From positions 29,480 through 93,479 of IMG/VR virus record IMGVR_UViG_3300042562_001667: DNA of 64,000 nucleotides, one strand, 5' to 3'. Below the pieces are notes generated by a model. It had not been told where the DNA came from, ran no database searches, and worked only from the letters and a program-made list of their open reading frames with translations. Origin of the DNA: a virus. The first letter of the stretch is position 1, and every line of letters begins with the position of its first letter. Positions 1-64,000 of this stretch are shown here, one piece after another. The position numbers were made by a program, and so were the translations under genes.

Positions 1-1
1 A

Positions 2-3000
2 CCTTGTTCTCCAATATCATCCAATTGTGTTATTTGGCAAGGTCCTGATATTCCTTGTATTAACCTTTGTAATGGTGATACTATTAGTGATGTAATAGGT
101 AAGTTAGCAGAAGAACTTTGTACTCTTATAGATACAGCTTGCCAATGTAATCCTGATATTTCAGGTTTAACATTAAGTTGTTTACCTGAAGAAACTCCTT
201 TAGAGTTAGAATCTGTTCTTCAAGCTATTATAGATTATTTATGTAATTTAAATCCAGGAGGTCCTGGCACATTACCAAATATAACTCTTCCAGGTTGTTT
301 GCAATATGATGATCCTTTAGGTAATCCTGTTTTACAATTACCTTTAGATCAATTTGCAACTTTAATTGGTAACAAAATTTGCGATATTCTTTCAGATATC
401 AGTAGTTTACAACTTGCTGTTTATGATCTTCAGATAAGAGTAACTGTTCTTGAAAACTGTGTTTTACCTTGTGGCACTATACCAGCTTCTGGTGGTGATT
501 TTGATATTATATCTGATTGTTTATTTGCCGGTGTATTAGTTCCTATTTCACAACTTGTTCAAGGACTTGAATCACAATTTTGCGAATTTAGAAATGCTGT
601 AGGTTCAGTATCTTTAATTAATCAAGCTATTTCTGCTCAGTGTCTTTTTGGAACTACACCAAGATTAAGTGGTCCAGGTACATATTCTGCTCTTAGCGGT
701 TGGGTTAATTCTCCAAGTACATTAGCACAAAGTAATGTTAACCAATGGCTTGCAATATGTGATTTATATGCAGCAGTATCCGATATTCAAAACAACTGTT
801 GCGATGTTGGTTGTGATGGTGTAATATTTAGTGTTTCTTATACAACAATTGATTCAAACGGAGATGGTGTTGTAGAAGCTTTAAATTTGAATTTTACAAG
901 CTCAAATATTCCATCAGGATTTAATGATTGTGGTGGAAATACTATAATTACTATTACAGATTCAAACGGCTCATCTATAACACAATCTTTAAATGTAACA
1001 GCATTATCCAACGATCCTCTTGGTGTTACTGTAAGTGTAGCTAGTTTAAACACACTTGCATCATTAGTTTTAAGTGTACCATTTTGTGTTACCGATGGAA
1101 CAAGTCAGTGCTCTAATTTACAAACAACTATTGTTCCTTTAAATATTCCTTGTCCAACTTCTATTTCTGCTACACCTATTCTTACTGATATTAATGTAAC
1201 TTTTACAAATGCATTAGGAACAGGTGTAACATATACAATTGTTGCAATTGATACAACTACTGGAGCAAGTTTGGGAAGCACTACAATAACAAGTCCTTCT
1301 ACTACAGTAGCCCATACATTTGGTGGAGCAATACCTGGTAGAACATATAATATTATTGTTACAGTTTCTCAAGGAGCCTCTGTTAGAACATGTACTCCTA
1401 TAGCTGTAGCTGTACCTGGTTCAACTTGTGTAAATTATTTTACTGCTAGCACTAGTAGTGTAAATGGAGTAAGTGATATTTATTTGGGGCATGAGGCACC
1501 TGGTGGTGATGTAAAAACTCCTTATTGGTACAATCCAATTACTCAACAAATTGTTGTAGGAACTTCAGGTACTGTTACTTGTGATGCTCCTCTTGCTACA
1601 AACTTAAGTATTAGTATATCTGGCGTTATTACGGTTGATCTTAATTACTCAATTGGTGGTACCGCAATTACAACAAACTATAGTCTTGATGGTATTTCTT
1701 GGAGTCCTAATTTGACTGCAGGTCCTGGTACAAGAAATATTGCAACAGGTGCAACATCAGGTTCTGTTTACTTTAGAGCAAAAACTCAATGTACTGTAGG
1801 TAGCACAGAATATTTAATTTATAGATATGATTTTGCAACAGACTATTGGACACTTTTAGCTAATCCATCTGTTACACAATGTGATAATGGTTCAATTCCA
1901 GGAACATGTCCTACAGGTGTTGAAGTTGCAACTCAAGTGCTTTCTTGTGATGGAACAAATTATAATGTATTTGGAGGAGGTGTTAACAGCAAATGGTATT
2001 ATGTAGGCAAATATATAAGATCCGGAAATACAGTTTATATTTATGCCGGTTGGAAGGATACATTTACTCCAGGAACTGCAGCAAGTTCTGTAGTAGAATG
2101 TTGTGTTTGTCCTGCTTTTATTTCAACAGATACTATTCAAATATTCTGCAATGAAAGCGGATCAACAACTTTTAGAGTACCCTATTTGTTAGGTGAGGGA
2201 TCTCCTAATATGACAATTAGTGCGATTCCTGTTAATGGACTTCTTACTCAAAGTAGTTCTGTTTCAAATGAGTTTACTTATACAAATACTGTTCCTGGTC
2301 AATATGGAGATACTTTTGGAGTAACTCTTGTACCTTCAGTACTTGGTGTATGTGAACAGGCTACTGCAACAATTCAAATTCAAATAATTCCTTGTGAAGT
2401 ATCTCTTTTATGGGAGAATCAACCTATTTATGCTTTTATTGATACAGGAAGTTATAGTGCTACAGAAGGTCAAGAAATTCAAGTTGGATTAACTAATCTT
2501 GCCGCAGAATGGAATACACTATTTGGATATGTAGGAGATATATATTTTATTCCTGTTGCCGATAGTAAGTATTTAGGTTATCAGAAATCTATTGTAGATG
2601 ATGGTGCTAGTGCAACATTAGATACAGATCCAGCTTGGGTAGCTTTACAAAATTTACCTCCTTTGTGGACAGGATCTGGGCCACAGTATAAAGATGGTGC
2701 TTTTCTTATTAATTTTGTTAATATAGCTGCTGTAGATTATCATGCTACAACATTAGCTTCTGGATTTACCGGTCAACCATCCTCACTATATGAAGATGAT
2801 TATGATGCTTTTATAGATGCAATTACAGGTACTCAAACAAGTACTTGGGCTCAAGCATTAAATATTACTGTAGATCAATATCCTGATGGATTTAGTGCTG
2901 TATTAAATCCTTTTACAGTTAAAGGTAGTACAAGTGCAGATGCTGCAATGATTTTGCATGCATTAGCTGCATACACTGGAGAAATGATTCCTCCTGCTGA

Positions 3001-3496
3001 ATATGGTATTGAAACTGTAGTTGATGTTACAGGATACTTAATGCAAGGTTTAGTTCCATCTGCTTCAAATCCATACAGTGGTTTTGTAACTACTGGCGGG
3101 AATACAATTTTTGGTTTATATCAGTATGGTTGGTTGGTTTATTTAAACAACATAGAAAAAGCTTTAACGTATACTCATATTAGTAGTAATCAAGATGAAC
3201 AATTTAATAATCAACTTACATTAGCTATTCAAGATTGTACTGGTACATATCCTAGTACACTGCTTACTTTAGATGGTTATAGAATGCTTGATTGTAATAC
3301 TGGTGCTATTATTAGGGTTGATTGGTTAGCTAGTTCTTTACCTGTGATTGGAGAGTTTTGGAGCTTTACTGATCCTATTGCTGGATTGACTTGTGGTGAA
3401 ATTATTTCTGAAAAAGAAATTTTTTCAAGTGTAGATTATACAGCACCTGTTTCTTCACCAGCATTGATAACAGGATGTGGAGATTGCGGTTTTTAA
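2..3496 (+). CDS. Cys-rich tail fibre/appendage protein, 5' truncated by the window
   Basis: The reading frame is open from base 2 without a start codon, so the gene begins before the window; the visible part is about 1164 residues. The sequence is low-charge, rich in Thr, Ser, Asn and Val and carries dozens of cysteines, many in short C-x(n)-C patterns near the N-terminal end. Segments around residues 280-380 of the visible part look like beta-sandwich (FN3/PKD-like) repeats. The last ~350 residues change character and are more globular. This composition is typical of host-binding fibres of Bacteroidota phages. It precedes another Cys-rich protein and the pair ends at a terminator, suggesting one transcription unit. 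No enzymatic motif was recognised, and the exact position in the virion is inference. TAA stop at 3494-3496. Confidence 0.6.
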   Translation, partial: PCSPISSNCVIWQGPDIPCINLCNGDTISDVIGKLAEELCTLIDTACQCNPDISGLTLSCLPEETPLELESVLQAIIDYLCNLNPGGPGTLPNITLPGCLQYDDPLGNPVLQLPLDQFATLIGNKICDILSDISSLQLAVYDLQIRVTVLENCVLPCGTIPASGGDFDIISDCLFAGVLVPISQLVQGLESQFCEFRNAVGSVSLINQAISAQCLFGTTPRLSGPGTYSALSGWVNSPSTLAQSNVNQWLAICDLYAAVSDIQNNCCDVGCDGVIFSVSYTTIDSNGDGVVEALNLNFTSSNIPSGFNDCGGNTIITITDSNGSSITQSLNVTALSNDPLGVTVSVASLNTLASLVLSVPFCVTDGTSQCSNLQTTIVPLNIPCPTSISATPILTDINVTFTNALGTGVTYTIVAIDTTTGASLGSTTITSPSTTVAHTFGGAIPGRTYNIIVTVSQGASVRTCTPIAVAVPGSTCVNYFTASTSSVNGVSDIYLGHEAPGGDVKTPYWYNPITQQIVVGTSGTVTCDAPLATNLSISISGVITVDLNYSIGGTAITTNYSLDGISWSPNLTAGPGTRNIATGATSGSVYFRAKTQCTVGSTEYLIYRYDFATDYWTLLANPSVTQCDNGSIPGTCPTGVEVATQVLSCDGTNYNVFGGGVNSKWYYVGKYIRSGNTVYIYAGWKDTFTPGTAASSVVECCVCPAFISTDTIQIFCNESGSTTFRVPYLLGEGSPNMTISAIPVNGLLTQSSSVSNEFTYTNTVPGQYGDTFGVTLVPSVLGVCEQATATIQIQIIPCEVSLLWENQPIYAFIDTGSYSATEGQEIQVGLTNLAAEWNTLFGYVGDIYFIPVADSKYLGYQKSIVDDGASATLDTDPAWVALQNLPPLWTGSGPQYKDGAFLINFVNIAAVDYHATTLASGFTGQPSSLYEDDYDAFIDAITGTQTSTWAQALNITVDQYPDGFSAVLNPFTVKGSTSADAAMILHALAAYTGEMIPPAEYGIETVVDVTGYLMQGLVPSASNPYSGFVTTGGNTIFGLYQYGWLVYLNNIEKALTYTHISSNQDEQFNNQLTLAIQDCTGTYPSTLLTLDGYRMLDCNTGAIIRVDWLASSLPVIGEFWSFTDPIAGLTCGEIISEKEIFSSVDYTAPVSSPALITGCGDCGF

Positions 3497-3518
3497 TTTT
3501 AAATAAATAAAAAAAATT

Positions 3519-4082
3519 ATGTCTTGTAATTGTAGTAAATGTAATCCAAATAAACCTTGTGGTTGTGCAGATTCAGCACTTCATACACCATGCTCTTACA
3601 CTGATTGTAGCATAGGTAGTGAAAGATGTGATGATATTCAGTGTGCTGAGTGTGTTAGTTACTGCGGTACTAGTTTTAGAATTGTAGATGGAACTAATAT
3701 CTTTCAAATTAATGAAGGAGATAGACTAGATATGATTCTTCAAAAACTTTCATTAATTGTTATAAATGGATTTGGTGCTTGCAACGCAGATAATGTTCAT
3801 CATGCTCCTTATAATGTATATGCAACAAATATCACAAATACTAAGGTAACGGTGTTGTGGAATGATGAATCCTCTTTAACAACAGGTATTAGTGTTTATT
3901 ATGATACAGTAGCATCACCATCAGGTTGGGTACTGGCAAATGCCATTCCTATAGCTCCTACAGTTTTAACTTATCAATTAGCAAATCTTACTCCTGCAAC
4001 TCAATATAAAATTAAACTTGTGTCCTCGTATGGAGTTTTAGTATGTGAAAGTGTAGAAATTTTAATCACTACACTTCTTTAA
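3519..4082 (+). CDS. Cys-rich protein with C-terminal fibronectin type III-like domain
   Basis: 187 residues. The first ~55 residues hold 15 cysteines in clustered CxC/CxxC spacing, starting MSCNCSKCN. A middle segment (about 60-90) with INEGDRLDMILQKL resembles a helical linker found in fibre-associated proteins of Bacteroidota phages. Residues ~100-187 form an FN3-like beta sandwich, with the typical L-T-P-A-T-x-Y motif (LANLTPATQYKIKLVSSYG). It follows the fibre gene by 22 bp and is the last gene before the terminator. The start has an AAAAAAATT-ATG context. It is probably a fibre-tip or fibre-attachment protein. The Cys cluster could bind metal or form disulfides after release from the cell; the sequence does not decide this. 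Confidence 0.55.
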   Translation: MSCNCSKCNPNKPCGCADSALHTPCSYTDCSIGSERCDDIQCAECVSYCGTSFRIVDGTNIFQINEGDRLDMILQKLSLIVINGFGACNADNVHHAPYNVYATNITNTKVTVLWNDESSLTTGISVYYDTVASPSGWVLANAIPIAPTVLTYQLANLTPATQYKIKLVSSYGVLVCESVEILITTLL

Positions 4083-4132
4083 AGATGCAACTAAAGTGGT
4101 AGTTTGTTGGTTTTCTATCACACTCGTTGGGG

Positions 4133-4162
4133 GAGGTCCTAGTAATGGGACCTCTTTTTTTT
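4133..4162 (+). terminator. Strong intrinsic terminator after the fibre genes
   Basis: Perfect 7-bp stem GAGGTCC (4133-4139) with GGACCTC (4148-4154), 8-nt loop, then eight T residues. A second hairpin lies just upstream: GTGGTAG (4096-4102) with CTATCAC (4115-4121), 7 bp including one G-U pair. Together they occupy most of the 124-bp gap after the FN3 gene and insulate the fibre genes from the metallophosphoesterase gene. Confidence 0.85.
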
Positions 4163-4206
4163 AATAAATATATATTATATTTACAAACAAATCTAAAATA
4201 ATAAAA

Positions 4207-5385
4207 ATGACTGTTTTAGAAAAACGTATTTCACAATCATTAATGTGGAAAAAAAGTCCTGAGTATTGTGCAAACAGATTGGGTATATCAATAGATTTAT
4301 ACAAATCCATTAAGAAAAAACTTAAATCTAAAAGTATTAATAAAAAAACTTCTAAACATTTTGATCTTGATAAAGGTGAAATAAAGTTTGAAACTTTTAT
4401 TAATCATGAACCAAAATCACCTGAAGAAATTATAAAGCTTTTAAACATTAATATAAATGATTGGAAGCTTTCTTCATATTGGAACAAACAGGTTCAAAAT
4501 GGTTGGAGAGTTTCAGCTCTTGTTACAAAGATTAAAGAAAATGATGAAGGACGTCTTTTTAAAGAGCTTCTTAAGAATTGGAAACCCAGAAAAAATTATA
4601 TTACAAGCAGTTTAAATGTAACTAATAAGTTACCTACTGTCTGCGGAATAATGTCATTACAAGATATTCATTTTGGAAAAGAAGGTAACAAAACAATTGA
4701 TATAGATTTTGAACAAGCTTTAGAAGATCTTATTGTAAGAGCATCTTCATCTCATCATATTGAAGTATTGTATTTTGTTATTGGAGGAGATCTTATAAAT
4801 ATGGATACTTTTTCAGGAACTACAACTTCTGGAACACAGCTTGAAAACTCAATGAAAGCAACGGATGCCTATATTCAAGCGTTTGATTCTATGCATTGGG
4901 CTGTAACAAATTTAGCTAATTTTTGTGACAAATTAGTTGTAGTCTATATGCCTGGAAATCATGATAGACTTTCTTCTTTTCATTTGGCACATGCTTTATC
5001 AAAATCAATTGAAGCAGATAATGTTGAATGGGATGTAGAATATTCTGAAAGAAAAGCTTACATATGGGGAGAAAACTTTAATGCGTTTGAACATGGTGAT
5101 GTAAAATCTAAAAGTACACCGCTTGTTTATGCTACAGAGTTTTCTCAGATGTGGGGTTATACAAGGTTTAGAACTTTATTTACAGGTCATTATCATCAAA
5201 ATAGAAAAGTTGAGTATATAACAACATCCGAAGAAGTTGGTTTTATTCATAAAACTTTACCTAGTTTATGCAAGACAGATTATTATCATTATCATAATAA
5301 ATATGTAGGAAATAGAAGATCTGCAGTTCTTGAACTTCAGTCATTTACAAAAGGAACTATATGCGAACTAGTTTATTCAATATAA
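4207..5385 (+). CDS. Calcineurin-like metallophosphoesterase
   Basis: 392 residues. The C-terminal two thirds carry the complete dinuclear-metal motif set of this superfamily: D153-x-H155 (DIHFG), GGD ending at D195, GNHD at 250-253, a later EHGD histidine, and GHYH at 327-330. The family hydrolyses phosphomonoesters or phosphodiesters, including nucleic acids (Mre11/SbcD type) and nucleotides. The first ~120 residues are Lys-rich, and residues 18-40 (PEYCANRLGIS...) look like a helix-turn-helix or other DNA-binding segment. This would favour a nucleic acid substrate, but that is inference. It opens the tail/cargo operon after the terminator at 4133. A possible Bacteroidota-like -7 element (TATATTTAC) lies in the 44 bp before ATG. 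Confidence 0.85.
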   Translation: MTVLEKRISQSLMWKKSPEYCANRLGISIDLYKSIKKKLKSKSINKKTSKHFDLDKGEIKFETFINHEPKSPEEIIKLLNININDWKLSSYWNKQVQNGWRVSALVTKIKENDEGRLFKELLKNWKPRKNYITSSLNVTNKLPTVCGIMSLQDIHFGKEGNKTIDIDFEQALEDLIVRASSSHHIEVLYFVIGGDLINMDTFSGTTTSGTQLENSMKATDAYIQAFDSMHWAVTNLANFCDKLVVVYMPGNHDRLSSFHLAHALSKSIEADNVEWDVEYSERKAYIWGENFNAFEHGDVKSKSTPLVYATEFSQMWGYTRFRTLFTGHYHQNRKVEYITTSEEVGFIHKTLPSLCKTDYYHYHNKYVGNRRSAVLELQSFTKGTICELVYSI

Positions 5386-5408
5386 AGATTTTTTTAAGTG
5401 TTTAATTT

Positions 5409-5427
5409 TTTGTAAATTATAAATAAC
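5409..5427 (+). promoter_or_regulatory. Promoter-like element TTTGTAAATT-(AT)-AAATAA
   Basis: TTTGTAAATT followed by an AT-rich box, 7-25 bp before the ATG at 5434. It is a variant of the TTYGTATATT plus TATAA element found before 16891, 49627 and 50361. Function is inferred only from its repeated position in gaps before genes. Confidence 0.3.
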
Positions 5428-5433
5428 AACTAT

Positions 5434-5964
5434 ATGATAAATAACTTTAAAAACCCAGATTTAAATGCTCCAAGATATAGAGAAAAAAGATTAGGGCTAT
5501 TAAACAGTAAAACAATAAAGGATTTTAAAGATAAATATCCCATGTATGAAAATATTGATAATGATAAACTTAAAAGTATAATTAGAATATTCAATAAAAA
5601 AGTGTGGCAGGGTGTAATTAAATATAGAGATGGTGTAGAATTACCGGATTCATTAGGTTATTTGTTTATTGGAACATGTAAACCTAGTAAGTCTGTAAAT
5701 ACTAATTATTCTCTTTCTAAGCAGTACGGAAAAGTATTGCAAAATAAAAACTGGGATACCGATGGTAATATAGGAAAGATTTTCTATACAAATTGGTCTA
5801 CCAAATATAAGTTTAAAAATCGTGAGCTATGGAGATTTGAAGCACTAAGAGATTTTAAAAGAAGTGTTGCTAAAGAATATCCTGAAAACTGGACTAAGTA
5901 TATTTTTATGAAGAATAAGTATAGAGTGGCTCATTTATATTCCGCCAAAACTCCTGAAAAATAA
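5434..5964 (+). CDS. Conserved crAss-like phage protein of unknown function
   Basis: 176 residues, basic, with many Lys, Tyr and Trp. Central motif IFNKKVWQGVIKYRDGVELPDSLGYLFIG (approx. residues 50-80, quoted in part) and an aromatic C-terminal half (NWSTKYKFKNRELWRF). I have an impression of similar short proteins next to tail ring genes in other crAss-like phages but cannot name a function. It lies between the metallophosphoesterase and two ring-type genes, 28 bp before the next start, so a role in virion assembly or DNA binding is plausible. No signal peptide, membrane segment or catalytic motif seen. Confidence 0.55.
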   Translation: MINNFKNPDLNAPRYREKRLGLLNSKTIKDFKDKYPMYENIDNDKLKSIIRIFNKKVWQGVIKYRDGVELPDSLGYLFIGTCKPSKSVNTNYSLSKQYGKVLQNKNWDTDGNIGKIFYTNWSTKYKFKNRELWRFEALRDFKRSVAKEYPENWTKYIFMKNKYRVAHLYSAKTPEK

Positions 5965-5992
5965 TAGTTTTGGCACATTAATAATTAAAAAT

Positions 5993-6658
5993 ATGGCAAC
6001 AATTGCGGATGTAATATCAAGAGTTAGAGGTCAGGTAAAAGCTGAAAGTCAAGATGCTTTTACAACTGATAGATACATTTATAGTCTTGTTCAAAAATTT
6101 GCTCAAGTCTTAATGAGAAGACAAGACAGCTTAAATAAGCTAATGAAGTTTAATTCAATATGGAAATCTTTACCTTATGTTGAATTAATAGAAGTAGATA
6201 GAGTAGAAGCACAATGTTCAGGTATTAAAAGTGGTTGTACTTTTATGAGAACTAAAGAAAAATTACCTGATATGATTGAAGGTTATTGGGGTCCTCTGAT
6301 TAGAATTGTATCATCAATTGATGGTTCTGAAGAATTGCAACCTATCCAACCTTCAACTTATCTTGCAATGTCTAAAACAACTTCATTTAGATATAATAAA
6401 TCAAAATACTTTTGGTTCATAGATCATTATTTATATTTTCCAAATTTAGAATGGGATGCTGTAAGAATTGAAGCAGTGTTTGATTCAGATATATCTAATT
6501 GGCAGTGTGACGATAACTGTATACCCCACTATATGCAAGACGTAAATATTCCAGAATCTTTACTTGCGGAAATAGAAGGTCAAGTTTTAAGTATTATGAC
6601 TAATACATTAAGAATACCTTCAGAAGATTCTGATAATAAAATTAATCCACATAGATAA
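5993..6658 (+). CDS. Tail ring/connector-type structural protein
   Basis: 221 residues. The N-terminus (MATIADVISRVRGQVKAESQDAFTTDRYIYSLVQKF) is a helical segment of the type found in head-tail connector proteins of podoviruses: short helices followed by a beta-rich body. Four Cys are present, two in a CDDNC pair near residue 170. It ends with TAATG, sharing one base with the next gene, so the two are translationally coupled. In crAss-like phages the ring proteins precede the muzzle/stabilisation gene in this order, and that context is the main reason for the call. Which ring it forms cannot be told from sequence. Confidence 0.6.
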   Translation: MATIADVISRVRGQVKAESQDAFTTDRYIYSLVQKFAQVLMRRQDSLNKLMKFNSIWKSLPYVELIEVDRVEAQCSGIKSGCTFMRTKEKLPDMIEGYWGPLIRIVSSIDGSEELQPIQPSTYLAMSKTTSFRYNKSKYFWFIDHYLYFPNLEWDAVRIEAVFDSDISNWQCDDNCIPHYMQDVNIPESLLAEIEGQVLSIMTNTLRIPSEDSDNKINPHR

Positions 6659-7542
6659 TGAGTATATCACATAAATATAGAACTTTTGATCAGCTTTATA
6701 ATGATGTAGTTGTTGATTTTGCTACATATAATATTGAAGGCTTTATAGATCCGGGGCAACTTATTAAAGTAGCAACAAGGGTTAACTATGATCTTGGCTT
6801 GAGAATACATAGAACCAAAGAAGTTGTTTTAGATATTGAACATGGTAAAGCTAGACTTCCTTATGATTTTGCTTTCTTAAACTATGCATTTAGATGTGGT
6901 AGTTATAGCATTGCGGATAGAATGCCTAGTGGTACTCATATTGAAACATTCAACGATGTACCTTATGTACCAGCTCCAGGTGAGTCAGGACCATGTGAAG
7001 ATCCTGAATGTAGAGATGTTTGTGTTATAAAGACATGTAATGACAAAAATGCGTATCAATTAATTCAAAGAATTGGTGAGCATACATGGAGAACCTTTAC
7101 AGCGTTTGTACCTTTAAGAATAAGAACAGTCAATAAATACACATGCGATTGTCCAAATGTAAATGAACAAGCTTCTGATATTGCTGAAATTAAAGATGGT
7201 TTTATTCTTACATCTTTTACAACAGGAAAGGTTTATATCAGCTATCAAGGAGCTATGGAAGATAATGACGGTAATTTGTTGGTATTAGATCAGCCTTACT
7301 GTAATGAATATTATGAATATGCTTTAAAACAACGTATTCTTGAAAATATGCTTTTTGCTGGAGAAAATGTTAGTAATCAAATGACACTGATTGAGCAAAG
7401 ACTTAGAGCATCTAGAAATAATGCTTTAAGTTTTGTGAATACACCTGATTTTAGAGAATTATATGAAGTATGGTGGATGAATAGAAGAGCTCAATATCAT
7501 AACTATTATAACATGTTTAAGAGTTACCCTGTTATTGGATAA
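6658..7542 (+). CDS. Tail tubular/ring protein (P22 gp4-like adaptor type)
   Basis: 294 residues. The N-terminal half has an adaptor-like pattern: helix-rich start (YNDVVVDFATYNIEGFIDPGQLIKVATRVN), then DLGLRIHRTKEVVLDIEHGKARLPYDF, a beta hairpin with the conserved G-K-A-x-L-P-x-D-F signature familiar from crAss-like tail tubular proteins. A Cys-containing insert (about 100-175, with CEDPECRDVC) is unusual. The C-terminus has a Tyr/Asn-rich tail. It starts inside the stop of the previous gene and ends 8 bp before the muzzle gene. It probably forms one of the rings between portal and tail hub; the assignment rests on family pattern and gene order. Confidence 0.7.
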   Translation: MSISHKYRTFDQLYNDVVVDFATYNIEGFIDPGQLIKVATRVNYDLGLRIHRTKEVVLDIEHGKARLPYDFAFLNYAFRCGSYSIADRMPSGTHIETFNDVPYVPAPGESGPCEDPECRDVCVIKTCNDKNAYQLIQRIGEHTWRTFTAFVPLRIRTVNKYTCDCPNVNEQASDIAEIKDGFILTSFTTGKVYISYQGAMEDNDGNLLVLDQPYCNEYYEYALKQRILENMLFAGENVSNQMTLIEQRLRASRNNALSFVNTPDFRELYEVWWMNRRAQYHNYYNMFKSYPVIG

Positions 7543-7550
7543 TATTTATT

Positions 7551-10500
7551 ATGGCTAAACAATATTCAAATTCATCATCTATAGATACTAATAGCTTTAT
7601 AAAAGGTATGGTGAAGGATTTATTTGCTTCATTTCAACCAAAAGAAAATTGGTCACATGCAAGAAATGCATATAATAATTCAGTTGATGGGGATACTAGA
7701 GTTATAGGTAATGAACCCGCAAATCTTCAGTGTGGTATTGTACCATATACTATAATTGGATTTATTCATAAAAGAGCTGATCAATGGTATGTATTTTCCA
7801 CTGATGATACAAATTCTGAAATTGGATTTTATGATGAAAGTACTTGTAGTTATACAACTATTGTAAATAATCCATGTTTAAATTTTAATAGGAAATATTT
7901 AATTATAGGTGCCTCAAAAGAAAATTATGATTGTACTTGGCAAATTTATTGGGATGATTCCAACAATCCATCAAGAACATTAAATGCAGATGATATACCG
8001 TGGGTACAGCAAGTGGTAAGTCCTCCTGGAGCTGATTGTGTAATTTATGCTGATACAGATGTTTTAGATTGTGAAAGATTAAGATTGGCTCCAGTTGTAG
8101 ATACACCTTGTATTAAACTAACAAGAGCTCAAGATGGTGGTTTATTAAGAAACGGTACATATCAAGCATTTTTAGCTTATGTGGAAAATGATCAAGTTGT
8201 AACTGATTATATTGGAATATCAAATTTACAAAGTCTTTTTAATCATGATAATAATGCTGGTTCATTAAATATTGAAATAACTAATCTTGATAAAGACTAT
8301 TTCTATTATCAACTTGTAATACTAAGTAATAATCAGCAGAATATTGTTGCTAAAGTTATTGGTACTTATAGCACAGAGCAATCTGTTATTAGTTTAGACT
8401 ATATAGATCCAGCAACTGTAAGTGTTGACTTTACAGTTTTATTTACAAGAAAACCTGCATATGAAAAATCAGATGCAATGTATGTTGTAAATGATTATTT
8501 GATAAGACAAGGTCCAACTGAACAGTTTGACTTTAACTACCAACCTATTGCAAATCAAATTCAAGTTCAATGGGTTGTTGCTGAATATCCTCAGTCTTAT
8601 TATTATAAAGGTGGTAACAAAACATCTTTTTTGAGAGATGAAGTTTATTCATTTTTTATTAGATGGATTTATAATACTGGTGAAAAAAGCAAGTCTTATC
8701 ATATACCAGGTAGACCTCCTAGATTAGCTGGAGAAGATCAATATGGTAATGTTGTTAATGAGATAGGTTTATCTGGTGGTATTAATACTATTGATGGTCC
8801 TAATTACAATTTTGAAATATTTAATACAGCCACTATAATATCTCTTGCTACACAGACTTTACCAGATGGTGGTATTATAGTTGGTCGAGGAGACTTAGCA
8901 TACTGGCAATCAACTGAAATATATCCAGCTAGTAAACCTGAAATTTGGAACTCTACATATGTAGATCCTAATACAGGTGTAAACATTGGCGGTACAACAA
9001 ATCAACAATTTGATTTGTGTGGTAAACCAATTAGACATCATAAAATGCCCACTGAAGAAAAAAGTCCAGTGTTGGGGTTATATAATCAATCTTCTGATTC
9101 TATAAGAATTCTTGGTGTTGACTTTAGAAATATAGGAAGACCTAAATTTAATGATGGAACATATATTCCTAATGTTGTTGGTTATGAAATTTTAAGAGGA
9201 TCAAGAGAAGGAGCTAAGTCTATTTTAGCTAAGGGTGTGTTTAGGAATATGCGGGAATATACAATTCCTCAAGGACAGAATAATATTCAAGGGTTATATC
9301 CAAACTATCCTTACAATGATTTAAGACCTGATATTTATTTTCATGATGGTGCAAGTGGTGTTGGTCCTGCAAAAAGAACTGATGGTTGTGATGATTTAAC
9401 AAACTCTGTTGCTAGTTTTTTACCAATTACTGGTTACTCACAAAGTGTTTTTACATTTCATTCACCTGAGTTGATGTTTAAGAGACCATTCTTAAATGCA
9501 TATGAAGCTAGAATATATGGTCAGTTAAGCGGTCAATCTGAAGGATATTTTATTGCATCTGAACAACATCCTCAATATAAATTACTTAGAAATGTAGCTG
9601 CAATACTATCTGGAATTATTGGTATTGGTTATGCAATTAATGCAATACAGGGTGTTAGAAAAGATAAAATTAATTATGCATTTCCAACTTGGGAAGCAGG
9701 AAATGCATCAAGTTGGACTTTTGCAGGCCCTGCAGGTGCTGGCCTTACTTTACCTCAGCAAACAGCAAACGTACTCCTTGCCACACCAATTATTACAGCT
9801 ATAAATACTTTAGGTAACCCAGGAGAAATTCTTACAGATAGTGCTTTTGCCGTTGGAGCCCTTTTAGCGGGAACAGGTGTTAGACAACTTGCAAATACTC
9901 AACAAGCTACTGTTCAAAGTCTTCTTGGTTTATCACCATTAATAAGAGGTGGTAGTCTTGAAAAAGAATTTAATTTAGATAGTAATACAGGAGGACTTCC
10001 TAGTCTTATTCAAGGTTTACTAGGAGCTTATACAGCTAGACAAAAAATTGCAGAAGGTGCTCAAGAAATTATTGATCTTATGTATAATTTTGTTCAACCA
10101 TCTGATTTTGCTTTTAAACATAATTCACATGCTGATATATTTAATTATGCATCAACAATTTTTGGAAATAGATATAGATCAAGAATAAAAGAACAAAATT
10201 ATATTGGATCAGCGTTTCAAATTTTTGATAGTCAATATAAAATTAATAATTTATTTAGACCAAAAACAGTTGCAATATCAATTGCTAATACATTTAATGA
10301 TCCGACAGTCACTGATGTTTCAAGATATGTAATTGGAGGAGGATATAATGCAACAGCTACTAGCATTGTACCATCTAATAATTTTTTAGAGACTCCGGGT
10401 GTTAGTAGACTTACTGATGTTTCCATGTTATATGGAGCACTTAAGTTTAATTTTCAAAATCAATATGGTCAAATAGAAGGAATTAAACAGGTGCCTATGA

Positions 10501-13500
10501 GAGGCTGTATTAATTTTTTAGATCCAACCAAACCTGATATCTTTAAATACAGATCTGAAATATTTTTTTCAGGAGATACTTATGTGGGTAGATATACAGA
10601 AAAGGTGATAATGCCTATATTTTCTGATTTCTTATTTGGTCAACCTGATGGTTATACATACAACTATTTAAAAAGAGTAAATATTCCTTATCCAAGATTT
10701 TGGATGAATACTCAGAAGTTTGATACTACCAAACTTGCTGATGCAATAATGACGCTTGGTATATCTTCCGCACTGAATACTGGAAGTGCAGATGGTCTTT
10801 TACCAAATGATTTGTATTATTTGGATAGAGGAAATAGCTGTAATGTATTTGCTACATTATTTAGTGGTAATGATCCAAATCCCAAATTTGCAATGAGATA
10901 TGCTTATATGTATACTCATTGTAATGGTGTATTAGATTTCTTTACAGAATCTGAAATTAATTTAGTACAGAGAGATTGGGAAGATAGAAAAAAAGATAGA
11001 CATTATGATTCTTATGAATATAATAATGTAGATGATTTATTTGATGCTGAAATTATTAAAGAAGATAATTTTTATAAGTATGATTATTCTTTAAGTGCAA
11101 GCAGATTTGTTACAAACTTAACATCATTTGGAGAAATACAAACAAGAGATTATAATCCTCAAATTGCAGAGACTTGTTTTGATTATTACCCTAAGAGACT
11201 TATATATTCTTTGCAAGCACAGGAAGAAGCAAAAAAAGATTTTTGGAGAGTTTTTTTACCAAATAACTATAAAGATTTTAAAGATAAGGTTAGTGTAATT
11301 AAACCTATAAATAAAAATGGAGCAATTATATTTTTTCCTTATCAGTCTCCGCAGATGTTTCAAGGAGTTGATACATTACAAACAGATCTTGGAACTAAGA
11401 TTACTATAGGTGATGGTGGATTATTTGAGCAACCTTTTCAAAATGTTGCAAATTCAGATTTACCTAATGAATATGGATCTTGTGAAAGTGCAAGAACTAT
11501 AATTAATACACCTCTTGGTTTATTTTATTTATCACAAGCTCAAGGTAAAGTTTTTCAATATGCAGATGGTTTAGAGAATATTGCAAATAGAGGTATGAAG
11601 TGGTGGTTTAATAAATATTTACCATCAGTTCTTATAAGAGAGTTTCCTGAATTAGAGGAAACACCTTTGGCTGATAATACTGTAATTGGGGTTGGTTGTC
11701 AAGCTGTATATGATATTAATGATGATATTGTTTATTTCTGTAAAAAGGATTATAGTGTTAAACCTCAATACAAGAGTGGTATGCGGTTTGATCCTGTAAG
11801 TTACAGATTTATATATACATATCCTTCTGGTTTAGAAATTTCAATTGAATTAGGAGATCCATTTTATTTTGATGATGCTTGTTGGACAGTATCATATGAT
11901 CCAAAATCTAAAGCATGGATTTCATTTCATGACTGGTGCCCAGAACTTACTATTCCAAGCATTAATCATTTTTTAACAACTAAGACAATTAATTCTGAAG
12001 AACCATACTGTCCTCCAGGATATGCCTATAATCCGAGTACAGGAGACTGTGAAAAATTAATTGATGAATCTGCACCAGCTGTAGTTACAGTTGATCAAAT
12101 TGAAGCTTTAATAACAGGTGGTCCGCAGGAATGTCTTATTGATGTTATTATTGCCGTAGATACATCTGGAAGTACAGGAGGACCAGGAGGACCCACGAAT
12201 CCAATTGGTCAAGCTGAATTAACTTTTGTTACAGAGTTTATAAATAATTCTAATATTCAATCTGGGTTAATAGGGGGTTTTATTCAGATAGGTATTACAT
12301 CATGGTCAAACGTTGTACCTCCTGTTCTTAATAATGTTAGCATGAATCCAAATGGATTTTCAATGAGTAATACATTAACGGCTACACAAGTTAATACATG
12401 GCTTACAGCTAACTGGCAAATGGGGGGAACAGAAATTCCTCCTGCACTTGCTTTTGCTGAAAATAGATTAAATGCAAAGGTTAGTTCACAATTAGGAGAT
12501 AGAAGTTCTTTACCAAACTTTAGACAATATATTATTCTTGTTACAGATACAAATACATATCCGGGTTTAGATGTAGGTTGCGGATATCAATCATCTACAC
12601 TAGGTGGTTCATGTGTTGGTCCAGCTAAACAATTTGTAATGGCTGTATATGCTAGTCCAAATAATCCACCAATACCAACAGCTGGATATCTAGAAGAAAT
12701 CACCTGTGATCAACCGCAGCTTCAGTTTGCTGTTTCAGGGGTTGATTTACCTGGTATTGCCGTTGTAGCAGAAGCTGTTATAGAAAAAACTTGTGGTGAA
12801 AATTATGAATGTAATTGTCCTCCTGGATATACATTAGTTTATCCTAGTACAGCAACTCCACCTATTCGTTGGACATTAGCAAACGGTGAATGTTTTCCAA
12901 ATGGGCAAGGTACTTACGCACCTATTTGTAGAAAGGTAACATGTAATTGTCCTCCACCACCTGTTCCTTGGGCTCAAACAACCACTACAGGTCAGTGTGA
13001 TAATTTATATTTGACAGGTCCTAATGGGGATCCTGATTATATAAATATGAATCCGTTAATATGTAATTACTTTAGTTTAGAAACAACTCCTCCAAGTTTT
13101 AGAGTTGGTTCAATCTGGAGACACAATTATCGTTGTGATCTTTATGCAAATTACTATGGTGATGATTATCCTTGGGAAGTAGAACTAATTGAGAACACTG
13201 GACAAATAGTAAACACTGTAAGAAGTGTTGAATATCAATTAGAGTCTTATGTTTATAAAGGGGATCTATATCATGGCTGTGGTGATGATAGATGGCATGA
13301 TCTTGATTTTAACTTTGATGAAGCGATTCTTTATAATACAGAACAAGTATCTGGACTTTTAAGATTAGAACTTAATCCTAAAGAAGATCCTTATAATATA
13401 CTTCAATATCCTATTATTGGAACAAGTGATATAAGAATACTTTATTCAAAAGAAGAACAAAAGTATAGATTCAATCAGTTTTGGGATATTACAAATGATA

Positions 13501-13721
13501 GAGGTGAGTTTACAAACAGCGAGCAAGAAATCTTTATAACAAGATTAAATGGTTACATTAGAGATCTTAATGCAAATAATTTAAACTATCAAAAACCCGA
13601 AGAACAAAGAAAAAAACTTAGACACTATTATAACAAGTTAATTTTAAGAAGAAAAAATTCTGGAAATAGGAAAATGCTTCTTAAGTTAAATAACACTAAA
13701 TTACTTTTATCTCTTAGATAA
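7551..13721 (+). CDS. Giant muzzle/stabilisation-like tail protein with internal VWA domain
   Basis: 2056 residues. The N-terminus (SSIDTNSFIKGMVKDLFASFQP followed by a beta-propeller-like region with GDTRVIGNEPAN) matches the pattern of crAss-like stabilisation or muzzle proteins, which close the tail tip. Residues ~620-830 include hydrophobic Gly/Ala-rich helical stretches. An insertion at about 1530-1780 is a von Willebrand A domain with a full MIDAS: D1537-T-S1539-G-S1541, T1627 and D1666. It is flanked by Cys-rich EGF-like pieces (CPPGYAYNPSTGDC near 1490; CNCPPGYT near 1755). The last ~100 residues are charged and Lys-rich. TAATG overlap with the next gene. The muzzle role is inferred from N-terminal pattern and position; the VWA assignment is directly supported by motif. 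Confidence 0.7.
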   Translation: MAKQYSNSSSIDTNSFIKGMVKDLFASFQPKENWSHARNAYNNSVDGDTRVIGNEPANLQCGIVPYTIIGFIHKRADQWYVFSTDDTNSEIGFYDESTCSYTTIVNNPCLNFNRKYLIIGASKENYDCTWQIYWDDSNNPSRTLNADDIPWVQQVVSPPGADCVIYADTDVLDCERLRLAPVVDTPCIKLTRAQDGGLLRNGTYQAFLAYVENDQVVTDYIGISNLQSLFNHDNNAGSLNIEITNLDKDYFYYQLVILSNNQQNIVAKVIGTYSTEQSVISLDYIDPATVSVDFTVLFTRKPAYEKSDAMYVVNDYLIRQGPTEQFDFNYQPIANQIQVQWVVAEYPQSYYYKGGNKTSFLRDEVYSFFIRWIYNTGEKSKSYHIPGRPPRLAGEDQYGNVVNEIGLSGGINTIDGPNYNFEIFNTATIISLATQTLPDGGIIVGRGDLAYWQSTEIYPASKPEIWNSTYVDPNTGVNIGGTTNQQFDLCGKPIRHHKMPTEEKSPVLGLYNQSSDSIRILGVDFRNIGRPKFNDGTYIPNVVGYEILRGSREGAKSILAKGVFRNMREYTIPQGQNNIQGLYPNYPYNDLRPDIYFHDGASGVGPAKRTDGCDDLTNSVASFLPITGYSQSVFTFHSPELMFKRPFLNAYEARIYGQLSGQSEGYFIASEQHPQYKLLRNVAAILSGIIGIGYAINAIQGVRKDKINYAFPTWEAGNASSWTFAGPAGAGLTLPQQTANVLLATPIITAINTLGNPGEILTDSAFAVGALLAGTGVRQLANTQQATVQSLLGLSPLIRGGSLEKEFNLDSNTGGLPSLIQGLLGAYTARQKIAEGAQEIIDLMYNFVQPSDFAFKHNSHADIFNYASTIFGNRYRSRIKEQNYIGSAFQIFDSQYKINNLFRPKTVAISIANTFNDPTVTDVSRYVIGGGYNATATSIVPSNNFLETPGVSRLTDVSMLYGALKFNFQNQYGQIEGIKQVPMRGCINFLDPTKPDIFKYRSEIFFSGDTYVGRYTEKVIMPIFSDFLFGQPDGYTYNYLKRVNIPYPRFWMNTQKFDTTKLADAIMTLGISSALNTGSADGLLPNDLYYLDRGNSCNVFATLFSGNDPNPKFAMRYAYMYTHCNGVLDFFTESEINLVQRDWEDRKKDRHYDSYEYNNVDDLFDAEIIKEDNFYKYDYSLSASRFVTNLTSFGEIQTRDYNPQIAETCFDYYPKRLIYSLQAQEEAKKDFWRVFLPNNYKDFKDKVSVIKPINKNGAIIFFPYQSPQMFQGVDTLQTDLGTKITIGDGGLFEQPFQNVANSDLPNEYGSCESARTIINTPLGLFYLSQAQGKVFQYADGLENIANRGMKWWFNKYLPSVLIREFPELEETPLADNTVIGVGCQAVYDINDDIVYFCKKDYSVKPQYKSGMRFDPVSYRFIYTYPSGLEISIELGDPFYFDDACWTVSYDPKSKAWISFHDWCPELTIPSINHFLTTKTINSEEPYCPPGYAYNPSTGDCEKLIDESAPAVVTVDQIEALITGGPQECLIDVIIAVDTSGSTGGPGGPTNPIGQAELTFVTEFINNSNIQSGLIGGFIQIGITSWSNVVPPVLNNVSMNPNGFSMSNTLTATQVNTWLTANWQMGGTEIPPALAFAENRLNAKVSSQLGDRSSLPNFRQYIILVTDTNTYPGLDVGCGYQSSTLGGSCVGPAKQFVMAVYASPNNPPIPTAGYLEEITCDQPQLQFAVSGVDLPGIAVVAEAVIEKTCGENYECNCPPGYTLVYPSTATPPIRWTLANGECFPNGQGTYAPICRKVTCNCPPPPVPWAQTTTTGQCDNLYLTGPNGDPDYINMNPLICNYFSLETTPPSFRVGSIWRHNYRCDLYANYYGDDYPWEVELIENTGQIVNTVRSVEYQLESYVYKGDLYHGCGDDRWHDLDFNFDEAILYNTEQVSGLLRLELNPKEDPYNILQYPIIGTSDIRILYSKEEQKYRFNQFWDITNDRGEFTNSEQEIFITRLNGYIRDLNANNLNYQKPEEQRKKLRHYYNKLILRRKNSGNRKMLLKLNNTKLLLSLR

Positions 13722-16700
13722 TGAAAGATAAGTTTAATCATATTGAAAGAAGAGGTTTACCCGGAGGACCTAATGAGCAGTTTACTTATGTAACGGGTGT
13801 TTTTTCCACGGATGGTTATAGATATGATTCACCAGATGTAAATAATATCCACAACGTTATTCCATCTGGGAATATTTCTATGAGAGAAAAAAACGGAGAA
13901 CCTTTAAAAAAAGGACCTATTTTAGGTATAGACAATCTTGGAAATAGAGAATTAATGCAGCCTGGATTTGATTATCAATTCCCCGGTGACCAAGTGTTTG
14001 AACTACCAATGGCTCAGATAGGAAAAGAAACTAAAAAGAATACACCTATATATGTAGATGATAAGAATGACCCAAGATTTAAGGCTTATAATGATAGTTT
14101 AAATAACTATCAATATGGTGAAGATTGGAAAAATGCTTTATCTTTTGATTATATTAAAACTAAACAAAAACCATATATTGACAATTCTTTAATAAATACG
14201 TTTTATAAAGAAACAGATAAAGAGTTATTACAAAAACCTAATAAAGTTGTTGTTTATCCAAGTATAGTAACTAAAAACGGTAAAAAACAACAGGAAATTA
14301 GACCAGAGTACGATTCTCCTATTCAACCTATTATTTATAAAGAACCGATACCAAAACAAGTTTTAGGAAACATAAACGTTCAAGGAAAAAATATACCATA
14401 TCATTCTAAAGAAGAAAAAGAACAATACTTTAAATTATTTCAAGATAACGGAATAAAAGTAGAAGGTAATAATGGTAATTATGGTGTTTCAAGAAATAAT
14501 GAATTGACATCAGGATGGAATGGTAATAAACTATATTTGAAAGGGAATAAAGAACTTTTAGATTTAGACAAAAAAGCACTAGGTGGATTACTAATGGCTC
14601 AAAAAGGAAAATATATACCACCTAATTTTTCAGATTTTAATTATGGACAAACAGCATCAGAATCAACATCAAGAACTTATAACTCAAGAGAACTTAAAAA
14701 ACCAGTATCAACTGCAACACTAAGTGTATCTAAACAACAAGTAGCTAAAAGTGTTCAAGAAGCACAACGGTTAAGAAAAATACAAGAAGACGAAAGAAGA
14801 GCAAGAATAGCTGATGCAGAAGCAGCTAAGAAAATACCATATACTTTACAAAACTTTCCAGAAGTTATTGCAAGAGAAACTCAAGCAATAGGAGATAAAT
14901 TACAATCAGATTACATACCAGATGCAATAAATCCTGGAGTATGGTTTGGAGACTTTGCATCAGGAATAGGAAGGGTACCTTTAAACCTTCAACAAGGCAA
15001 TTATGGAGAAGCAGCTTTAAGTATAGGTTTACCTTTAGCAATAGGAGCATTTGCAGGTTTAGGTGCTAAAACAACAGGACAATTTGTAAATAATCTTGTT
15101 AATCCTTTGGCAGGTACTGGTCAGTTTTTGACAACACAAACTCCTTTAAAAAATGCTTATAAAATTAATCCTTGGGCATTTAAACCTAATCCCGAAGCTT
15201 ATTATAGAGGTATAGGAAGGACTGGATTAGATGATGCTTTAGAATCTAGATTAATAAGAACACCTGAAGGATCTTTTTATAATGACATGTATATGTCACC
15301 AGATATTAATATTGCTAAAGACTATAGTAGAAATAAACCAACATGGACGTGGCAAGAAGTTGAATCAACAATTCCAGGTAAACCTTCTGAAATTAAACAA
15401 GTTTTTTCTCCAGTAGATAGAACAAGTTATATTGCAGAAATACCAAAATCCAGTTTATCTGATGTACGTAATATTAACGAACTTGTCTCTACTACAAGAA
15501 ATCAAATTCCTTTAGATCAAGCTAGATTATTAAAAGAAGATTGGTTAAGAGGATATAAACAAGTAAACACACCTACTCAACTACCAGGATCTCCTAACAT
15601 ACAACAAGCGGGATTTTTTGATACTAAAGGAGCTTTACAAAAATACCCTAAAGGTAAATTGACTCAAGAAGAAATAGAGGCATATAAAAACTCTGATTAT
15701 TATAAACAAAATACAAAAGATCATTTAGATGCAAAAAATAAATATGGTGATTCTTGGACTTTACCTAATTATGCAGAAGAAAATCTTTTAGAAGCTTTTG
15801 TTACAGGAAATAGAAGTAAAATAAATCCTATTTTATATGGAGGTAGAAATTGGAGAACTTCTGACTATGTAACTGCAGGATTGGTTGGAACTGCATTTCC
15901 TGGTGTATTAGGACTACACAGTTTAGTGTGGGCACCCCCTGCAATAAGAAGTAAAGCTTTAAAAAGTTTAGGAATTCAAGGTGTGCCTGGTGGACTTAGT
16001 TCACAAGATACTACTATTGATATAACTAATAGACCAATGAGTTTTGCTAAAGTTAATCAAACGACAGATGGTGATATTATTATAGGTGGAGAATTTATAG
16101 AAGATGTAAATAACACAGTCAGAAAAGCAAAAGATTGGTTAGTAGCAAGTGATACGTATTCTGATAAAAAATATTCCTCAAAAGATATTCAATCTTTTTA
16201 TGGTATAGAAGATGGTAAATTTAAAGTAGGAAAGGCTGATGAATTTAATGCTGAAACAGAAATAGTACCAAGAAGATTCGGTGCTATTAATATTGATAAA
16301 GCTACATTAAATGGTGAAGAAATGAGATTATTGGATAAACAAGGAAATCCAATTTATCAAAATACACCTAATACTGGAAAGTTTATTCTTTATTCCCCAT
16401 CAACAGGAAAAGCAGAGTTTACATATATTAATACAGGAAAAAGTGGTGTTAATAAAGTAAATAATTTTTTAAAGAAAAATAAAGATGCTCAATATATTCA
16501 TTTAGATAATGGTAGATATGAATATTATGGTATTAATCCTGAAGGATTAACGGAACAAGATTTTAAAAATTATTATGAACAAGATTTTAAAAGAAAAGGT
16601 AATCCTGGTTATAATATGGTAATAAAACAATATGGTGGTGATATAAACCAACCAAAATATCAGACAGGTAATGAAATTGCATTTGATATATACAAAAAAT

Positions 16701-16846
16701 ATATTAACGGTGACTATATTGGAACGCTTGAAGAAGGTAAAGCTAAAAAAACTTATGATAGACTAAATAGAATATATTATAAAGATGCTAAAAGTTCAGG
16801 TATGTCTGTTCCAAATTATATAATGACAAATGTAGTAACTCTATAA
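13721..16846 (+). CDS. Large cargo-type virion protein with possible ART-like segment
   Basis: 1041 residues, translationally coupled to the muzzle gene. The N-terminus has a phage pattern (PILGIDNLGNRELMQPGFDYQFPGD) followed by ELPMAQIG. Motifs of the Q-x-G-(G) type recur at Q99, Q294, Q970 and Q981. A hydrophobic patch lies near 430-450. Residues ~490-620 resemble ADP-ribosyltransferases in layout: YYRGIG with R496, then MYMSPDINIAKDY (S526), then YIAEIP (E573). Catalysis is unproven. The C-terminal part is polar and helical. Gene position, between the muzzle and the RNAP polypeptide, is where crAss-like phages encode proteins packaged and ejected with DNA. Alternative: purely structural tail-internal protein. 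Confidence 0.55.
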   Translation: MKDKFNHIERRGLPGGPNEQFTYVTGVFSTDGYRYDSPDVNNIHNVIPSGNISMREKNGEPLKKGPILGIDNLGNRELMQPGFDYQFPGDQVFELPMAQIGKETKKNTPIYVDDKNDPRFKAYNDSLNNYQYGEDWKNALSFDYIKTKQKPYIDNSLINTFYKETDKELLQKPNKVVVYPSIVTKNGKKQQEIRPEYDSPIQPIIYKEPIPKQVLGNINVQGKNIPYHSKEEKEQYFKLFQDNGIKVEGNNGNYGVSRNNELTSGWNGNKLYLKGNKELLDLDKKALGGLLMAQKGKYIPPNFSDFNYGQTASESTSRTYNSRELKKPVSTATLSVSKQQVAKSVQEAQRLRKIQEDERRARIADAEAAKKIPYTLQNFPEVIARETQAIGDKLQSDYIPDAINPGVWFGDFASGIGRVPLNLQQGNYGEAALSIGLPLAIGAFAGLGAKTTGQFVNNLVNPLAGTGQFLTTQTPLKNAYKINPWAFKPNPEAYYRGIGRTGLDDALESRLIRTPEGSFYNDMYMSPDINIAKDYSRNKPTWTWQEVESTIPGKPSEIKQVFSPVDRTSYIAEIPKSSLSDVRNINELVSTTRNQIPLDQARLLKEDWLRGYKQVNTPTQLPGSPNIQQAGFFDTKGALQKYPKGKLTQEEIEAYKNSDYYKQNTKDHLDAKNKYGDSWTLPNYAEENLLEAFVTGNRSKINPILYGGRNWRTSDYVTAGLVGTAFPGVLGLHSLVWAPPAIRSKALKSLGIQGVPGGLSSQDTTIDITNRPMSFAKVNQTTDGDIIIGGEFIEDVNNTVRKAKDWLVASDTYSDKKYSSKDIQSFYGIEDGKFKVGKADEFNAETEIVPRRFGAINIDKATLNGEEMRLLDKQGNPIYQNTPNTGKFILYSPSTGKAEFTYINTGKSGVNKVNNFLKKNKDAQYIHLDNGRYEYYGINPEGLTEQDFKNYYEQDFKRKGNPGYNMVIKQYGGDINQPKYQTGNEIAFDIYKKYINGDYIGTLEEGKAKKTYDRLNRIYYKDAKSSGMSVPNYIMTNVVTL

Positions 16847-16869
16847 TAATTAGTAAAATGTTTTATTTA

Positions 16870-16890
16870 TTCGTATATTAGTAGTATAAT
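16870..16890 (+). promoter_or_regulatory. Promoter-like element abutting a start codon
   Basis: TTCGTATATT (16870-16879), 5-nt spacer, TATAAT (16885-16890), immediately followed by the ATG at 16891. The same arrangement occurs before 49627 and 50361. Because the TATAAT touches the ATG, it may instead act as a translation-start context, or the transcript could be leaderless. Confidence 0.35.
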
Positions 16891-18780
16891 ATGAGCAACA
16901 AAAATTTAAATAAAAAAAGTTTATCTTATATGCAGGAAGGTGGTGAGGATATGGAAAGTGGACAACAATCCATTACTCAGCAGATTCAAAGTTTATTAGA
17001 TTCGGGAGCTTCTTTTCAACAAATAGCACAAGAACTTATTAATCAGGGTTATGATGAAACTACTGTTAGAGAAATCTTAATGGATTCTGGTATTTCATCA
17101 AGTGAGTTAGATGAGTTTTTTGAACCAGAAGAAGAATCAGAAGAAGAATCAGAAGAAGCATTAGAAAATAATCAAGAAGCAAATTATGAGGAAGAATATG
17201 ATGAAGCTGAAGATGTAAACTTTGGTATGTTTGGTAATGCATTACCAGAAGCACAAACAGGTTTTGAGTCAATGTTTCCTTTAACCGCTAATCAATACTT
17301 TGCTTTACAACAAGAAAAAAATGGTTATTCTAGGAATCCAATGGCAAATTATTTACCAATGGATCTTGGTACTAGAGGTGATGTTGCAGGTGCTGGATTT
17401 TTTTTAGCAGAAGCAGCTGGTGATTTATTTGGTGGTAAAGAAGATCCAAATACAGGATTGAAAAAGGGTTTTTATAGAGATATTAAAGCTAAGAGAGCTA
17501 GAGCTAAAGAAGCAAGACCTTCCTATTATAATTATAAAGTTACTACTGCGCCTGGAGATGAAAACACTTACGCTGGAGATCCCACTGATTTATATAATGC
17601 TGCAAGAAATAAAGATCAGCTAAGAACTGAACAACAATATAAAGATGATGTAAATAGATTTTCCCAATTTGATTTTGATAAAGATAAAAATCAATATGTT
17701 GGACAATTTTCTAGTAGAAAGATTGATCCAGGTTCTTCTATATATTCAAAAAATCAAAAAAAAGATTTAGAAAAATTTCTTCAAAATAGTACATCATTAG
17801 GGGATTTGGAATCTAGATTTGATCCTAAAACTTTAAATATGTTGATTGGATCACAAAAAGAAGGAATGGGTTCATTAGGTATTAATCCAAGTGGTGAAGC
17901 ATCATCATATAAAAGTGCTCAAGAAAATCCATATTTGTATGAAACAATGATGGGATTAAATACACTTACGGGTAATACAAGTAATACATCAAATCCTTTA
18001 TATCTTGGTGTTCAATCTAATTTTCCATTAGCTACATATAATCAAACAAATTTTAGAAATACCCAATCACCTGTTGTTAATACTACTAATTTAGTTGATC
18101 AACCATCTAAGATAAAAACGCTTCAAGAATTTATAATAGAAGATCCAATAATAAGAGGTGGTGCAAATGCAAGTCAGTTATATAATGATTATGTAAGACA
18201 ACAAACTTCTATGAAATATGGTGGTGATCTTTTAATTGCAGAAAACGGTATTGAAAAACAACAATTATCTTATGATGAATGGTTAAAATCTACAGGAAGA
18301 GGTATGATAGGTCAAGAACTTCAAGATTATCAAGAATATGAAAACTATCTTTCTTCTTTACCTTCACAAACAAACGAACCTTCTGCACCAAAAGTAGATA
18401 TTACTAATAAACTTGCTGGTAATTTAAATAGATTTATGGATTCTAGATTTATGCAAGGTTATGGAAAAATTGGTAATCTTGCAGTACAAGGTGCTGGATT
18501 TGCAAATGAAATGTATCAAAACAAAAAAGCAAGAGAAGCGGAAGGAAGGTTGTATGAAATGACACAAGCTGATAACATGTTTGGTTATTATGAAGATCCT
18601 TTAAATAAACAAGGTACTTGGGATGTTAATACAGGATTGGCTGAACAAGATAATAGAGTTGAGTACATGAGACAGTTTGGTGGTGAAACTGTAGATGACG
18701 AGTTTTCAAATGAAATAGATTTAGATCCTGACACAATTGCTCAATTAATTGCAGCAGGTGCTAACATTCAAATATTATAA
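16891..18780 (+). CDS. Cargo-type virion protein with UBA-like helical N-terminus and acidic linker
   Basis: 629 residues. It opens with SYMQEGGED (Q15-E-G17-G18). Residues ~28-66 (TQQIQSLLDSGASFQQIAQELINQGYDETTV, quoted in pieces) form a three-helix UBA/CUE-like pattern. Residues ~75-110 are strongly acidic (EEESEEESEEALENN...). Further Q-x-G motifs are at Q122 (EAQTG) and Q595-F-G597-G598, plus a KYGGD at about 445. The remainder is Asn/Gln-rich and mostly helical. It lies in the cargo block between two proteins sharing the same QGG motif and ends 2 bp before the next start. No enzymatic motif recognised; packaged internal protein is an inference from context. Confidence 0.5.
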   Translation: MSNKNLNKKSLSYMQEGGEDMESGQQSITQQIQSLLDSGASFQQIAQELINQGYDETTVREILMDSGISSSELDEFFEPEEESEEESEEALENNQEANYEEEYDEAEDVNFGMFGNALPEAQTGFESMFPLTANQYFALQQEKNGYSRNPMANYLPMDLGTRGDVAGAGFFLAEAAGDLFGGKEDPNTGLKKGFYRDIKAKRARAKEARPSYYNYKVTTAPGDENTYAGDPTDLYNAARNKDQLRTEQQYKDDVNRFSQFDFDKDKNQYVGQFSSRKIDPGSSIYSKNQKKDLEKFLQNSTSLGDLESRFDPKTLNMLIGSQKEGMGSLGINPSGEASSYKSAQENPYLYETMMGLNTLTGNTSNTSNPLYLGVQSNFPLATYNQTNFRNTQSPVVNTTNLVDQPSKIKTLQEFIIEDPIIRGGANASQLYNDYVRQQTSMKYGGDLLIAENGIEKQQLSYDEWLKSTGRGMIGQELQDYQEYENYLSSLPSQTNEPSAPKVDITNKLAGNLNRFMDSRFMQGYGKIGNLAVQGAGFANEMYQNKKAREAEGRLYEMTQADNMFGYYEDPLNKQGTWDVNTGLAEQDNRVEYMRQFGGETVDDEFSNEIDLDPDTIAQLIAAGANIQIL

Positions 18781-18782
18781 TA

Positions 18783-21278
18783 ATGGCAAAAGTAAAAATT
18801 AATAGCTTACCTCCTGGTCTTACTATAAAGAATGGTAAGATTGTCAGTATGATGCAGCAAGGTGGAATGACTACAGGAGACCAGTTTGATTTTGGATTAG
18901 TTACAAATGTTAAAGATCCCAATAAAAAAAATCAAACTAGAGATATAAATGTAAGACATACGTTAAATGCTGTACCAAGAACACAAGCTAATATTGAAGC
19001 TGAAGGTGGAGAAACTGTACTTACAGATTTAGATAATGATGGTTTGTTTGGTCTTTATGATATTAAAGGACCTAGACATTCTAGTGGTGGTGTACCTTTA
19101 AATCTTCCTGAACAATCTTTTGTATTTTCTGATACTAAAGATATGAAGTTAGGTGGTTCAGATTTAAAAGCTTTTGGTATTAATTCTAGAAAAAAAATGA
19201 CACCGGCTACCATATCTAAAAAGTATGACCTTAATACTTACTATGGTTCTATTAAAGATGAGTATGCTGATGATATTCAAGTAAAGAGTGCAGAGTTAAT
19301 GATGGATAAGAATAAGAAAGCTTTATCTAAACTTGCATTTGTTCAAGAATCAAAGAAAGATTTTGAAGAGGGTGTACCAGTTACGGCATATCCTTATTTA
19401 GCTTCACAAGGAATTGATCCAATTGATTTTACAGCAAAGGTTGAGAGAATTTCTCAAGAAAAAGCTCAACAAAAAGCCATTGCATCTCTTCCTCCAGAAC
19501 AACAACAAAAATTAATGATGCTTCAGCAAATGATGCAACAAGCACAAGCTTCTGAACAACAGATGGCTCAACAACCATCTCCTGAAGAAATGGAAATGGG
19601 TAGGTATGGTAAAGAATTAAGAAAAGCACAAGATGCAGATGAATCAACATATGAGGAAGAAGAACCTAATAACTATTATTTACCAGGAAGACTTATAGGT
19701 AAACCAGTTGAAACAACTAATGTTCCAACGACATTTGAACAACCTCCAGTAGAAACTAGAACAAAGCAACCTGATAATACACCTGCTAAAAAAACACAGT
19801 CAAAAGGAAATATTGCTGTAGATCCTAATATCATAAAGAAATATGAGGATCGTAATATTGCAATTGATTTTAAAAATGTGGGTGAAAGAACTTATTCTGA
19901 TGTTCAACGTTCTGAAGTAAAAAATCAAAAGCAATTACCTGGTAGATATGGTGATGCTTCTTTAAATGAACAAGGCTGGTTAAAAGATTGGGGACAAATA
20001 TATCCAAATGCATCTGATCTAATTGCATCATTAGAAACATATCAACCTGCAGCAGATGAAAAATATAAAAATCCTGAAGTTTTAAAATTTCAAGCTTGGG
20101 TTAACAATGAATATATTCCTCAGTCAGTAAATGATATTAATGCTAAGTTAAAAGCAGCTGGTTATAATGAACTTACTGAACAACAAAAACTTGATCTTAC
20201 AACAGATTTAAGAAATGACTTTGGTTTTGGTGCAGGAACTGGTAAAGACTTTGATGGTAAGTATGGTACATTTACTTCATCTAGAAGACCATTAAAATAT
20301 GATGTTAAAAAATCATTCTTACCACCAGCAGAAGGTTGTCCATGTGAAGATGGTACATATTCACAAAATTGCTGCCCTAAAAAAAGTATAAAACAATTTG
20401 AAACACCAAAGTCGGCAAGAAGACCAAATGCAGAATGGTGGTTACAAGACTTGCTTCAGTTAAATGCTGTTGCCGCTAGGGAACGAGATATGTTTTTTCC
20501 TTTTCAACCTGCAGTAAATAATATTGATTTAGGATATGTATTGGAAGAACCCACTAGAGGTATTGCTGCTATTAATGAACAATTAGGTATTCAGACTATG
20601 GGTGCTGGGGCTTTTGGTGGTCCTCAAGCTTTAGCTGCTAGAACTGCGCAAGCTCAAGGTCAAGCCGCTCAAGCAATTGCTAATGAAGTGGGTAGAGTAA
20701 ATCAAAGGAATGTAAGTACCATAAATCAAGGTTTGGCTATGCAAGCTCAAATGGATGCAGCAACTCAAAGAGAAAGACGAGATAGAGTTGTAAGAGAGTA
20801 TGATGATACACAAGCTGTTTTACAAAACTATATGGACGAAAAGAACTTTGATAGAGAACAGTATGCTCAGTTAATGTCTAATGCTATTACTAATAGGGCT
20901 AATACTTACAACTTAAATTCTATTCAAGATTATTATCAAATTGATCCCACTACTGGCGGTATGATTGGTCAGTTTAGCGGTAAAGCATTTGAACCTGCAC
21001 CTTTACCAGATCCAATGTCAAAAATTAAGCAGTATGCAGAAACTGCAAGAATGTTAAAAGCAGCTGGTATTGAACCAACAGCAGAATTGATTCAAGGTAT
21101 AATCACTCAATCTGTTGCTGTACCTCAAGAGACTAATATACAAAAAGAGTATACTAATATGCCGCAAGGATATGGTTATTCTTATAATCCAGGAAAAGCT
21201 CAACAATCTAAATCAAGAAAAGGTACAGAAATAAAAGAAACAATTTTTCCTTTTTATATTGGACAAATTGGCAAATAA
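18783..21278 (+). CDS. Conserved virion/cargo protein of Bacteroidota phages
   Basis: 831 residues. MMQQGGMTTG at residues 23-32 repeats the QGG motif. The N-terminal ~170 residues hold a well conserved pattern that I associate with crAss-like structural proteins: RHTLNAVPRTQANIEAEGGE, then GPRHSSGGVPLNLPEQSF and FSDTKDMKLGG. A Gln-rich helical stretch follows at ~215-275 (QQQKLMMLQQMMQQAQ). A short Cys cluster (EGCPCEDGTYSQNCCP) near 520 may bind metal. The C-terminal third is Ala/Gln-rich helical, as in ejected internal proteins. It follows the previous gene by 2 bp. Biochemical function unknown. Confidence 0.6.
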   Translation: MAKVKINSLPPGLTIKNGKIVSMMQQGGMTTGDQFDFGLVTNVKDPNKKNQTRDINVRHTLNAVPRTQANIEAEGGETVLTDLDNDGLFGLYDIKGPRHSSGGVPLNLPEQSFVFSDTKDMKLGGSDLKAFGINSRKKMTPATISKKYDLNTYYGSIKDEYADDIQVKSAELMMDKNKKALSKLAFVQESKKDFEEGVPVTAYPYLASQGIDPIDFTAKVERISQEKAQQKAIASLPPEQQQKLMMLQQMMQQAQASEQQMAQQPSPEEMEMGRYGKELRKAQDADESTYEEEEPNNYYLPGRLIGKPVETTNVPTTFEQPPVETRTKQPDNTPAKKTQSKGNIAVDPNIIKKYEDRNIAIDFKNVGERTYSDVQRSEVKNQKQLPGRYGDASLNEQGWLKDWGQIYPNASDLIASLETYQPAADEKYKNPEVLKFQAWVNNEYIPQSVNDINAKLKAAGYNELTEQQKLDLTTDLRNDFGFGAGTGKDFDGKYGTFTSSRRPLKYDVKKSFLPPAEGCPCEDGTYSQNCCPKKSIKQFETPKSARRPNAEWWLQDLLQLNAVAARERDMFFPFQPAVNNIDLGYVLEEPTRGIAAINEQLGIQTMGAGAFGGPQALAARTAQAQGQAAQAIANEVGRVNQRNVSTINQGLAMQAQMDAATQRERRDRVVREYDDTQAVLQNYMDEKNFDREQYAQLMSNAITNRANTYNLNSIQDYYQIDPTTGGMIGQFSGKAFEPAPLPDPMSKIKQYAETARMLKAAGIEPTAELIQGIITQSVAVPQETNIQKEYTNMPQGYGYSYNPGKAQQSKSRKGTEIKETIFPFYIGQIGK

Positions 21279-21336
21279 ACTATAAAAGTTTATTAATAAA
21301 TCTTTAAAACCTAAAAAATTTTATTAACTTAAAAAT

Positions 21337-24300
21337 ATGGCAACATACACACAAGGATCACAACCATATATGCCGAATTGGCAACCTTTTACTCCAGATT
21401 ATAAATTTTTGTCTGATGTATTAGATGTAAAGACTAATAGGTATAATACAAACTATAAAGCTCTTAATGATCTTTATAGCAAGGTTGTATATTCAGATCT
21501 TTCTAGAGCAGATACTCAGGATATTAGAAATCAATATGCTGAAAATTTGGGTAAGCAACTACAGCTTATTTCTGGTATGGATTTATCGGTAGCACAAAAT
21601 ATTGATTCCGCTCAACAACTATTTAAACCTTTTTATGAGGAGGATCTTGTTGTAAAAGATCTTGTATTTACGAAGCAGTATCAAAATGAAATGCAATATG
21701 CTAATATGTTAATGAACTCTCCTAACAAAGATCAGAGAGAAATGTATTGGCAAACTGGTGTTAAAGCATTAGAGTATCAGATGCAAGATTTTAAAAACGC
21801 ATCTCAAGATAAAGCCTTGAGCATGGGTACACCAAGATATATTGGTGATGCTGATTTATATCAGAAATCTATTGACTTTTTAAAAACTTCAGGATTAGAT
21901 GTTACACAGGAATATGTAGATGAAACAGGATTTTGGATAGTAAAAGATAGAAATGGAAATCTTATTACAGAGCAAGCATTTCAAATGGCTCAAAGAGCTT
22001 TGTCGGATGATCCTATAGTTCAACAGGCTTATTATGCAGATGCCTATGTAAGATCAAGAGATTTTGCCGAAGAAGGTATTAAAGTTGGTCAATTTTCTTC
22101 TGTTGATGAAGGTCAAGCTATTTGGGCTAAGGAAACTATTAGTGCTTTTGAATCACAATTAGCTGCTAGATCTATTCAACAACAGGAAAAGGTAAATGAA
22201 CTTAAAAATGTTAATATTAATTGGGAACAGTATTCAAAAGAACAAGGTATCATTCCTGGGTCAGATGAAGAAAAAATATTTATTGCTCAAAAAGGTTCAT
22301 TGGATGCGGCACTGCAAGGGTTAAATGCAACAGAGCAAGTATTAAAAAGTTCACAAGGTAGTCCTGATCAAAGTACACAAGGTCTTTTAAATAGAGCATA
22401 TAATCTATTAATGGGTTATAACTTACAAAGTGATTTATCTGCTGCTGCTATTTCATATTCAAACATTAATAGAAGTAGAGAACTTAAAGTTAATGAATAT
22501 CAAAAGCAGAAATTAGACTTTAAGTATGACATGGCTGAAATAGCACAGCAATCTAAAAATCAAAAAGAATTAGAAGGTATTAAACAAGATAATAGAAAAG
22601 ATCTTGAGAAATATAAATATGAACTTGAAAATCCTTATGCTTCAGCTATAAGTGGACTTTTTAGCAATCTTGAAGGTGATTATACCAAACAAGGAACTGA
22701 GGCTGTTTTAATTGATCCTGCAACAGGTCAAGCAGTTGATCCTACAACAGCCGATTATGTTGGAATTAATAATACAAAGATTGAACAACTTAGAGAAAAT
22801 GTTACAAGTGAACAGGTTGATTTATATCTTAAAGCGTTGGAAATGCTTGAGAATAATTCTAATAACTCTTATAAGGTAAATGAAAATATTAAAGGTGACC
22901 TTACTACTATTAAAACAAAATTATTAAAACCGGAGAATGAAGATATAGTAGATACTAAGTATAAAGAGATGGCTAATCGGTTTAGAGATTCTGCCCAGCT
23001 TTTCGCAAAATATCCATCATTTGTAAAAAGAGATGGAGGTGTTAAGTATCACGAAATGGTTGAAAATTTTAATGACGTAACTGCAAAAAGACTTCAGTTT
23101 GATAATATGATTACAACTGGTAATGCCGTCATGCTTCAAAACTTTACAAAGGCCCTTCAAACAGACTTATCAAAAGAAATTAATAAGGTTAAGGAAGAAT
23201 TACGCTCAGGACCAAATATTTTTACCGAAGATAAAACAACAGGTTCTGTTGATTTTATGACAGAAGATGAGTTTATAAATGCGTATGTAGCAAAGGCGAA
23301 ACAAGGTCAGATTGCAGGTCAAGAGTTTATCGTAACCCGTACTAAGCGTATTCCTGTTTATGATGATCCTGCTGTACGTTATACTCAAAGAACAGTTACA
23401 GAATTTGCAAAGGATAAAGCTATTAAATTAGCTAAAGAATCATATGCAAATCAAAAGAAAATAGTTAATAGTACACTTAATGGTTCACTTGAAACTATTG
23501 CTGAACAAGAGGATAAAAAGACAGATGCTCAAGTGCGAATGTTTCAACCTTGGGATCCAAACGCATATATGAGAGGAATAAGTATGGAACAAATGGAGGT
23601 AGGAGATGCATTAAAATCTCCATATTATAGTATTGAATTTAATCCTACTATGATGAGAAAAAATCCAGGACAGATTACAGCATTGGCGGAAGTTATGAAT
23701 CAAGTAAGAGGAACACCTAGTTCGGAACTTATATTTTATAAACGTGATATAGGTACAGATGAGACTGCTGATTCAGATCCAAAAGCTAGACAGATTTATA
23801 ATTTATGGATTCAAGATGTATCTAAATTTCAGGATCCAAAAGCTAGTACACAAAATCTACCAAATGCAACAATTGGATATGCTCCAGTTTATGGGCCAAC
23901 AGGAAAAAAAACACTTGGTAAAGATAAAGCGGCTTATGTTATTTCATTTTCACCAGAGTGGTTAAGGACTCTTCAAAGTACTACTAATAAACCTGGTATT
24001 ATTGATGCAAATGAATTCAATGATTATACAACTATTACAATTTCTTTTCCTCAAACTAAAGACATCAATCCTAGAAGAGTAGGTCAATATAATTTTTCTG
24101 CTGTTTATAGTAATATGGTTAGTAGTCCTCAAAAACAATATGTTCAATCTATTGATGCAGGTGGTAAAATTAGATTTTATCAAGATGCTAATAGTAACAT
24201 TATTATGGAAACTACACCTTTGCAGTTTAATAAACAAACAGCTGGTTTTGATCCAATGTCTCCTATAAGAATGAACATTACTCAAATGCAAAATGAAAGA

Positions 24301-24420
24301 GGTGAAACAATTGGATTTTATGATAAAATATATCAAGAAGAATTGAGTAAGATGTATAGTATTGCACAGCAAAATAACTTTGATCAGAACAATAATAAAA
24401 AAACTAAATTAAAAAAGTAA
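21337..24420 (+). CDS. Helical cargo-type virion protein
   Basis: 1027 residues. It starts MATYTQGSQPYMPNWQPFTPDYKFLSDVL (quoted in part), a proline/aromatic N-terminal pattern that I associate with internal structural proteins of crAss-like phages. Almost the whole protein is predicted by composition to be helical and coiled (Gln-, Lys- and Glu-rich, no Cys), with Lys-rich ends. It lies directly upstream of the RNAP polypeptide gene and its stop is 9 bp before that start. It probably travels with the RNAP in the virion or helps to form the ejection channel; this is inferred from gene order only. A 58-bp AT-rich gap precedes it, with start context TTAAAAATATG. Confidence 0.55.
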   Translation: MATYTQGSQPYMPNWQPFTPDYKFLSDVLDVKTNRYNTNYKALNDLYSKVVYSDLSRADTQDIRNQYAENLGKQLQLISGMDLSVAQNIDSAQQLFKPFYEEDLVVKDLVFTKQYQNEMQYANMLMNSPNKDQREMYWQTGVKALEYQMQDFKNASQDKALSMGTPRYIGDADLYQKSIDFLKTSGLDVTQEYVDETGFWIVKDRNGNLITEQAFQMAQRALSDDPIVQQAYYADAYVRSRDFAEEGIKVGQFSSVDEGQAIWAKETISAFESQLAARSIQQQEKVNELKNVNINWEQYSKEQGIIPGSDEEKIFIAQKGSLDAALQGLNATEQVLKSSQGSPDQSTQGLLNRAYNLLMGYNLQSDLSAAAISYSNINRSRELKVNEYQKQKLDFKYDMAEIAQQSKNQKELEGIKQDNRKDLEKYKYELENPYASAISGLFSNLEGDYTKQGTEAVLIDPATGQAVDPTTADYVGINNTKIEQLRENVTSEQVDLYLKALEMLENNSNNSYKVNENIKGDLTTIKTKLLKPENEDIVDTKYKEMANRFRDSAQLFAKYPSFVKRDGGVKYHEMVENFNDVTAKRLQFDNMITTGNAVMLQNFTKALQTDLSKEINKVKEELRSGPNIFTEDKTTGSVDFMTEDEFINAYVAKAKQGQIAGQEFIVTRTKRIPVYDDPAVRYTQRTVTEFAKDKAIKLAKESYANQKKIVNSTLNGSLETIAEQEDKKTDAQVRMFQPWDPNAYMRGISMEQMEVGDALKSPYYSIEFNPTMMRKNPGQITALAEVMNQVRGTPSSELIFYKRDIGTDETADSDPKARQIYNLWIQDVSKFQDPKASTQNLPNATIGYAPVYGPTGKKTLGKDKAAYVISFSPEWLRTLQSTTNKPGIIDANEFNDYTTITISFPQTKDINPRRVGQYNFSAVYSNMVSSPQKQYVQSIDAGGKIRFYQDANSNIIMETTPLQFNKQTAGFDPMSPIRMNITQMQNERGETIGFYDKIYQEELSKMYSIAQQNNFDQNNNKKTKLKK

Positions 24421-24429
24421 TATTGTATA

Positions 24430-27400
24430 ATGGCAGATAATATTAATCAACAGCTTCAACAGGAAGGTGCATTACCAACATTGAATCCAATGGTTCCTTC
24501 AAGTGGTAAGTTTGAATTTCAACCTATTAGTGATTTTACAGTATCTCCAGACTTACCTGAATATAGTGAGTTGATGAGTCCTGAGTACAAGGCTATGTTG
24601 GATATTCATGCTAAAAAGATCAATAGTGCAATACCAACACCTATTGGTAACATGAATGATCCTAATCCAACCCTATCAACTAGTACCTATAATCCTTATA
24701 GACAAAGCGTTGGTTTAGATTTATCTACACCCGAAGGTAAACTTCAATTACTTTCTAATACAGGTAAGTTTACAAAACCCACTGGAGAAGTTAAGATTGC
24801 TAATCCGATTTATGCCGGTATTAGATCACACAACTTTGATAGATATTATAAGCATCCTGAGTTTTCTAAATTAGGATGGCATCCTTATGCTGATAATGAA
24901 GAATACTACAATGCTAATTCTACTTGGTGGGATGATGCAAGTAGAATGAGAGTTCAGTTTGCTAATCTTGCAGGTACAGGGTTTTTATCTGCATATAGAT
25001 CTATTGGTGATTTATTTGATAGTGATGATTATTTTACAGGGAAAGATTTGGAATCTGCAAGCGAGTTTGCAGATGCAATGAGAATTGGTAATTCTACAAG
25101 AGGCGGTGTAAGTGGTTTTACTAATAACTTGGCACTTCAGTTTGGTTACACGGCTGGTGTAATTGGATCTATTGCTGCAGAAGAACTTGCTCTTTGGGGT
25201 GCTGCTGCCGCACAAGGTTTTTTAAACCCTGTATCTGATGTTGTTGCTGCAGAAAGAACGGCTTTTAATATTGCAAAACTTGGAAAAACAATTCTAAATA
25301 CATTTGATTTATCTAGATTAGCAAATGCCACTAGAAATATGTACAGAGGTTTGCGTTCTGTAGATGGTGCAAAGGATTTATATAATACAGTTAAAGCTGG
25401 TGGTAATTTTTTAGGAAACATTATTGCTCCAGAAACAGTACAAGCAATTAAAACTTTAAACAGCACAGCAAATGGAGCACAAAACCTTTCTAATATGGCA
25501 AAGGTTTCTAAGACATTTGGTGGTTTTTATAGAGACGTAAGATCTTTAAACTTAGCACTTGCTGAATCTAAGATGGAAGGAGGTACGGTTTACTCTCAAC
25601 AATTAGCTAACGGATATGCTTTACAGAGTCAACTTAATAATGGTTCACCAATTACAACGGACCAAATGCAGAACATTGAAGAAAAAGCTTCAAGAGCTGC
25701 ATATTATACAACCCTATTAAATGCTCCCACTATTTATCTATCTAACCAACTTGTTTTAGGTAATGCATTTGGCGCATATAATAGAACCTTATCTAGAATG
25801 CTTGGAGATAACATTCAAGGTATTGGAGGTAGAATTTTAAAAACAAAAGGTTTAAGAGATGCTGCAGGTAAAGTTGTAACAAGACCTTTTGAATATGTTG
25901 GAGATGGTGTAAAAGGTTATTTAAAAACTTTAAAAGCAGCTGGTATAAAAGGAAGTGCAAAGTTAGCTGGACAAGCTTCATTGAGATATTTTGCAGCAAA
26001 CCTATCTGAAGGTCTTCAAGAAATTACACAGGAAGCGATTGCTGAAGGAACTAAACATTACCATCAGACATTGATTGAACATCCTACTGCAGGTGGTCAT
26101 GACTTAATGTCTGCTTCAATTGCATCAGCTGTTGGATCTCAATTTAGTGCTCAAGGATTTGAAACATTTATGTCAGGTTTCTTAATGGGTGGTATTGCTC
26201 AAGGTCCTCAAAAACTTTTTTTTCAAGGTGTCCCATCAATTTATAATTATGGCGCACTAGGTTTTGGTACAGAAAAACAAAAAGCTAATCTTGTTGAGTA
26301 CAAGGAAAACAAAGAAAAACTTATAAAAGGTCTTGTTGATTCACTTAATGATGTCTATGAGGTTACTGCGAATAACCCAATGGAATCAATATTTGATACA
26401 AATAAGGTAAATCATATAACACAAAGTCAGGCTAGTATAGATATGCTGCAAGCTGCATTTGACCAATCAAATTTTGACTTTGTTGATGCTAAAGACTTTT
26501 CTAAGTTTCAAGCAATTTATACAGTTCTTAATAATAACAAAAGTGGTGAGTTTAGACAGCAGTTTGAAGATTATTTAAAACTTACAGATGTTGAATTAAT
26601 AGAAGCTTTTCCATCATTTAAAGCTGACATTAAATCAGGTAAAATTAGAACTAGATTGCAAGATATGATTACTAAAGTTGATCAACTTGAAGAATCATAT
26701 TATACTAATAAATCTAAGTTTAATAATCCATTTGATCCAAATATTTATAAATATGGATCAAGAGAATGGAATGAAGAAAAGATTAAACAGATGTCTTTTG
26801 AACATGCAAGATATCTTTACATGTTTACAGAAGATGGTTTTAAGAGAGCTTTAGAAAGATCACAGTCAATATATGATGAATTAGCAGCTGATCCTATTGT
26901 AGGTAAAATGGCAGCAAGTGATATTACCGTATTGCTTGATGAAAATTCATTGCAAAAAGAAATTGCAACTTTAGTTAGTGAAATTGCAACATTAGATCCT
27001 AAAGAAGCTAAAGATATAATTGAAGCTAAGACTGCAAAGCTTGAAGGTCTGAGTGGAATCTTATCTGTGTTATATGCAGAAGAGAATCTCACCAAGGATG
27101 GTGGCTTTGATAGACGTAAGGTTGATAAACTAACATCAGCTTTTGAAAAGTATGTGCAAAAACTTGCTAAGTCAAATGATACATTTGCCGATTCAGATAA
27201 AGTTGGAGAAGCTCTTAAGAAAATTGTAGACTACCGTGAATTAAAAGGTAGAGCAATTGCTTATAATAAGTCTATTGAGTACATGAATAATCCTGAAAGA
27301 TTTAATGAAATTACACAAAGAACTTATGATTTCTTTAAAAATATTTACAAAAATAGGATAGAAGTATTTAGAAACTCAATTAAAAAGTATATAGGTAAAA

Positions 27401-30400
27401 TTGAAATCAATCAGTTTTTAAATGAGTTAGCAAAAATTGAAGTTTATCCAGATCCAAAACAGGTTAAAGAGTTTATGGAAAATGGTAATATTGATGTGCT
27501 TCAAGATTTTTTTACTGAAAAAGGTGCAGTAAATCAAATCTCTGATAAAGATATCTATAATCAAATTCAAGCTTTAATTGGTATTTATAAAGCTGCAGTT
27601 ACTCCTCAAGTAACAGAGCAAACTTCTGAAGAAAAGATTGATTCTAAAGAAAAGCAAACTAGAAAGAAAGATACTGCTGAGATATTGGAAGAAGCTGACT
27701 TAGCTGAGGATACTCCCGATGTGGAAATCTTTGGAGGTAAGGAAACAGATAATCCAATGATCAAGCAAGTGCTTGAAGAAAAATATAAAGAGTATGCCAA
27801 CCGTCAAGTTAATTTAGGAAAAGCTCCTATTGCAATGGACAGTTGGGTGAATAGTGCTGAGGCTGCAAAATATATTACAGCATATGATGCATTGAAAAAA
27901 TTATGGTTCAAAGATTTACAAAAGTCAAAAGATAAACCTGAAGCAATCCTTGCTAAGTTCAATGCTGATAACGGCTTTGATAAATGGTTAGAAAAGCAAC
28001 AGACTAATGACCTTGTTAGAAAGGTGCTCCGTAGTACTGAAACAAACTTCTCTGACTTCATTGATATTGAACAAGACTTTGAAGCTGGTGATGTTGAAGA
28101 TGCAGATATTGGAGACGTTAAGGCTGTAGGTAAAGTTGTAGATAATACTTTCAACAGTGTACAAATTGTTGAGACTAAAACTTCAACAGTTGATCCAGAT
28201 ACAGGAATGCCTGTACCTGTAACATTGTATTCAGTTAGAGACAAGAAAGGTAAACTACTTACAGAAGATATGACTTCTGCAGCTGGTGTACCTGTAGGTG
28301 CAACCTTTGACAATATAAATAAAGCTAGATCTGCCGCTAAGAAATTAGATGATGTATCAGTTGATACAACAACTTTCACTTTTGGTGGTAAGGAAGTATC
28401 ATATGGATCTACTGTAACAGATGCAGAAGGTAACCGTTACATGGTAATTGGTACTCCGGCAGAAGTAGAAAAAGGCAAGAAGCTATTCTTGTTGCCTGTT
28501 GATTCTATTAAACCTGGTCAATCTAAACAAGATAGACATAAGCTGTCTAAAAAAGTTACAGAGCCTGAGTTTAAGTCAGAGTACAATGTAGAAGGATTTA
28601 ACTTTAATAAAGTTCCTGAAGATGCTTCAAGACTTTTAGTTGATGAAGCTGTTGCTGTTTATGCATTAGAAAATGGTATGGGAACAGCTGCTGCTGAAGG
28701 AATCATGATGGCTAATGCCAGACTTCAGACTATTCTGGATAATTTAACTCCAGAAGAAAAGGCAACTCTTACTTTAGTTATTACTAGAAATCCTGCTGGT
28801 GGTAAAACTACAGGAAAGAAATATCAAACAAAAGATAAAGAAGGTAACTTCAAAGAAGCAAACCCTTATATCAATAGAGTTGCTGAACCATTTGCTGTAG
28901 GTATTGCTTTTGGTAATCAACAAACTTCAGCAAGAATTAATCAAATCATTTCTGAAAAAGGGATGCCTGTTAGTTCTCATCCTGATGGTATATTTGCTTT
29001 TGTAAGAACCGGTTCTATACAATTCTTAAATGAAAAAGATCAGGTTGTAAATCCTGTTAATCTTACTAAGGAGATCATTGAGAATACCTTTACAATCTAC
29101 CCATTACAGCAGGCTAATGCTGTGAATACTATTCTAAACAACTTTGCAATTCAACAAGCTTTTGTTGATCAGGTTGCTGATAAAATGGAAGGTAAAGATG
29201 CTGCTGTTATTCCTATGAGTGATTTTGCAGAATTTGGTTTTAATCTTGGATCAAGTGTTGATTTAAAAACTAATCCAAAGTCAGTAAAAGAACTTAAGCA
29301 TAATACAGTTGATGGTGTTAAAGTTGTTATGATTAATGACAAACTTAAAGATGGCACTATATCAACACGTATCTTAACTGACATTGAAGATATTGATGAT
29401 AGAGAAGCTTTCATAGAAAAGCTTAAACAAGATTTGGCTGTATCACAACCAAGTTTATTTGAAACCCTACAAAAAGCACAGAGATATGTTGCTTTAATTA
29501 AAACACCAAATGGTATTTATACAGGTGCCCCTTTAAAAAGTAGACAACTTGAAAAAGAAGAAATTTTTACTTTAAGCCGTGAACTTGTTGAAGAGGGTGT
29601 TAGAACTATTAATGAAAACTTAGTCGGTGAAGGTTCTGTAGAAACAAAGAAAATTAAAGACTCAAACTTTAACGTAGAGTTTAATCAGGCCTTTAACAAG
29701 AAACTTTACATTACAACTAATATTGAAGGATACACAGTTGAAATTAATGTTAACGCTGATGGTACATTTAGAGCAGAACTTTATGATAAGAAACGTAAAT
29801 CTGTTGTAGGTAGTTCATATTTGGCTGAAGGTAGACAAGGTACTCTTGATTATCAAGGTGCTGAGAAACCAGATATCATTGAAAGACTTTTAGATAATCT
29901 TCAAAAGAAAGGTATTGATAAAGCTGCTGAGGAATTTAAAGCAAAGAAGAAAAAAGATTCTTCTGTAGAAATTCCTGAATGGACTGAGTTAAAACTTTTT
30001 AGTAAAGAAAATTCTGCAATTTATAATGTAAGAGCAAGTTTTGCTGAAGATGCAAGCATTGATACAGTTCTTGATAACACTGTAACAACTCTTAATGAAA
30101 ATGTAAGAACTAATTATAAGCTCAGATTAACTGCAGATTCAAATACTATCCAAGAAGCTTTATTGTTTGCTGCAACAACAGCTGCACAACAAGAAGTTGA
30201 AGTAGTTGAAGATCCTGTAGCTGACTTAGAAACTTCTGAGGAAGCTTATGATAGTGTTCTTGATATGTCTGATGAGGTATTTGAAGAATTTGCAAAAGCA
30301 GATTTCAAAGAGTTACCTCTTGAGATGAAACAGCAAGTTGCAAATAAGATTGCAAAAGGTGAAAAGCTTTCTCCGCGTGAGGAAAGAATGGTAAAGAATG

Positions 30401-33400
30401 CTGTCTCTGGACCTGTGATTCAATTACTTGCTGGCAAGATTCAAAGAAATAACAATGTTGATTCTGACACACAGTCTCTCAAGAAAGAGTTGCAACAGAA
30501 CTTAGCAAGAATTAAAGAGATTGAAACAGAGATTGATACTGCTAACCCGAAGGACATAGTTAAGGCAAGTGAACTCATGGAAGACAATCCAGAAAGACAA
30601 AAGTTAATTGCCCGCAACAGAGAGATACAAAGAAAGCTACTTGCTAACAAGATTGTAAGTGACAAACTTAGTGAGCAAGAAGTGGCTGATATTGATGAGT
30701 TTGTAATTTGGGCTAATGATAATTTACCGGACTTTATTAGTATTGAGGATATTTCTAATCTTAGAGATAACCTTGTAACTAATGGTGTACGTGTAGGTGC
30801 CTTTGTTTTGTCAATGAATCAAATTGCTGGTGGAATGACTGTAAAAGGTACATTGTATACTGGTGTAAAATCCCCATACAAATATCACGAAGCATTCCAT
30901 GGTGTATTTAGATCTTTACTTTCTAATGCACGACAGGATAAACTTTACAAGATTGCTGAAGCAGAAGTAAAAAGAAAGCTTGGTGATAAGTTTGAAGAAG
31001 AGCTTGGTAAGTTTAGAAACTCTGCGGACTTATATAAAGCAATGAGCAGAAAAGCTCTTGAGAAAGAGTTCTATGAAGAATACATGGCTGATGAGTTTGA
31101 AAAGTTCAAGAAGGATCCTAGATCTACAAAAGCTAATCCGGCAATTAAAAACTACTTTACTATACTTATTGAATGGATTAAATCTTTGTTTAACAGATAT
31201 ACTCGTAATGAACTACAACAACTGTTTAAAGATATTGATTCTGGTAAATTTAAATCAGCATCTCCAATCAATAACAGATTTACAGATAGTCTTGCAACAG
31301 GTATTACTTTAAATGCCAATAAGATTATTCCTGTAGAGATGATTGAAAGTGAAACAGGTGCTTTTGGTTACAGAACTTTAGATAATGACTTTGCAAGAAG
31401 TGTAGTGTCTTCTATTTCTGCAAGAGTTATTATGCTTGAGCAAGAAAATAAAGATTCTAATTTCAATGTAAAGAAAGCGGTTAATGATTCTTTCAATAGA
31501 TTCAAAGCTCTTTACAGTACTAAGAGAGAAGCTTACCGTAATATGGAGCTTACTCCTGAGCAAAAGAGAAATCTTAGAGATATTGAAAAATCTTTTTCTG
31601 AGTTCTCAGACTTCATCAAAGAAGCTGTTTATGATCAGTTAAAATATTATGAAATTAAATCAAGAAAGATTGAAGAAGATCTTGAAGATACAGATGATCA
31701 AGTAGGAGATAGACTTAGAACTACAGATCAGTATGATAAAGATGTAACCAGCATTGGTGGATTCTCTTCTTTGTCTTCTTTCTTGAGAAAATATATTGGG
31801 ACAACTCCTATCTCAGAAAAGGATCAGTTTGGTAATGATTACTTGATTGCTCCTGAAAGAGATGAGAATGGAGAGATTGTACCGGGGACTGGAGAGAAGT
31901 TAATGATTACTGTAGATTTTGCTACAGCATACAATGGTTTCTTAAAGGCCGTTAAAAACTTGAATGATCCTATTCAAATTTTACAACAGCTTTACTTCTT
32001 TGGAATTAACAATCCTCAGACAGAAGCAGTAGTAAATAAATTATTCAATGACTTAGGTATTACTTGGGAAGATCAACTTGAAAACGGAGAACTTCCTCAG
32101 TATACAGCAGAAGTAATTGAGAAGTTTAAAGCTGGTGCTGAAATAACTGTTGAAGAATTAAATCAAGGTATCAAAAGACCTTTACTTCTTCAAGCAGTAT
32201 TAAAAGGTTTTGAGAATGCTAAGGTTGACTACCTCTTTATACATAGAAGTAGTGGTGACCAAGTGTACACTTATACTGCAGCTAATAGAGATGACGCTCA
32301 TACTCAAGTAGATAGATGGGGTCAAGCCTATGTGCAAAAGTCTAAGAAACTACGTACAGATGAAGGAACTAGAAAAGTAGTAGCAAATACTTTAGATAAG
32401 CTTTTAAACAGACTTCAGTTTGTTGCTGGTGATTCTATAACACAAAAAAGTCTTAAGACATTAACTGATACTAAGCTTGCAGAGTTTGCTAAACAAACAG
32501 CAAAAGTTCTTGAAGAGAATTTAGGTATCAGCTTGAGTCCTAAGTTTATTGAATTTAGTGTTGCTAAAAATATTGAAAGACCTACAAGATATCAAAAAGC
32601 TTTATTGAATGCTAATGCAGATGAGAAAGCTTTGAACTATCAAGATATTGTAGAAATTAAAAAGATTGTAGAAGGTAATCAAGATCTATTCAGTGATACA
32701 GATGATGGTGCAAGAAACAGACTTAGAAGAATTGCATTAGGTAATGCTGCTTTTGATGAGAATGTTGGAGCATCTGTATTTAAGAATCCAAATGGAGACT
32801 TGGTATATGCTCACCAATTACCTTCATTTCACCTGAAACAAATAGCTGCATTGAATGATGTTGCCGGTGAAGGTTCTAAGATTGAAGAACTTAAGAATTC
32901 AGATGAGTATCTTATAAATAACTTTTTATTAAACAGTGAGGCTTTTAAACAGCTTTCTGCAGAAGGTAGATTAAGAATTCTAAGAATTGCCGGTTCAAAA
33001 ACAGGAAATATAGATGTAGATGAAAATGGTTTGATGTCTGAAACTTCAGGTAGAACTCCGTCATCAGGCACAACCTATGGTGATTCAACTCCAAGAGAGT
33101 TTATTCTTAACTTGATTAACTCTTACACATATGCTGTAGATCCTTTGACTGGAAAAGTTAATACTGTTTCCTGGACAAAAGAAGATGGAACTATAGAGGT
33201 TGCTACATTAGCTCCAGTACTTTTACGTGTACTTGAAGCATCAAATACTGGTGACATGATTACTCTTCCTGTATTTAAAGCTGTAGATAAAAAAGGGGGG
33301 AAAACTATTTTAACAGAAGAAGCTCTTGATGCTATATTGAATAATGTTGCTGTAGAATTTGCAAGAATACAAAGAGAATCTAATCCTGAAACTGCAACTC

Positions 33401-36400
33401 AAGAGTTACATGTTGGATATAACGCACTCGCAATTCCAAATGCAGAGACAGGAACTGAAGAAATCATTCCTATCAATGTAGCAAGTGATAGTGTAAATAA
33501 AGCTAGAGCTTTCAACTTCCATAAAACAGGTGTTCTTTTAAGTCCACTAGGTCAGAAGAAAGAAAGCCGTCAAGGTATTGTTACAATTCAAACTTCTGAT
33601 ATCAAGTTAGCGAGAATTGAAAAAGGAGATCAGACTTCTCTTGTATATGATAAAAAAGCTGCAGAACAGTTTATTGGTTTTACATCTACAGGTGTTGTCC
33701 GTGATGCTATTGTAAAAACTAAAGATGGAGATAAGAATGTACCAAAGAGAATTATTGGTAGAGGTTTGGTAAGAGTTACTCCTGAGAATAGAGAAAGAAT
33801 CTTTGAAGATCTTAAGGGTTCTATTTCACTTATTCAAAATGATCAGTTCAAATATGAAGTACGTATTGGAACTAAGAAGTTCTATGTAGAGTCAAGCAAT
33901 GAGCAAAATTTCTTACAAGGTAAGAAACCTATGTACATGTATGATTTGATGGAAGCTGGAGAAGCTAATTTAATGGAACAAGTTGCAGGTCTTGTTGGTG
34001 GATTTGAAGTAGAAGGTTACGTAAATAAACTAACCGAAGCTGCACGTTCTCCAGAGTTTGCAGGATTAACTTTTGCTGAAGCTATCCAAAAGCTTGGTAT
34101 AAAGGAATCAGAGTTGAAAGCATTCTTGCAAAATAGAATGGACCAAGAATTTGCAGAGTTTAATATTACACTAGATGAACTTGTTGGTTCAAAAACTAAC
34201 AAGAAAGTTGTTGATTCACAAGGTGGGTTAGGAACTTTCTTAACCAATGGTATTCAGACAGCAGGTGGTGCAGTAACTGGAGATGCCCAAAAATCTGCTA
34301 GATTACTAAACATTATTCCTGAAGATACTGAATACAACTTAAAGCAGATCTTCTTTAATGATTATATTAATACCACAGCTATCAATCAGATTTTGTTAGG
34401 TGATAGTGCTTATAGTTTGAAAGATGCTGTTGATGAAATTAAAAGAGCAAAAGCACAATCTGCATCTTACTATAGTGCTGCAAGTACAGTAGCTGCACCA
34501 GAGTATGGTATTTTTAAACCATTACAAGAAATCTCATTGTTTGAATTAACAGAACCTATTGTTAATGCAACATACAATGTAGGTGAAGTTAAGAATGCGG
34601 ATGCTCAGTTATGGATGACTACTAAAGCTTTCCGTAACTTCCAATATGGTTTTGGTAAACTTACTCCGGCTCAAGCAGAATTGTTTGATAGAATTGAAAG
34701 AGGTGAGGATATTAGTGCTGAGGATATTTTTGGGACAGAAGAATCTACAGGATATGCTAAGAGACAAGAAATGCTCAACTCTCAGAAGCTTGTATATGCA
34801 GATGGTAAAACATTTGTTAAGATGTCTGCATTCCCATTATTACCACAGTTTACTTCATTGAAAGATTCTGAAGGTAACTACACTATTCCTAAACCTAACA
34901 AACTTGCTTTACATAACTTAAGAGTTAAGCTTGAAGCATTTGAAAAAGAAAATGATACAGTTTCAGTAGCTGCTCCAAGATCAGCCTTAAAGATGATGCA
35001 AAAGAATGTATCTAACATTCATGGTGTTACTGGAACAACAACTCCATTAGGGCAAGATCAATCTGTTACTCTTGATGCTAATTATTTAGGATTGCAGGTA
35101 ATCAACCCATCTAACAAAACTGTTATAACAGATCCTACTCAGGTTAAGACCTTGGTTACTTCAGAACAAAATGATTCAACAGAAGTAATCATCAATGGTG
35201 AGAAATTAACATTAGGTGAGGTAAGAGCTGCTTATCACAAAGCAACTAGAGATAGAGGTAACTTGAATTATATCAACAAGAGAAATTTAGTATTCTCTTT
35301 TGATGTAGACTACGCAATGGATGAACTTCAGAAGAGTATTAAAGAAAATGCTATTACTGCAGATCTTTATACATACTTAAGATATGCTGAAGCCAGTCTT
35401 GCATCTACAGGTTCTTCAAGTCATTTGATGGAACTATTCTCACTTGATGAATCAGGAAATCAAAAGTATAATCTTAACAACCCTCTTACTTATGATAAGT
35501 TCTTGAATTTATTTATGAGCTATTTTAGTAAGAGTGTATTTAATGAGAAGGTACCTGGTGCAACAGTATCATTGGTTTCTGACTATGGTATAAGAGTTTA
35601 CAGAAGAGTTCTTTCTGTAGATGAAAACGGTATGCCAGATAAACATGAGATTATTACTGAAGCACAATATGAAGCTATGGCTAGTAAGCCTGACATTCTA
35701 TTTAATATTGATGAAGGTTCTTATCCTGGTAATGATGAAAATATTGCAGGTCTTAAAGATGCAGTAAAAAAATCTAAAGGTGCCGGTGTTGTTATTATTG
35801 ACCGTTTGAGACATAACATGAAAGAGTATGACTCAAAAGGAAAAGCAACAGGACAAAAGTATGGTGAGATGTTATTACCACCTCATCACAAAGAAGTGAT
35901 GAAAGAATTACAACTTAAAGGAAAATCTATTCCTGATGTTGTAGGTAAAATGTTTGCTGTACGTATTCCTTCACAAGATAACCATTCAACTTATAACGTT
36001 AAGTGGATAGACTTTATGCCTGCCGCTTATGGTTCTTCTGGTGTGTTTGCAAGAGAACTTATTGAGATATCAGGAGCTGACTTTGATATTGATAAGGTTT
36101 ACATGCAGTTTAAAGAGTTTTATGAAAAGAATGGAGAGTTCTTTGAATATGGTAAAGCTAAAACAGAAGATAATAAATATTTAGATTATGTTAGATATGT
36201 AAACGAAAAAGTAAAAGATTCAGATTCTATATATGGAGAAGCATTATATAAATATAATGGAAGGGGTACGGGTAAGAATATAAGCATTACAAATTCAGAT
36301 TTATTAACTGCTCAAAGTCGTGGTTTAAAAGAAGATTCAATAAATGCTCTTTTAGTATTAGGAATGCCTGTTACTTTAGCTCAATATAAGACTTATAAGA

Positions 36401-39400
36401 AAAAATTTGGACATGAACCATATGCTGCAGCAATCAACAATGATATTCTTGATTACAAAGTTGCTCTTATGGGTAATGACCATGTTACAGAAAGAAAACC
36501 TTTATTCCTAGATAAGAATGGTAAAACAACTACTGTAAATACTGGTAAGCCTGCGTTGGATAAAAACGGTAAACAAAGAACAGCTGTGGCAATTTCTTAT
36601 GAGGCTGCAGATATAGAAGTTTTAAAGGATCTTTGGGATGAACTTAAGACAGAACTTCCTGAATGGGCCGCTTTGTCTGAAGAAGAAGGTATTGATGTAG
36701 ACAACCTATACGGCAAGCTTAGAATGTTTGCTAACAACAAAGAAGGTTCTAGATCAATTGGTGCGGTTGTATTACCTAACCTATACTTAAATCTTCTTCA
36801 AGAGTATGATGTAAAAATTGCCAGCACTAAAGTTGGCGGTGAAGAAGTATTGCCTCAAATTGAATTTGGAGGAGTTACATTCAGCAACTTTAGAAATACA
36901 TTTGAGTTAAATGAAGATGGTAGTCAAGGTCAAAGAACTCAGTATATCTTATCTGCTTTAATTACTGCAGCAACGGATAACGCTAAAGAAAGACTTTTGG
37001 CTAAGCTTGGTCTTAATATCAATGCTCTTTCTATTGTAGCTAATCTAATAGCTTTAGGCGTTCCTGTAAAGACTTCAGTTCTTTTGGTTAACCACCCTGT
37101 TATTAGACAAGCTTATTTTATGGAAGCTAATGCTTCTGCAGATAAAAAAGTATATGCAAGAAGTATTGTAGAAGAAAGAATTATAGCATTACAAACAGCA
37201 TTTCTTGAGAAGAAAGAAGAAAAGATAAGAACTTCTGTTACTCAAAATTCTTTGATGGAAGCAATTGACACTCCTTTAATTAAAGCAACTGCTACTAAAG
37301 CTGATATGGCTGAACTTAGAGAAAATGGTGAGATTACAAAAATGCAGGTGATTGAAGAAATTTCAATCTTAGAACAATTCTTAAATGCTGCTACTTTATC
37401 TAACACTACAAAATATATGGGAGACATCATAAATCTTACCAATGGTTTAGGTCAAGGTCTTGAAGCAATTGATAAGAGAAATGAAGCAACAGAAAAGTTA
37501 GGTCTTAACTTATCTGACAAAGAGTTCTTAGCATTAGGTGTTAATAGACCAATGATTGATGCTAGACCTATATTTAAAGGTGAAACATGGCAAGCTGGTT
37601 ATCTTGAAAGATTCCAGGAGTTTACTAATTTCTTATTACCTAAAGTGGTTCTTTCAGCAAGCCCTCTATTTAGAAGAGTAACTGATGAAGTAGTTTACCA
37701 AAGTACTGTAAACAATCTACCTTATGAACTAAGAGATAAAACTAAAACTAAAATTGCTAGAGACTTTTTATCATACTTAACTATTAAGGCTTACATGCAT
37801 AATGGTTTAGTTAATAACGCACAGTCTGTAGCTACTCTTACTAATGGATTAATTTATAATCAAGATGGTGTTGAGAATATAACCGCAGTATTAGACAGAC
37901 TTAGAGCAACTGAAGAAGGTGCTAATAATTATTTCTTAAAGTCTTTTATCATCACAGAGAAAGCAAATTTGAAAGGTAATAAGACTGGTTTAAATTTAGC
38001 GGGAGCAAATACATTCTTAAGATATAATGATTCACAAAAGCTAGATATCCAAAATGGCTTTATGACTTTGTATGCAAATCCTTTAACAAGATCTGATGCA
38101 AAGACACTTGTTCATTATATGATGGTTAAAGATGGTCTTCAGTATGGTTATAAATCTATTGTAGAATCTGTAGCTCCAATTGCTCTTGATGGTTACTTAT
38201 CTCATATTGATACTGTACAAGCAGCAATAGAAAGACCTAATGATACTGTATTTCAGTCAACATTTGGTATGCAGCTGGATGATTTGGTTATTGATTTCAT
38301 GCAAGGTTATCTAACTTCAGCTCCTAATGCTTATGTGATTAAAAAAGTAAGAGCTGCAATCTATGCTCCAGAAACAAAAGGTATTACTATTGAGCCTAAA
38401 GTATTTACTAAAGCACTTGCAACATCTAATCCTGAAGCCATTTATGTATTTGGAGATAACGTTGCAAAACAAGGTAGTGTTGGTAATAGCTCAGTTAGAG
38501 GTTTGGATAATGCATTTGGCTTGTTCTTCAAAAAGGATATGAATAGAATAGAGTCTTCTTACTACACAAATGCTGAAGCAGGAGACTTTATTACAATCTT
38601 TGATGAGCAAGTAGAGCAGTTAACAAATATGATTGCAGAAAGAAAGCAAGTTATTTTTGCAAAAGATTTGATTTCAGCACCAGAACTTGCAGACTTTAAA
38701 AAGAATAGTCCGGTTGTATTTGAATATGTAAAAGCAAAACTTTTACAAGATCTTCAATATAACATTGATCCTAAGGCTAAGAAGTCTGCAGAAGAAAAGA
38801 AAGCTGCAAAAGTTGCAGATCCTGCTATCTTAAGAGCTCCTGTTCACGTAAATGCTTCAGGCTTGGTACGAAGATTAGTTGTAGATTTATATGCTGGTAT
38901 TTCTAGACTTGATAAAACAAACAATGTTTCTTCAGTAAGAAATACTCCACCTGTTTCTAAATTAACTAAGCAATTGGCGGATACTTTTGATAAAAACAAA
39001 GAAGAATTAATTAAGGCGGGTTTTAAGAATATCAATCTTAAGAAAGGTTCTGACTATCACACTGAAGTAGAATTCCCAATGGTTGTTAGACAAAATGTTG
39101 GATCAGAATATAAAGCTGAGTATAGATACTATGTACTTGCAAAAACACAAAGCTTATTCCCAGCAGAAAATTTAATCAATTTTAATAATAAGGCTGTTGG
39201 TAGTTATGCTGAATACGTTGAAGTAGACATAAAAGGTTCAACTGCTCAGAATCCAATTGGATTTATGTTTGGAGAAAGACCTACTACAAAAAAATTAAGA
39301 AGCTTTGTAAATAGTGTAAACTCTTCAGATCCTTTAGATGCAGCTTTTGATTCAATTGATATTGACTCAGTATTAGATAACATTGATTTGGAAAAAGGTG

Positions 39401-39849
39401 TAAAAATTTCAGCAGGTTCTAGTGTAGTAGCTACTGAAAAAGGTATCCAAGTTAATGGTGAGAATATTAGTAAAGTAAGTGAGTCTGCAGAATCAATTGA
39501 AAATCAAGATCTTGTAGAACCTGAAGTTGATGAAACTGGTGGTGAAGATTTAATTGATCTTAGTGGAGCAATTGATATCTCAGCTAACTCATTCTTCAAT
39601 AATCTACTTGCTGATAATGATGCTGGTGAAAATAAATATCCAGAGCTTTCTACTTGGTGGGATTCAAATATTGATGATCCATTTAGTCAGGCGGCATTAG
39701 ATAATAGAAACAAACTTAAAGCTCACAGAGACAATCCAGATATGAAATTTAAGGTGCAAGACCTTGAAGATTTTATTGAGTTGTTTGAAAATAGTGAGTT
39801 CACAAATGAACAAGAATTTTTAGATCACTTTAATAATTGTTATCTTTGA
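24430..39849 (+). CDS. Giant polypeptide: crAss-type virion RNA polymerase with metallopeptidase motif
   Basis: 5139 residues in one uninterrupted frame. The segment SGADFDIDK has D3884-F-D3886-I-D3888, the Mg-binding DxDxD signature of crAss-type single-chain RNA polymerases related to multisubunit and YonO/QDE-1 enzymes. Upstream context (FAVRIPSQ, then ARELIEISGA) fits the same double-psi beta-barrel. HEAFH at 2153-2157 followed by a downstream EEYMADEF is a zincin metallopeptidase pattern. Near the C-terminus, FGDN (G4675-D-N4677)...SSVRG...NAFG resembles a small domain known from other phage proteins. Residues ~225-600 contain amphipathic Gly/Ala helices that could help membrane passage. 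Reported crAss-like RNAP polypeptides are packaged and injected to transcribe early genes. The length is far above the ~2200 residues I recall for the Cellulophaga phage enzyme; other crAss-like phages split such length over several genes. Confidence 0.85.
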   Translation: MADNINQQLQQEGALPTLNPMVPSSGKFEFQPISDFTVSPDLPEYSELMSPEYKAMLDIHAKKINSAIPTPIGNMNDPNPTLSTSTYNPYRQSVGLDLSTPEGKLQLLSNTGKFTKPTGEVKIANPIYAGIRSHNFDRYYKHPEFSKLGWHPYADNEEYYNANSTWWDDASRMRVQFANLAGTGFLSAYRSIGDLFDSDDYFTGKDLESASEFADAMRIGNSTRGGVSGFTNNLALQFGYTAGVIGSIAAEELALWGAAAAQGFLNPVSDVVAAERTAFNIAKLGKTILNTFDLSRLANATRNMYRGLRSVDGAKDLYNTVKAGGNFLGNIIAPETVQAIKTLNSTANGAQNLSNMAKVSKTFGGFYRDVRSLNLALAESKMEGGTVYSQQLANGYALQSQLNNGSPITTDQMQNIEEKASRAAYYTTLLNAPTIYLSNQLVLGNAFGAYNRTLSRMLGDNIQGIGGRILKTKGLRDAAGKVVTRPFEYVGDGVKGYLKTLKAAGIKGSAKLAGQASLRYFAANLSEGLQEITQEAIAEGTKHYHQTLIEHPTAGGHDLMSASIASAVGSQFSAQGFETFMSGFLMGGIAQGPQKLFFQGVPSIYNYGALGFGTEKQKANLVEYKENKEKLIKGLVDSLNDVYEVTANNPMESIFDTNKVNHITQSQASIDMLQAAFDQSNFDFVDAKDFSKFQAIYTVLNNNKSGEFRQQFEDYLKLTDVELIEAFPSFKADIKSGKIRTRLQDMITKVDQLEESYYTNKSKFNNPFDPNIYKYGSREWNEEKIKQMSFEHARYLYMFTEDGFKRALERSQSIYDELAADPIVGKMAASDITVLLDENSLQKEIATLVSEIATLDPKEAKDIIEAKTAKLEGLSGILSVLYAEENLTKDGGFDRRKVDKLTSAFEKYVQKLAKSNDTFADSDKVGEALKKIVDYRELKGRAIAYNKSIEYMNNPERFNEITQRTYDFFKNIYKNRIEVFRNSIKKYIGKIEINQFLNELAKIEVYPDPKQVKEFMENGNIDVLQDFFTEKGAVNQISDKDIYNQIQALIGIYKAAVTPQVTEQTSEEKIDSKEKQTRKKDTAEILEEADLAEDTPDVEIFGGKETDNPMIKQVLEEKYKEYANRQVNLGKAPIAMDSWVNSAEAAKYITAYDALKKLWFKDLQKSKDKPEAILAKFNADNGFDKWLEKQQTNDLVRKVLRSTETNFSDFIDIEQDFEAGDVEDADIGDVKAVGKVVDNTFNSVQIVETKTSTVDPDTGMPVPVTLYSVRDKKGKLLTEDMTSAAGVPVGATFDNINKARSAAKKLDDVSVDTTTFTFGGKEVSYGSTVTDAEGNRYMVIGTPAEVEKGKKLFLLPVDSIKPGQSKQDRHKLSKKVTEPEFKSEYNVEGFNFNKVPEDASRLLVDEAVAVYALENGMGTAAAEGIMMANARLQTILDNLTPEEKATLTLVITRNPAGGKTTGKKYQTKDKEGNFKEANPYINRVAEPFAVGIAFGNQQTSARINQIISEKGMPVSSHPDGIFAFVRTGSIQFLNEKDQVVNPVNLTKEIIENTFTIYPLQQANAVNTILNNFAIQQAFVDQVADKMEGKDAAVIPMSDFAEFGFNLGSSVDLKTNPKSVKELKHNTVDGVKVVMINDKLKDGTISTRILTDIEDIDDREAFIEKLKQDLAVSQPSLFETLQKAQRYVALIKTPNGIYTGAPLKSRQLEKEEIFTLSRELVEEGVRTINENLVGEGSVETKKIKDSNFNVEFNQAFNKKLYITTNIEGYTVEINVNADGTFRAELYDKKRKSVVGSSYLAEGRQGTLDYQGAEKPDIIERLLDNLQKKGIDKAAEEFKAKKKKDSSVEIPEWTELKLFSKENSAIYNVRASFAEDASIDTVLDNTVTTLNENVRTNYKLRLTADSNTIQEALLFAATTAAQQEVEVVEDPVADLETSEEAYDSVLDMSDEVFEEFAKADFKELPLEMKQQVANKIAKGEKLSPREERMVKNAVSGPVIQLLAGKIQRNNNVDSDTQSLKKELQQNLARIKEIETEIDTANPKDIVKASELMEDNPERQKLIARNREIQRKLLANKIVSDKLSEQEVADIDEFVIWANDNLPDFISIEDISNLRDNLVTNGVRVGAFVLSMNQIAGGMTVKGTLYTGVKSPYKYHEAFHGVFRSLLSNARQDKLYKIAEAEVKRKLGDKFEEELGKFRNSADLYKAMSRKALEKEFYEEYMADEFEKFKKDPRSTKANPAIKNYFTILIEWIKSLFNRYTRNELQQLFKDIDSGKFKSASPINNRFTDSLATGITLNANKIIPVEMIESETGAFGYRTLDNDFARSVVSSISARVIMLEQENKDSNFNVKKAVNDSFNRFKALYSTKREAYRNMELTPEQKRNLRDIEKSFSEFSDFIKEAVYDQLKYYEIKSRKIEEDLEDTDDQVGDRLRTTDQYDKDVTSIGGFSSLSSFLRKYIGTTPISEKDQFGNDYLIAPERDENGEIVPGTGEKLMITVDFATAYNGFLKAVKNLNDPIQILQQLYFFGINNPQTEAVVNKLFNDLGITWEDQLENGELPQYTAEVIEKFKAGAEITVEELNQGIKRPLLLQAVLKGFENAKVDYLFIHRSSGDQVYTYTAANRDDAHTQVDRWGQAYVQKSKKLRTDEGTRKVVANTLDKLLNRLQFVAGDSITQKSLKTLTDTKLAEFAKQTAKVLEENLGISLSPKFIEFSVAKNIERPTRYQKALLNANADEKALNYQDIVEIKKIVEGNQDLFSDTDDGARNRLRRIALGNAAFDENVGASVFKNPNGDLVYAHQLPSFHLKQIAALNDVAGEGSKIEELKNSDEYLINNFLLNSEAFKQLSAEGRLRILRIAGSKTGNIDVDENGLMSETSGRTPSSGTTYGDSTPREFILNLINSYTYAVDPLTGKVNTVSWTKEDGTIEVATLAPVLLRVLEASNTGDMITLPVFKAVDKKGGKTILTEEALDAILNNVAVEFARIQRESNPETATQELHVGYNALAIPNAETGTEEIIPINVASDSVNKARAFNFHKTGVLLSPLGQKKESRQGIVTIQTSDIKLARIEKGDQTSLVYDKKAAEQFIGFTSTGVVRDAIVKTKDGDKNVPKRIIGRGLVRVTPENRERIFEDLKGSISLIQNDQFKYEVRIGTKKFYVESSNEQNFLQGKKPMYMYDLMEAGEANLMEQVAGLVGGFEVEGYVNKLTEAARSPEFAGLTFAEAIQKLGIKESELKAFLQNRMDQEFAEFNITLDELVGSKTNKKVVDSQGGLGTFLTNGIQTAGGAVTGDAQKSARLLNIIPEDTEYNLKQIFFNDYINTTAINQILLGDSAYSLKDAVDEIKRAKAQSASYYSAASTVAAPEYGIFKPLQEISLFELTEPIVNATYNVGEVKNADAQLWMTTKAFRNFQYGFGKLTPAQAELFDRIERGEDISAEDIFGTEESTGYAKRQEMLNSQKLVYADGKTFVKMSAFPLLPQFTSLKDSEGNYTIPKPNKLALHNLRVKLEAFEKENDTVSVAAPRSALKMMQKNVSNIHGVTGTTTPLGQDQSVTLDANYLGLQVINPSNKTVITDPTQVKTLVTSEQNDSTEVIINGEKLTLGEVRAAYHKATRDRGNLNYINKRNLVFSFDVDYAMDELQKSIKENAITADLYTYLRYAEASLASTGSSSHLMELFSLDESGNQKYNLNNPLTYDKFLNLFMSYFSKSVFNEKVPGATVSLVSDYGIRVYRRVLSVDENGMPDKHEIITEAQYEAMASKPDILFNIDEGSYPGNDENIAGLKDAVKKSKGAGVVIIDRLRHNMKEYDSKGKATGQKYGEMLLPPHHKEVMKELQLKGKSIPDVVGKMFAVRIPSQDNHSTYNVKWIDFMPAAYGSSGVFARELIEISGADFDIDKVYMQFKEFYEKNGEFFEYGKAKTEDNKYLDYVRYVNEKVKDSDSIYGEALYKYNGRGTGKNISITNSDLLTAQSRGLKEDSINALLVLGMPVTLAQYKTYKKKFGHEPYAAAINNDILDYKVALMGNDHVTERKPLFLDKNGKTTTVNTGKPALDKNGKQRTAVAISYEAADIEVLKDLWDELKTELPEWAALSEEEGIDVDNLYGKLRMFANNKEGSRSIGAVVLPNLYLNLLQEYDVKIASTKVGGEEVLPQIEFGGVTFSNFRNTFELNEDGSQGQRTQYILSALITAATDNAKERLLAKLGLNINALSIVANLIALGVPVKTSVLLVNHPVIRQAYFMEANASADKKVYARSIVEERIIALQTAFLEKKEEKIRTSVTQNSLMEAIDTPLIKATATKADMAELRENGEITKMQVIEEISILEQFLNAATLSNTTKYMGDIINLTNGLGQGLEAIDKRNEATEKLGLNLSDKEFLALGVNRPMIDARPIFKGETWQAGYLERFQEFTNFLLPKVVLSASPLFRRVTDEVVYQSTVNNLPYELRDKTKTKIARDFLSYLTIKAYMHNGLVNNAQSVATLTNGLIYNQDGVENITAVLDRLRATEEGANNYFLKSFIITEKANLKGNKTGLNLAGANTFLRYNDSQKLDIQNGFMTLYANPLTRSDAKTLVHYMMVKDGLQYGYKSIVESVAPIALDGYLSHIDTVQAAIERPNDTVFQSTFGMQLDDLVIDFMQGYLTSAPNAYVIKKVRAAIYAPETKGITIEPKVFTKALATSNPEAIYVFGDNVAKQGSVGNSSVRGLDNAFGLFFKKDMNRIESSYYTNAEAGDFITIFDEQVEQLTNMIAERKQVIFAKDLISAPELADFKKNSPVVFEYVKAKLLQDLQYNIDPKAKKSAEEKKAAKVADPAILRAPVHVNASGLVRRLVVDLYAGISRLDKTNNVSSVRNTPPVSKLTKQLADTFDKNKEELIKAGFKNINLKKGSDYHTEVEFPMVVRQNVGSEYKAEYRYYVLAKTQSLFPAENLINFNNKAVGSYAEYVEVDIKGSTAQNPIGFMFGERPTTKKLRSFVNSVNSSDPLDAAFDSIDIDSVLDNIDLEKGVKISAGSSVVATEKGIQVNGENISKVSESAESIENQDLVEPEVDETGGEDLIDLSGAIDISANSFFNNLLADNDAGENKYPELSTWWDSNIDDPFSQAALDNRNKLKAHRDNPDMKFKVQDLEDFIELFENSEFTNEQEFLDHFNNCYL

Positions 39850-39852
39850 CAT

Positions 39853-42800
39853 ATGGCATGTTTTAATAGAAATACCCAAGAATATAAAAACTTATTAGGT
39901 GCTTTCAGTAGCAATATACAGGTTGATGGAATAATTACGTCTTGGCAAAATGTAAATAATAGTGAAGCTTTTCCTACAGTTGGACAAGCAAAACAATTCT
40001 TAAAGGATAAGAAAATTGCTTTTAACATTCAGCAAAGAAATTTTGCAGAAGCTATTCTGGGTAATTTATCTAGGAAGAACTTAATTATCAAGATTGGTAA
40101 TTTATATTATATAAATAACTCTAACAGACAAACTAGAGCTTATGATGCTCAAGTTTTGCAAAGTAATCTGAACAAAGTAAAAAGATATCTTGATATTAAT
40201 AACATTCCTGAGAAGGCTGTTAATTTTCAACCTACTGCAAATTTAGTTAAAATTACTGTAGATGAGAATGTATTTACTTCTAAAGATATGATGCAATCAA
40301 CAAGAGGTTGGGATCAAACTAGAAGTAGACACGTTGTTACTCATTTAATGAGAATGTTTCCTAATGTTGAAGTAGAGTTAGTTTCAGTTGCTGAGGCACA
40401 AGCTTATTATAATAGTCTTTCAGAATTTCAAAAAGCTAATGTACCTTTTGAAAAAGTAAATTCTTATTTCAATCCTCTATCAAATAAAGTTGTTTTAATT
40501 AGAGGACGTGTTACAGATGAGACAGCTATTGAAGAGATACTTCACCCATTTACAGATGCTTTGTTTGTAGATAATAAAGCTTTGTTTGATTCATTACTAT
40601 CAGAAGCAAAGACTATGTTTCCAGTATTAAGTCAGCAAATTGAAGATGCTTATAGTGAGAAACGTGGTTTTAATCAAAGACACAGAGATCTTGAACTTGT
40701 TACACAAGCTTTGACAAGACACTTCAAAAAAGAATATGAAGAAAATCCAACCAAGACCTTTAAAGAAAGAGTAAAAGAGTTTTTGGATTGGTTTGCTGAT
40801 ATTATAAACAATCTTCATAAATATATTACAGGTATTAATATATCTTCTTTAAGAAGTTCTGAAGTTGTTCAACCATCTCAAACACCTTCTGAAGTTGTGA
40901 GAATTAATCTTCAAGACATTAAACCTACAACTACTTTATCTGATATTGCTAAGTTGTTAAATACTTCTGGTATTCAGTTTAACGCAGCGGCTAGAGCAGA
41001 TGCTAAGATTAGATTTTCTTTAACTCCTGAACTTCAGTCTACTGTAGATTATGCTACAAGACAATCAAATGCAATTCAAGCTGAAATAATCAATAGACTA
41101 TTCCATCAAGCACAAACTACAAAAGAAGAAGTTGGTTCAATGGCTGCCGGATTTGAAGGACCAATTGTTGTTCTTAATGAAGAGAATCATGTATACTATA
41201 ACTTATTAGATACAACTGAGACTTTCAGTTCTACTACAGAAAGAATTAAAGGAAAGCTTTCTGAAGAAGATATGTTTAATAAGAAACTGAACATTGATCT
41301 GGGTAATGACTTTGATAAGTTATTGCAAGGATTAACTTCAGATAAACAATTAGATGAAGTCTTTTCTCAAATGAAAGTTCTTAATAGAGAACAAGCTGAG
41401 AAAGCTTATTTACAATTACAAGAAAATCTTAGAGAGATTACTAGAGGTGGCGGTGTTGCCGTTCCTCAAGTTGTTGTTTATGACCAGAAGTCAAAGACTG
41501 CCGGATCAATTGACATTCTTGTTGTTTTGCCAGATGGTAAACTTAGAATTGTTGATCTTAAGACAAGCAAGAACTCTGTAAGAGATATGGTGTTAAGTGA
41601 GCAAGCTAAAACTAAAGTAGGACTTCAAGGTAAACTTAAGTATGACCAAGAATATAAACTAGGAGAAAATAGTGATCTTAAAAAGGCAGGGATTGAAAGT
41701 CTTTCTACAAGAGCTCAACAGGGTATTCAAGTAAACATGTATAGAAGGATGCTTGAAAATATGGGTTATGAAGTAGACATGAGTGAAATGGGTGCTTCTA
41801 CTTTCCACATTCAAGTTGGTATCAAAGGTAAAGATGCTCAGCAAGAATTCACTGGTGAGTTTAGATCTGATGAATGGGTGGCTCATCCTGCAAGTCAAAA
41901 TAGTTTATATGTTGATCTTCTTGTTCCAAAAAATGTTGACTCAATTTCATTAGAAGATTTAGAGAAAAACATTGATGATGCATTAGACAATGCTGTTAAC
42001 TGGGATTCAGAATTAACAGATGCTGAAAAGATGCCAGAAGATACAGACTTTGCTGATCCATATACTGAGTATGAAGTTATTACACAAGCTTTAGAAAACT
42101 ATAGAATGGCTTTGACAACAAAGCTTAAAGCAATGGAGCAGATTAAAAGTGCTATCTATATTGATAGAACTAGAGAGCAAACTGAAGAAAATATTCTTAA
42201 TGCTCTATCTGCCATTAGCTTAGCAATGGCTGAAGGTCCTAAGGCACGTGCTGCACTATTTACAGAGTTATTAAGAGATGCTTTCAAGCAGATTAAAAAC
42301 TTTACAGACTATGTAAACAATGTAGATAACTTTGACAAATCAGAATACATTACATACGTTCTTAACTTCAATAGATTCATTAAAACTTTTGAAGGATTAT
42401 ATTCTGTAAAAGATCTTGAAGGTATCAATGCTACACAGAAATCTTTAATCTTACAGTTACAAACTCAATTGAATAATTTGGGTGTTAGTAACTCAAAGCA
42501 AGAAGGTCTTATCAATGAAGCTATTACAAATTATGTAAAAGCACAGATTAAGAATTGGTCAACAAGAGATGACTTAACCGATGATGTTTTAAATGATTTA
42601 ATGAAGCATGCCCGTGATATAGATTATATGGAACTGGGTACTGGTGATCTAGCAACTTCAAGAGATACTATTCTTGCAGTAATGGATAAAATCTACAAGA
42701 CTAAAAAGCAAGAGCTTTTGGATAATGTAGAAACAAGAAACAGAACTATTGCAGGTCTAGCATCAAGACTTCAGAAACTATCTCCTAATAAGAATACTCA

Positions 42801-45582
42801 AGAAATGTATGACTTCATGCTTGAGTTTGACGATGATGGTGAATTTAACGGAAGATATGTTCAAAGATTAGGTAGACAATACTATAAAAAGCAACAGGAG
42901 CTTAGAGATAAACTCTATGATGAAAATGGTAATGCCTTAGAATATAGAGATGTAAGTGAAGCAGCAACTGCTAAAAAAGAAGATTTAGAGTTTAACATTA
43001 AACTTGCTAAGGCTAAGTCTGAGTATGCTGCATTCTGGGCTGCTGAAAGAGTGGGTCTAGATGATAAACTTATGGATGGGGACTTCCATAAATACACTGA
43101 TGAGTTTAAAACTGAAAGAGCTAAGTTCCAATACTATGTTCCGGTTAATGGCAAACCTGTATGGAGAAGAAAGGCTGGTGTATCTGACAGAGCTTATCAA
43201 GTTTACTTAGCTAAGTATTTTAATGAAGTTGAATATACATATGCTAAAAAAGATCAGAATGGTAATTTTACTGGAGCAATTGTAAGAGAGTCTGTGTTCC
43301 ATGCTGTTAAACCACAAAACCGTATTGCAAATGATTATAATCTGCGTACTGGTGAGAGAATGGTAAGTGAAAAGTATGAAAAAATTATGAATCCTTCAGA
43401 TGCATTAGGTCAAACTCAAAAAGAGTTTTATTTAGCATTTGTAAATTACTATGAAAATCAATTACTTGGCAAATTACCTATGGGATATAGATCTCAAATG
43501 TTAGGTAATGTGCCCGTAGTAAAAGGTAAATTATTCCAAGATATAAAAGCTAAACCTAATATTGTAGGTAAGCTTTGGTCTAAGGCTACAAGAAGTGTTA
43601 ACAATCTTGTATCAGAAACTGCAGAACAGAGAGGTATTGTATTAGATGAAGAAGGTAATCTTATTGATCAGCTTCCTATCTTCTATACAGGAAGAGCAAG
43701 AACAGATGAAGAGCTTGCTGCAATTAATGCAGAGATTACTGCATTAGAAAATAACAGAAAGAAAGGTTTTGTAACTAGAGATGCCTATGATAATCAAATG
43801 CCTATTTTAAAAGGAAGACTTGCAACTATTCAAGCAAGACCTTCTAAAGGTGAGATTAATAAAGATATGGGTACGGCCCTCATGAGATTCAGTTCAATGG
43901 CTGAACATTATGAAGTGATGTCTACAGTTGAAGACACCTTTAAAGCTTTCATTAAAGTTCTTGAACAACGTAGTTACCAACCTGCAGATCCTGGAGTAAC
44001 ATTAGGAAAGTGGGTAAAAGGTAAGTTCATACCAAAAGGTAAAAAAGGTGGAGCTGAAAGTAACGTAGTTAAGAGAGCTAAGAAGTGGATGTCAATGGTA
44101 TACTATGACAATGATAGAATCACTAAAGGCTTCTTAGAAAAAGTTACTGACGGTTTGATGGAATATTCATCTTTATCTTATGTGGCATTTAACCCATTTG
44201 GTAACTTTAATAACTATGCTTTAGGTAGAATTAACAATACTATTGAAGCACTGGGTCAAAGATTCTTTGCTGGTTCTTCATATGCTAGAGCTGAGTTTGA
44301 ATTTAACAAAAGAGCTTTGCCAGATCTTGTAGTAAGATTGGGAGCTGTTGCAAAGAAACCTTTTAATAAATCAGATTATGATCCTGAAGAGCCTTCAAGT
44401 AAGTATGAAGCTTTAGTTGATTTATTTAGAATGATGGATGCTAAATCTGACATACGTGAAAGTCAATTTGGTCCTGAGCCTATTGGCAAGTCTTGGTTTA
44501 GAAAAGCTGCTGACTTTGGTTATGTACTTCAAGATATGGCTGAATACAATGTTCAGACTAAGATTGGTATGGCTATCCTTATAGATACCATGATCATGAA
44601 TAAAGCAACTGGAGATATCATCTCTATGTATGATGCTTTTGAATTTGATTCAGAAACAAAAGAAGCAAAACTAAAAGATGGTTATGATACAATTGTAACC
44701 CTTGATAGAAAGAATGTTGATGATGAAGGAAAGCCTAAAGTAATTAAAGAAGTCAAATACACTAATGACTTTAGATATCAACTTAGAAATAAGATCCGTG
44801 AAGTGAATAAACAAATTCACGGTAACTATGCTAAGGATGATAGAATGGTTATTCAATCATATGCTGTTGGTAGACTTGCTGCACAATTTCACAAGTGGGT
44901 TGCTCCAGCAATTAAAGCAAGATTTCGTAGAGAATACTTTGATGAAAACTTAGGATGGATGGAAGGTAGATATAGAGCCTTCTGGAAATTTTTAGCTTAT
45001 AGCACAAAACAGCTTGCTACGTTTCAACTTGAATTTGGTAAGCATAGTGAGAACTTTATGGAGCAATATGGTTATACTGGAGATGGTTCACAGAGAGATC
45101 AAAGAGCCAGAGACAAACTGTTTGGTGCCTATAGAACTTTAGGAGAAATTGGAATCATCATGGTGACAGTTGCTCTTAATGGTATTCTTGCAGCAATGTT
45201 CTCAGATGATGATGATGATACTGAGTTTGAAAAGAGAATGGAAAACTTTATGAGATATCAAGCAGATAGAACTTATAAGGAACTTATTCTATTTACTCCT
45301 ATAGGTGCTCAGCAAATCTATCAAATGTTTAAATCTCCTATTGCATCAACAAGAACCTTGGGTGAGTTTGGTGAAGCATTATCTTTAAGTGTAATGACAC
45401 CGCTTGCTTATCTGGTTGAAGGTAAAGAAGATTTCTACTTAGATTCAGATTATGTTTATCAAAGAGGAACTAGAAAGAGAGAAATAAAACTTTATAAAAA
45501 CTGGGCAGATGTAGTGCCTATATTATATTCAATTAAGAAATACAATGAATTCTTAAATCTGACCAACTTCTATATTAAATAA
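39853..45582 (+). CDS. Giant virion-type protein with PD-(D/E)XK nuclease domain and degenerate zincin module
   Basis: 1909 residues, 3 bp after the RNAP gene. Residues ~540-575 contain a RecB/Cas4-like PD-(D/E)XK signature: G551-S-I-D554, then I-V-D568-L-K570-T. Residues ~130-330 look like a metallopeptidase fold (VELVSVAEAQ, then YFNPLSNKVVLI, then EEILHPF at 227-233), but the expected HExxH reads E227-E-I-L-H231, so zinc binding is probably lost. The bulk of the protein is helical and charged. A hydrophobic segment near residues 1757-1780 (IGIIMVTVALNGILAAMF) is followed by an acidic DDDDD run. By position it belongs to the packaged/injected set. The nuclease could act on host DNA at entry or on phage DNA; not decidable here. 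Confidence 0.6.
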   Translation: MACFNRNTQEYKNLLGAFSSNIQVDGIITSWQNVNNSEAFPTVGQAKQFLKDKKIAFNIQQRNFAEAILGNLSRKNLIIKIGNLYYINNSNRQTRAYDAQVLQSNLNKVKRYLDINNIPEKAVNFQPTANLVKITVDENVFTSKDMMQSTRGWDQTRSRHVVTHLMRMFPNVEVELVSVAEAQAYYNSLSEFQKANVPFEKVNSYFNPLSNKVVLIRGRVTDETAIEEILHPFTDALFVDNKALFDSLLSEAKTMFPVLSQQIEDAYSEKRGFNQRHRDLELVTQALTRHFKKEYEENPTKTFKERVKEFLDWFADIINNLHKYITGINISSLRSSEVVQPSQTPSEVVRINLQDIKPTTTLSDIAKLLNTSGIQFNAAARADAKIRFSLTPELQSTVDYATRQSNAIQAEIINRLFHQAQTTKEEVGSMAAGFEGPIVVLNEENHVYYNLLDTTETFSSTTERIKGKLSEEDMFNKKLNIDLGNDFDKLLQGLTSDKQLDEVFSQMKVLNREQAEKAYLQLQENLREITRGGGVAVPQVVVYDQKSKTAGSIDILVVLPDGKLRIVDLKTSKNSVRDMVLSEQAKTKVGLQGKLKYDQEYKLGENSDLKKAGIESLSTRAQQGIQVNMYRRMLENMGYEVDMSEMGASTFHIQVGIKGKDAQQEFTGEFRSDEWVAHPASQNSLYVDLLVPKNVDSISLEDLEKNIDDALDNAVNWDSELTDAEKMPEDTDFADPYTEYEVITQALENYRMALTTKLKAMEQIKSAIYIDRTREQTEENILNALSAISLAMAEGPKARAALFTELLRDAFKQIKNFTDYVNNVDNFDKSEYITYVLNFNRFIKTFEGLYSVKDLEGINATQKSLILQLQTQLNNLGVSNSKQEGLINEAITNYVKAQIKNWSTRDDLTDDVLNDLMKHARDIDYMELGTGDLATSRDTILAVMDKIYKTKKQELLDNVETRNRTIAGLASRLQKLSPNKNTQEMYDFMLEFDDDGEFNGRYVQRLGRQYYKKQQELRDKLYDENGNALEYRDVSEAATAKKEDLEFNIKLAKAKSEYAAFWAAERVGLDDKLMDGDFHKYTDEFKTERAKFQYYVPVNGKPVWRRKAGVSDRAYQVYLAKYFNEVEYTYAKKDQNGNFTGAIVRESVFHAVKPQNRIANDYNLRTGERMVSEKYEKIMNPSDALGQTQKEFYLAFVNYYENQLLGKLPMGYRSQMLGNVPVVKGKLFQDIKAKPNIVGKLWSKATRSVNNLVSETAEQRGIVLDEEGNLIDQLPIFYTGRARTDEELAAINAEITALENNRKKGFVTRDAYDNQMPILKGRLATIQARPSKGEINKDMGTALMRFSSMAEHYEVMSTVEDTFKAFIKVLEQRSYQPADPGVTLGKWVKGKFIPKGKKGGAESNVVKRAKKWMSMVYYDNDRITKGFLEKVTDGLMEYSSLSYVAFNPFGNFNNYALGRINNTIEALGQRFFAGSSYARAEFEFNKRALPDLVVRLGAVAKKPFNKSDYDPEEPSSKYEALVDLFRMMDAKSDIRESQFGPEPIGKSWFRKAADFGYVLQDMAEYNVQTKIGMAILIDTMIMNKATGDIISMYDAFEFDSETKEAKLKDGYDTIVTLDRKNVDDEGKPKVIKEVKYTNDFRYQLRNKIREVNKQIHGNYAKDDRMVIQSYAVGRLAAQFHKWVAPAIKARFRREYFDENLGWMEGRYRAFWKFLAYSTKQLATFQLEFGKHSENFMEQYGYTGDGSQRDQRARDKLFGAYRTLGEIGIIMVTVALNGILAAMFSDDDDDTEFEKRMENFMRYQADRTYKELILFTPIGAQQIYQMFKSPIASTRTLGEFGEALSLSVMTPLAYLVEGKEDFYLDSDYVYQRGTRKREIKLYKNWADVVPILYSIKKYNEFLNLTNFYIK

Positions 45583-45590
45583 GAAATTAT

Positions 45591-45635
45591 AAGGGGTTCA
45601 GATTTTCAACCTACATGGTTTATATCTTCCCCCTT
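45591..45635. terminator. Possible weak bidirectional terminator between convergent genes
   Basis: AAGGGG (45591-45596) can pair with CCCCTT (45630-45635) between the stop codons of the 1909-aa gene and the minus-strand nrdA gene. The loop is 33 nt and the T-runs are short, so the call rests mainly on its place in the 57-bp convergent gap. Confidence 0.3.
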
Positions 45636-45639
45636 AAAA

Positions 45640-47265
45640 TTATGCTTCACAGCTTGCGCATTCTAATATATTTCTTGAGAATGCTTGTGCTGAACTTTGA
45701 CTAAATTGATAGTAAAGAGTTTTAACTCCCGTCTCATGTGCAAATAAATAAAGCTGGTTAATATCTTTAGCTGGTACTGATGGATGAATCATTATATTTA
45801 ATGACTGTGATTGATCAATAAACTTTTGTCTTGCAGCAGCTTGTATAATAACTTCTTTAGGGCTAATCTCAATAAATGATTTAAATACTTTTTTAGTAGG
45901 GAAATCTAAATGTTGAACTGACCCATCTTTCTTTAAAATACTTTCCCATGTTTCAGGTGTATTCAAACCATACTTTTCTAATTCACATTCTAAAAAAGGA
46001 TTCTTGTAGATAGTCTTAGACTTAGCCAAATCCTTTATAAAGTAATTTGATTTGATTGGTTCAATACCCATAGATACTTGTCCATGTATGAATGAACTAG
46101 ATTTTGTTGGAGCAATTGCAATTAGTGTAGTATTTGCATATCCTGGTCTAATTGACTTTACATTACCAATTTCACATAGTTCTCTCGATGCAGCCTCAGA
46201 TCTTTCTTTAAGTATTTTAAAAACTTGGACATTTAAAAATTTAGCTTCCATTGATTCAAACTCAATAAGTTGAGATTGCAAATATGAATGCCATCCTAGT
46301 ACACCTAATCCAATTGCTCTATGTTCTTTTGCAAAACTATGTGCTCTAGACATTCCAGGCATTGCTTTAGATTTAGTAATAAATTCTTCAATTACTGCAT
46401 TTAAGAATAATGTATAAGTTTCAATAGCATCTGTTTTAACAATCTCATCCCAGTGTAAAAGGTTAATAGATCCTAAACAACATACAAATGAATTGAATGA
46501 ATCAGTTGGTAATTGAATTTCAGAACATAAGTTACTTGCTGTAATATCATATCCTAATTCTTTATACGGTGAATTGTTATTGGTATTGTCCTTGAACATA
46601 ATGTAAGGAAAACCAAACTCATTTCTTTTTTGAATTATCTTGGCCCAGACTTTACGTTTGTCAGAATCTCCAGCTTTCATTTCTTCAATCCATTTGTCAG
46701 TGACTGTAACACCAAACTGTAAGTTTTGAATAGGGTTTCCTTCTCCGCCAATCTCTAAGAACTCAAGTATGTCTGCATGCTCAACAGGTAACCATGCAGC
46801 ACAAGCTCCACGTCTTGCTTCAGATTGTTTACATACATCTACGACTGTATCATAGATTCTAGCATAATGCACGGGCCCATCTGCAGTGCCACCTGTTGTT
46901 ATTGCACTACCTCTTGGTCTAATGTTTCCTAAAAAAACAGAGGTTCCCCCTCCATACTTAGACATCATACCAATCTCACGCCCTGCATTTAATATGCTAT
47001 CAAGATTGTCATCCACATTAGAACCATAGCAACTAATAGGCAAACCTTTTTGTTTACCAAAGTTAATCCATACCGGGGTAGATAAACTATAAAAACCTCT
47101 GGCCATGTAGTCTTCAAACTTTTTAGCAAAGCCATTAACCTTAAGATACTTTTCAGCTATTACTGCAATATCATGTATACGTTGTTCAGGAGTTTCATTA
47201 ATGTAACCCCTTGATAAAAATGTACGGCTATCTTCATTGAGCCAATAATATTTCTTTCTTTCCAT
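45640..47265 (-). CDS. nrdA: Class I ribonucleotide reductase, large (catalytic) subunit
   Basis: Reduces ribonucleotides to deoxyribonucleotides for phage DNA synthesis, together with NrdB. With the start chosen here it has 541 residues. The catalytic pattern is complete: C79 (ISCYGS), N245-L-C247-S-E249 (thiyl radical Cys with Asn and Glu), the second redox Cys at 262/263 (VCCLGSINL), and the C-terminal C536-A-S-C539 pair that receives electrons. The regulatory N-terminal ATP-cone of the ~760-residue bacterial enzyme is missing, as in many phage enzymes. An upstream in-frame ATG at 47283 would overlap nrdB by 14 nt. I prefer the ATG at 47265, 5 bp after the nrdB stop, because it has the TTTTAAAAAT-ATG context of other starts here. 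Co-transcribed with nrdB. Confidence 0.93.
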   Translation of the reverse strand: MERKKYYWLNEDSRTFLSRGYINETPEQRIHDIAVIAEKYLKVNGFAKKFEDYMARGFYSLSTPVWINFGKQKGLPISCYGSNVDDNLDSILNAGREIGMMSKYGGGTSVFLGNIRPRGSAITTGGTADGPVHYARIYDTVVDVCKQSEARRGACAAWLPVEHADILEFLEIGGEGNPIQNLQFGVTVTDKWIEEMKAGDSDKRKVWAKIIQKRNEFGFPYIMFKDNTNNNSPYKELGYDITASNLCSEIQLPTDSFNSFVCCLGSINLLHWDEIVKTDAIETYTLFLNAVIEEFITKSKAMPGMSRAHSFAKEHRAIGLGVLGWHSYLQSQLIEFESMEAKFLNVQVFKILKERSEAASRELCEIGNVKSIRPGYANTTLIAIAPTKSSSFIHGQVSMGIEPIKSNYFIKDLAKSKTIYKNPFLECELEKYGLNTPETWESILKKDGSVQHLDFPTKKVFKSFIEISPKEVIIQAAARQKFIDQSQSLNIMIHPSVPAKDINQLYLFAHETGVKTLYYQFSQSSAQAFSRNILECASCEA

Positions 47266-47269
47266 ATTT

Positions 47270-49231
47270 TTAAAATAAGTCATCTTCTGTAATTGCTTTA
47301 GATTTTTTGTTATAGTCTATTTGTTTTTTATAAAAGAAGTCACCCTCTTTAGTTGCGGTAATCTCTACCTCAAACCATTTTGTTGATTCTAACGAATTGG
47401 TATTAATTTCAAATAAGGGCTGCATGTTAATCTTTCTAAGAGAATTATTAAATCTATTCTTAATAAATTCTTGAATAGTTTCCTTATTTAGAAACTCTAA
47501 CTCACCCTTTTCAAAAATCCAGTCTAATATACCGCATTCAGCGGCATAAGCTTTCAAACAGGCGGAGTAAATTAACTCTTCAAAATCTGTATCAAACCAT
47601 TCAGGATTTTCAGACTTAATGATATTAATAATCTCAACACCAAAATTACCGTGAATATCCTCTTCTTTGCTGGTAGCCTCAACAACATTTGAGATACCTT
47701 TAAAAAGATTCTTTTCCTTATTGAAAGACATCATAATTAAGAACTGACTAAACAAACTAACGTGCTCAATGAATAGAGAAAATAATAGCACAGATTTAGT
47801 ATACATCTTATTATCCTTACTGCGGGAACCGTCTAAGTACTTCTTTAGGTATTTGATTCTACCTTCAATAGCTGGTATTTCAATTACTGTTTTAAACTCA
47901 TCTTCTAAACCTAGAATTCTAAGCAGTCTTGCATATGCATCTTTGTGACGAACTTCTGAGTTTCCTGAAATTAAAACTTTATTATTATATCTAGTTACAA
48001 TGCATCCCGTTGGAACAGTTACACAGTATATATTACCATCATAATCCTCAATAGTAGGTGTATATGTTATTGATGAATAATTTTCTGTATTTACAAAACT
48101 TACAGTATAAATATCTTTATATGAATCTTTTCTATTATCTGTTTTAGTATTTATATTAGTTCTGTAACCTGCTAAAATACCTACAGCTTGAACCTTATCA
48201 GCACATAATTTATTAGTAGTAGAATATTTCATAAGACAATTCTTAGCATTACCCTTACCTTCCAATCTTGTTCCATCCCACTCAATCAATTCTTCAATAA
48301 AATGGTTACACCAATTCTGAGATTTATCTGATAAATCAACCCAATTAAACTGTTTTAAATCATAATCAGTAGGAAAATCTATTTCATACTTTACATATTC
48401 AGGTCTTGATACTTCAAATTCTCTGTATGTTAATCCTGATTCTATTATAAGATTTTTTAGTCTAAGTTTCTTTCTCTCTTTTTTAACTGAAATTTCATAA
48501 GTATGACTATTTGTTTCTAATCCTCTTCTTATCTTCTCACCATTCTTATTCCAAAATCTAGAAGATCCATCAGCTTGTATAGCAATTCTTAATCTTTCAA
48601 TAGGTGTTAACTCTTGTATTCCATCATGGAGAAGTTTTCCTGAAAAAGGTAATTTCATATCACTATTAAATTTAGTGATTTCTTTAATGGTCTTTTTCAT
48701 AACATTACCACTTCTTGTCCTATATATAATGTTATGATTAGGAGTTAGCAATGCATTGTATGTTTGGTTTTTAATCCTATGCATTTTCCCTTTGTAAGGT
48801 TTATTTATTATATTAGTTGGTAAAACAGATGTCATTGTATCAGTTTCTATATCATACTGAATAACTTCTGTATTGTTAGTAATATTCTTAAAGTCTATCC
48901 AACCCTTTAAGGTTAGTATTTCTGTACCTTCACCATGACATTCAGCAAAGGTCATACCTACATCTCCTATTTCTGTGATAGGCATACGCTTATACATATC
49001 AGCCCAGAAAGTTTTTACATTAACTTCAATCTGCGCAATGGCTAACATTGTTCTTTTAATAACTTCTCTTTCACTATCTGTAACTTTTACTCTAAAGTCA
49101 TCAATATCTGTAGTAAAATTATACTCAGTATCAATCCAGTAAGAGTGACGAATAGCATCTTTATATGCTAATAACTGAGGGTATTCATAAGGTAAAATGT
49201 TTAATCTTGGTTCAAAAATGTTTGCTTTCAT
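47270..49231 (-). CDS. nrdB: Class I ribonucleotide reductase, small (radical) subunit, intein-containing precursor
   Basis: The precursor has 653 residues from the ATG at 49231 (context AAAACAAAT-ATG; an upstream alternative start at 49291 would add 20 residues reading through the terminator hairpin and is unlikely). A 327-residue intein occupies precursor residues 98-424. After splicing, a 326-residue NrdB remains, normal for the family. In mature numbering, E99-V-R-H102-K-D-A-Y106 matches the E115/H118/Y122 metal and tyrosyl-radical triad of the E. coli enzyme. Downstream, LFIEHVSLF and EEDIHGNFG supply further metal ligands. The C-terminus ends in DDLF, the kind of acidic hydrophobic tail that docks to NrdA. 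Sequence resembles Bacteroidota class I proteins. Confidence 0.93.
   Translation of the reverse strand: MKANIFEPRLNILPYEYPQLLAYKDAIRHSYWIDTEYNFTTDIDDFRVKVTDSEREVIKRTMLAIAQIEVNVKTFWADMYKRMPITEIGDVGMTFAECHGEGTEILTLKGWIDFKNITNNTEVIQYDIETDTMTSVLPTNIINKPYKGKMHRIKNQTYNALLTPNHNIIYRTRSGNVMKKTIKEITKFNSDMKLPFSGKLLHDGIQELTPIERLRIAIQADGSSRFWNKNGEKIRRGLETNSHTYEISVKKERKKLRLKNLIIESGLTYREFEVSRPEYVKYEIDFPTDYDLKQFNWVDLSDKSQNWCNHFIEELIEWDGTRLEGKGNAKNCLMKYSTTNKLCADKVQAVGILAGYRTNINTKTDNRKDSYKDIYTVSFVNTENYSSITYTPTIEDYDGNIYCVTVPTGCIVTRYNNKVLISGNSEVRHKDAYARLLRILGLEDEFKTVIEIPAIEGRIKYLKKYLDGSRSKDNKMYTKSVLLFSLFIEHVSLFSQFLIMMSFNKEKNLFKGISNVVEATSKEEDIHGNFGVEIINIIKSENPEWFDTDFEELIYSACLKAYAAECGILDWIFEKGELEFLNKETIQEFIKNRFNNSLRKINMQPLFEINTNSLESTKWFEVEITATKEGDFFYKKQIDYNKKSKAITEDDLF
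47960..48940 (-). mobile_element. Intein with LAGLIDADG-type endonuclease motifs inside nrdB
   Basis: Begins with Cys (CHGEGTEILTLKGW) and ends with ...VLISGN followed by extein Ser. The flanking exteins join to read TFAE-SEVRHKDAY. Splicing block B is TPNHNIIYR (TxxH), block F is YCVTVPTGCIVTRYN, block G is SGN. The usual penultimate His is Gly here. LAGLIDADG-like motifs are seen twice: RIAIQADGSS (active-site ADG) and HFIEELIEWDGTR, the second followed by a Y-S-T-T-N-K-L-x-A-D-K-V-Q pattern. Length of 327 residues fits a full intein with homing endonuclease. Insertion is one residue before a metal-ligand Glu, so unspliced NrdB should be inactive. Confidence 0.9.
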
Positions 49232-49257
49232 ATTTGTTTTATTGTTTCTATATAAAA

Positions 49258-49298
49258 AAGAGCTGTGCAGTATATCCTTACAGAATTGCACAGCTCTT
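49258..49298 (-). terminator. Intrinsic terminator or attenuator hairpin just upstream of nrdB
   Basis: Perfect 12-bp inverted repeat AAGAGCTGTGCA (49258-49269) and TGCACAGCTCTT (49287-49298) with a 17-nt loop. Read on the minus strand it is followed by TTTTTTATATAG, a proper U-tract; on the plus strand the tail is poorer (TTTATT). It ends only 26 bp before the nrdB ATG, so it either ends transcripts from the small gene at 49332-49526 or acts as an attenuator in the nrdB leader. Confidence 0.8.
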
Positions 49299-49331
49299 TA
49301 TTGAATTTAATAATTTTTTTTATCTTTTCAT

Positions 49332-49526
49332 CTAATCTTTCCAAAAAAGATGTACATAAGAAAATTTAAAAAAAAGTAATCCTATTTCAAATCCGTAAAC
49401 AGGTCTATAAACATCATCGATGCATAAGACCTCACAGTTTATACCCTTAATTCCAAAAAGGGGTTCCTTTGGTAAAAATGTAACATCAACTTTATGGTCA
49501 AACATTACTTTGTCAACTTTATTCAT
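49332..49526 (-). CDS. Small protein of unknown function upstream of nrdB
   Basis: 64 residues, MNKVDKVMFDHKVDVTF..., with a hydrophobic/aromatic C-terminal part (FEIGLLFFKFSYVHLFW) and two Cys. Not recognised. It is taken as real because no gene lies opposite, the start has a good AT-rich context (AATTTGCAATT-ATG), and it fills the gap between nrdB and the divergent 49627 gene. A terminator hairpin follows it before nrdB. The C-terminal stretch could associate with a membrane, but there is no clear transmembrane helix. Confidence 0.5.
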   Translation of the reverse strand: MNKVDKVMFDHKVDVTFLPKEPLFGIKGINCEVLCIDDVYRPVYGFEIGLLFFKFSYVHLFWKD

Positions 49527-49580
49527 AATTGCAAATTTAAAAATTTTAATGGGGTTTTTTGTATGAAGAGAAATAATTTA

Positions 49581-49601
49581 TTTGTATATTATAGTATAAA
49601 T
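49581..49601 (+). promoter_or_regulatory. Promoter-like element in divergent intergenic region
   Basis: TTTGTATATT (49581-49590), 4-nt spacer ATAG, TATAAAT (49595-49601), about 26 bp before the ATG at 49627. It is the best-placed member of the repeated element because it lies in a true divergent promoter region of 100 bp. Confidence 0.45.
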
Positions 49602-49626
49602 AAATTACACAAGTAATTTAAGTCAA

Positions 49627-50007
49627 ATGTTATCAAGATTACGTACAATATTAACTTATTATGACTCTGAGCCAACTGAAATCACTCAGGGTATTATATG
49701 GTTAATATTTTTTCCAATTGTACATACATTAGATTGTAACTTTAATCTTTGGCTTATCATTCCTAGTGTTTTAATAGGTTTTGCATCCATTAAAGGTGCC
49801 TGTTTACACACTATTAAAATAAGAAAGACACTTGGTTTAGGTGTCTTTTTATTTTCAATAGTCGTAATTACATATTATTTTCTTATTGGTAAATTACCTA
49901 AAGATCCTACACATTGGGGATGGGTTCTTGTATCAATAAGTGCATTTTTTAATTTAAAAAGATTAAGTAATCATTATTATTTAAAATATAAAGAATGGCT
50001 ACCCTAG
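49627..50007 (+). CDS. Small integral membrane protein
   Basis: 126 residues with about four hydrophobic segments (residues ~22-38, 40-56, 68-86, 98-112: IIWLIFFPIVHTL, WLIIPSVLIGFASI, GLGVFLFSIVVITYYFLI, WGWVLVSISAFF) and a basic C-terminus. No conserved motif recognised. First gene of a + strand block starting after the divergent promoter region; its last 13 bases overlap the next gene, which also encodes a membrane-anchored protein. Possibly part of host takeover or lysis, but function is unknown. Confidence 0.6.
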   Translation: MLSRLRTILTYYDSEPTEITQGIIWLIFFPIVHTLDCNFNLWLIIPSVLIGFASIKGACLHTIKIRKTLGLGVFLFSIVVITYYFLIGKLPKDPTHWGWVLVSISAFFNLKRLSNHYYLKYKEWLP

Positions 50008-50309
50008 ATAGTATTACAACCGTTATTGTTACAATAGTAACAGTCTTATTTTCAGCAGGAGCTTGGAAATTCTATGAAGTAAAAATGAAATTAAAAGCAA
50101 AGAATACAGAAGATCAAAAAAATGATCATAATATGTATAGGGATGATTTAAGAGATAGAGTGAAAAGACTTGAACAACTTCTGCAGCAAAGCTCTGAAGA
50201 GAAAGATGAAATGAGAAATCAGATTCTTTCTTTAACAAGGGAAATAAGTGAACTACGTGTTAAGGTTACTTTTTTAGAAAAAGAAAACGAGAGGCTTAAA
50301 AATATTTAG
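49995..50309 (+). CDS. Membrane-anchored coiled-coil protein
   Basis: 104 residues. N-terminal transmembrane segment at ~7-25 (TTVIVTIVTVLFSAGAWKF) followed by a long, charged coiled coil (residues ~30-100, heptads such as RVKRLEQLLQQSSEEKDEMRN). This single-pass plus coiled-coil layout is seen in phage i-spanins and in other small envelope proteins. It starts inside the end of the preceding membrane protein gene in another frame (ATGG within GAATGGCTA), which implies coupled translation. Role not established; a separate spanin candidate lies at 55782. Confidence 0.6.
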   Translation: MATLDSITTVIVTIVTVLFSAGAWKFYEVKMKLKAKNTEDQKNDHNMYRDDLRDRVKRLEQLLQQSSEEKDEMRNQILSLTREISELRVKVTFLEKENERLKNI

Positions 50310-50329
50310 TTTGATTTTTTTCAAAATTT

Positions 50330-50349
50330 TTTGTATATTGATTATATAA
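50330..50349 (+). promoter_or_regulatory. Promoter-like element before 50361
   Basis: TTTGTATATT (50330-50339) then TATATAA (50343-50349), 11 bp before the ATG at 50361. Third close copy of the element also seen at 16870 and 49581. Confidence 0.4.
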
Positions 50350-50360
50350 AACAATTCATA

Positions 50361-50609
50361 ATGATTAAAAAAGTCTTACATGCTATTTGGACATTCTCCT
50401 TACAAAAAGGATGGAACTGGATTTGGTCTAAAACAACTATTGATGAAAAAGCTATTAGTGTAACTAATGAAGTTAAAGCTAGAACTAAAGCTGTTACTGT
50501 TGAATTAGAAGATGTAAAAAAAACTCTTAAAGAAGTTGGTACTCAGTTGGAAGATGTTGGTAACAGTCTTAAAGGAGAAAAACGGAAAGGTAGAAAACCT
50601 AAAATTTAA
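50361..50609 (+). CDS. Small amphipathic/coiled-coil protein of unknown function
   Basis: 82 residues from the ATG at 50361 (a TTG at 50331 lies inside the promoter-like element and is not a likely start). The N-terminus MIKKVLHAIWTFSLQKGWNWIWSK is aromatic and possibly membrane-associated. Residues ~30-72 form a helical heptad region (VELEDVKKTLKEVGTQLEDVGNSL). The tail is basic (KRKGRKPKI). Not recognised as a named family. It is followed 6 bp later by another small basic protein gene. Confidence 0.55.
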   Translation: MIKKVLHAIWTFSLQKGWNWIWSKTTIDEKAISVTNEVKARTKAVTVELEDVKKTLKEVGTQLEDVGNSLKGEKRKGRKPKI

Positions 50610-50615
50610 TATAAT

Positions 50616-50816
50616 ATGAAAAATAAACCATCTTCAGGAACTACTAAATCACAAAGAAGTAGTGTTGCTAAAGCTGCTAGAGCTGGTAAAGATATTGGTA
50701 AAAAAGGTAAGACCTTTGAAAAAATTGCAGCCAAAGCATCTAAGAAATATGGATCAGAAGAGGCAGGAAAAAAAGTGGCTGCAGCTGCTATGTGGAAAAA
50801 TATTAAAAGAAAATAA
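50616..50816 (+). CDS. Small basic phage protein
   Basis: 66 residues, about a third Lys/Arg. The core GKDIGKKGKTFEKIAAKASKKYG and the C-terminal AGKKVAAAAMWKN form two helices. I recognise the pattern from many Bacteroidota and environmental phage genomes, where it is always annotated as hypothetical. It sits in a run of tiny basic genes whose ends nearly touch. Nucleic-acid or virion-DNA binding is plausible from charge alone but not shown. Confidence 0.65.
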   Translation: MKNKPSSGTTKSQRSSVAKAARAGKDIGKKGKTFEKIAAKASKKYGSEEAGKKVAAAAMWKNIKRK

Positions 50817-50818
50817 AA

Positions 50819-50968
50819 ATGGCAGCAAGTAAAAAATCATCATTAGGTTCTGTTACTTTTAAGACACGTCCAAAGATTTCCAGACCTGGTGTTCATAGTA
50901 AAACAAAAAATAGTAAGAATAAAAATAGTAAACTCTATAAAAAACCTTATAGAAGTCAAGGTAGATAA
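50819..50968 (+). CDS. Tiny basic phage protein (RPGVHSKTK family)
   Basis: 49 residues: MAASKKSSLGSVTFKTRPKI, then SRPGVHSKTKNS, and the end YKKPYRSQGR. ATG at 50819-50821, TAA at 50966-50968. The RPG-V-H-S-K-T-K and K-x-Y-R-x-Q-G-R blocks recur in small proteins of many phages of Bacteroidota (from memory), always without known function. Extremely basic and probably unstructured. It starts 2 bp after the preceding stop. Confidence 0.65.
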   Translation: MAASKKSSLGSVTFKTRPKISRPGVHSKTKNSKNKNSKLYKKPYRSQGR

Positions 50969-50971
50969 TTT

Positions 50972-51121
50972 ATGACAAATTTTATTTTAGAAATAGCTTT
51001 TCATTGGCCTCATGATAGATTTGCTTTAGGGTGGGATACAGTTAATCCAACTGAAGAACAACCATTTTTTACTTTGACATTTTATTTATTATTTATAACT
51101 TTGACCTTAGATATATATTAA
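50972..51121 (+). CDS. Tiny phage protein with one hydrophobic segment
   Basis: 49 residues, ATG at 50972, TAA at 51119-51121. It contains FHWPHDRFALGWDTVNP and a C-terminal hydrophobic stretch FFTLTFYLLFITLTLDIY that could be a transmembrane helix. Similar WPHDRF-x-(x)-GW proteins occur in phages, from memory. It starts 3 bp after the preceding stop, supporting co-translation. Function unknown. Confidence 0.6.
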   Translation: MTNFILEIAFHWPHDRFALGWDTVNPTEEQPFFTLTFYLLFITLTLDIY

Positions 51122-51131
51122 AATCAAAACA

Positions 51132-51437
51132 ATGAAAAAATACAAAATGGGTTCGGAACTTAAAAATGTTCCTACTGGAAAAGAAAAAAGCTTAGGCAAA
51201 CTTCCAACTGAAGTCCGTAATAAAATGGGCTTTAAGAAAATGGGAGGTGAAAAGTTTCTTGGTAAACTTATGCAAATGGGTGGTACCATTGACATGTCGG
51301 AAGATTTTGTAGAGAAGATGAGAATGGGAGGTAATATGCCAAAACCTTGTTATAAGTGTGGTGGTGATATGAAAAACTTAAAAAAGAAACAAATTGGTGG
51401 TAGCATGCCTTCTAGAATAAATGGTTATAAGAAATGA
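51132..51437 (+). CDS. Small basic protein with repeated M(x)MGG/QxGG motifs
   Basis: 101 residues, Lys- and Met-rich. Repeated short motifs: KKMGGEK, LMQMGGTID, MRMGGNMP, KKQIGGSMP, plus a single CYKCGGD that looks like half a zinc knuckle. The same Q-x-G-G motif is found in the cargo proteins at 13721-21278 and in the small protein at 56716. The last 4 bases overlap the start of the next gene. No named family. The repeated motif in unrelated-length proteins suggests a shared recognition or processing site (inference). Confidence 0.6.
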   Translation: MKKYKMGSELKNVPTGKEKSLGKLPTEVRNKMGFKKMGGEKFLGKLMQMGGTIDMSEDFVEKMRMGGNMPKPCYKCGGDMKNLKKKQIGGSMPSRINGYKK

Positions 51438-51751
51438 ATATTTTAACAGATATACTTTTATTATTAAAAAAGAAGCAATACGTTAAAGAACTTAAAGCCA
51501 ATGATGTTTTTGTGGTTGGAGTTCATGAAGAACCTGATATGGTAGGTGTTGCTTCACCAGTTCCTTATAGAAGTGTACGTTTAGCTAAGCTTTCTGATAT
51601 AGCTGCCATTCCTTCTACAAAGATTTCACAAGGCACTGTTAGTATATCAACATCTTCTGGACAACCAGGAGATATTAAAATTGATGCAAATTTTATTTAT
51701 ATTTGCGTAGCATTAAATACCTGGAAAAGATCCACTTTAAATAGTTATTAA
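51434..51751 (+). CDS. Short fibre-related protein
   Basis: 105 residues. The N-terminus NILTDILLLLKKKQYVKELKANDVFVVG parallels that of the next gene (NTVLQDILGLLKRKQ...NDDYIILA), so the two share an attachment or trimerisation leader. The C-terminus GDIKIDANFIYICVALNTWKRS is a pattern typical of short tail-fibre proteins of Bacteroidota phages. It lies directly before the receptor-binding fibre gene. It may be an accessory fibre or a fibre-hub adaptor. Confidence 0.6.
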   Translation: MNILTDILLLLKKKQYVKELKANDVFVVGVHEEPDMVGVASPVPYRSVRLAKLSDIAAIPSTKISQGTVSISTSSGQPGDIKIDANFIYICVALNTWKRSTLNSY

Positions 51752-51752
51752 A

Positions 51753-54290
51753 ATGAATACTGTACTTCAAGACATATTAGGGTTACTTAAAAGAAAACAA
51801 ACAAAGTCTCCAAAAAATGATGATTATATCATTTTAGCTGCTTTTGATAATCCGCAAGAGGCTTTAAAGCCAAATCCCAGAATGCAACCATTTATAATGA
51901 GTTTAAAAACTCTTAAAACTTGGATTGCAAGCTCTACTTCTCTTACATGGGGTAGCATTACGGGTACACTTTCATTACAAACCGATTTACAAAGTGCATT
52001 AGATAGCAAGGTTGATGAAAATGCAGCTATCACGGGTGCAACAAAGACCAAGATAACCTATGATGCCAAAGGACTTGTAACAGCAGGTGCAGATGCAACC
52101 ACAGCAGATATAGCAGCAAGTACTAATAAGAACTATGTAACAGATGCACAATTAACAGTAATAGGCAATACAAGCGGAACAAATAGCGGAAATCAGACCT
52201 TAGCTAACACATCAGATGCAACTTCACATACAGCAACTTTATCTGCAACAGGTGGAAGTGTAAAATTAGTAGAAGGTAGTGGAATAACATTAACAACTAC
52301 GGGAACGTCAGCAGATGGAATTATAACCATTGCTTCATCAAGTGTTGGAGGGATAGCCATAGGAGACGCAGTATCTGGAGCAGCCTCCGGAGATATGCTC
52401 TTTGTAGATTCTGCAATTCAGCTGGCAAAAAATAGTCTTTTACAATTTGACACCGCAAACACCAGAATGAGTATTGGAGTAGCTGTTGGAGGAGCTGCAA
52501 AATTAAATATAAAAGGCAGTGGAGCAACATCAGCGACATTTAGTCAAATAATAACCAATAGCTCTAATGTTTTGCAGTTTTCCGTTCGAGATGATGGGAC
52601 AGCATTTGTTGGGCCTAATGGAGCCCTTAGCTTCAGTGTCAGATTTCAAGTAAAAGACCAAGCAGACAACGTATGTTTGGCAGTTTCGCAAAGTGATTGT
52701 GTTTTTGGAGATAGTGCAGTTTTGCGCTCTATGAATGGCCTATTACAACCAACCGGAAGTATTACTTTTAGAAATGGAAACCCCAACTCTGCAACCATAG
52801 ACTTTGGAGGTTCAGAAGTTAACACAGCTCCCTATAGTGGAGAATTTAATTTTATAAGATTCACAAGAAACTGGACTGCTTTTGCTGTATCTACAAATCC
52901 TGAAGTAAATATCTTAAAAAGTGAGAATGTAATAAATCTCACCACCGGTACTGGGACAAAAATAGTTAGAGGATTTTATCATAATCCAACAGTAACAGGA
53001 GTAACAAGCCACAGAGCCTTTGAATCATCATCCGGAGGAGGGCATTTTAATACAACCTCTGTAAATGCCAGCGCAGTATTGCAAGCAGATAGCACTACAC
53101 AAGGTTTTTTAATGCCACGAATGACAACGGCACAAAGAAATGCCATAGCCACACCTGCAATCGGGTTAAGTATCTATAATACCACAACAAAAACAACGGA
53201 CATTTATGATGGTGCAGCTTGGCAACGATTTGGTCAACAAACATTAATTAAAGGAAGTGGAACAACAACGGCTACTTTTAGTCAGATCAATACAGATAGT
53301 GCCGGGAATGATACGCTGCAAATCAGAGATGATGGTGCGGTAAAGTTTGGTGGTGGTAGTTTTGGACACCCTGCTGGTACAAGGTTTCAAGTTAATAATG
53401 GAAGTACAGGTGTATTAAGATTAGATACTAATACTATTTTTGTTCCAAATACAATAACTACTCTTAACAATAGTGTATTAACTATTGAGGGGAATGCTAC
53501 TGGTGTAGCTATTCAGCCGGTAAATGCAAATATTGGTTGGGTGACTATTGGAAATACTACGGTTAATACAATAGCAATTACAGCCGGAACCAGAAAACAC
53601 GTTGAAGTAAATCAAGGATATATTGCCGTATTACCTGCAACTAACGTAACAGTAAACCAAATCGAGATTAATCCGGCAATTAATATGAACTTGCAGACCG
53701 GGACAAAAATATTTAGGGGAATATACCACAACCCGACATTAACCGGCACAATAGATCACAGAGCTTTTGAAAGTGTTACCGGAGGCGGATATTTCAATAC
53801 ATCGGCAGTAAATGCAAGTGCAGTCCTTCAAGCAGATAGTACCACACAAGGGTTTTTGATGCCAAGAATGACTACAACCCAAAGAAATGCTATAGTATCT
53901 CCGGCAACAGGACTTGAGATATACAACACAACAACAAATTCAAATAATTTTTATAACGGTACTGCGTGGGAAGACACAAAATTAGTTACTACCAACAGAC
54001 AAGCTGCATCATATACTTTAGTTCTTGGTGATGCAAATAAATTAGTGGAGATGAATGTGGGAAGTGCAAACAATTTAACTGTTCCATTGGATAGCACAGT
54101 TGCATATAGCGTAGGCACACAGATATTAATCTCACAATATGGTGCAGGACAGACAACAGTTGTAGCAACAGGTGGGGTGACAATTAGAAGTAATGGAGGC
54201 AAGTTGAAATTAAGCGGTCAATATAGCGGAGCAACATTGATTAAGATTGCTACAAATGAATGGTATTTGTTTGGAGATATAGCGGTATAA
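51753..54290 (+). CDS. Receptor-binding tail fibre with duplicated module
   Basis: 845 residues. After the shared leader, residues ~60-200 are Thr/Ser/Ala-rich and beta-helical in character, including DAKGLVTAGADATTADIAAST and YVTDAQLTVIGNTSGTNSG, typical phage fibre repeats. A module of about 240 residues occurs twice: KGSG(A/T)T-x-ATFSQI ... HNPT(V/L)TG-x-x-x-HRAFES ... FLMPRMTT(A/T)QRNAI ... IYNTTT. The FLMPRMTTxQRNAI block is common in Bacteroidota surface and phage fibre proteins. The C-terminal ~110 residues differ and could form the receptor-binding tip. The DNA is visibly richer in GC (about 43% in a counted 60-bp sample) than the surrounding ~30%, suggesting horizontal acquisition. 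Confidence 0.8.
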   Translation: MNTVLQDILGLLKRKQTKSPKNDDYIILAAFDNPQEALKPNPRMQPFIMSLKTLKTWIASSTSLTWGSITGTLSLQTDLQSALDSKVDENAAITGATKTKITYDAKGLVTAGADATTADIAASTNKNYVTDAQLTVIGNTSGTNSGNQTLANTSDATSHTATLSATGGSVKLVEGSGITLTTTGTSADGIITIASSSVGGIAIGDAVSGAASGDMLFVDSAIQLAKNSLLQFDTANTRMSIGVAVGGAAKLNIKGSGATSATFSQIITNSSNVLQFSVRDDGTAFVGPNGALSFSVRFQVKDQADNVCLAVSQSDCVFGDSAVLRSMNGLLQPTGSITFRNGNPNSATIDFGGSEVNTAPYSGEFNFIRFTRNWTAFAVSTNPEVNILKSENVINLTTGTGTKIVRGFYHNPTVTGVTSHRAFESSSGGGHFNTTSVNASAVLQADSTTQGFLMPRMTTAQRNAIATPAIGLSIYNTTTKTTDIYDGAAWQRFGQQTLIKGSGTTTATFSQINTDSAGNDTLQIRDDGAVKFGGGSFGHPAGTRFQVNNGSTGVLRLDTNTIFVPNTITTLNNSVLTIEGNATGVAIQPVNANIGWVTIGNTTVNTIAITAGTRKHVEVNQGYIAVLPATNVTVNQIEINPAINMNLQTGTKIFRGIYHNPTLTGTIDHRAFESVTGGGYFNTSAVNASAVLQADSTTQGFLMPRMTTTQRNAIVSPATGLEIYNTTTNSNNFYNGTAWEDTKLVTTNRQAASYTLVLGDANKLVEMNVGSANNLTVPLDSTVAYSVGTQILISQYGAGQTTVVATGGVTIRSNGGKLKLSGQYSGATLIKIATNEWYLFGDIAV
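52503..53230 (+). repeat. Fibre module copy 1 of 2
   Basis: Encodes KGSGATSATFSQI to IYNTTTKTTDIYDGAAW. It is diverged from but collinear with the copy at 53240-53975. Both copies contain the LQADSTTQGFLMPRMTT block with nearly identical protein sequence but different codons. Confidence 0.75.
53240..53975 (+). repeat. Fibre module copy 2 of 2
   Basis: Encodes KGSGTTTATFSQI to IYNTTTNSNNFYNGTAW, collinear with copy 1. The divergence between copies at DNA level means the duplication is old, or the copies were acquired separately. Confidence 0.75.
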
Positions 54291-54291
54291 A

Positions 54292-55167
54292 ATGATATTA
54301 GCAATAAACGGCATATTAGCTACTTCAGCAACACCTGCAACCCCGTTGTTATTGGATTTATATCCAAATAGCACGGCTGCATATTCTTTAAGAAAGTTGA
54401 CAAATGCTTATGGAGGAGCGGCAATTCGTGTAAGACGTTCAAGTGATAATGCAGAATCAGACATAGGTTTTGTTGCAAATGTTTTAGATACAGCAAGTTT
54501 GCTATCATTCTGTTCTGCTACAGATGGATTTGTAGTAAAGTGGTATTCGCAGGTGGGAGGGTCTACTTATGATGTGTTACAAACTACTGCATTAAAGCAG
54601 CCAAAAATTGTAATATCAGGAGTTTTAAATACTATAAATCTATTAGCATCTTGTCAATTTATATCTGCATCAAGTACAGGATTACTTACATCTGCAGGGG
54701 TTAGTGTACAAAATGGGGAATTTTTAGCGTGTGCAGTTGGTTTAGTAAATACAACGGCTCCCTTAAATTGTTCAATATTAGACCAAGATGACTTAGTTTT
54801 ACCTAATGGTAGAGTGGCTCAATATATTTATAGATCTACAAATGTTGTAAGAAATTTATTTTTTAATACAGCAGGTTCATTTACTACAGTAAATAGCCCA
54901 ACAGTTTCCGCAAATACTCAATATGTATTTAAAACATCAAAAGTTGGAACTCAAATACGTGCAGGATTAAACAGTGGAGCGAATAATACTGCCACCTATT
55001 CAGGCACACCAAGAACAACATTAGTAAAATTAGGACTTGGTTCATTAAATAATAACAGTCAGGACTTTTTAGACGGACAAATTCAAGAGGTAGTAATGTT
55101 TAGTGGAGACAATTCATCAAATGAAGTAAACATTGTAAATAATATTAGGGCATATTATGGTATATAA
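54292..55167 (+). CDS. Fibre-associated ArfB/LamG-like carbohydrate-recognition protein
   Basis: 291 residues. AAYSLRKLTNAYGGAAIRVRRSSDN ... GFVVKWYSQVGGSTYDVLQTT ... QPKIV is a pattern I associate with GH54 alpha-L-arabinofuranosidase B N-terminal domains and LamG-like jelly rolls. The C-terminal KLGLGSLNNNSQDFLDGQIQEVVMF also fits the end of such a fold. It may bind or trim host surface glycans. Which residues would be catalytic cannot be shown here, so binding only is an equal possibility. It directly follows the receptor-binding fibre gene and overlaps the next gene by 11 bp. GC content stays elevated as in the fibre. Confidence 0.6.
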   Translation: MILAINGILATSATPATPLLLDLYPNSTAAYSLRKLTNAYGGAAIRVRRSSDNAESDIGFVANVLDTASLLSFCSATDGFVVKWYSQVGGSTYDVLQTTALKQPKIVISGVLNTINLLASCQFISASSTGLLTSAGVSVQNGEFLACAVGLVNTTAPLNCSILDQDDLVLPNGRVAQYIYRSTNVVRNLFFNTAGSFTTVNSPTVSANTQYVFKTSKVGTQIRAGLNSGANNTATYSGTPRTTLVKLGLGSLNNNSQDFLDGQIQEVVMFSGDNSSNEVNIVNNIRAYYGI

Positions 55168-55393
55168 CGGATATAAATACAACACAGAACAAGATGCAAA
55201 AGATGCTATAAGTGCGTGTGATGTTTATCATGGTATTCCTGCAAATGAAAGTGATACTACTACACATTGGACAAATTACTTATATGCAGGTTTAAATGTG
55301 CCTGTATTTTGGTATATTATGTATGATGTATCTCTTGTTCCAATATTAGGACAACCAACAGAATTTGAAGTAAATTTGCCAGAAATAGTATAA
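55157..55393 (+). CDS. Small fibre-cassette protein, unknown function
   Basis: 78 residues, MVYNGYKYNTEQDAKDAISACD..., acidic, with a hydrophobic aromatic centre (YAGLNVPVFWYIMYDVSLVPILG). The N-terminal YNGYKYNTEQDAKDA looks like a short beta-helix motif found in small proteins that follow tail fibre genes (possible fibre chaperone or tip protein; inference). It overlaps the upstream ArfB-like gene by 11 bp. No catalytic motif. Confidence 0.5.
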   Translation: MVYNGYKYNTEQDAKDAISACDVYHGIPANESDTTTHWTNYLYAGLNVPVFWYIMYDVSLVPILGQPTEFEVNLPEIV

Positions 55394-55418
55394 TCATAAA
55401 AATAAAAAACAAATAAAA

Positions 55419-55760
55419 ATGAAAACAGTAAAAATTAATTCAGAAGTAAACTTGTCTAGCGGTATGGTCGTAGCAAGTGGAAGTATCTTAGTAATTGCCG
55501 AGGCATACACAGATAACAAAAGCCAAAAAGATGGGTATATCCCCACCCAAGTAGCAACTCTATTGTATCAAAATGAGCAGGCGTTTTTAGATGGAAAAAC
55601 ATCCATTCCAAATGTATCAGATTTTAACACCACACTAACAGGAGAGCTGGCAGTTTTAAGATATGAAACAGAGGCAGCGGAGGCCATGTTAATTGAGTTT
55701 GTAGTGGATACCCTTACACCTATATATGGTGCTGATAATATTGAGGTTGTAACAGTATAA
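55419..55760 (+). CDS. Small fibre-cassette protein, unknown function
   Basis: 113 residues, acidic, no Cys. The beta-rich start TVKINSEVNLSSGMVVASGSILVIAEAY is followed by a helical C-terminal half (LTGELAVLRYETEAAEAMLIEFVVDTL). It sits at the end of the GC-richer fibre cassette, 25 bp after the 78-aa gene, with a strong A-rich start context (AAACAAATAAAA-ATG). It could be a fibre assembly factor or baseplate-like accessory; no recognised family. Confidence 0.5.
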   Translation: MKTVKINSEVNLSSGMVVASGSILVIAEAYTDNKSQKDGYIPTQVATLLYQNEQAFLDGKTSIPNVSDFNTTLTGELAVLRYETEAAEAMLIEFVVDTLTPIYGADNIEVVTV

Positions 55761-55781
55761 TAAAACTTAGTATCTAAAATA

Positions 55782-56285
55782 ATGAAAAATACCCTTATTA
55801 TATTAATAGGTAGTAGTCTTTTGTCTTCTTGTTTTATAACAAAAGAACAAAGAGAAATAATATGTAATGAATGTAAAACACATACTACTGAATTTATAAG
55901 AGATAGTATTTACATAAAGGATACTATTGTTAATGTTAAAGCAGATAGTTCCTATATTGAAGCTTTACTTGAATGTGACAGTTTAGGAAAAGTAAAGATT
56001 GTAGAAATATTTAGTCTTCAGGGAAAGCTTGTTAATTTAGAACTAAATTTAAAGAATAATAGATTAAAAACTAAAGCTAGAATAGATACAATTAAAGTTC
56101 ATGTACCAGGTAATACTGAGATCCGTTATAGAACAAAAGAAGTGCAGGTAGAAAAACCGGTAATTATTTATAAAAGCTATTGGTGGAAATTTCCTTTAAT
56201 TATTTGGTCTTTTTTAATTACATTGCTTGGAATTATTACATATAGAAAAACAATATTAACGTTTATAAAAAGATTAATAGGATGA
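55782..56285 (+). CDS. Lipoprotein with C-terminal membrane segment, u-spanin candidate
   Basis: 167 residues. Signal peptide with lipobox LLSSC (Cys17), a periplasmic region of about 110 residues with beta/helical charged sequence, and a C-terminal transmembrane helix at ~133-153 (WKFPLIIWSFLITLLGIITY) followed by basic residues. An outer-membrane lipid anchor plus an inner-membrane helix in one protein is the layout of unimolecular spanins, which fuse the two membranes in the last step of lysis of Gram-negative hosts. The next gene, overlapping by 4 bp, encodes a holin-like protein, supporting a lysis role. No endolysin is evident in the window. Confidence 0.65.
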   Translation: MKNTLIILIGSSLLSSCFITKEQREIICNECKTHTTEFIRDSIYIKDTIVNVKADSSYIEALLECDSLGKVKIVEIFSLQGKLVNLELNLKNNRLKTKARIDTIKVHVPGNTEIRYRTKEVQVEKPVIIYKSYWWKFPLIIWSFLITLLGIITYRKTILTFIKRLIG

Positions 56286-56512
56286 CAGCAAAGCATAGAT
56301 TAAGAGAGGGTATAACAACTTTTATTGGTGTATTATTTTTGATTGGATCATTAATAATGATTGTTATGAATTTATTTCATGAGAAAGATTTTGCTGCTTG
56401 GTCTACAATTATACCTATATCATTATTAGGTTGGGTATTTTTATGGGCTAAAAATTCCTTATTAGAAGGTATTACTCTTGGTTTATTTAAAGTAGGAAAC
56501 AATGCAATCTAA
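56282..56512 (+). CDS. Holin-like small membrane protein
   Basis: 76 residues with two transmembrane segments (~12-30 TTFIGVLFLIGSLIMIVMN; ~40-58 WSTIIPISLLGWVFLWA), short basic N-terminus MTAKHRLREG. Size and topology fit a two-helix holin. Its start overlaps the stop of the spanin candidate (ATGA) and its end overlaps the next gene by 11 bp. Assignment is based on topology and neighbour only; it could be another small membrane protein. Confidence 0.5.
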   Translation: MTAKHRLREGITTFIGVLFLIGSLIMIVMNLFHEKDFAAWSTIIPISLLGWVFLWAKNSLLEGITLGLFKVGNNAI

Positions 56513-56687
56513 AAGTAAAGTAAACGAAGCAGGTAATTATACTAAACCGGGTATGAGAAAATCTTTATTTGAAAAGATCAAATCTGGTTCTAAAGGTGGT
56601 AATCCAGGACAATGGTCTGCTAGAAAAGCACAAATGCTTGCAAAAGAGTATAAAGCCGCTGGTGGCGGATATAAAACTAAAAAATAA
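56502..56687 (+). CDS. Small basic phage protein (GQWSARKAQ family)
   Basis: 61 residues: NYTKPGMRKSLFEKIKSGSKG then GGNPGQWSARKAQMLAKEYK and AAGGGYKTKK. This pattern is widespread in environmental phages, including cyanophages, from memory often linked to the DUF5872-type sequence found here as a separate gene at 57218. Function unknown. Basic, probably a small helical nucleic-acid-associated protein. It overlaps the holin-like gene by 11 bp. Confidence 0.7.
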   Translation: MQSKSKVNEAGNYTKPGMRKSLFEKIKSGSKGGNPGQWSARKAQMLAKEYKAAGGGYKTKK

Positions 56688-56715
56688 TAATCATAAGAAA
56701 AATTACTAAAAAATT

Positions 56716-56979
56716 ATGAAAACAATAAAAAAAATGCAAATGGGTGGAATGTCTGATAGTGCAAAAAATCCTATAAAAAAAATAGCAAGACTGCAAAAAA
56801 AAGAAAATGAGCTTGTTAGTAAAGGAAATAAAGCTGTAGATGAAGGTAGAGATAAAAAAGCTGATAGACTTTTAGGTAGAGCAGCTAAAGTTGAAGACCG
56901 CAAAATCAGATTATCTGAAAAAAAGAAAATGGGTGGAGCTATTAAAACTAAAGCTCTTACTTATAAAACTAAGAAGTAA
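56716..56979 (+). CDS. Small basic protein with MQMGG motif
   Basis: 87 residues. MKTIKKMQMGGMSD at the N-terminus and KKKMGGAIKTK near the C-terminus flank a long basic helix (residues ~22-70, IARLQKKENELVSKGNKAVDEG). The MQMGG motif repeats that of 51132-51437 and of the large cargo proteins. The end shares one base with the start of the next gene (TAATG). No named family. Confidence 0.55.
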   Translation: MKTIKKMQMGGMSDSAKNPIKKIARLQKKENELVSKGNKAVDEGRDKKADRLLGRAAKVEDRKIRLSEKKKMGGAIKTKALTYKTKK

Positions 56980-57218
56980 TGGCAACTAAAAAATCAACAA
57001 CTAAAAAATCAACACCAACTAAGAAAAGTTCTTCAGTTGGTATTTCCCTTTTTGGTGGTAAAGCAGAACAAAGAAAATGGGAAATTGAATCTGCAATGAG
57101 TACTCTGCAAAGAGCTGTTGAGATTCAAAAAGATTCTAAACTTATGGCAGATGTCAAAAAAATGGCAGTTGAAAAAGTAAAAGAACTTAATAGTATTGCT
57201 TCAAGTAAAATGAAGTAA
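56979..57218 (+). CDS. Small Lys/Thr/Ser-rich helical protein
   Basis: 79 residues. The first ~22 residues are a histone-tail-like run (MATKKSTTKKSTPTKKSSS), followed by one long helix (QRKWEIESAMSTLQRAVEIQKD...). It is translationally coupled on both sides (TAATG junctions). DNA binding is a guess based on the basic tail; no family recognised. Confidence 0.55.
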   Translation: MATKKSTTKKSTPTKKSSSVGISLFGGKAEQRKWEIESAMSTLQRAVEIQKDSKLMADVKKMAVEKVKELNSIASSKMK

Positions 57219-57460
57219 TGGGAAAAGCGGCACCACAAAAGAGTCTAGACAGATGGACCAAACAAAAATGGAGAACTCCTTCTGGTAAACCTTCTGGTGA
57301 AACGGGTGAGGTATATGCTCCTTCTGCAACTATTTCTAAATTAAAAAGCACTTCTGCAGGTAGACAAAAACTTGCAACTGCTAATGCTAAAAAAAGAGAG
57401 GCTAGTAAAAGTGGAAAGCAATTTGCTAGTCATGGATTACATAAAGGTAAAAAAAGATGA
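57218..57460 (+). CDS. Small basic phage protein (SLDRWTKQKWRT, DUF5872-like)
   Basis: 80 residues. QKSLDRWTKQKWRTPSGKPSG and EVYAPSATISKLKSTSAGRQKLATANAKKRE match a pattern I recall for DUF5872-type phage proteins (K-S-L-x-x-W-x-x-x-x-W-x-T-x-x-G-K-P, then a Y-x-P block). The C-terminus is very basic (GLHKGKKR). Unknown function. Starts in the stop of the previous gene and its stop (TGA) overlaps the next ATG. Confidence 0.65.
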   Translation: MGKAAPQKSLDRWTKQKWRTPSGKPSGETGEVYAPSATISKLKSTSAGRQKLATANAKKREASKSGKQFASHGLHKGKKR

Positions 57461-57630
57461 AAGGTGTACCACATTATAAAAAAGATGGAACTCTTTATAA
57501 AGGGAAGAATACTCATAAAGATAGTAGTGGTAGAATTATGACGGGAAAAACTCATACTAAATCAAGTGTGGATCTTTTTCATTTAAAAGAGCTTCCAAAG
57601 AAAGTACAAAATAAAATTAATAAAAAGTAA
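57457..57630 (+). CDS. Tiny basic phage protein (HYKKDGTLYKGKNTHK family)
   Basis: 57 residues, ATG at 57457 overlapping the previous stop (ATGA) and stop TAA sharing a base with the next ATG. Sequence blocks: VPHYKKDGTLYKGKNTHKD, GRIMTGKTHTKSSVDLFH, LKELPKK. Tandem Y/H-K-G-K-x-H-K units recur in small phage proteins from memory; function unknown. His/Lys content could allow metal or nucleic-acid binding. Confidence 0.65.
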   Translation: MKGVPHYKKDGTLYKGKNTHKDSSGRIMTGKTHTKSSVDLFHLKELPKKVQNKINKK

Positions 57631-58970
57631 TGACACTTGATCCAAAAAGAAGATTCTACCTAGATGGTTATGGTCAACATCCAGAATGGTATACTTGGCA
57701 TTATGAAATGCTTAAGAAACTAGTTGATATTGATACAAGTATTAATAACCAAACTACAGAAGCTATTTCATTTAACCCAACTTATTTGGATTCTTTTGGC
57801 AGACTGAGAACATCTTCTCCTTTTACTTTATTTGATTCAAGCCATAGATTTGATGATAACGGACTCTGGGCTACTTCTACTGCTACTGGAGGTACTTCAG
57901 TGTTTAATGCTAACGAAGGACTTATTGACTTAAACGTAACAGCAGCTTCAGGTTCTTCAGTACTTAGAGAGACTATTAAAGTTTTCTCTTATCAGCCTGG
58001 TAAATCTCTTTTAGTTCTTAATACATTTGTAATGAGTTCTGCTAAAGCAGGACTTACTCAACGTGTTGGATACTTTGGAACTAGTAATGGTTATTATTTA
58101 GAACAAGTAGGAACCACAGTTCAATTAGTAGAAAGGTCTTCTGTAACAGGAGCTGTTGTAAATACTCCTGTTGTACAGTCTGCTTGGAATGGAGATAAGT
58201 TAAACGGTACTGGTCCTTCAGGACTTACTTTAGATTTAACTAAAGCTCAAATCTTATGGGCTGACTTTGAGTGGTTAGGTGTTGGTTCAGTTAGAATGGG
58301 ATTTGTAATTAACGGACAGTTTATTGTTTGTCATACTTTCCATCACGCCAATTTAATTACTAGTACTTATATTACTACTGCTTCTCTTCCTATCTGTTAT
58401 GAGATATTTAATACAGCAGGTACCACCGGTTCTTCTACATTTAAGCAAATCTGTTCTACTGTAATCTCAGAAGGAGGTTACGAACTTAGAGGAGCACAAC
58501 AAGCAATTGGTGTTCCTATTACTGCACCTAGAACTTTTGCTGTAGCTGGTACATATTACCCTATATTAACTATTAGGTTACAATCTACTAGACTTGATGC
58601 TATTATTATTGCAACTGCTATTTCTTTCTTAGGAACAGGCAATGGTAAAAACTACCAATGGAGAGTAGTGAACGGAGCTATAACTTCTGGTGGAACTTGG
58701 TTTAATGCTCCAGGTGATTCCTCTGTAGAATATAACCTTACAGGAACTAGTGTAACAGGAGGTAGGATTTTAGCTAGTGGATATATTAATTCTTCTAATC
58801 AAGGCTCTCCTTCTCTTGATATATTAAAACAGGCTCTTTTTGCTAACCAATTAGAAAGAAATCCTTTTACTGGTGTAGCTTATGAACTAACATTTGAAGT
58901 AGCTGTAGCAACAACTTCTGGTGGTGAAAGTGCTTATGCCTCTATAGACTGGGAAGAAGTAAGCCGATGA
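57630..58970 (+). CDS. Virion surface/fibre-type structural protein
   Basis: 446 residues, few charges, beta-rich. The block LDSFGRLRTSSPFTLFDSSHRFDD, then TGGTSVFNANEG, then QPGKSLLVLNTFVMSSAKAGLTQRVGYF matches a protein type widely found in large environmental phages, usually annotated as a structural protein. N-terminal ~50 residues are aromatic (RRFYLDGYGQHPEWYTWHYEM) and could be the virion anchor. Its stop overlaps the start of the tiny lipoprotein gene. A decoration, collar or fibre role is inferred. Confidence 0.65.
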   Translation: MTLDPKRRFYLDGYGQHPEWYTWHYEMLKKLVDIDTSINNQTTEAISFNPTYLDSFGRLRTSSPFTLFDSSHRFDDNGLWATSTATGGTSVFNANEGLIDLNVTAASGSSVLRETIKVFSYQPGKSLLVLNTFVMSSAKAGLTQRVGYFGTSNGYYLEQVGTTVQLVERSSVTGAVVNTPVVQSAWNGDKLNGTGPSGLTLDLTKAQILWADFEWLGVGSVRMGFVINGQFIVCHTFHHANLITSTYITTASLPICYEIFNTAGTTGSSTFKQICSTVISEGGYELRGAQQAIGVPITAPRTFAVAGTYYPILTIRLQSTRLDAIIIATAISFLGTGNGKNYQWRVVNGAITSGGTWFNAPGDSSVEYNLTGTSVTGGRILASGYINSSNQGSPSLDILKQALFANQLERNPFTGVAYELTFEVAVATTSGGESAYASIDWEEVSR

Positions 58971-59080
58971 AAAAACTAATAGTCACATTAGCTCTATCTA
59001 TTCTTTTTACTTCTTGTATTGTAACCAAGAAACAAAGACAGAAGATATGCAATGAATACCATGTTATTGAACTAATGTAA
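58967..59080 (+). CDS. Tiny lipoprotein, truncated paralog of the spanin N-terminus
   Basis: 37 residues, ATG at 58967 (overlaps previous stop), TAA at 59078-59080. Signal peptide with lipobox FTSC (Cys17, the same position as in the 167-residue spanin candidate), followed by IVTKKQRQKICNEYH. The spanin has FITKEQREIICNECKTH at the same place, so about 14 residues after the Cys are homologous. It ends only 20 residues after the Cys. It may be a relic of duplication or a functional small lipoprotein. Confidence 0.65.
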   Translation: MKKLIVTLALSILFTSCIVTKKQRQKICNEYHVIELM

Positions 59081-59081
59081 T

Positions 59082-59387
59082 ATGAAAAAGAAAGATTCAA
59101 GATTAGAAAAAGCCGGTGTATCCGGGTATAATCAACCCAAACGTACACCATCACATCCTACTAAGTCACATATTGTTGTAGCTAAGGAAGGTGATACAAC
59201 TAAAACTATTAGATTTGGACAACAGGGGGTTAAGACTAACCAAACTGTAGGTCAGAGAGAAGCTTTTAAGTCTAGGCATGGAAAGAACATTTCAAAAGGA
59301 AAGATGTCAGCAGCTTATTGGTCAGACAAAGTAAAATGGAGTCCAAGTAAGACGGCATCTTCTAGTAAGAAATGGAAGAAAGGTTAA
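59082..59387 (+). CDS. Small basic phage protein (RFGQQGVK/AYWSDKVKW family)
   Basis: 101 residues: GYNQPKRTPSHPTKSHIVVAK, then TIRFGQQGVK, then FKSRHGKNISKGKMSAAYW and SDKVKWSP. I recognise this arrangement from many tailed phages of diverse hosts; function unknown. Basic, with a His-rich middle. It is the last + strand gene of the block; its last 4 bases overlap the stop of the minus-strand gene at 59384. Confidence 0.75.
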   Translation: MKKKDSRLEKAGVSGYNQPKRTPSHPTKSHIVVAKEGDTTKTIRFGQQGVKTNQTVGQREAFKSRHGKNISKGKMSAAYWSDKVKWSPSKTASSSKKWKKG

Positions 59388-59668
59388 TCTATTTTTTTAA
59401 ATCTAGGAGAACAACCTAAGTAAATACTTTTAATTATTGCATCTTTTTGATATTTTGTTAATTTTGTTGCATTAATTATATTTTTAATTATTTCATTATA
59501 GATACTTTCTTCAATTTCATAATCATCATAAGGTATAATAATCTGACCTTTTTCATTTCTAGGAGATTTTTCCATTAATAATTCAAAATCAATAGAAGGA
59601 GTTGCTGCAGCATAAAGTTCATAATATATATTCATCATAATTTTACTTATCTTATCTTCTTTTTTCAT
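59384..59668 (-). CDS. Small conserved phage protein of unknown function
   Basis: 94 residues: KISKIMMNIYYELYAAATPS, then DFELLMEKSP, then IEESIYNEIIKNII and the end IYLGCSPRFKKID. I recall similar short proteins in other phages (A-T-P-S ... E-x-Y ... L-G-C-S-P pattern) without a known function. Convergent with the 59082 gene. A structured 5' leader (59684-59760) lies 16 bp upstream of its ATG and may regulate it. Confidence 0.6.
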   Translation of the reverse strand: MKKEDKISKIMMNIYYELYAAATPSIDFELLMEKSPRNEKGQIIIPYDDYEIEESIYNEIIKNIINATKLTKYQKDAIIKSIYLGCSPRFKKID

Positions 59669-59683
59669 TTTTTTGATTTATTA

Positions 59684-59760
59684 AATTAGGGAAGTGGAAT
59701 AGAACAGGTAAACTATTCCAGTTGGTTTTCCCTATTTGTTTAACCTAATTGAACCTGTTT
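59684..59760. ncRNA. Structured intergenic RNA candidate with pseudoknot potential
   Basis: Nested perfect stems: AATTAGG (59684-59690) with CCTAATT (59744-59750), or alternatively TAGGGAA (59687-59693) with TTCCCTA (59728-59734); inside them GGAATAG (59696-59702) with CTATTCC (59713-59719). The hairpin loop sequence AACAGGT (59703-59709) is complementary to ACCTGTT (59753-59759), which would form a pseudoknot. Read on the minus strand it is the 5' leader of the gene starting at 59668. Read on the plus strand a T-rich tract follows. The strand is not certain. Confidence 0.45.
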
Positions 59761-59828
59761 TTATTTTTTAATAAAATTTTAATTATTAAAATTCCAATAA
59801 CTAGATTTATAATAATCCATATTGACAC
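59745..59828 (-). CDS. Possible tiny membrane peptide
   Basis: 27 residues from a GTG start: MSIWIIINLVIGILIIKILL then KNKNRFN, a single perfect transmembrane helix with a basic C-terminal tail, in the positive-inside pattern. It would lie 11 bp after the DUF932 gene on the same strand. It partly overlaps the structured RNA. Weak evidence: short, GTG start, and AT-rich DNA readily encodes Ile/Leu runs. Confidence 0.25.
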   Translation of the reverse strand: MSIWIIINLVIGILIIKILLKNKNRFN

Positions 59829-59839
59829 AGTTGATTATT

Positions 59840-60688
59840 TTAATATTCAATACTAGAAAGATTAGCTTCTATATCTACATTAATATGATAATCATCAGTT
59901 ACTATATCAAAGTCTGCAATTTGAATTGTATCATTGTAATTAAAATTATTATTGTTTAAAAATTCAACTGTAATAAAATTATGAAATTTTTTTGTATTTG
60001 CTAACCAAGTACGAGGATGAGTCTTTTTAAAGGCATGTGTAACATGATTATAAAAAGCCCAAGCATTATCTTGACTAACATTATAATTAAAACTAGCTTT
60101 TTCCATCTCAGATTTTATTATTGTAAGCTGCGTTGGTTCAAGTAATTCTTCCTCATAATAAAGTCTACCTATTAGTTCTGCCTGTCTTTTTTTAGATAGA
60201 CTAACTTTTTTAAGATTTTCTTTATCTGCTAAAATACTTTTAAAAGTCTTTTCTGCATTTTTAATTTGACTTGAAATTTGTGAAATAATATCTGAATCAG
60301 CATTTCCTGTATGTTTTCTAGCAAAATCTATTTCACCACAAACCATACCATTATAACAAACCATTACATATGCACCAATAGAACATTGGAATCTAATAGA
60401 TTTATCATATGAATTAGTCCAGGCAAACATCATTCCTAATTCTGATTCATTATTTATTGTTGAGTCAAGTGTTGCTGGAATAATATGATATATGCCCTGT
60501 GCAACATTTGCTTCTTGATTAGCTCTGTAAAATTCTTTAGTGATTCTAAAACCACTATCATTTAAGAGCTTGATTGTGTTATCTATCACAAATTTATGTG
60601 ATATAACTGTGTAAGAGTCTGCGTGATTAGGCAGACATGCTGATTCTAGAATATTTCTAGAGACTTCTGTTGGTTTTTTGTATCCCAT
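59840..60688 (-). CDS. DUF932 family protein
   Basis: 282 residues. The order of features fits DUF932 phage/plasmid proteins: HKFVIDNTIKLLNDSGFRI, then a beta region ending NSYDKSIRFQCSIGAYVMVCYNGMVCG (NSxDKS and VxVCxN signatures), then RKHTGNADSDI and a C-terminal helical domain. Family function is unknown; members occur on plasmids and phages and are sometimes suspected to interact with DNA. Followed by the structured RNA region. A possible promoter (TATATTTAC) lies in the 72-bp upstream gap on the minus strand. Confidence 0.8.
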   Translation of the reverse strand: MGYKKPTEVSRNILESACLPNHADSYTVISHKFVIDNTIKLLNDSGFRITKEFYRANQEANVAQGIYHIIPATLDSTINNESELGMMFAWTNSYDKSIRFQCSIGAYVMVCYNGMVCGEIDFARKHTGNADSDIISQISSQIKNAEKTFKSILADKENLKKVSLSKKRQAELIGRLYYEEELLEPTQLTIIKSEMEKASFNYNVSQDNAWAFYNHVTHAFKKTHPRTWLANTKKFHNFITVEFLNNNNFNYNDTIQIADFDIVTDDYHINVDIEANLSSIEY

Positions 60689-60760
60689 TGGTTTAAACTT
60701 TTATTGTGTAAATATAGTAATTAGAACTCAAACAGACAAATTTAAATAAATCTGATTTTG

Positions 60761-60940
60761 TCATTTGTTATAAGTAAATAGCACTGTAAAATAAAGCCAG
60801 CCTAAATGAACTTTTAATTCTTTTGGTTTTGTCTTTGAAATTGCAAATAGAGGGATTGGATAAAAATACACATACGGGTATTGTCTCTGTCCTTGTTTTT
60901 TTTGAAAGAAGTTATAAAAGTTTATATTAAATGTCTTCAT
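60761..60940 (-). CDS. Small aromatic-rich protein, unknown function
   Basis: 59 residues from the ATG at 60940, MKTFNINFYNFFQKKQGQRQ then YPYVYFYPIPLF and the end HLGWLYFTVLFTYNK. An upstream start at 60958 would add 6 residues. The overlap of 14 bp with the end of the 60927 gene is typical of this operon. Rich in Tyr, Phe and Lys; the end could insert in a membrane. Not recognised. Confidence 0.5.
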   Translation of the reverse strand: MKTFNINFYNFFQKKQGQRQYPYVYFYPIPLFAISKTKPKELKVHLGWLYFTVLFTYNK

Positions 60941-61580
60941 TATGCCAATAATTATCATAATCAGTTTCTCTGTTTAAAGTCTCTAGTTGCTTTTCTAACT
61001 TATCAATACTTCCCCAGACAATAGATGCATTAGGATCTATTTTTTTAATCTTATCTACTAAATCTTGCTGTTTACCTCTAGAATAAAAGCCGTGTTCTAT
61101 GTCATCAGCTAAGTTTTGCAGATGTTGAGGTCCATGAATAGAAATCCGTAGGTCATAATTTTCCCACTTAGTCTTCCAGTCAATAAAAGCAATACCTCTA
61201 GTTAGTTTACGTAGCAAGTTATGTAAAGTCCAGTTGCGGACTCTTACAATGGATCTGTCACTACCGAACACATGTAAAAATCTAAGAAACCATCTTGGAC
61301 AGAATTTAGGTTTAGCTTCATAATCCATAGCTAATACTAATGGGTATAATGCCTTAAAATAAACACCTACTGTATCATAAAGATCTGTTCCTAAATAACC
61401 ATATTTCTCAAACCTTTTAGCAAAAAAGATGTATCTAAAGTCATCTAATTTAATATTACGAGTATAGACCATACCTTTATTACGTCCTCTCCAGAATAAA
61501 AAGAAATATTTCAGATCTTCTAAACGTTGTTTGAGTGTAGGTACTTTATAAAATTTACTTTTTTTGTTATTACTTTTCAT
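60927..61580 (-). CDS. Basic protein of unknown function
   Basis: 217 residues, strongly basic and aromatic. Notable blocks: FWRGRNKGMVYTRNIKLDDFRYI, KYGYLGTDLYDTVGVYFKALYPLVLAMDYEAKPKF (quoted only as markers), RFLHVFGSDRSIVR and YDLRISIHGPQHLQNLADDIEHGF. The middle LYPLVLAM could be buried or membrane-facing. Start ATG directly abuts the stop of the upstream HAD gene. Lies with nucleotide metabolism genes. No catalytic motif recognised. Confidence 0.55.
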   Translation of the reverse strand: MKSNNKKSKFYKVPTLKQRLEDLKYFFLFWRGRNKGMVYTRNIKLDDFRYIFFAKRFEKYGYLGTDLYDTVGVYFKALYPLVLAMDYEAKPKFCPRWFLRFLHVFGSDRSIVRVRNWTLHNLLRKLTRGIAFIDWKTKWENYDLRISIHGPQHLQNLADDIEHGFYSRGKQQDLVDKIKKIDPNASIVWGSIDKLEKQLETLNRETDYDNYWHNEDI

Positions 61581-62006
61581 TTAGATAAGTTTTCTTTCAA
61601 TTAGTAATTTTTCAATTTTAACCCAATCTACAAAGGCTCTATAAGAAAGTTCAGGATTATACTTTAAAGGACACCCTAAAGCCGAATCATCAATCATAAC
61701 TTCTGCAAAAGACTTAGGACTATTAGTCCAGTTCTTTTGTGTTGGATTTGTTTGGATTCCATATAAAGGGATATCATTTTCTTTAAACCAGTTAACAGCA
61801 TCGGTCAAAAATGTACCTGTAACATCTTGTATTAAAGGATCTCCTGGATCATTCTTTTCTAATCTATCATCTCTCATTGTAAATAAAATCAAATGATGAC
61901 CTGCAGCAACTAGTTTTTTAAGTACTGGTACTGCTCCTATATCTTTACCTACACGTGGAAAGTCGTGTGTTACAACTGTTCCATCAAAATCAATATTGAA
62001 TGTCAT
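61581..62006 (-). CDS. HAD-superfamily phosphatase
   Basis: 141 residues. NIDFDGTVV gives the HAD motif I with D6 (nucleophile) and D8 (acid/base). Motif II-like HLILFTMRDD follows at about 57-66, and the late VMIDDSALG (motif IV Asp pair) near 108-116. The size is that of a capless HAD phosphatase such as those acting on nucleotides or 3'/5' ends of nucleic acids; the substrate is unknown. Shares a base with the stop of the upstream dNMP kinase (TAATG), so co-translated; this favours a role in nucleotide metabolism. Confidence 0.75.
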   Translation of the reverse strand: MTFNIDFDGTVVTHDFPRVGKDIGAVPVLKKLVAAGHHLILFTMRDDRLEKNDPGDPLIQDVTGTFLTDAVNWFKENDIPLYGIQTNPTQKNWTNSPKSFAEVMIDDSALGCPLKYNPELSYRAFVDWVKIEKLLIERKLI

Positions 62007-62704
62007 TACTTGATAATATTTTCAGTTAATAAAATCTTCTTTACTTTGTCAATGAGTTTCTCAAGATTGCCATCATTTTCAATAACATAATCAAAGTCAT
62101 GTCCATCTAAAGCTGTTTCACTTGGATGAGCTTCAGCAAGTTCTTTCATAGAATTACTATGGCCAGGACGGTTAACTCTAATTACAATACCACCTTTTTC
62201 TTTGATTGCTTTAAATTCATTTGGAAATCTAACATCAGTGATAATCCAATTAGGAAAACCTAATGATCTTTTATATGTTATAGGATCATGAAATCCACCA
62301 ATACCTTTATTAGCAAATTTTTCTTCATAATCAGCAAACAAAGCATTTACCCAAGTATTTTCATGAAGACCATTTCTCATAGCTTCAGTTCCTAGTTTTT
62401 GTAATAGATCTCTTACAGACATCATCTCAACAAAGGTGATATCTTTAAAAGGTTCAATTGCATTTAAAGGATTTTGTTTAGTAGGTTTGCCCCACTCAGA
62501 TCCAAGAATTGTTTTTTTAAATTCTTGATCTTCAAACTTTTCTATAGGTATACCTGTAAGAAGAGATGCTGTTTGTTTTAGTTTGCCAGCAAACTTTTTA
62601 ATTTCAAATTGCGGACCTTTATTACTAAGACACAGTTTTTGAATTATTTCACCGGTTGTATCTTTCCCAGAACCCGCTTTACCACTAATCCCTATCAAGT
62701 TCAT
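62006..62704 (-). CDS. Deoxynucleoside monophosphate kinase
   Basis: Phosphorylates dNMPs to dNDPs, feeding the phage dNTP pool with RNR. 232 residues from ATG at 62704 (MNLIGISG); upstream GTG and TTG codons (to 62716) are weaker starts. Walker A GKAGSGKD at ~7-14, a conserved RDLLQKLGTEAMRNGLHENTWVNAL-type region in the middle (recognition of nucleotide and partner), WIITDVRFPNE (Walker B-like, with Asp) and HPSETALD near the C-terminus. This set matches T4 gp1-like dNMP kinases. The start lies inside the end of the upstream gene (20-nt overlap). Confidence 0.85.
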   Translation of the reverse strand: MNLIGISGKAGSGKDTTGEIIQKLCLSNKGPQFEIKKFAGKLKQTASLLTGIPIEKFEDQEFKKTILGSEWGKPTKQNPLNAIEPFKDITFVEMMSVRDLLQKLGTEAMRNGLHENTWVNALFADYEEKFANKGIGGFHDPITYKRSLGFPNWIITDVRFPNEFKAIKEKGGIVIRVNRPGHSNSMKELAEAHPSETALDGHDFDYVIENDGNLEKLIDKVKKILLTENIIK

Positions 62705-62927
62705 CTTCTTCACCAACTAAAATGTCAAAGTGATCACCTAATTTTCTTAATGTTCCAGATAGATGTTTGGCTAGATTTTTTACTGATTCTGGATCAAGAG
62801 AATTTAACCATTCATCTTGTTTTTCTTCAGGGCAATCTTCAAAGCAAGTTGGTTCTCTACTTTCTTCATCTTCAAATTTATGGAAGATGTAAACACCACT
62901 TAGGTTTCTACGTTTTATCTGTTTCAT
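62685..62927 (-). CDS. Small acidic protein, unknown function
   Basis: 80 residues from the ATG at 62927 (AATAAAA-ATG context; an earlier start at 62945 is possible). The N-terminus MKQIKRRNLSGVYIFHKFED is basic, the rest strongly acidic (DEESREPTCFEDCPEEKQDEWLNSLDPES...), ending EEDELDRD. Phage regulators and DNA mimics can have such acidity, but no family is recognised. Stop TAG at 62685-62687. Overlaps both neighbours by about 20 nt. Confidence 0.5.
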   Translation of the reverse strand: MKQIKRRNLSGVYIFHKFEDEESREPTCFEDCPEEKQDEWLNSLDPESVKNLAKHLSGTLRKLGDHFDILVGEEDELDRD

Positions 62928-63249
62928 TTTTATTAATATTTTCAATTTGTTTTAGAATATCATTCAAAAGTAAACCAATATTGATCTGAGTCTTATGTTT
63001 ACTTTTGGGACTATATAACTCACTAAGTACTCTATATTGAGCATTTAACTCTCCTATAACGGTCTCATCAGAATTATAATTAGACTGAATACTTACTGCA
63101 GTGTTTAAATCAAACTGATCACCCTGATCAATCAAGGCGTGTATTGTATCTTGAATTAGACCAGCTACATTTTTAGATACAGAAATACCCACCATTGCTA
63201 AACCTGTGGCTACTTCATGATTACTAAGCTTTTTAGATTGTAATTCCAT
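62908..63249 (-). CDS. Helical protein of unknown function
   Basis: 113 residues: MELQSKKLSNHEVATGLAMVGISVSKNVAGLI and the C-terminal INIGLLLNDILKQIENINKNE. Mostly helical, no Cys, balanced charge. Its start lies within the end of the 63233 gene and its end overlaps the next gene by 20 nt. No conserved motif recognised; reality is supported by operon packing. Confidence 0.5.
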   Translation of the reverse strand: MELQSKKLSNHEVATGLAMVGISVSKNVAGLIQDTIHALIDQGDQFDLNTAVSIQSNYNSDETVIGELNAQYRVLSELYSPKSKHKTQINIGLLLNDILKQIENINKNETDKT

Positions 63250-63628
63250 TTTCTTTTCTATATTGAATCTCTTTCCTAATAAGATTTATGTGCCATTCAG
63301 CACCACCATAATCTAAAACAGCTTCTAAGTGATCATCTTCCATTTCAGATAATGGAATCCATTTAAGTGGCTGCTTACCATCTGTTCCTCTGCTACCGCG
63401 TGTAGCATACTGTCTGACAGTTTCATACGGATCATCATCATATACTGCAAAGATTTTGATTTTACTCATGTCTTTTGCACCATATCTTAAATAATCTGTA
63501 CCTCCGTCTACCGTTGCTTGATTAGGGCATGAACAGGTTTTATAGTCATGTCTATGATAACTTACGATTGTTTCATCACACTCTTGACATGTAACAGAGT
63601 TGTAAACTAATTGCTGATTATTTGACAT
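63233..63628 (-). CDS. Phage protein with CxxC zinc-ribbon-like N-terminus
   Basis: 131 residues. CQECDETIVSYHRHDYKTCSCPNQATVDGGTDYLRY has CxxC...CxC with an HRHD, a likely zinc site, and the VDGGxDYLRY motif that I recall from many phage proteins of unknown function. The C-terminal half contains KWIPLSEMEDDHLEAVLDYGG followed by a basic helix (EIQYRKENG). Overlaps both neighbours slightly. Probably a conserved small phage protein. Confidence 0.65.
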   Translation of the reverse strand: MSNNQQLVYNSVTCQECDETIVSYHRHDYKTCSCPNQATVDGGTDYLRYGAKDMSKIKIFAVYDDDPYETVRQYATRGSRGTDGKQPLKWIPLSEMEDDHLEAVLDYGGAEWHINLIRKEIQYRKENGITI

Positions 63629-63920
63629 CTTTTACAAATTGTCCATTTATTAGATTATCTTCTACTTTTTCATAAGTCAATTCAAAGATGTCTGGTTTAC
63701 ATGGATAATATTCTCCTTGGACTCCTTTGATGATATAATCATTTTCTGAGGCAGTCATAGTTCCTTCTAATGTTTCTATTGTAACTTTACCAGAAGGAGT
63801 TCCTTCTAAAGGAACTGTTTTAGTTCTAATCATAACACCCATAAATTCAGCTATTTCAGCTGAGTTCATTCCATTATATTGAATTGCTTCAATTACTACT
63901 GGTTTCTTTCTATATTTCAT
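63618..63920 (-). CDS. Conserved phage protein (MKYRKKPVVIEA family)
   Basis: 100 residues. MKYRKKPVVIEAIQYNG, then TIETLEGTMTASENDYIIKGVQGEYYPCKPDIFELTYEKV in sequence, is a pattern known in very many phages and prophages (quoted in pieces: DYIIKGV, EYYPCKPDIF). Function remains unknown in the family. The start follows the upstream partial gene's stop by 2 bp and the end overlaps the zinc-ribbon gene. Highly confident that it is a gene. Confidence 0.85.
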   Translation of the reverse strand: MKYRKKPVVIEAIQYNGMNSAEIAEFMGVMIRTKTVPLEGTPSGKVTIETLEGTMTASENDYIIKGVQGEYYPCKPDIFELTYEKVEDNLINGQFVKDVK

Positions 63921-63922
63921 AA

Positions 63923-64000
63923 TTAATTTATTTTTCTATTTTTAATATTAATTGGTGTATTTACTATTTTTTCTATAGACCATCCTCTAAGAATTCTATT
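63923..64000 (-). CDS. C-terminal fragment of a gene running out of the window
   Basis: Open for 25 codons on the minus strand from the window edge, NRILRGWSIEKIVNTPINIK then NRKIN, and TAA at 63923-63925. The spacing of 2 bp to the next ATG and the non-random amino-acid sequence support a real gene end. Function cannot be told. Confidence 0.5.
   Translation of the reverse strand, partial: NRILRGWSIEKIVNTPINIKNRKIN

Follow-up and report, generated by a model that had tools for sequence, protein, structure and literature searches.

A VWA domain on a Cys-rich stalk in the muzzle protein of a crAss-like phage, a candidate exchangeable host-recognition module

What would a phage muzzle protein do with a VWA domain? 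The question is raised by a stretch of viral DNA of 64,000 nucleotides (the window; its source record is 93,479 bases long), in which an earlier note had described a VWA domain with a complete metal-ion-dependent adhesion site (MIDAS), flanked by Cys-rich EGF-like segments, as what looks like an adhesin inserted in a tail muzzle-like protein, which could bind a host surface protein at the tail tip. Our analysis suggests that the insert is probably an exchangeable host-recognition module carried on the muzzle, with a VWA head, a complete MIDAS and a Cys-rich stalk. That an adhesin was inserted fits our data on swapping well, but the EGF-likeness of its flanks is weak and its location at the tip is doubtful.

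A VWA domain inserted in a crAss-like muzzle protein

The gene in question is an open and intact reading frame on the plus strand (7551..13721) that encodes 2056 aa. PHROG virion structural families match the protein, and a profile of 23 muzzles matches one solved sequence in the PDB, gp44, the muzzle of phi-crAss001 (7qok, 1.1e-5), with its best stretch over gp44 residues 6–395. Foldseek also matches the modelled C-terminal part of an insert-less relative (L063) to 7qol (7e-10) and 7qok (6e-9), on the basis of a low-confidence model (mean pLDDT 63.1; TM-score 0.22 of query, rmsd 16.5). By profile and Foldseek, the homology to gp44 covers the ring-joining and propeller part by which a Crassvirales muzzle is recognized, and the protein that had been called muzzle-like is a homologue of the crAss-like muzzle. 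Relatives of it are found in 32 phage records, all below 60% identity, and at 77 viral-contig loci (among the best 80 of 95 confirmed relatives). Three matches in genome_contigs sit in MAG bins named Campylobacteraceae (two) and Pseudomonadales (one), and we take these for candidate misbinned phage contigs.

A protein of 5139 aa encoded downstream also bears on the identity of the phage. Its C-terminal 2839 aa match 45 records by tblastn (by first word: Bacteroides 27, uncultured 8, CrAssphage 7, and Carjivirus, Bacteriophage and Kehishuvirus 1 each). The best 15 of the 45 are crAss-like or faecal phages, several of them annotated as RNA polymerase, with E values of 1e-6 to 9e-6 over 3–6% of the query. 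This match to the giant virion RNA polymerase of crAss type is weak but specific, and together with the homology to gp44 it leads us to regard the window as part of a crAss-like phage.

The insert comprises residues 1479–1853 (375 residues; 11985..13109, plus strand). An alignment of 71 muzzles has the VWA as a clean insert between the anchors NHFLTTK and SIWRHN, the presumed halves of a propeller hairpin. Within the insert, the VWA domain (residues 1528–1748; 12132..12794, plus strand) is held by the left half (residues 1479–1527; 11985..12131, plus strand; motif CPPGYAYNPSTGDCE) and the right half (residues 1749–1853; 12795..13109, plus strand) of a Cys-rich stalk, and the two halves are kept together in relatives that have no VWA. 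The range first proposed for the domain, 12121–12720, spans most of the VWA but ends about 75 bases early.

Pfam VWA_2 matches the window segment below its gathering score (E 0.0031, 18.6 bits vs. 27). Because this single sequence stays under the curated cut-off, the VWA assignment rests on the predicted fold and on a profile of 34 homologous inserts. Among these inserts, 13/34 match PF00092 and 10/34 match PF13519 at E ≤0.01 (best 1e-7 and 2.8e-6, respectively), and in the PDB their profile picks out mussel PTMP1 (2.9e-5) as well as the I domains of integrins alpha-1/alpha-2 (best 0.0028). A tblastn search of the phage collection up to E 1 returned no relative of the window VWA. AlphaFold, given a 394-residue window segment and the alignment of the 34 inserts (the window's own included), produced a model with pLDDT 88.3 that does have the VWA fold the earlier note had proposed to check. 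Its best structural match is the VWA of CMG2 (Z 19.6, 2.3 Å, 173 residues), followed among the cases considered here by the VWA of the fimbrial tip protein Mfa5 (Z 18.1 over 181 residues) and the I domain of integrin CR3 (Z 17.9; all VIA-align). Most titles among the top 50 structural neighbours name VWA or I domains, or proteins known to us to contain a VWA, and the neighbours include the VWA-bearing pilus or fimbrial tip adhesins SpaC, RrgA and Mfa5.

All five residues of the predicted metal site lie where they had been placed before: D1537, S1539 and S1541 in the motif DTSGS (12159..12173, plus strand; codons starting at nt 12159, 12165 and 12171), T1627 (12429..12431, plus strand) and D1666 (12546..12548, plus strand). 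Across the 34 inserts the D and first S of DxSxS are invariant, while the second S, T1627 and D1666 are each at least 90% conserved. A full MIDAS is present in 76/81 VWA-bearing representatives of a wider set described below (S or T accepted at the third place) and incomplete in five (L025, L028, L052, L057 and L071). Residues 1528–1748 are thus confirmed, at the level of a predicted structure, as a VWA domain with a complete MIDAS motif.

The description of the flanks as Cys-rich and EGF-like stands in its first half, with 15 Cys in the 375-residue insert. We found no EGF-type match in the window's own segment at E ≤0.01; cEGF matches 9/34 inserts at this threshold (best 5e-5), the three cEGF matches with scores reach 16.4, 16.4 and 17.3 bits, where the cut-off is 26.6, and the window's stalk has no EGF or cEGF profile match above cut-off. 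CBM_14 also matches some stalks weakly, below cut-off where scores are given.

The flanks of the insert align collinearly to gp44 up to residue 1203 and from residue 1234, in two alignments that are individually insignificant (i-Evalues 9.1 and 260). In excerpts of PMC10172136, the IG2 with the crass domain of gp44 lies between residues 318 and 1021. Because the flanks map past this stretch, we expect the insert among the later blades of the propeller rather than in the distal crass fold; on this alignment it probably sits in a hairpin of the muzzle beta-propeller. The L063 model is poor around the slot (residues 294–337 have pLDDT <50), so the position of the slot rests on the sequence alignment to gp44 and on the overall Foldseek match. 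A late propeller hairpin, placed by a locally weak alignment, makes a location at the tail tip doubtful. The inserts presumably lie outside the particle, since six inserts of ~40 kDa could not fit the channel.

Slot content and exchange among relatives

The insert is not a universal part of muzzle proteins, as the comparison proposed in the earlier note established. Searching with the muzzle itself, by six peptide patterns of which one also falls in the stalk, we recovered 67 non-identical muzzles. Of these, 49 have a VWA, 5 have no insert, 5 have only the stalk, 4 have PA14-like content and 4 have other content, such that 18/67 (L052 and L062, described below, among them) are empty, stalk-only, PA14-like or other. 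A larger pooled set, which includes several copies of one contig, holds 167 muzzle-bearing sequences (163 with both anchors) and yields 103 representatives, defined as different muzzles of at least 1600 aa. This set favours VWA because part of it was found with the insert as query. A VWA match is present in 81/103 representatives, whose states are VWA (80), none (9), stalk (6), PA14-like (4) and other (4); one muzzle counted as PA14-like also holds a degenerate VWA (L052), and one counted as other has a weak VWA match (L062, E 0.0023). Rough k-mer clusters are VWA only in 53/72 cases, and one cluster mixes VWA with stalk-only muzzles.

Slots without a VWA take several forms. The slot holds 3–11 residues in 9/103 representatives, and just 21–28 residues separate the anchors in L043, L059, L063, L074, L076 and three named phages. 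About 160 residues lie between the anchors in L019, L023, L033, L036 and L056, corresponding to the Cys-rich stalk without a VWA. A four-row profile of the PA14-like content matches PDB entries 6qdi (9e-4) and 6qe7 (0.019), with Pfam matches below cut-off, and the cassette shared by L032 and L044, counted as other, has no PDB relative (best E 0.69) and no Pfam match over cut-off. Since 5/67 relatives from the muzzle query have no insert and 5 have only the stalk, the VWA is dispensable for the virion, which fits an adhesin but also a decoration.

We also found further slots. A second one (residues 1400–1436; 11748..11858, plus strand) holds no domain in the window's phage and is filled in relatives, by VWA-like domains in L041 (PF00092 1.9e-5, above cut-off), L069 and L073 (both below cut-off) and by a metzincin in L053 (Reprolysin_5 2.7e-6, above cut-off; motif HELGHVIGAKHEH). 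A third slot (residues 1092–1119) is filled in L062, L066 and L071.

On a FastTree phylogeny of the muzzle without its insert, presence and absence of the VWA require 12 changes, of which starred branches force 11, compared to an average of 20.9 changes for shuffled labels; these 12 changes cannot separate gain from loss and carry a long-branch warning (L043 with the L059 group). A k-mer screen gave 50 candidate pairs. Outside the insert, identity reaches 93% or more in 32 of them, and 29 of those have a VWA in both members. In these 29 pairs the VWA is less similar than the rest of the muzzle in 21, equally similar in 3 and more similar in 5. VWA identity drops to 45–69% in 7/29 pairs, from three phage groups, including L117/L138 (96.8% identical outside the insert vs. 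45.1% in the VWA), L014/L021 (97.8% vs. 59.3%), L013/L014 (97.0% vs. 60.1%) and L011/L015 (95.8% vs. 68.7%). The closest VWA to that of L138 is in L123 (76%) and the closest to that of L014 is in L012 (87%), in both cases in another muzzle lineage, which argues that VWA alleles move between lineages. In the pair L049/L055 many differences fall in one block with synonymous changes and a change in length, resembling L009 by eye; on its sequence this block looks like recombination. A second variable stretch lies at about residues 720–840 in the numbering of the compared muzzle proteins.

Differences between close relatives are concentrated around the predicted metal site. In eight hand-chosen close pairs, counted over positions present in the window's insert and with MIDAS-face loops drawn from the secondary structure of the AlphaFold model, 96/703 aligned sites differ in the MIDAS-face loops, compared to 61/976 elsewhere in the VWA and 26/1160 for the stalk. 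None of the pairs differs at any of the five MIDAS residues. The excess in the MIDAS-face loops is seen in 7/8 pairs and is absent from L007–L029 (8/85 vs. 13/122), and in L026–L039, whose members share just 84% identity beyond the insert, the stalk is as variable as the core of the VWA (12/144 vs. 7/122). Because L055 enters two of the pairs, which are thus not independent, and because the loops were drawn after the alignment had been seen, a Fisher value for this excess is descriptive.

A neighbouring gene, upstream of the muzzle gene, shows a related organization. It occupies 299..3496 (plus strand), with a frame that extends upstream of 299, and combines a conserved N-terminal part with an exchangeable C-terminal domain. 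From this conserved start and changing end we infer that it encodes a fibre. The N-terminal part is present in 67 loci, and among 59 non-identical proteins 29 have an end akin to that of L006, which is of VWA type (this seed counted), 13 have the window's domain and 17 something else. Such an end passes the PF00092 cut-off in L029 (2.2e-6) and stays under it in L006. The C-terminal domain of the window's own fibre-like protein has a relative in slot 2 of the Cellulophaga phage phi4:1 muzzle (27% over 291 residues, E 2e-16). VWAs occur in both genes, muzzle and fibre-like, in 25/59 cases (for 7/59 the table holds no muzzle state). A profile of the muzzle VWA (A1) compared by hhalign with one fibre protein (L029) showed no relation (E 0.26), on which ground we rejected a common origin of the muzzle and fibre-end VWAs; direct VWA exchange between the two genes therefore lacks support. 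The strongest circumstantial argument for a binding role is that related modules occur both on a fibre-like protein and on a muzzle.

Candidate roles of the insert

Taken together, a metal site that stays fixed within a variable rim, alleles that are swapped, a slot that also takes unrelated domains, and related modules on a fibre-like protein point to receptor binding. In the mechanism that we favour, the VWA head on its Cys-rich stalk would plug into a probable hairpin of the muzzle beta-propeller, giving six copies per virion if the muzzle is hexameric as in phi-crAss001. A metal ion, presumably bound by D1537, S1539, S1541, T1627 and D1666, would take an Asp or Glu carboxylate on a surface ligand, with the choice of ligand set by the variable loops that surround the metal. 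The insert would thereby provide a secondary, muzzle-proximal attachment once a cell has been located by the fibres. The data themselves show the predicted fold, the intact MIDAS motif, a patchy occurrence, swapping, and variability around a fixed metal site; on this reading the module would in addition bind a metal and a ligand, stand outside the particle and have a part in host range. The points that count against host recognition are the dispensable VWA, the incomplete MIDAS in 5/81 representatives, a location in the propeller rather than the crass fold, the 8/29 close pairs in which the VWA is no less similar than the rest, and the two exceptions (L007–L029 and L026–L039) among the eight pairs.

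One extension of host recognition is bolder and, in our view, unlikely. The muzzle propeller may be a multi-slot docking platform (for VWA, PA14 and metzincin domains) on which the VWA acts like an integrin I domain, such that metal-dependent capture of a host surface protein would pull on the hairpin, open the tail gate and release DNA and cargo proteins. This idea is suggested by analogy, because integrin I domains are likewise plugged into a beta-propeller and the propeller of gp44 holds the gate loop. If true, such coupling would link receptor binding mechanically to gate opening and to the release of DNA and cargo proteins.

Two alternatives give the module another role on the virion. It might stabilize or decorate the muzzle, by making subunit contacts or covering the gate, with no binding partner beyond the virion. 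VWA domains often make protein–protein contacts inside complexes, the insert belongs to a structural protein, and loss of the VWA is tolerated in some lineages. However, an internal contact would hardly allow replacement by unrelated domains or distant VWA alleles in muzzles that are 95–98% identical, and the clustering of variation on the MIDAS face in 7/8 close pairs also argues against it, leaving decoration rather improbable. Alternatively, the module could bind abundant material near the host (mucus, particles, extracellular polysaccharide or other cells) and keep the phage nearby without deciding the host, and both the PA14-like domains in the slot (6qdi, 9e-4) and the weak CBM_14 matches in stalks could point to glycans. 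The fast replacement of alleles and rim loops resembles an arms race with a receptor more than adaptation to a stable polymer, and we regard adhesion to such material as rather improbable too.

Other possibilities concern how the VWA is used in assembly or how its variation arises. VWA–MoxR pairs have been proposed in virion assembly, with group 2.2 jumbo phages and Acidianus two-tailed virus cited in excerpts of PMC7824862, and the VWA might accordingly be a co-chaperone that recruits a MoxR-type AAA+ ATPase. Weak AAA_5 matches occur in 18/23 records searched and AAA_3 matches in 2/23, yet neither profile is matched above cut-off in any of the 23. The weak AAA_5 matches fall in ORFs of 423–440 aa, or of 393–396 aa in two records (G019 and G020) that have VWA-less muzzles and account for both AAA_3 matches. 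The VWA is also missing from close relatives, and the virion protein carries it within a stalk that is rich in Cys and looks extracellular; we rejected a MoxR partner, which is very improbable, on the lack of matches above cut-off in the 23 records. Diversification by a diversity-generating retroelement (DGR) would explain why differences in close pairs cluster in surface loops, and vWA domains do occur in bacterial DGR target proteins according to excerpts of PMC10907252. RVT_1 was found in 0/23 records searched (the near-identical record of L002 included, the window's own G000 left out), compared to 3/14 control genomes, and the L049–L055 block with synonymous changes points to recombination and not to adenine-directed mutation. 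On these two grounds DGR diversification was rejected as scarcely credible.

Host recognition by an exchangeable module remains the reading that we prefer. A swappable metal-dependent adhesin in a gate-bearing propeller would be a candidate for muzzle-level receptor recognition in crAss-like phages, and slot content suggests a way to read host range in their uncultured relatives.

Comparison with known systems

The closest structural reference is gp44 of phi-crAss001 (PMC10172136; 7qok, 7qol), homologous to the window's muzzle by profile (1.1e-5) and Foldseek (7e-10). Excerpts of that report attribute variation in muzzle length to insertions in the crass domain and IG2 and propose that the change is triggered by the crass domain on contact with the cell. 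The window's insert instead falls between gp44 residues 1203 and 1234, in the propeller part and not in the regions named there, and the main text of the report does not mention VWA. More broadly, "VWA" and "Willebrand" are absent from the main texts of those crAss muzzle-protein papers that our searches returned, and these searches of the open-access literature found neither a VWA in a muzzle nor cassette exchange there, in line with the earlier remark that muzzles are not described with such a domain. In phages, excerpts of other papers report a Klebsiella phage protein with a VWA-like part of unknown role (PMC9960720), and VWAs as a cobaltochelatase subunit, in a protein of unknown role, and as a MoxR partner or Ter protein (PMC7824862).

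A VWA tied to phage-derived tail fibres has been described before, and within our open-access searches it is the VWA in a muzzle that appears to be new. In excerpts of work on eBAP4 eCIS fibres (PMC12923769), VWA is among the domains tied to a phage-tail-derived target-binding fibre and modular acquisition is discussed; the carrier there is a fibre and here a muzzle, and those excerpts mention no propeller slot, muzzle or MIDAS. BACON-domain and DGR-diversified tail proteins of gut crAss-like phages are likewise fast-evolving binding modules of tails, but they involve other proteins, other domains and another mechanism of change, and the available text of the review that treats them (PMC10136315) contains neither "VWA" nor "Willebrand".

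Outside phages, Mfa5 (6tnj), SpaC (6m48) and RrgA (2ww8) also carry a VWA in the adhesin of a surface organelle; these organelles are bacterial pili, and the relation in sequence seen here is that of the VWA superfamily. Integrin alpha I domains are VWAs with a MIDAS (CR3, Z 17.9), and there, as probably here, the VWA stands in a beta-propeller. The integrin propeller has seven blades and receives the I domain between blades 2 and 3, an insertion point that differs from the one in the muzzle. The resemblance, drawn by analogy, is likely to be convergence and would give phage tails a parallel to the integrin layout of a VWA in a propeller.

Insertions in the muzzle of relatives

The muzzle of the window's phage, a 2056-residue gp44-like tail protein (7551-13721, plus strand), has relatives in other records (here given L-numbers) that carry different inserts. 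In L053 (muzzle residues 1470-2332) the second slot, which corresponds to window residues 1400-1436, is filled by a metallopeptidase domain of metzincin type, with an above-cut-off match to Reprolysin_5 and the motif HELGHVIGAKHEH. This domain may represent a protease at the tail end of a crAss-like phage. In slot 1, at window residues 1479-1853, L032 and L044 have the VWA domain replaced by a cassette some 400 residues long, for which we found neither a PDB relative nor a Pfam match above cut-off. The slot 1 insert of L060 contains one complete VWA domain and, behind it, another VWA-like stretch that is degenerate. A third large insertion, of 370-440 residues, is present in L062, L066 and L071 at the site equivalent to residues 1092-1119; the two scanned, those of L062 and L066, gave no Pfam match.

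The window muzzle itself has a hydrophobic stretch from about residue 678 (nucleotide 9582 onward), with the 19-residue mean exceeding 1.5 starting at 678. In several close pairs, the region next to this stretch (residues 720-840 in the numbering of those proteins) ranks second in variability.

Genomic settings of related muzzles

Contigs with this muzzle occur inside MAGs named Pseudomonadales and Campylobacteraceae (L165, WLWP01000004.1; L164/L166), and all three are probably misbinned phage. In gut phage csAssE-Sib (L082, OR575929.1), two tRNA genes come after the muzzle gene, and beyond them lies a gene whose annotation reads Ro sixty-related protein, a family with a VWA domain.

Other genes of the window

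The 291-residue product of 54292-55167 partially matches PF09206, the catalytic domain of alpha-L-arabinofuranosidase B, above cut-off (1.9e-7). At 299-3496 lies a gene for a fibre-like protein, with a reading frame that extends upstream beyond the listed TTG start. This protein combines a conserved N-terminal part with an exchangeable C-terminal domain, and its C-terminal end is related to a domain that the Cellulophaga phage phi4:1 muzzle carries as an insert.
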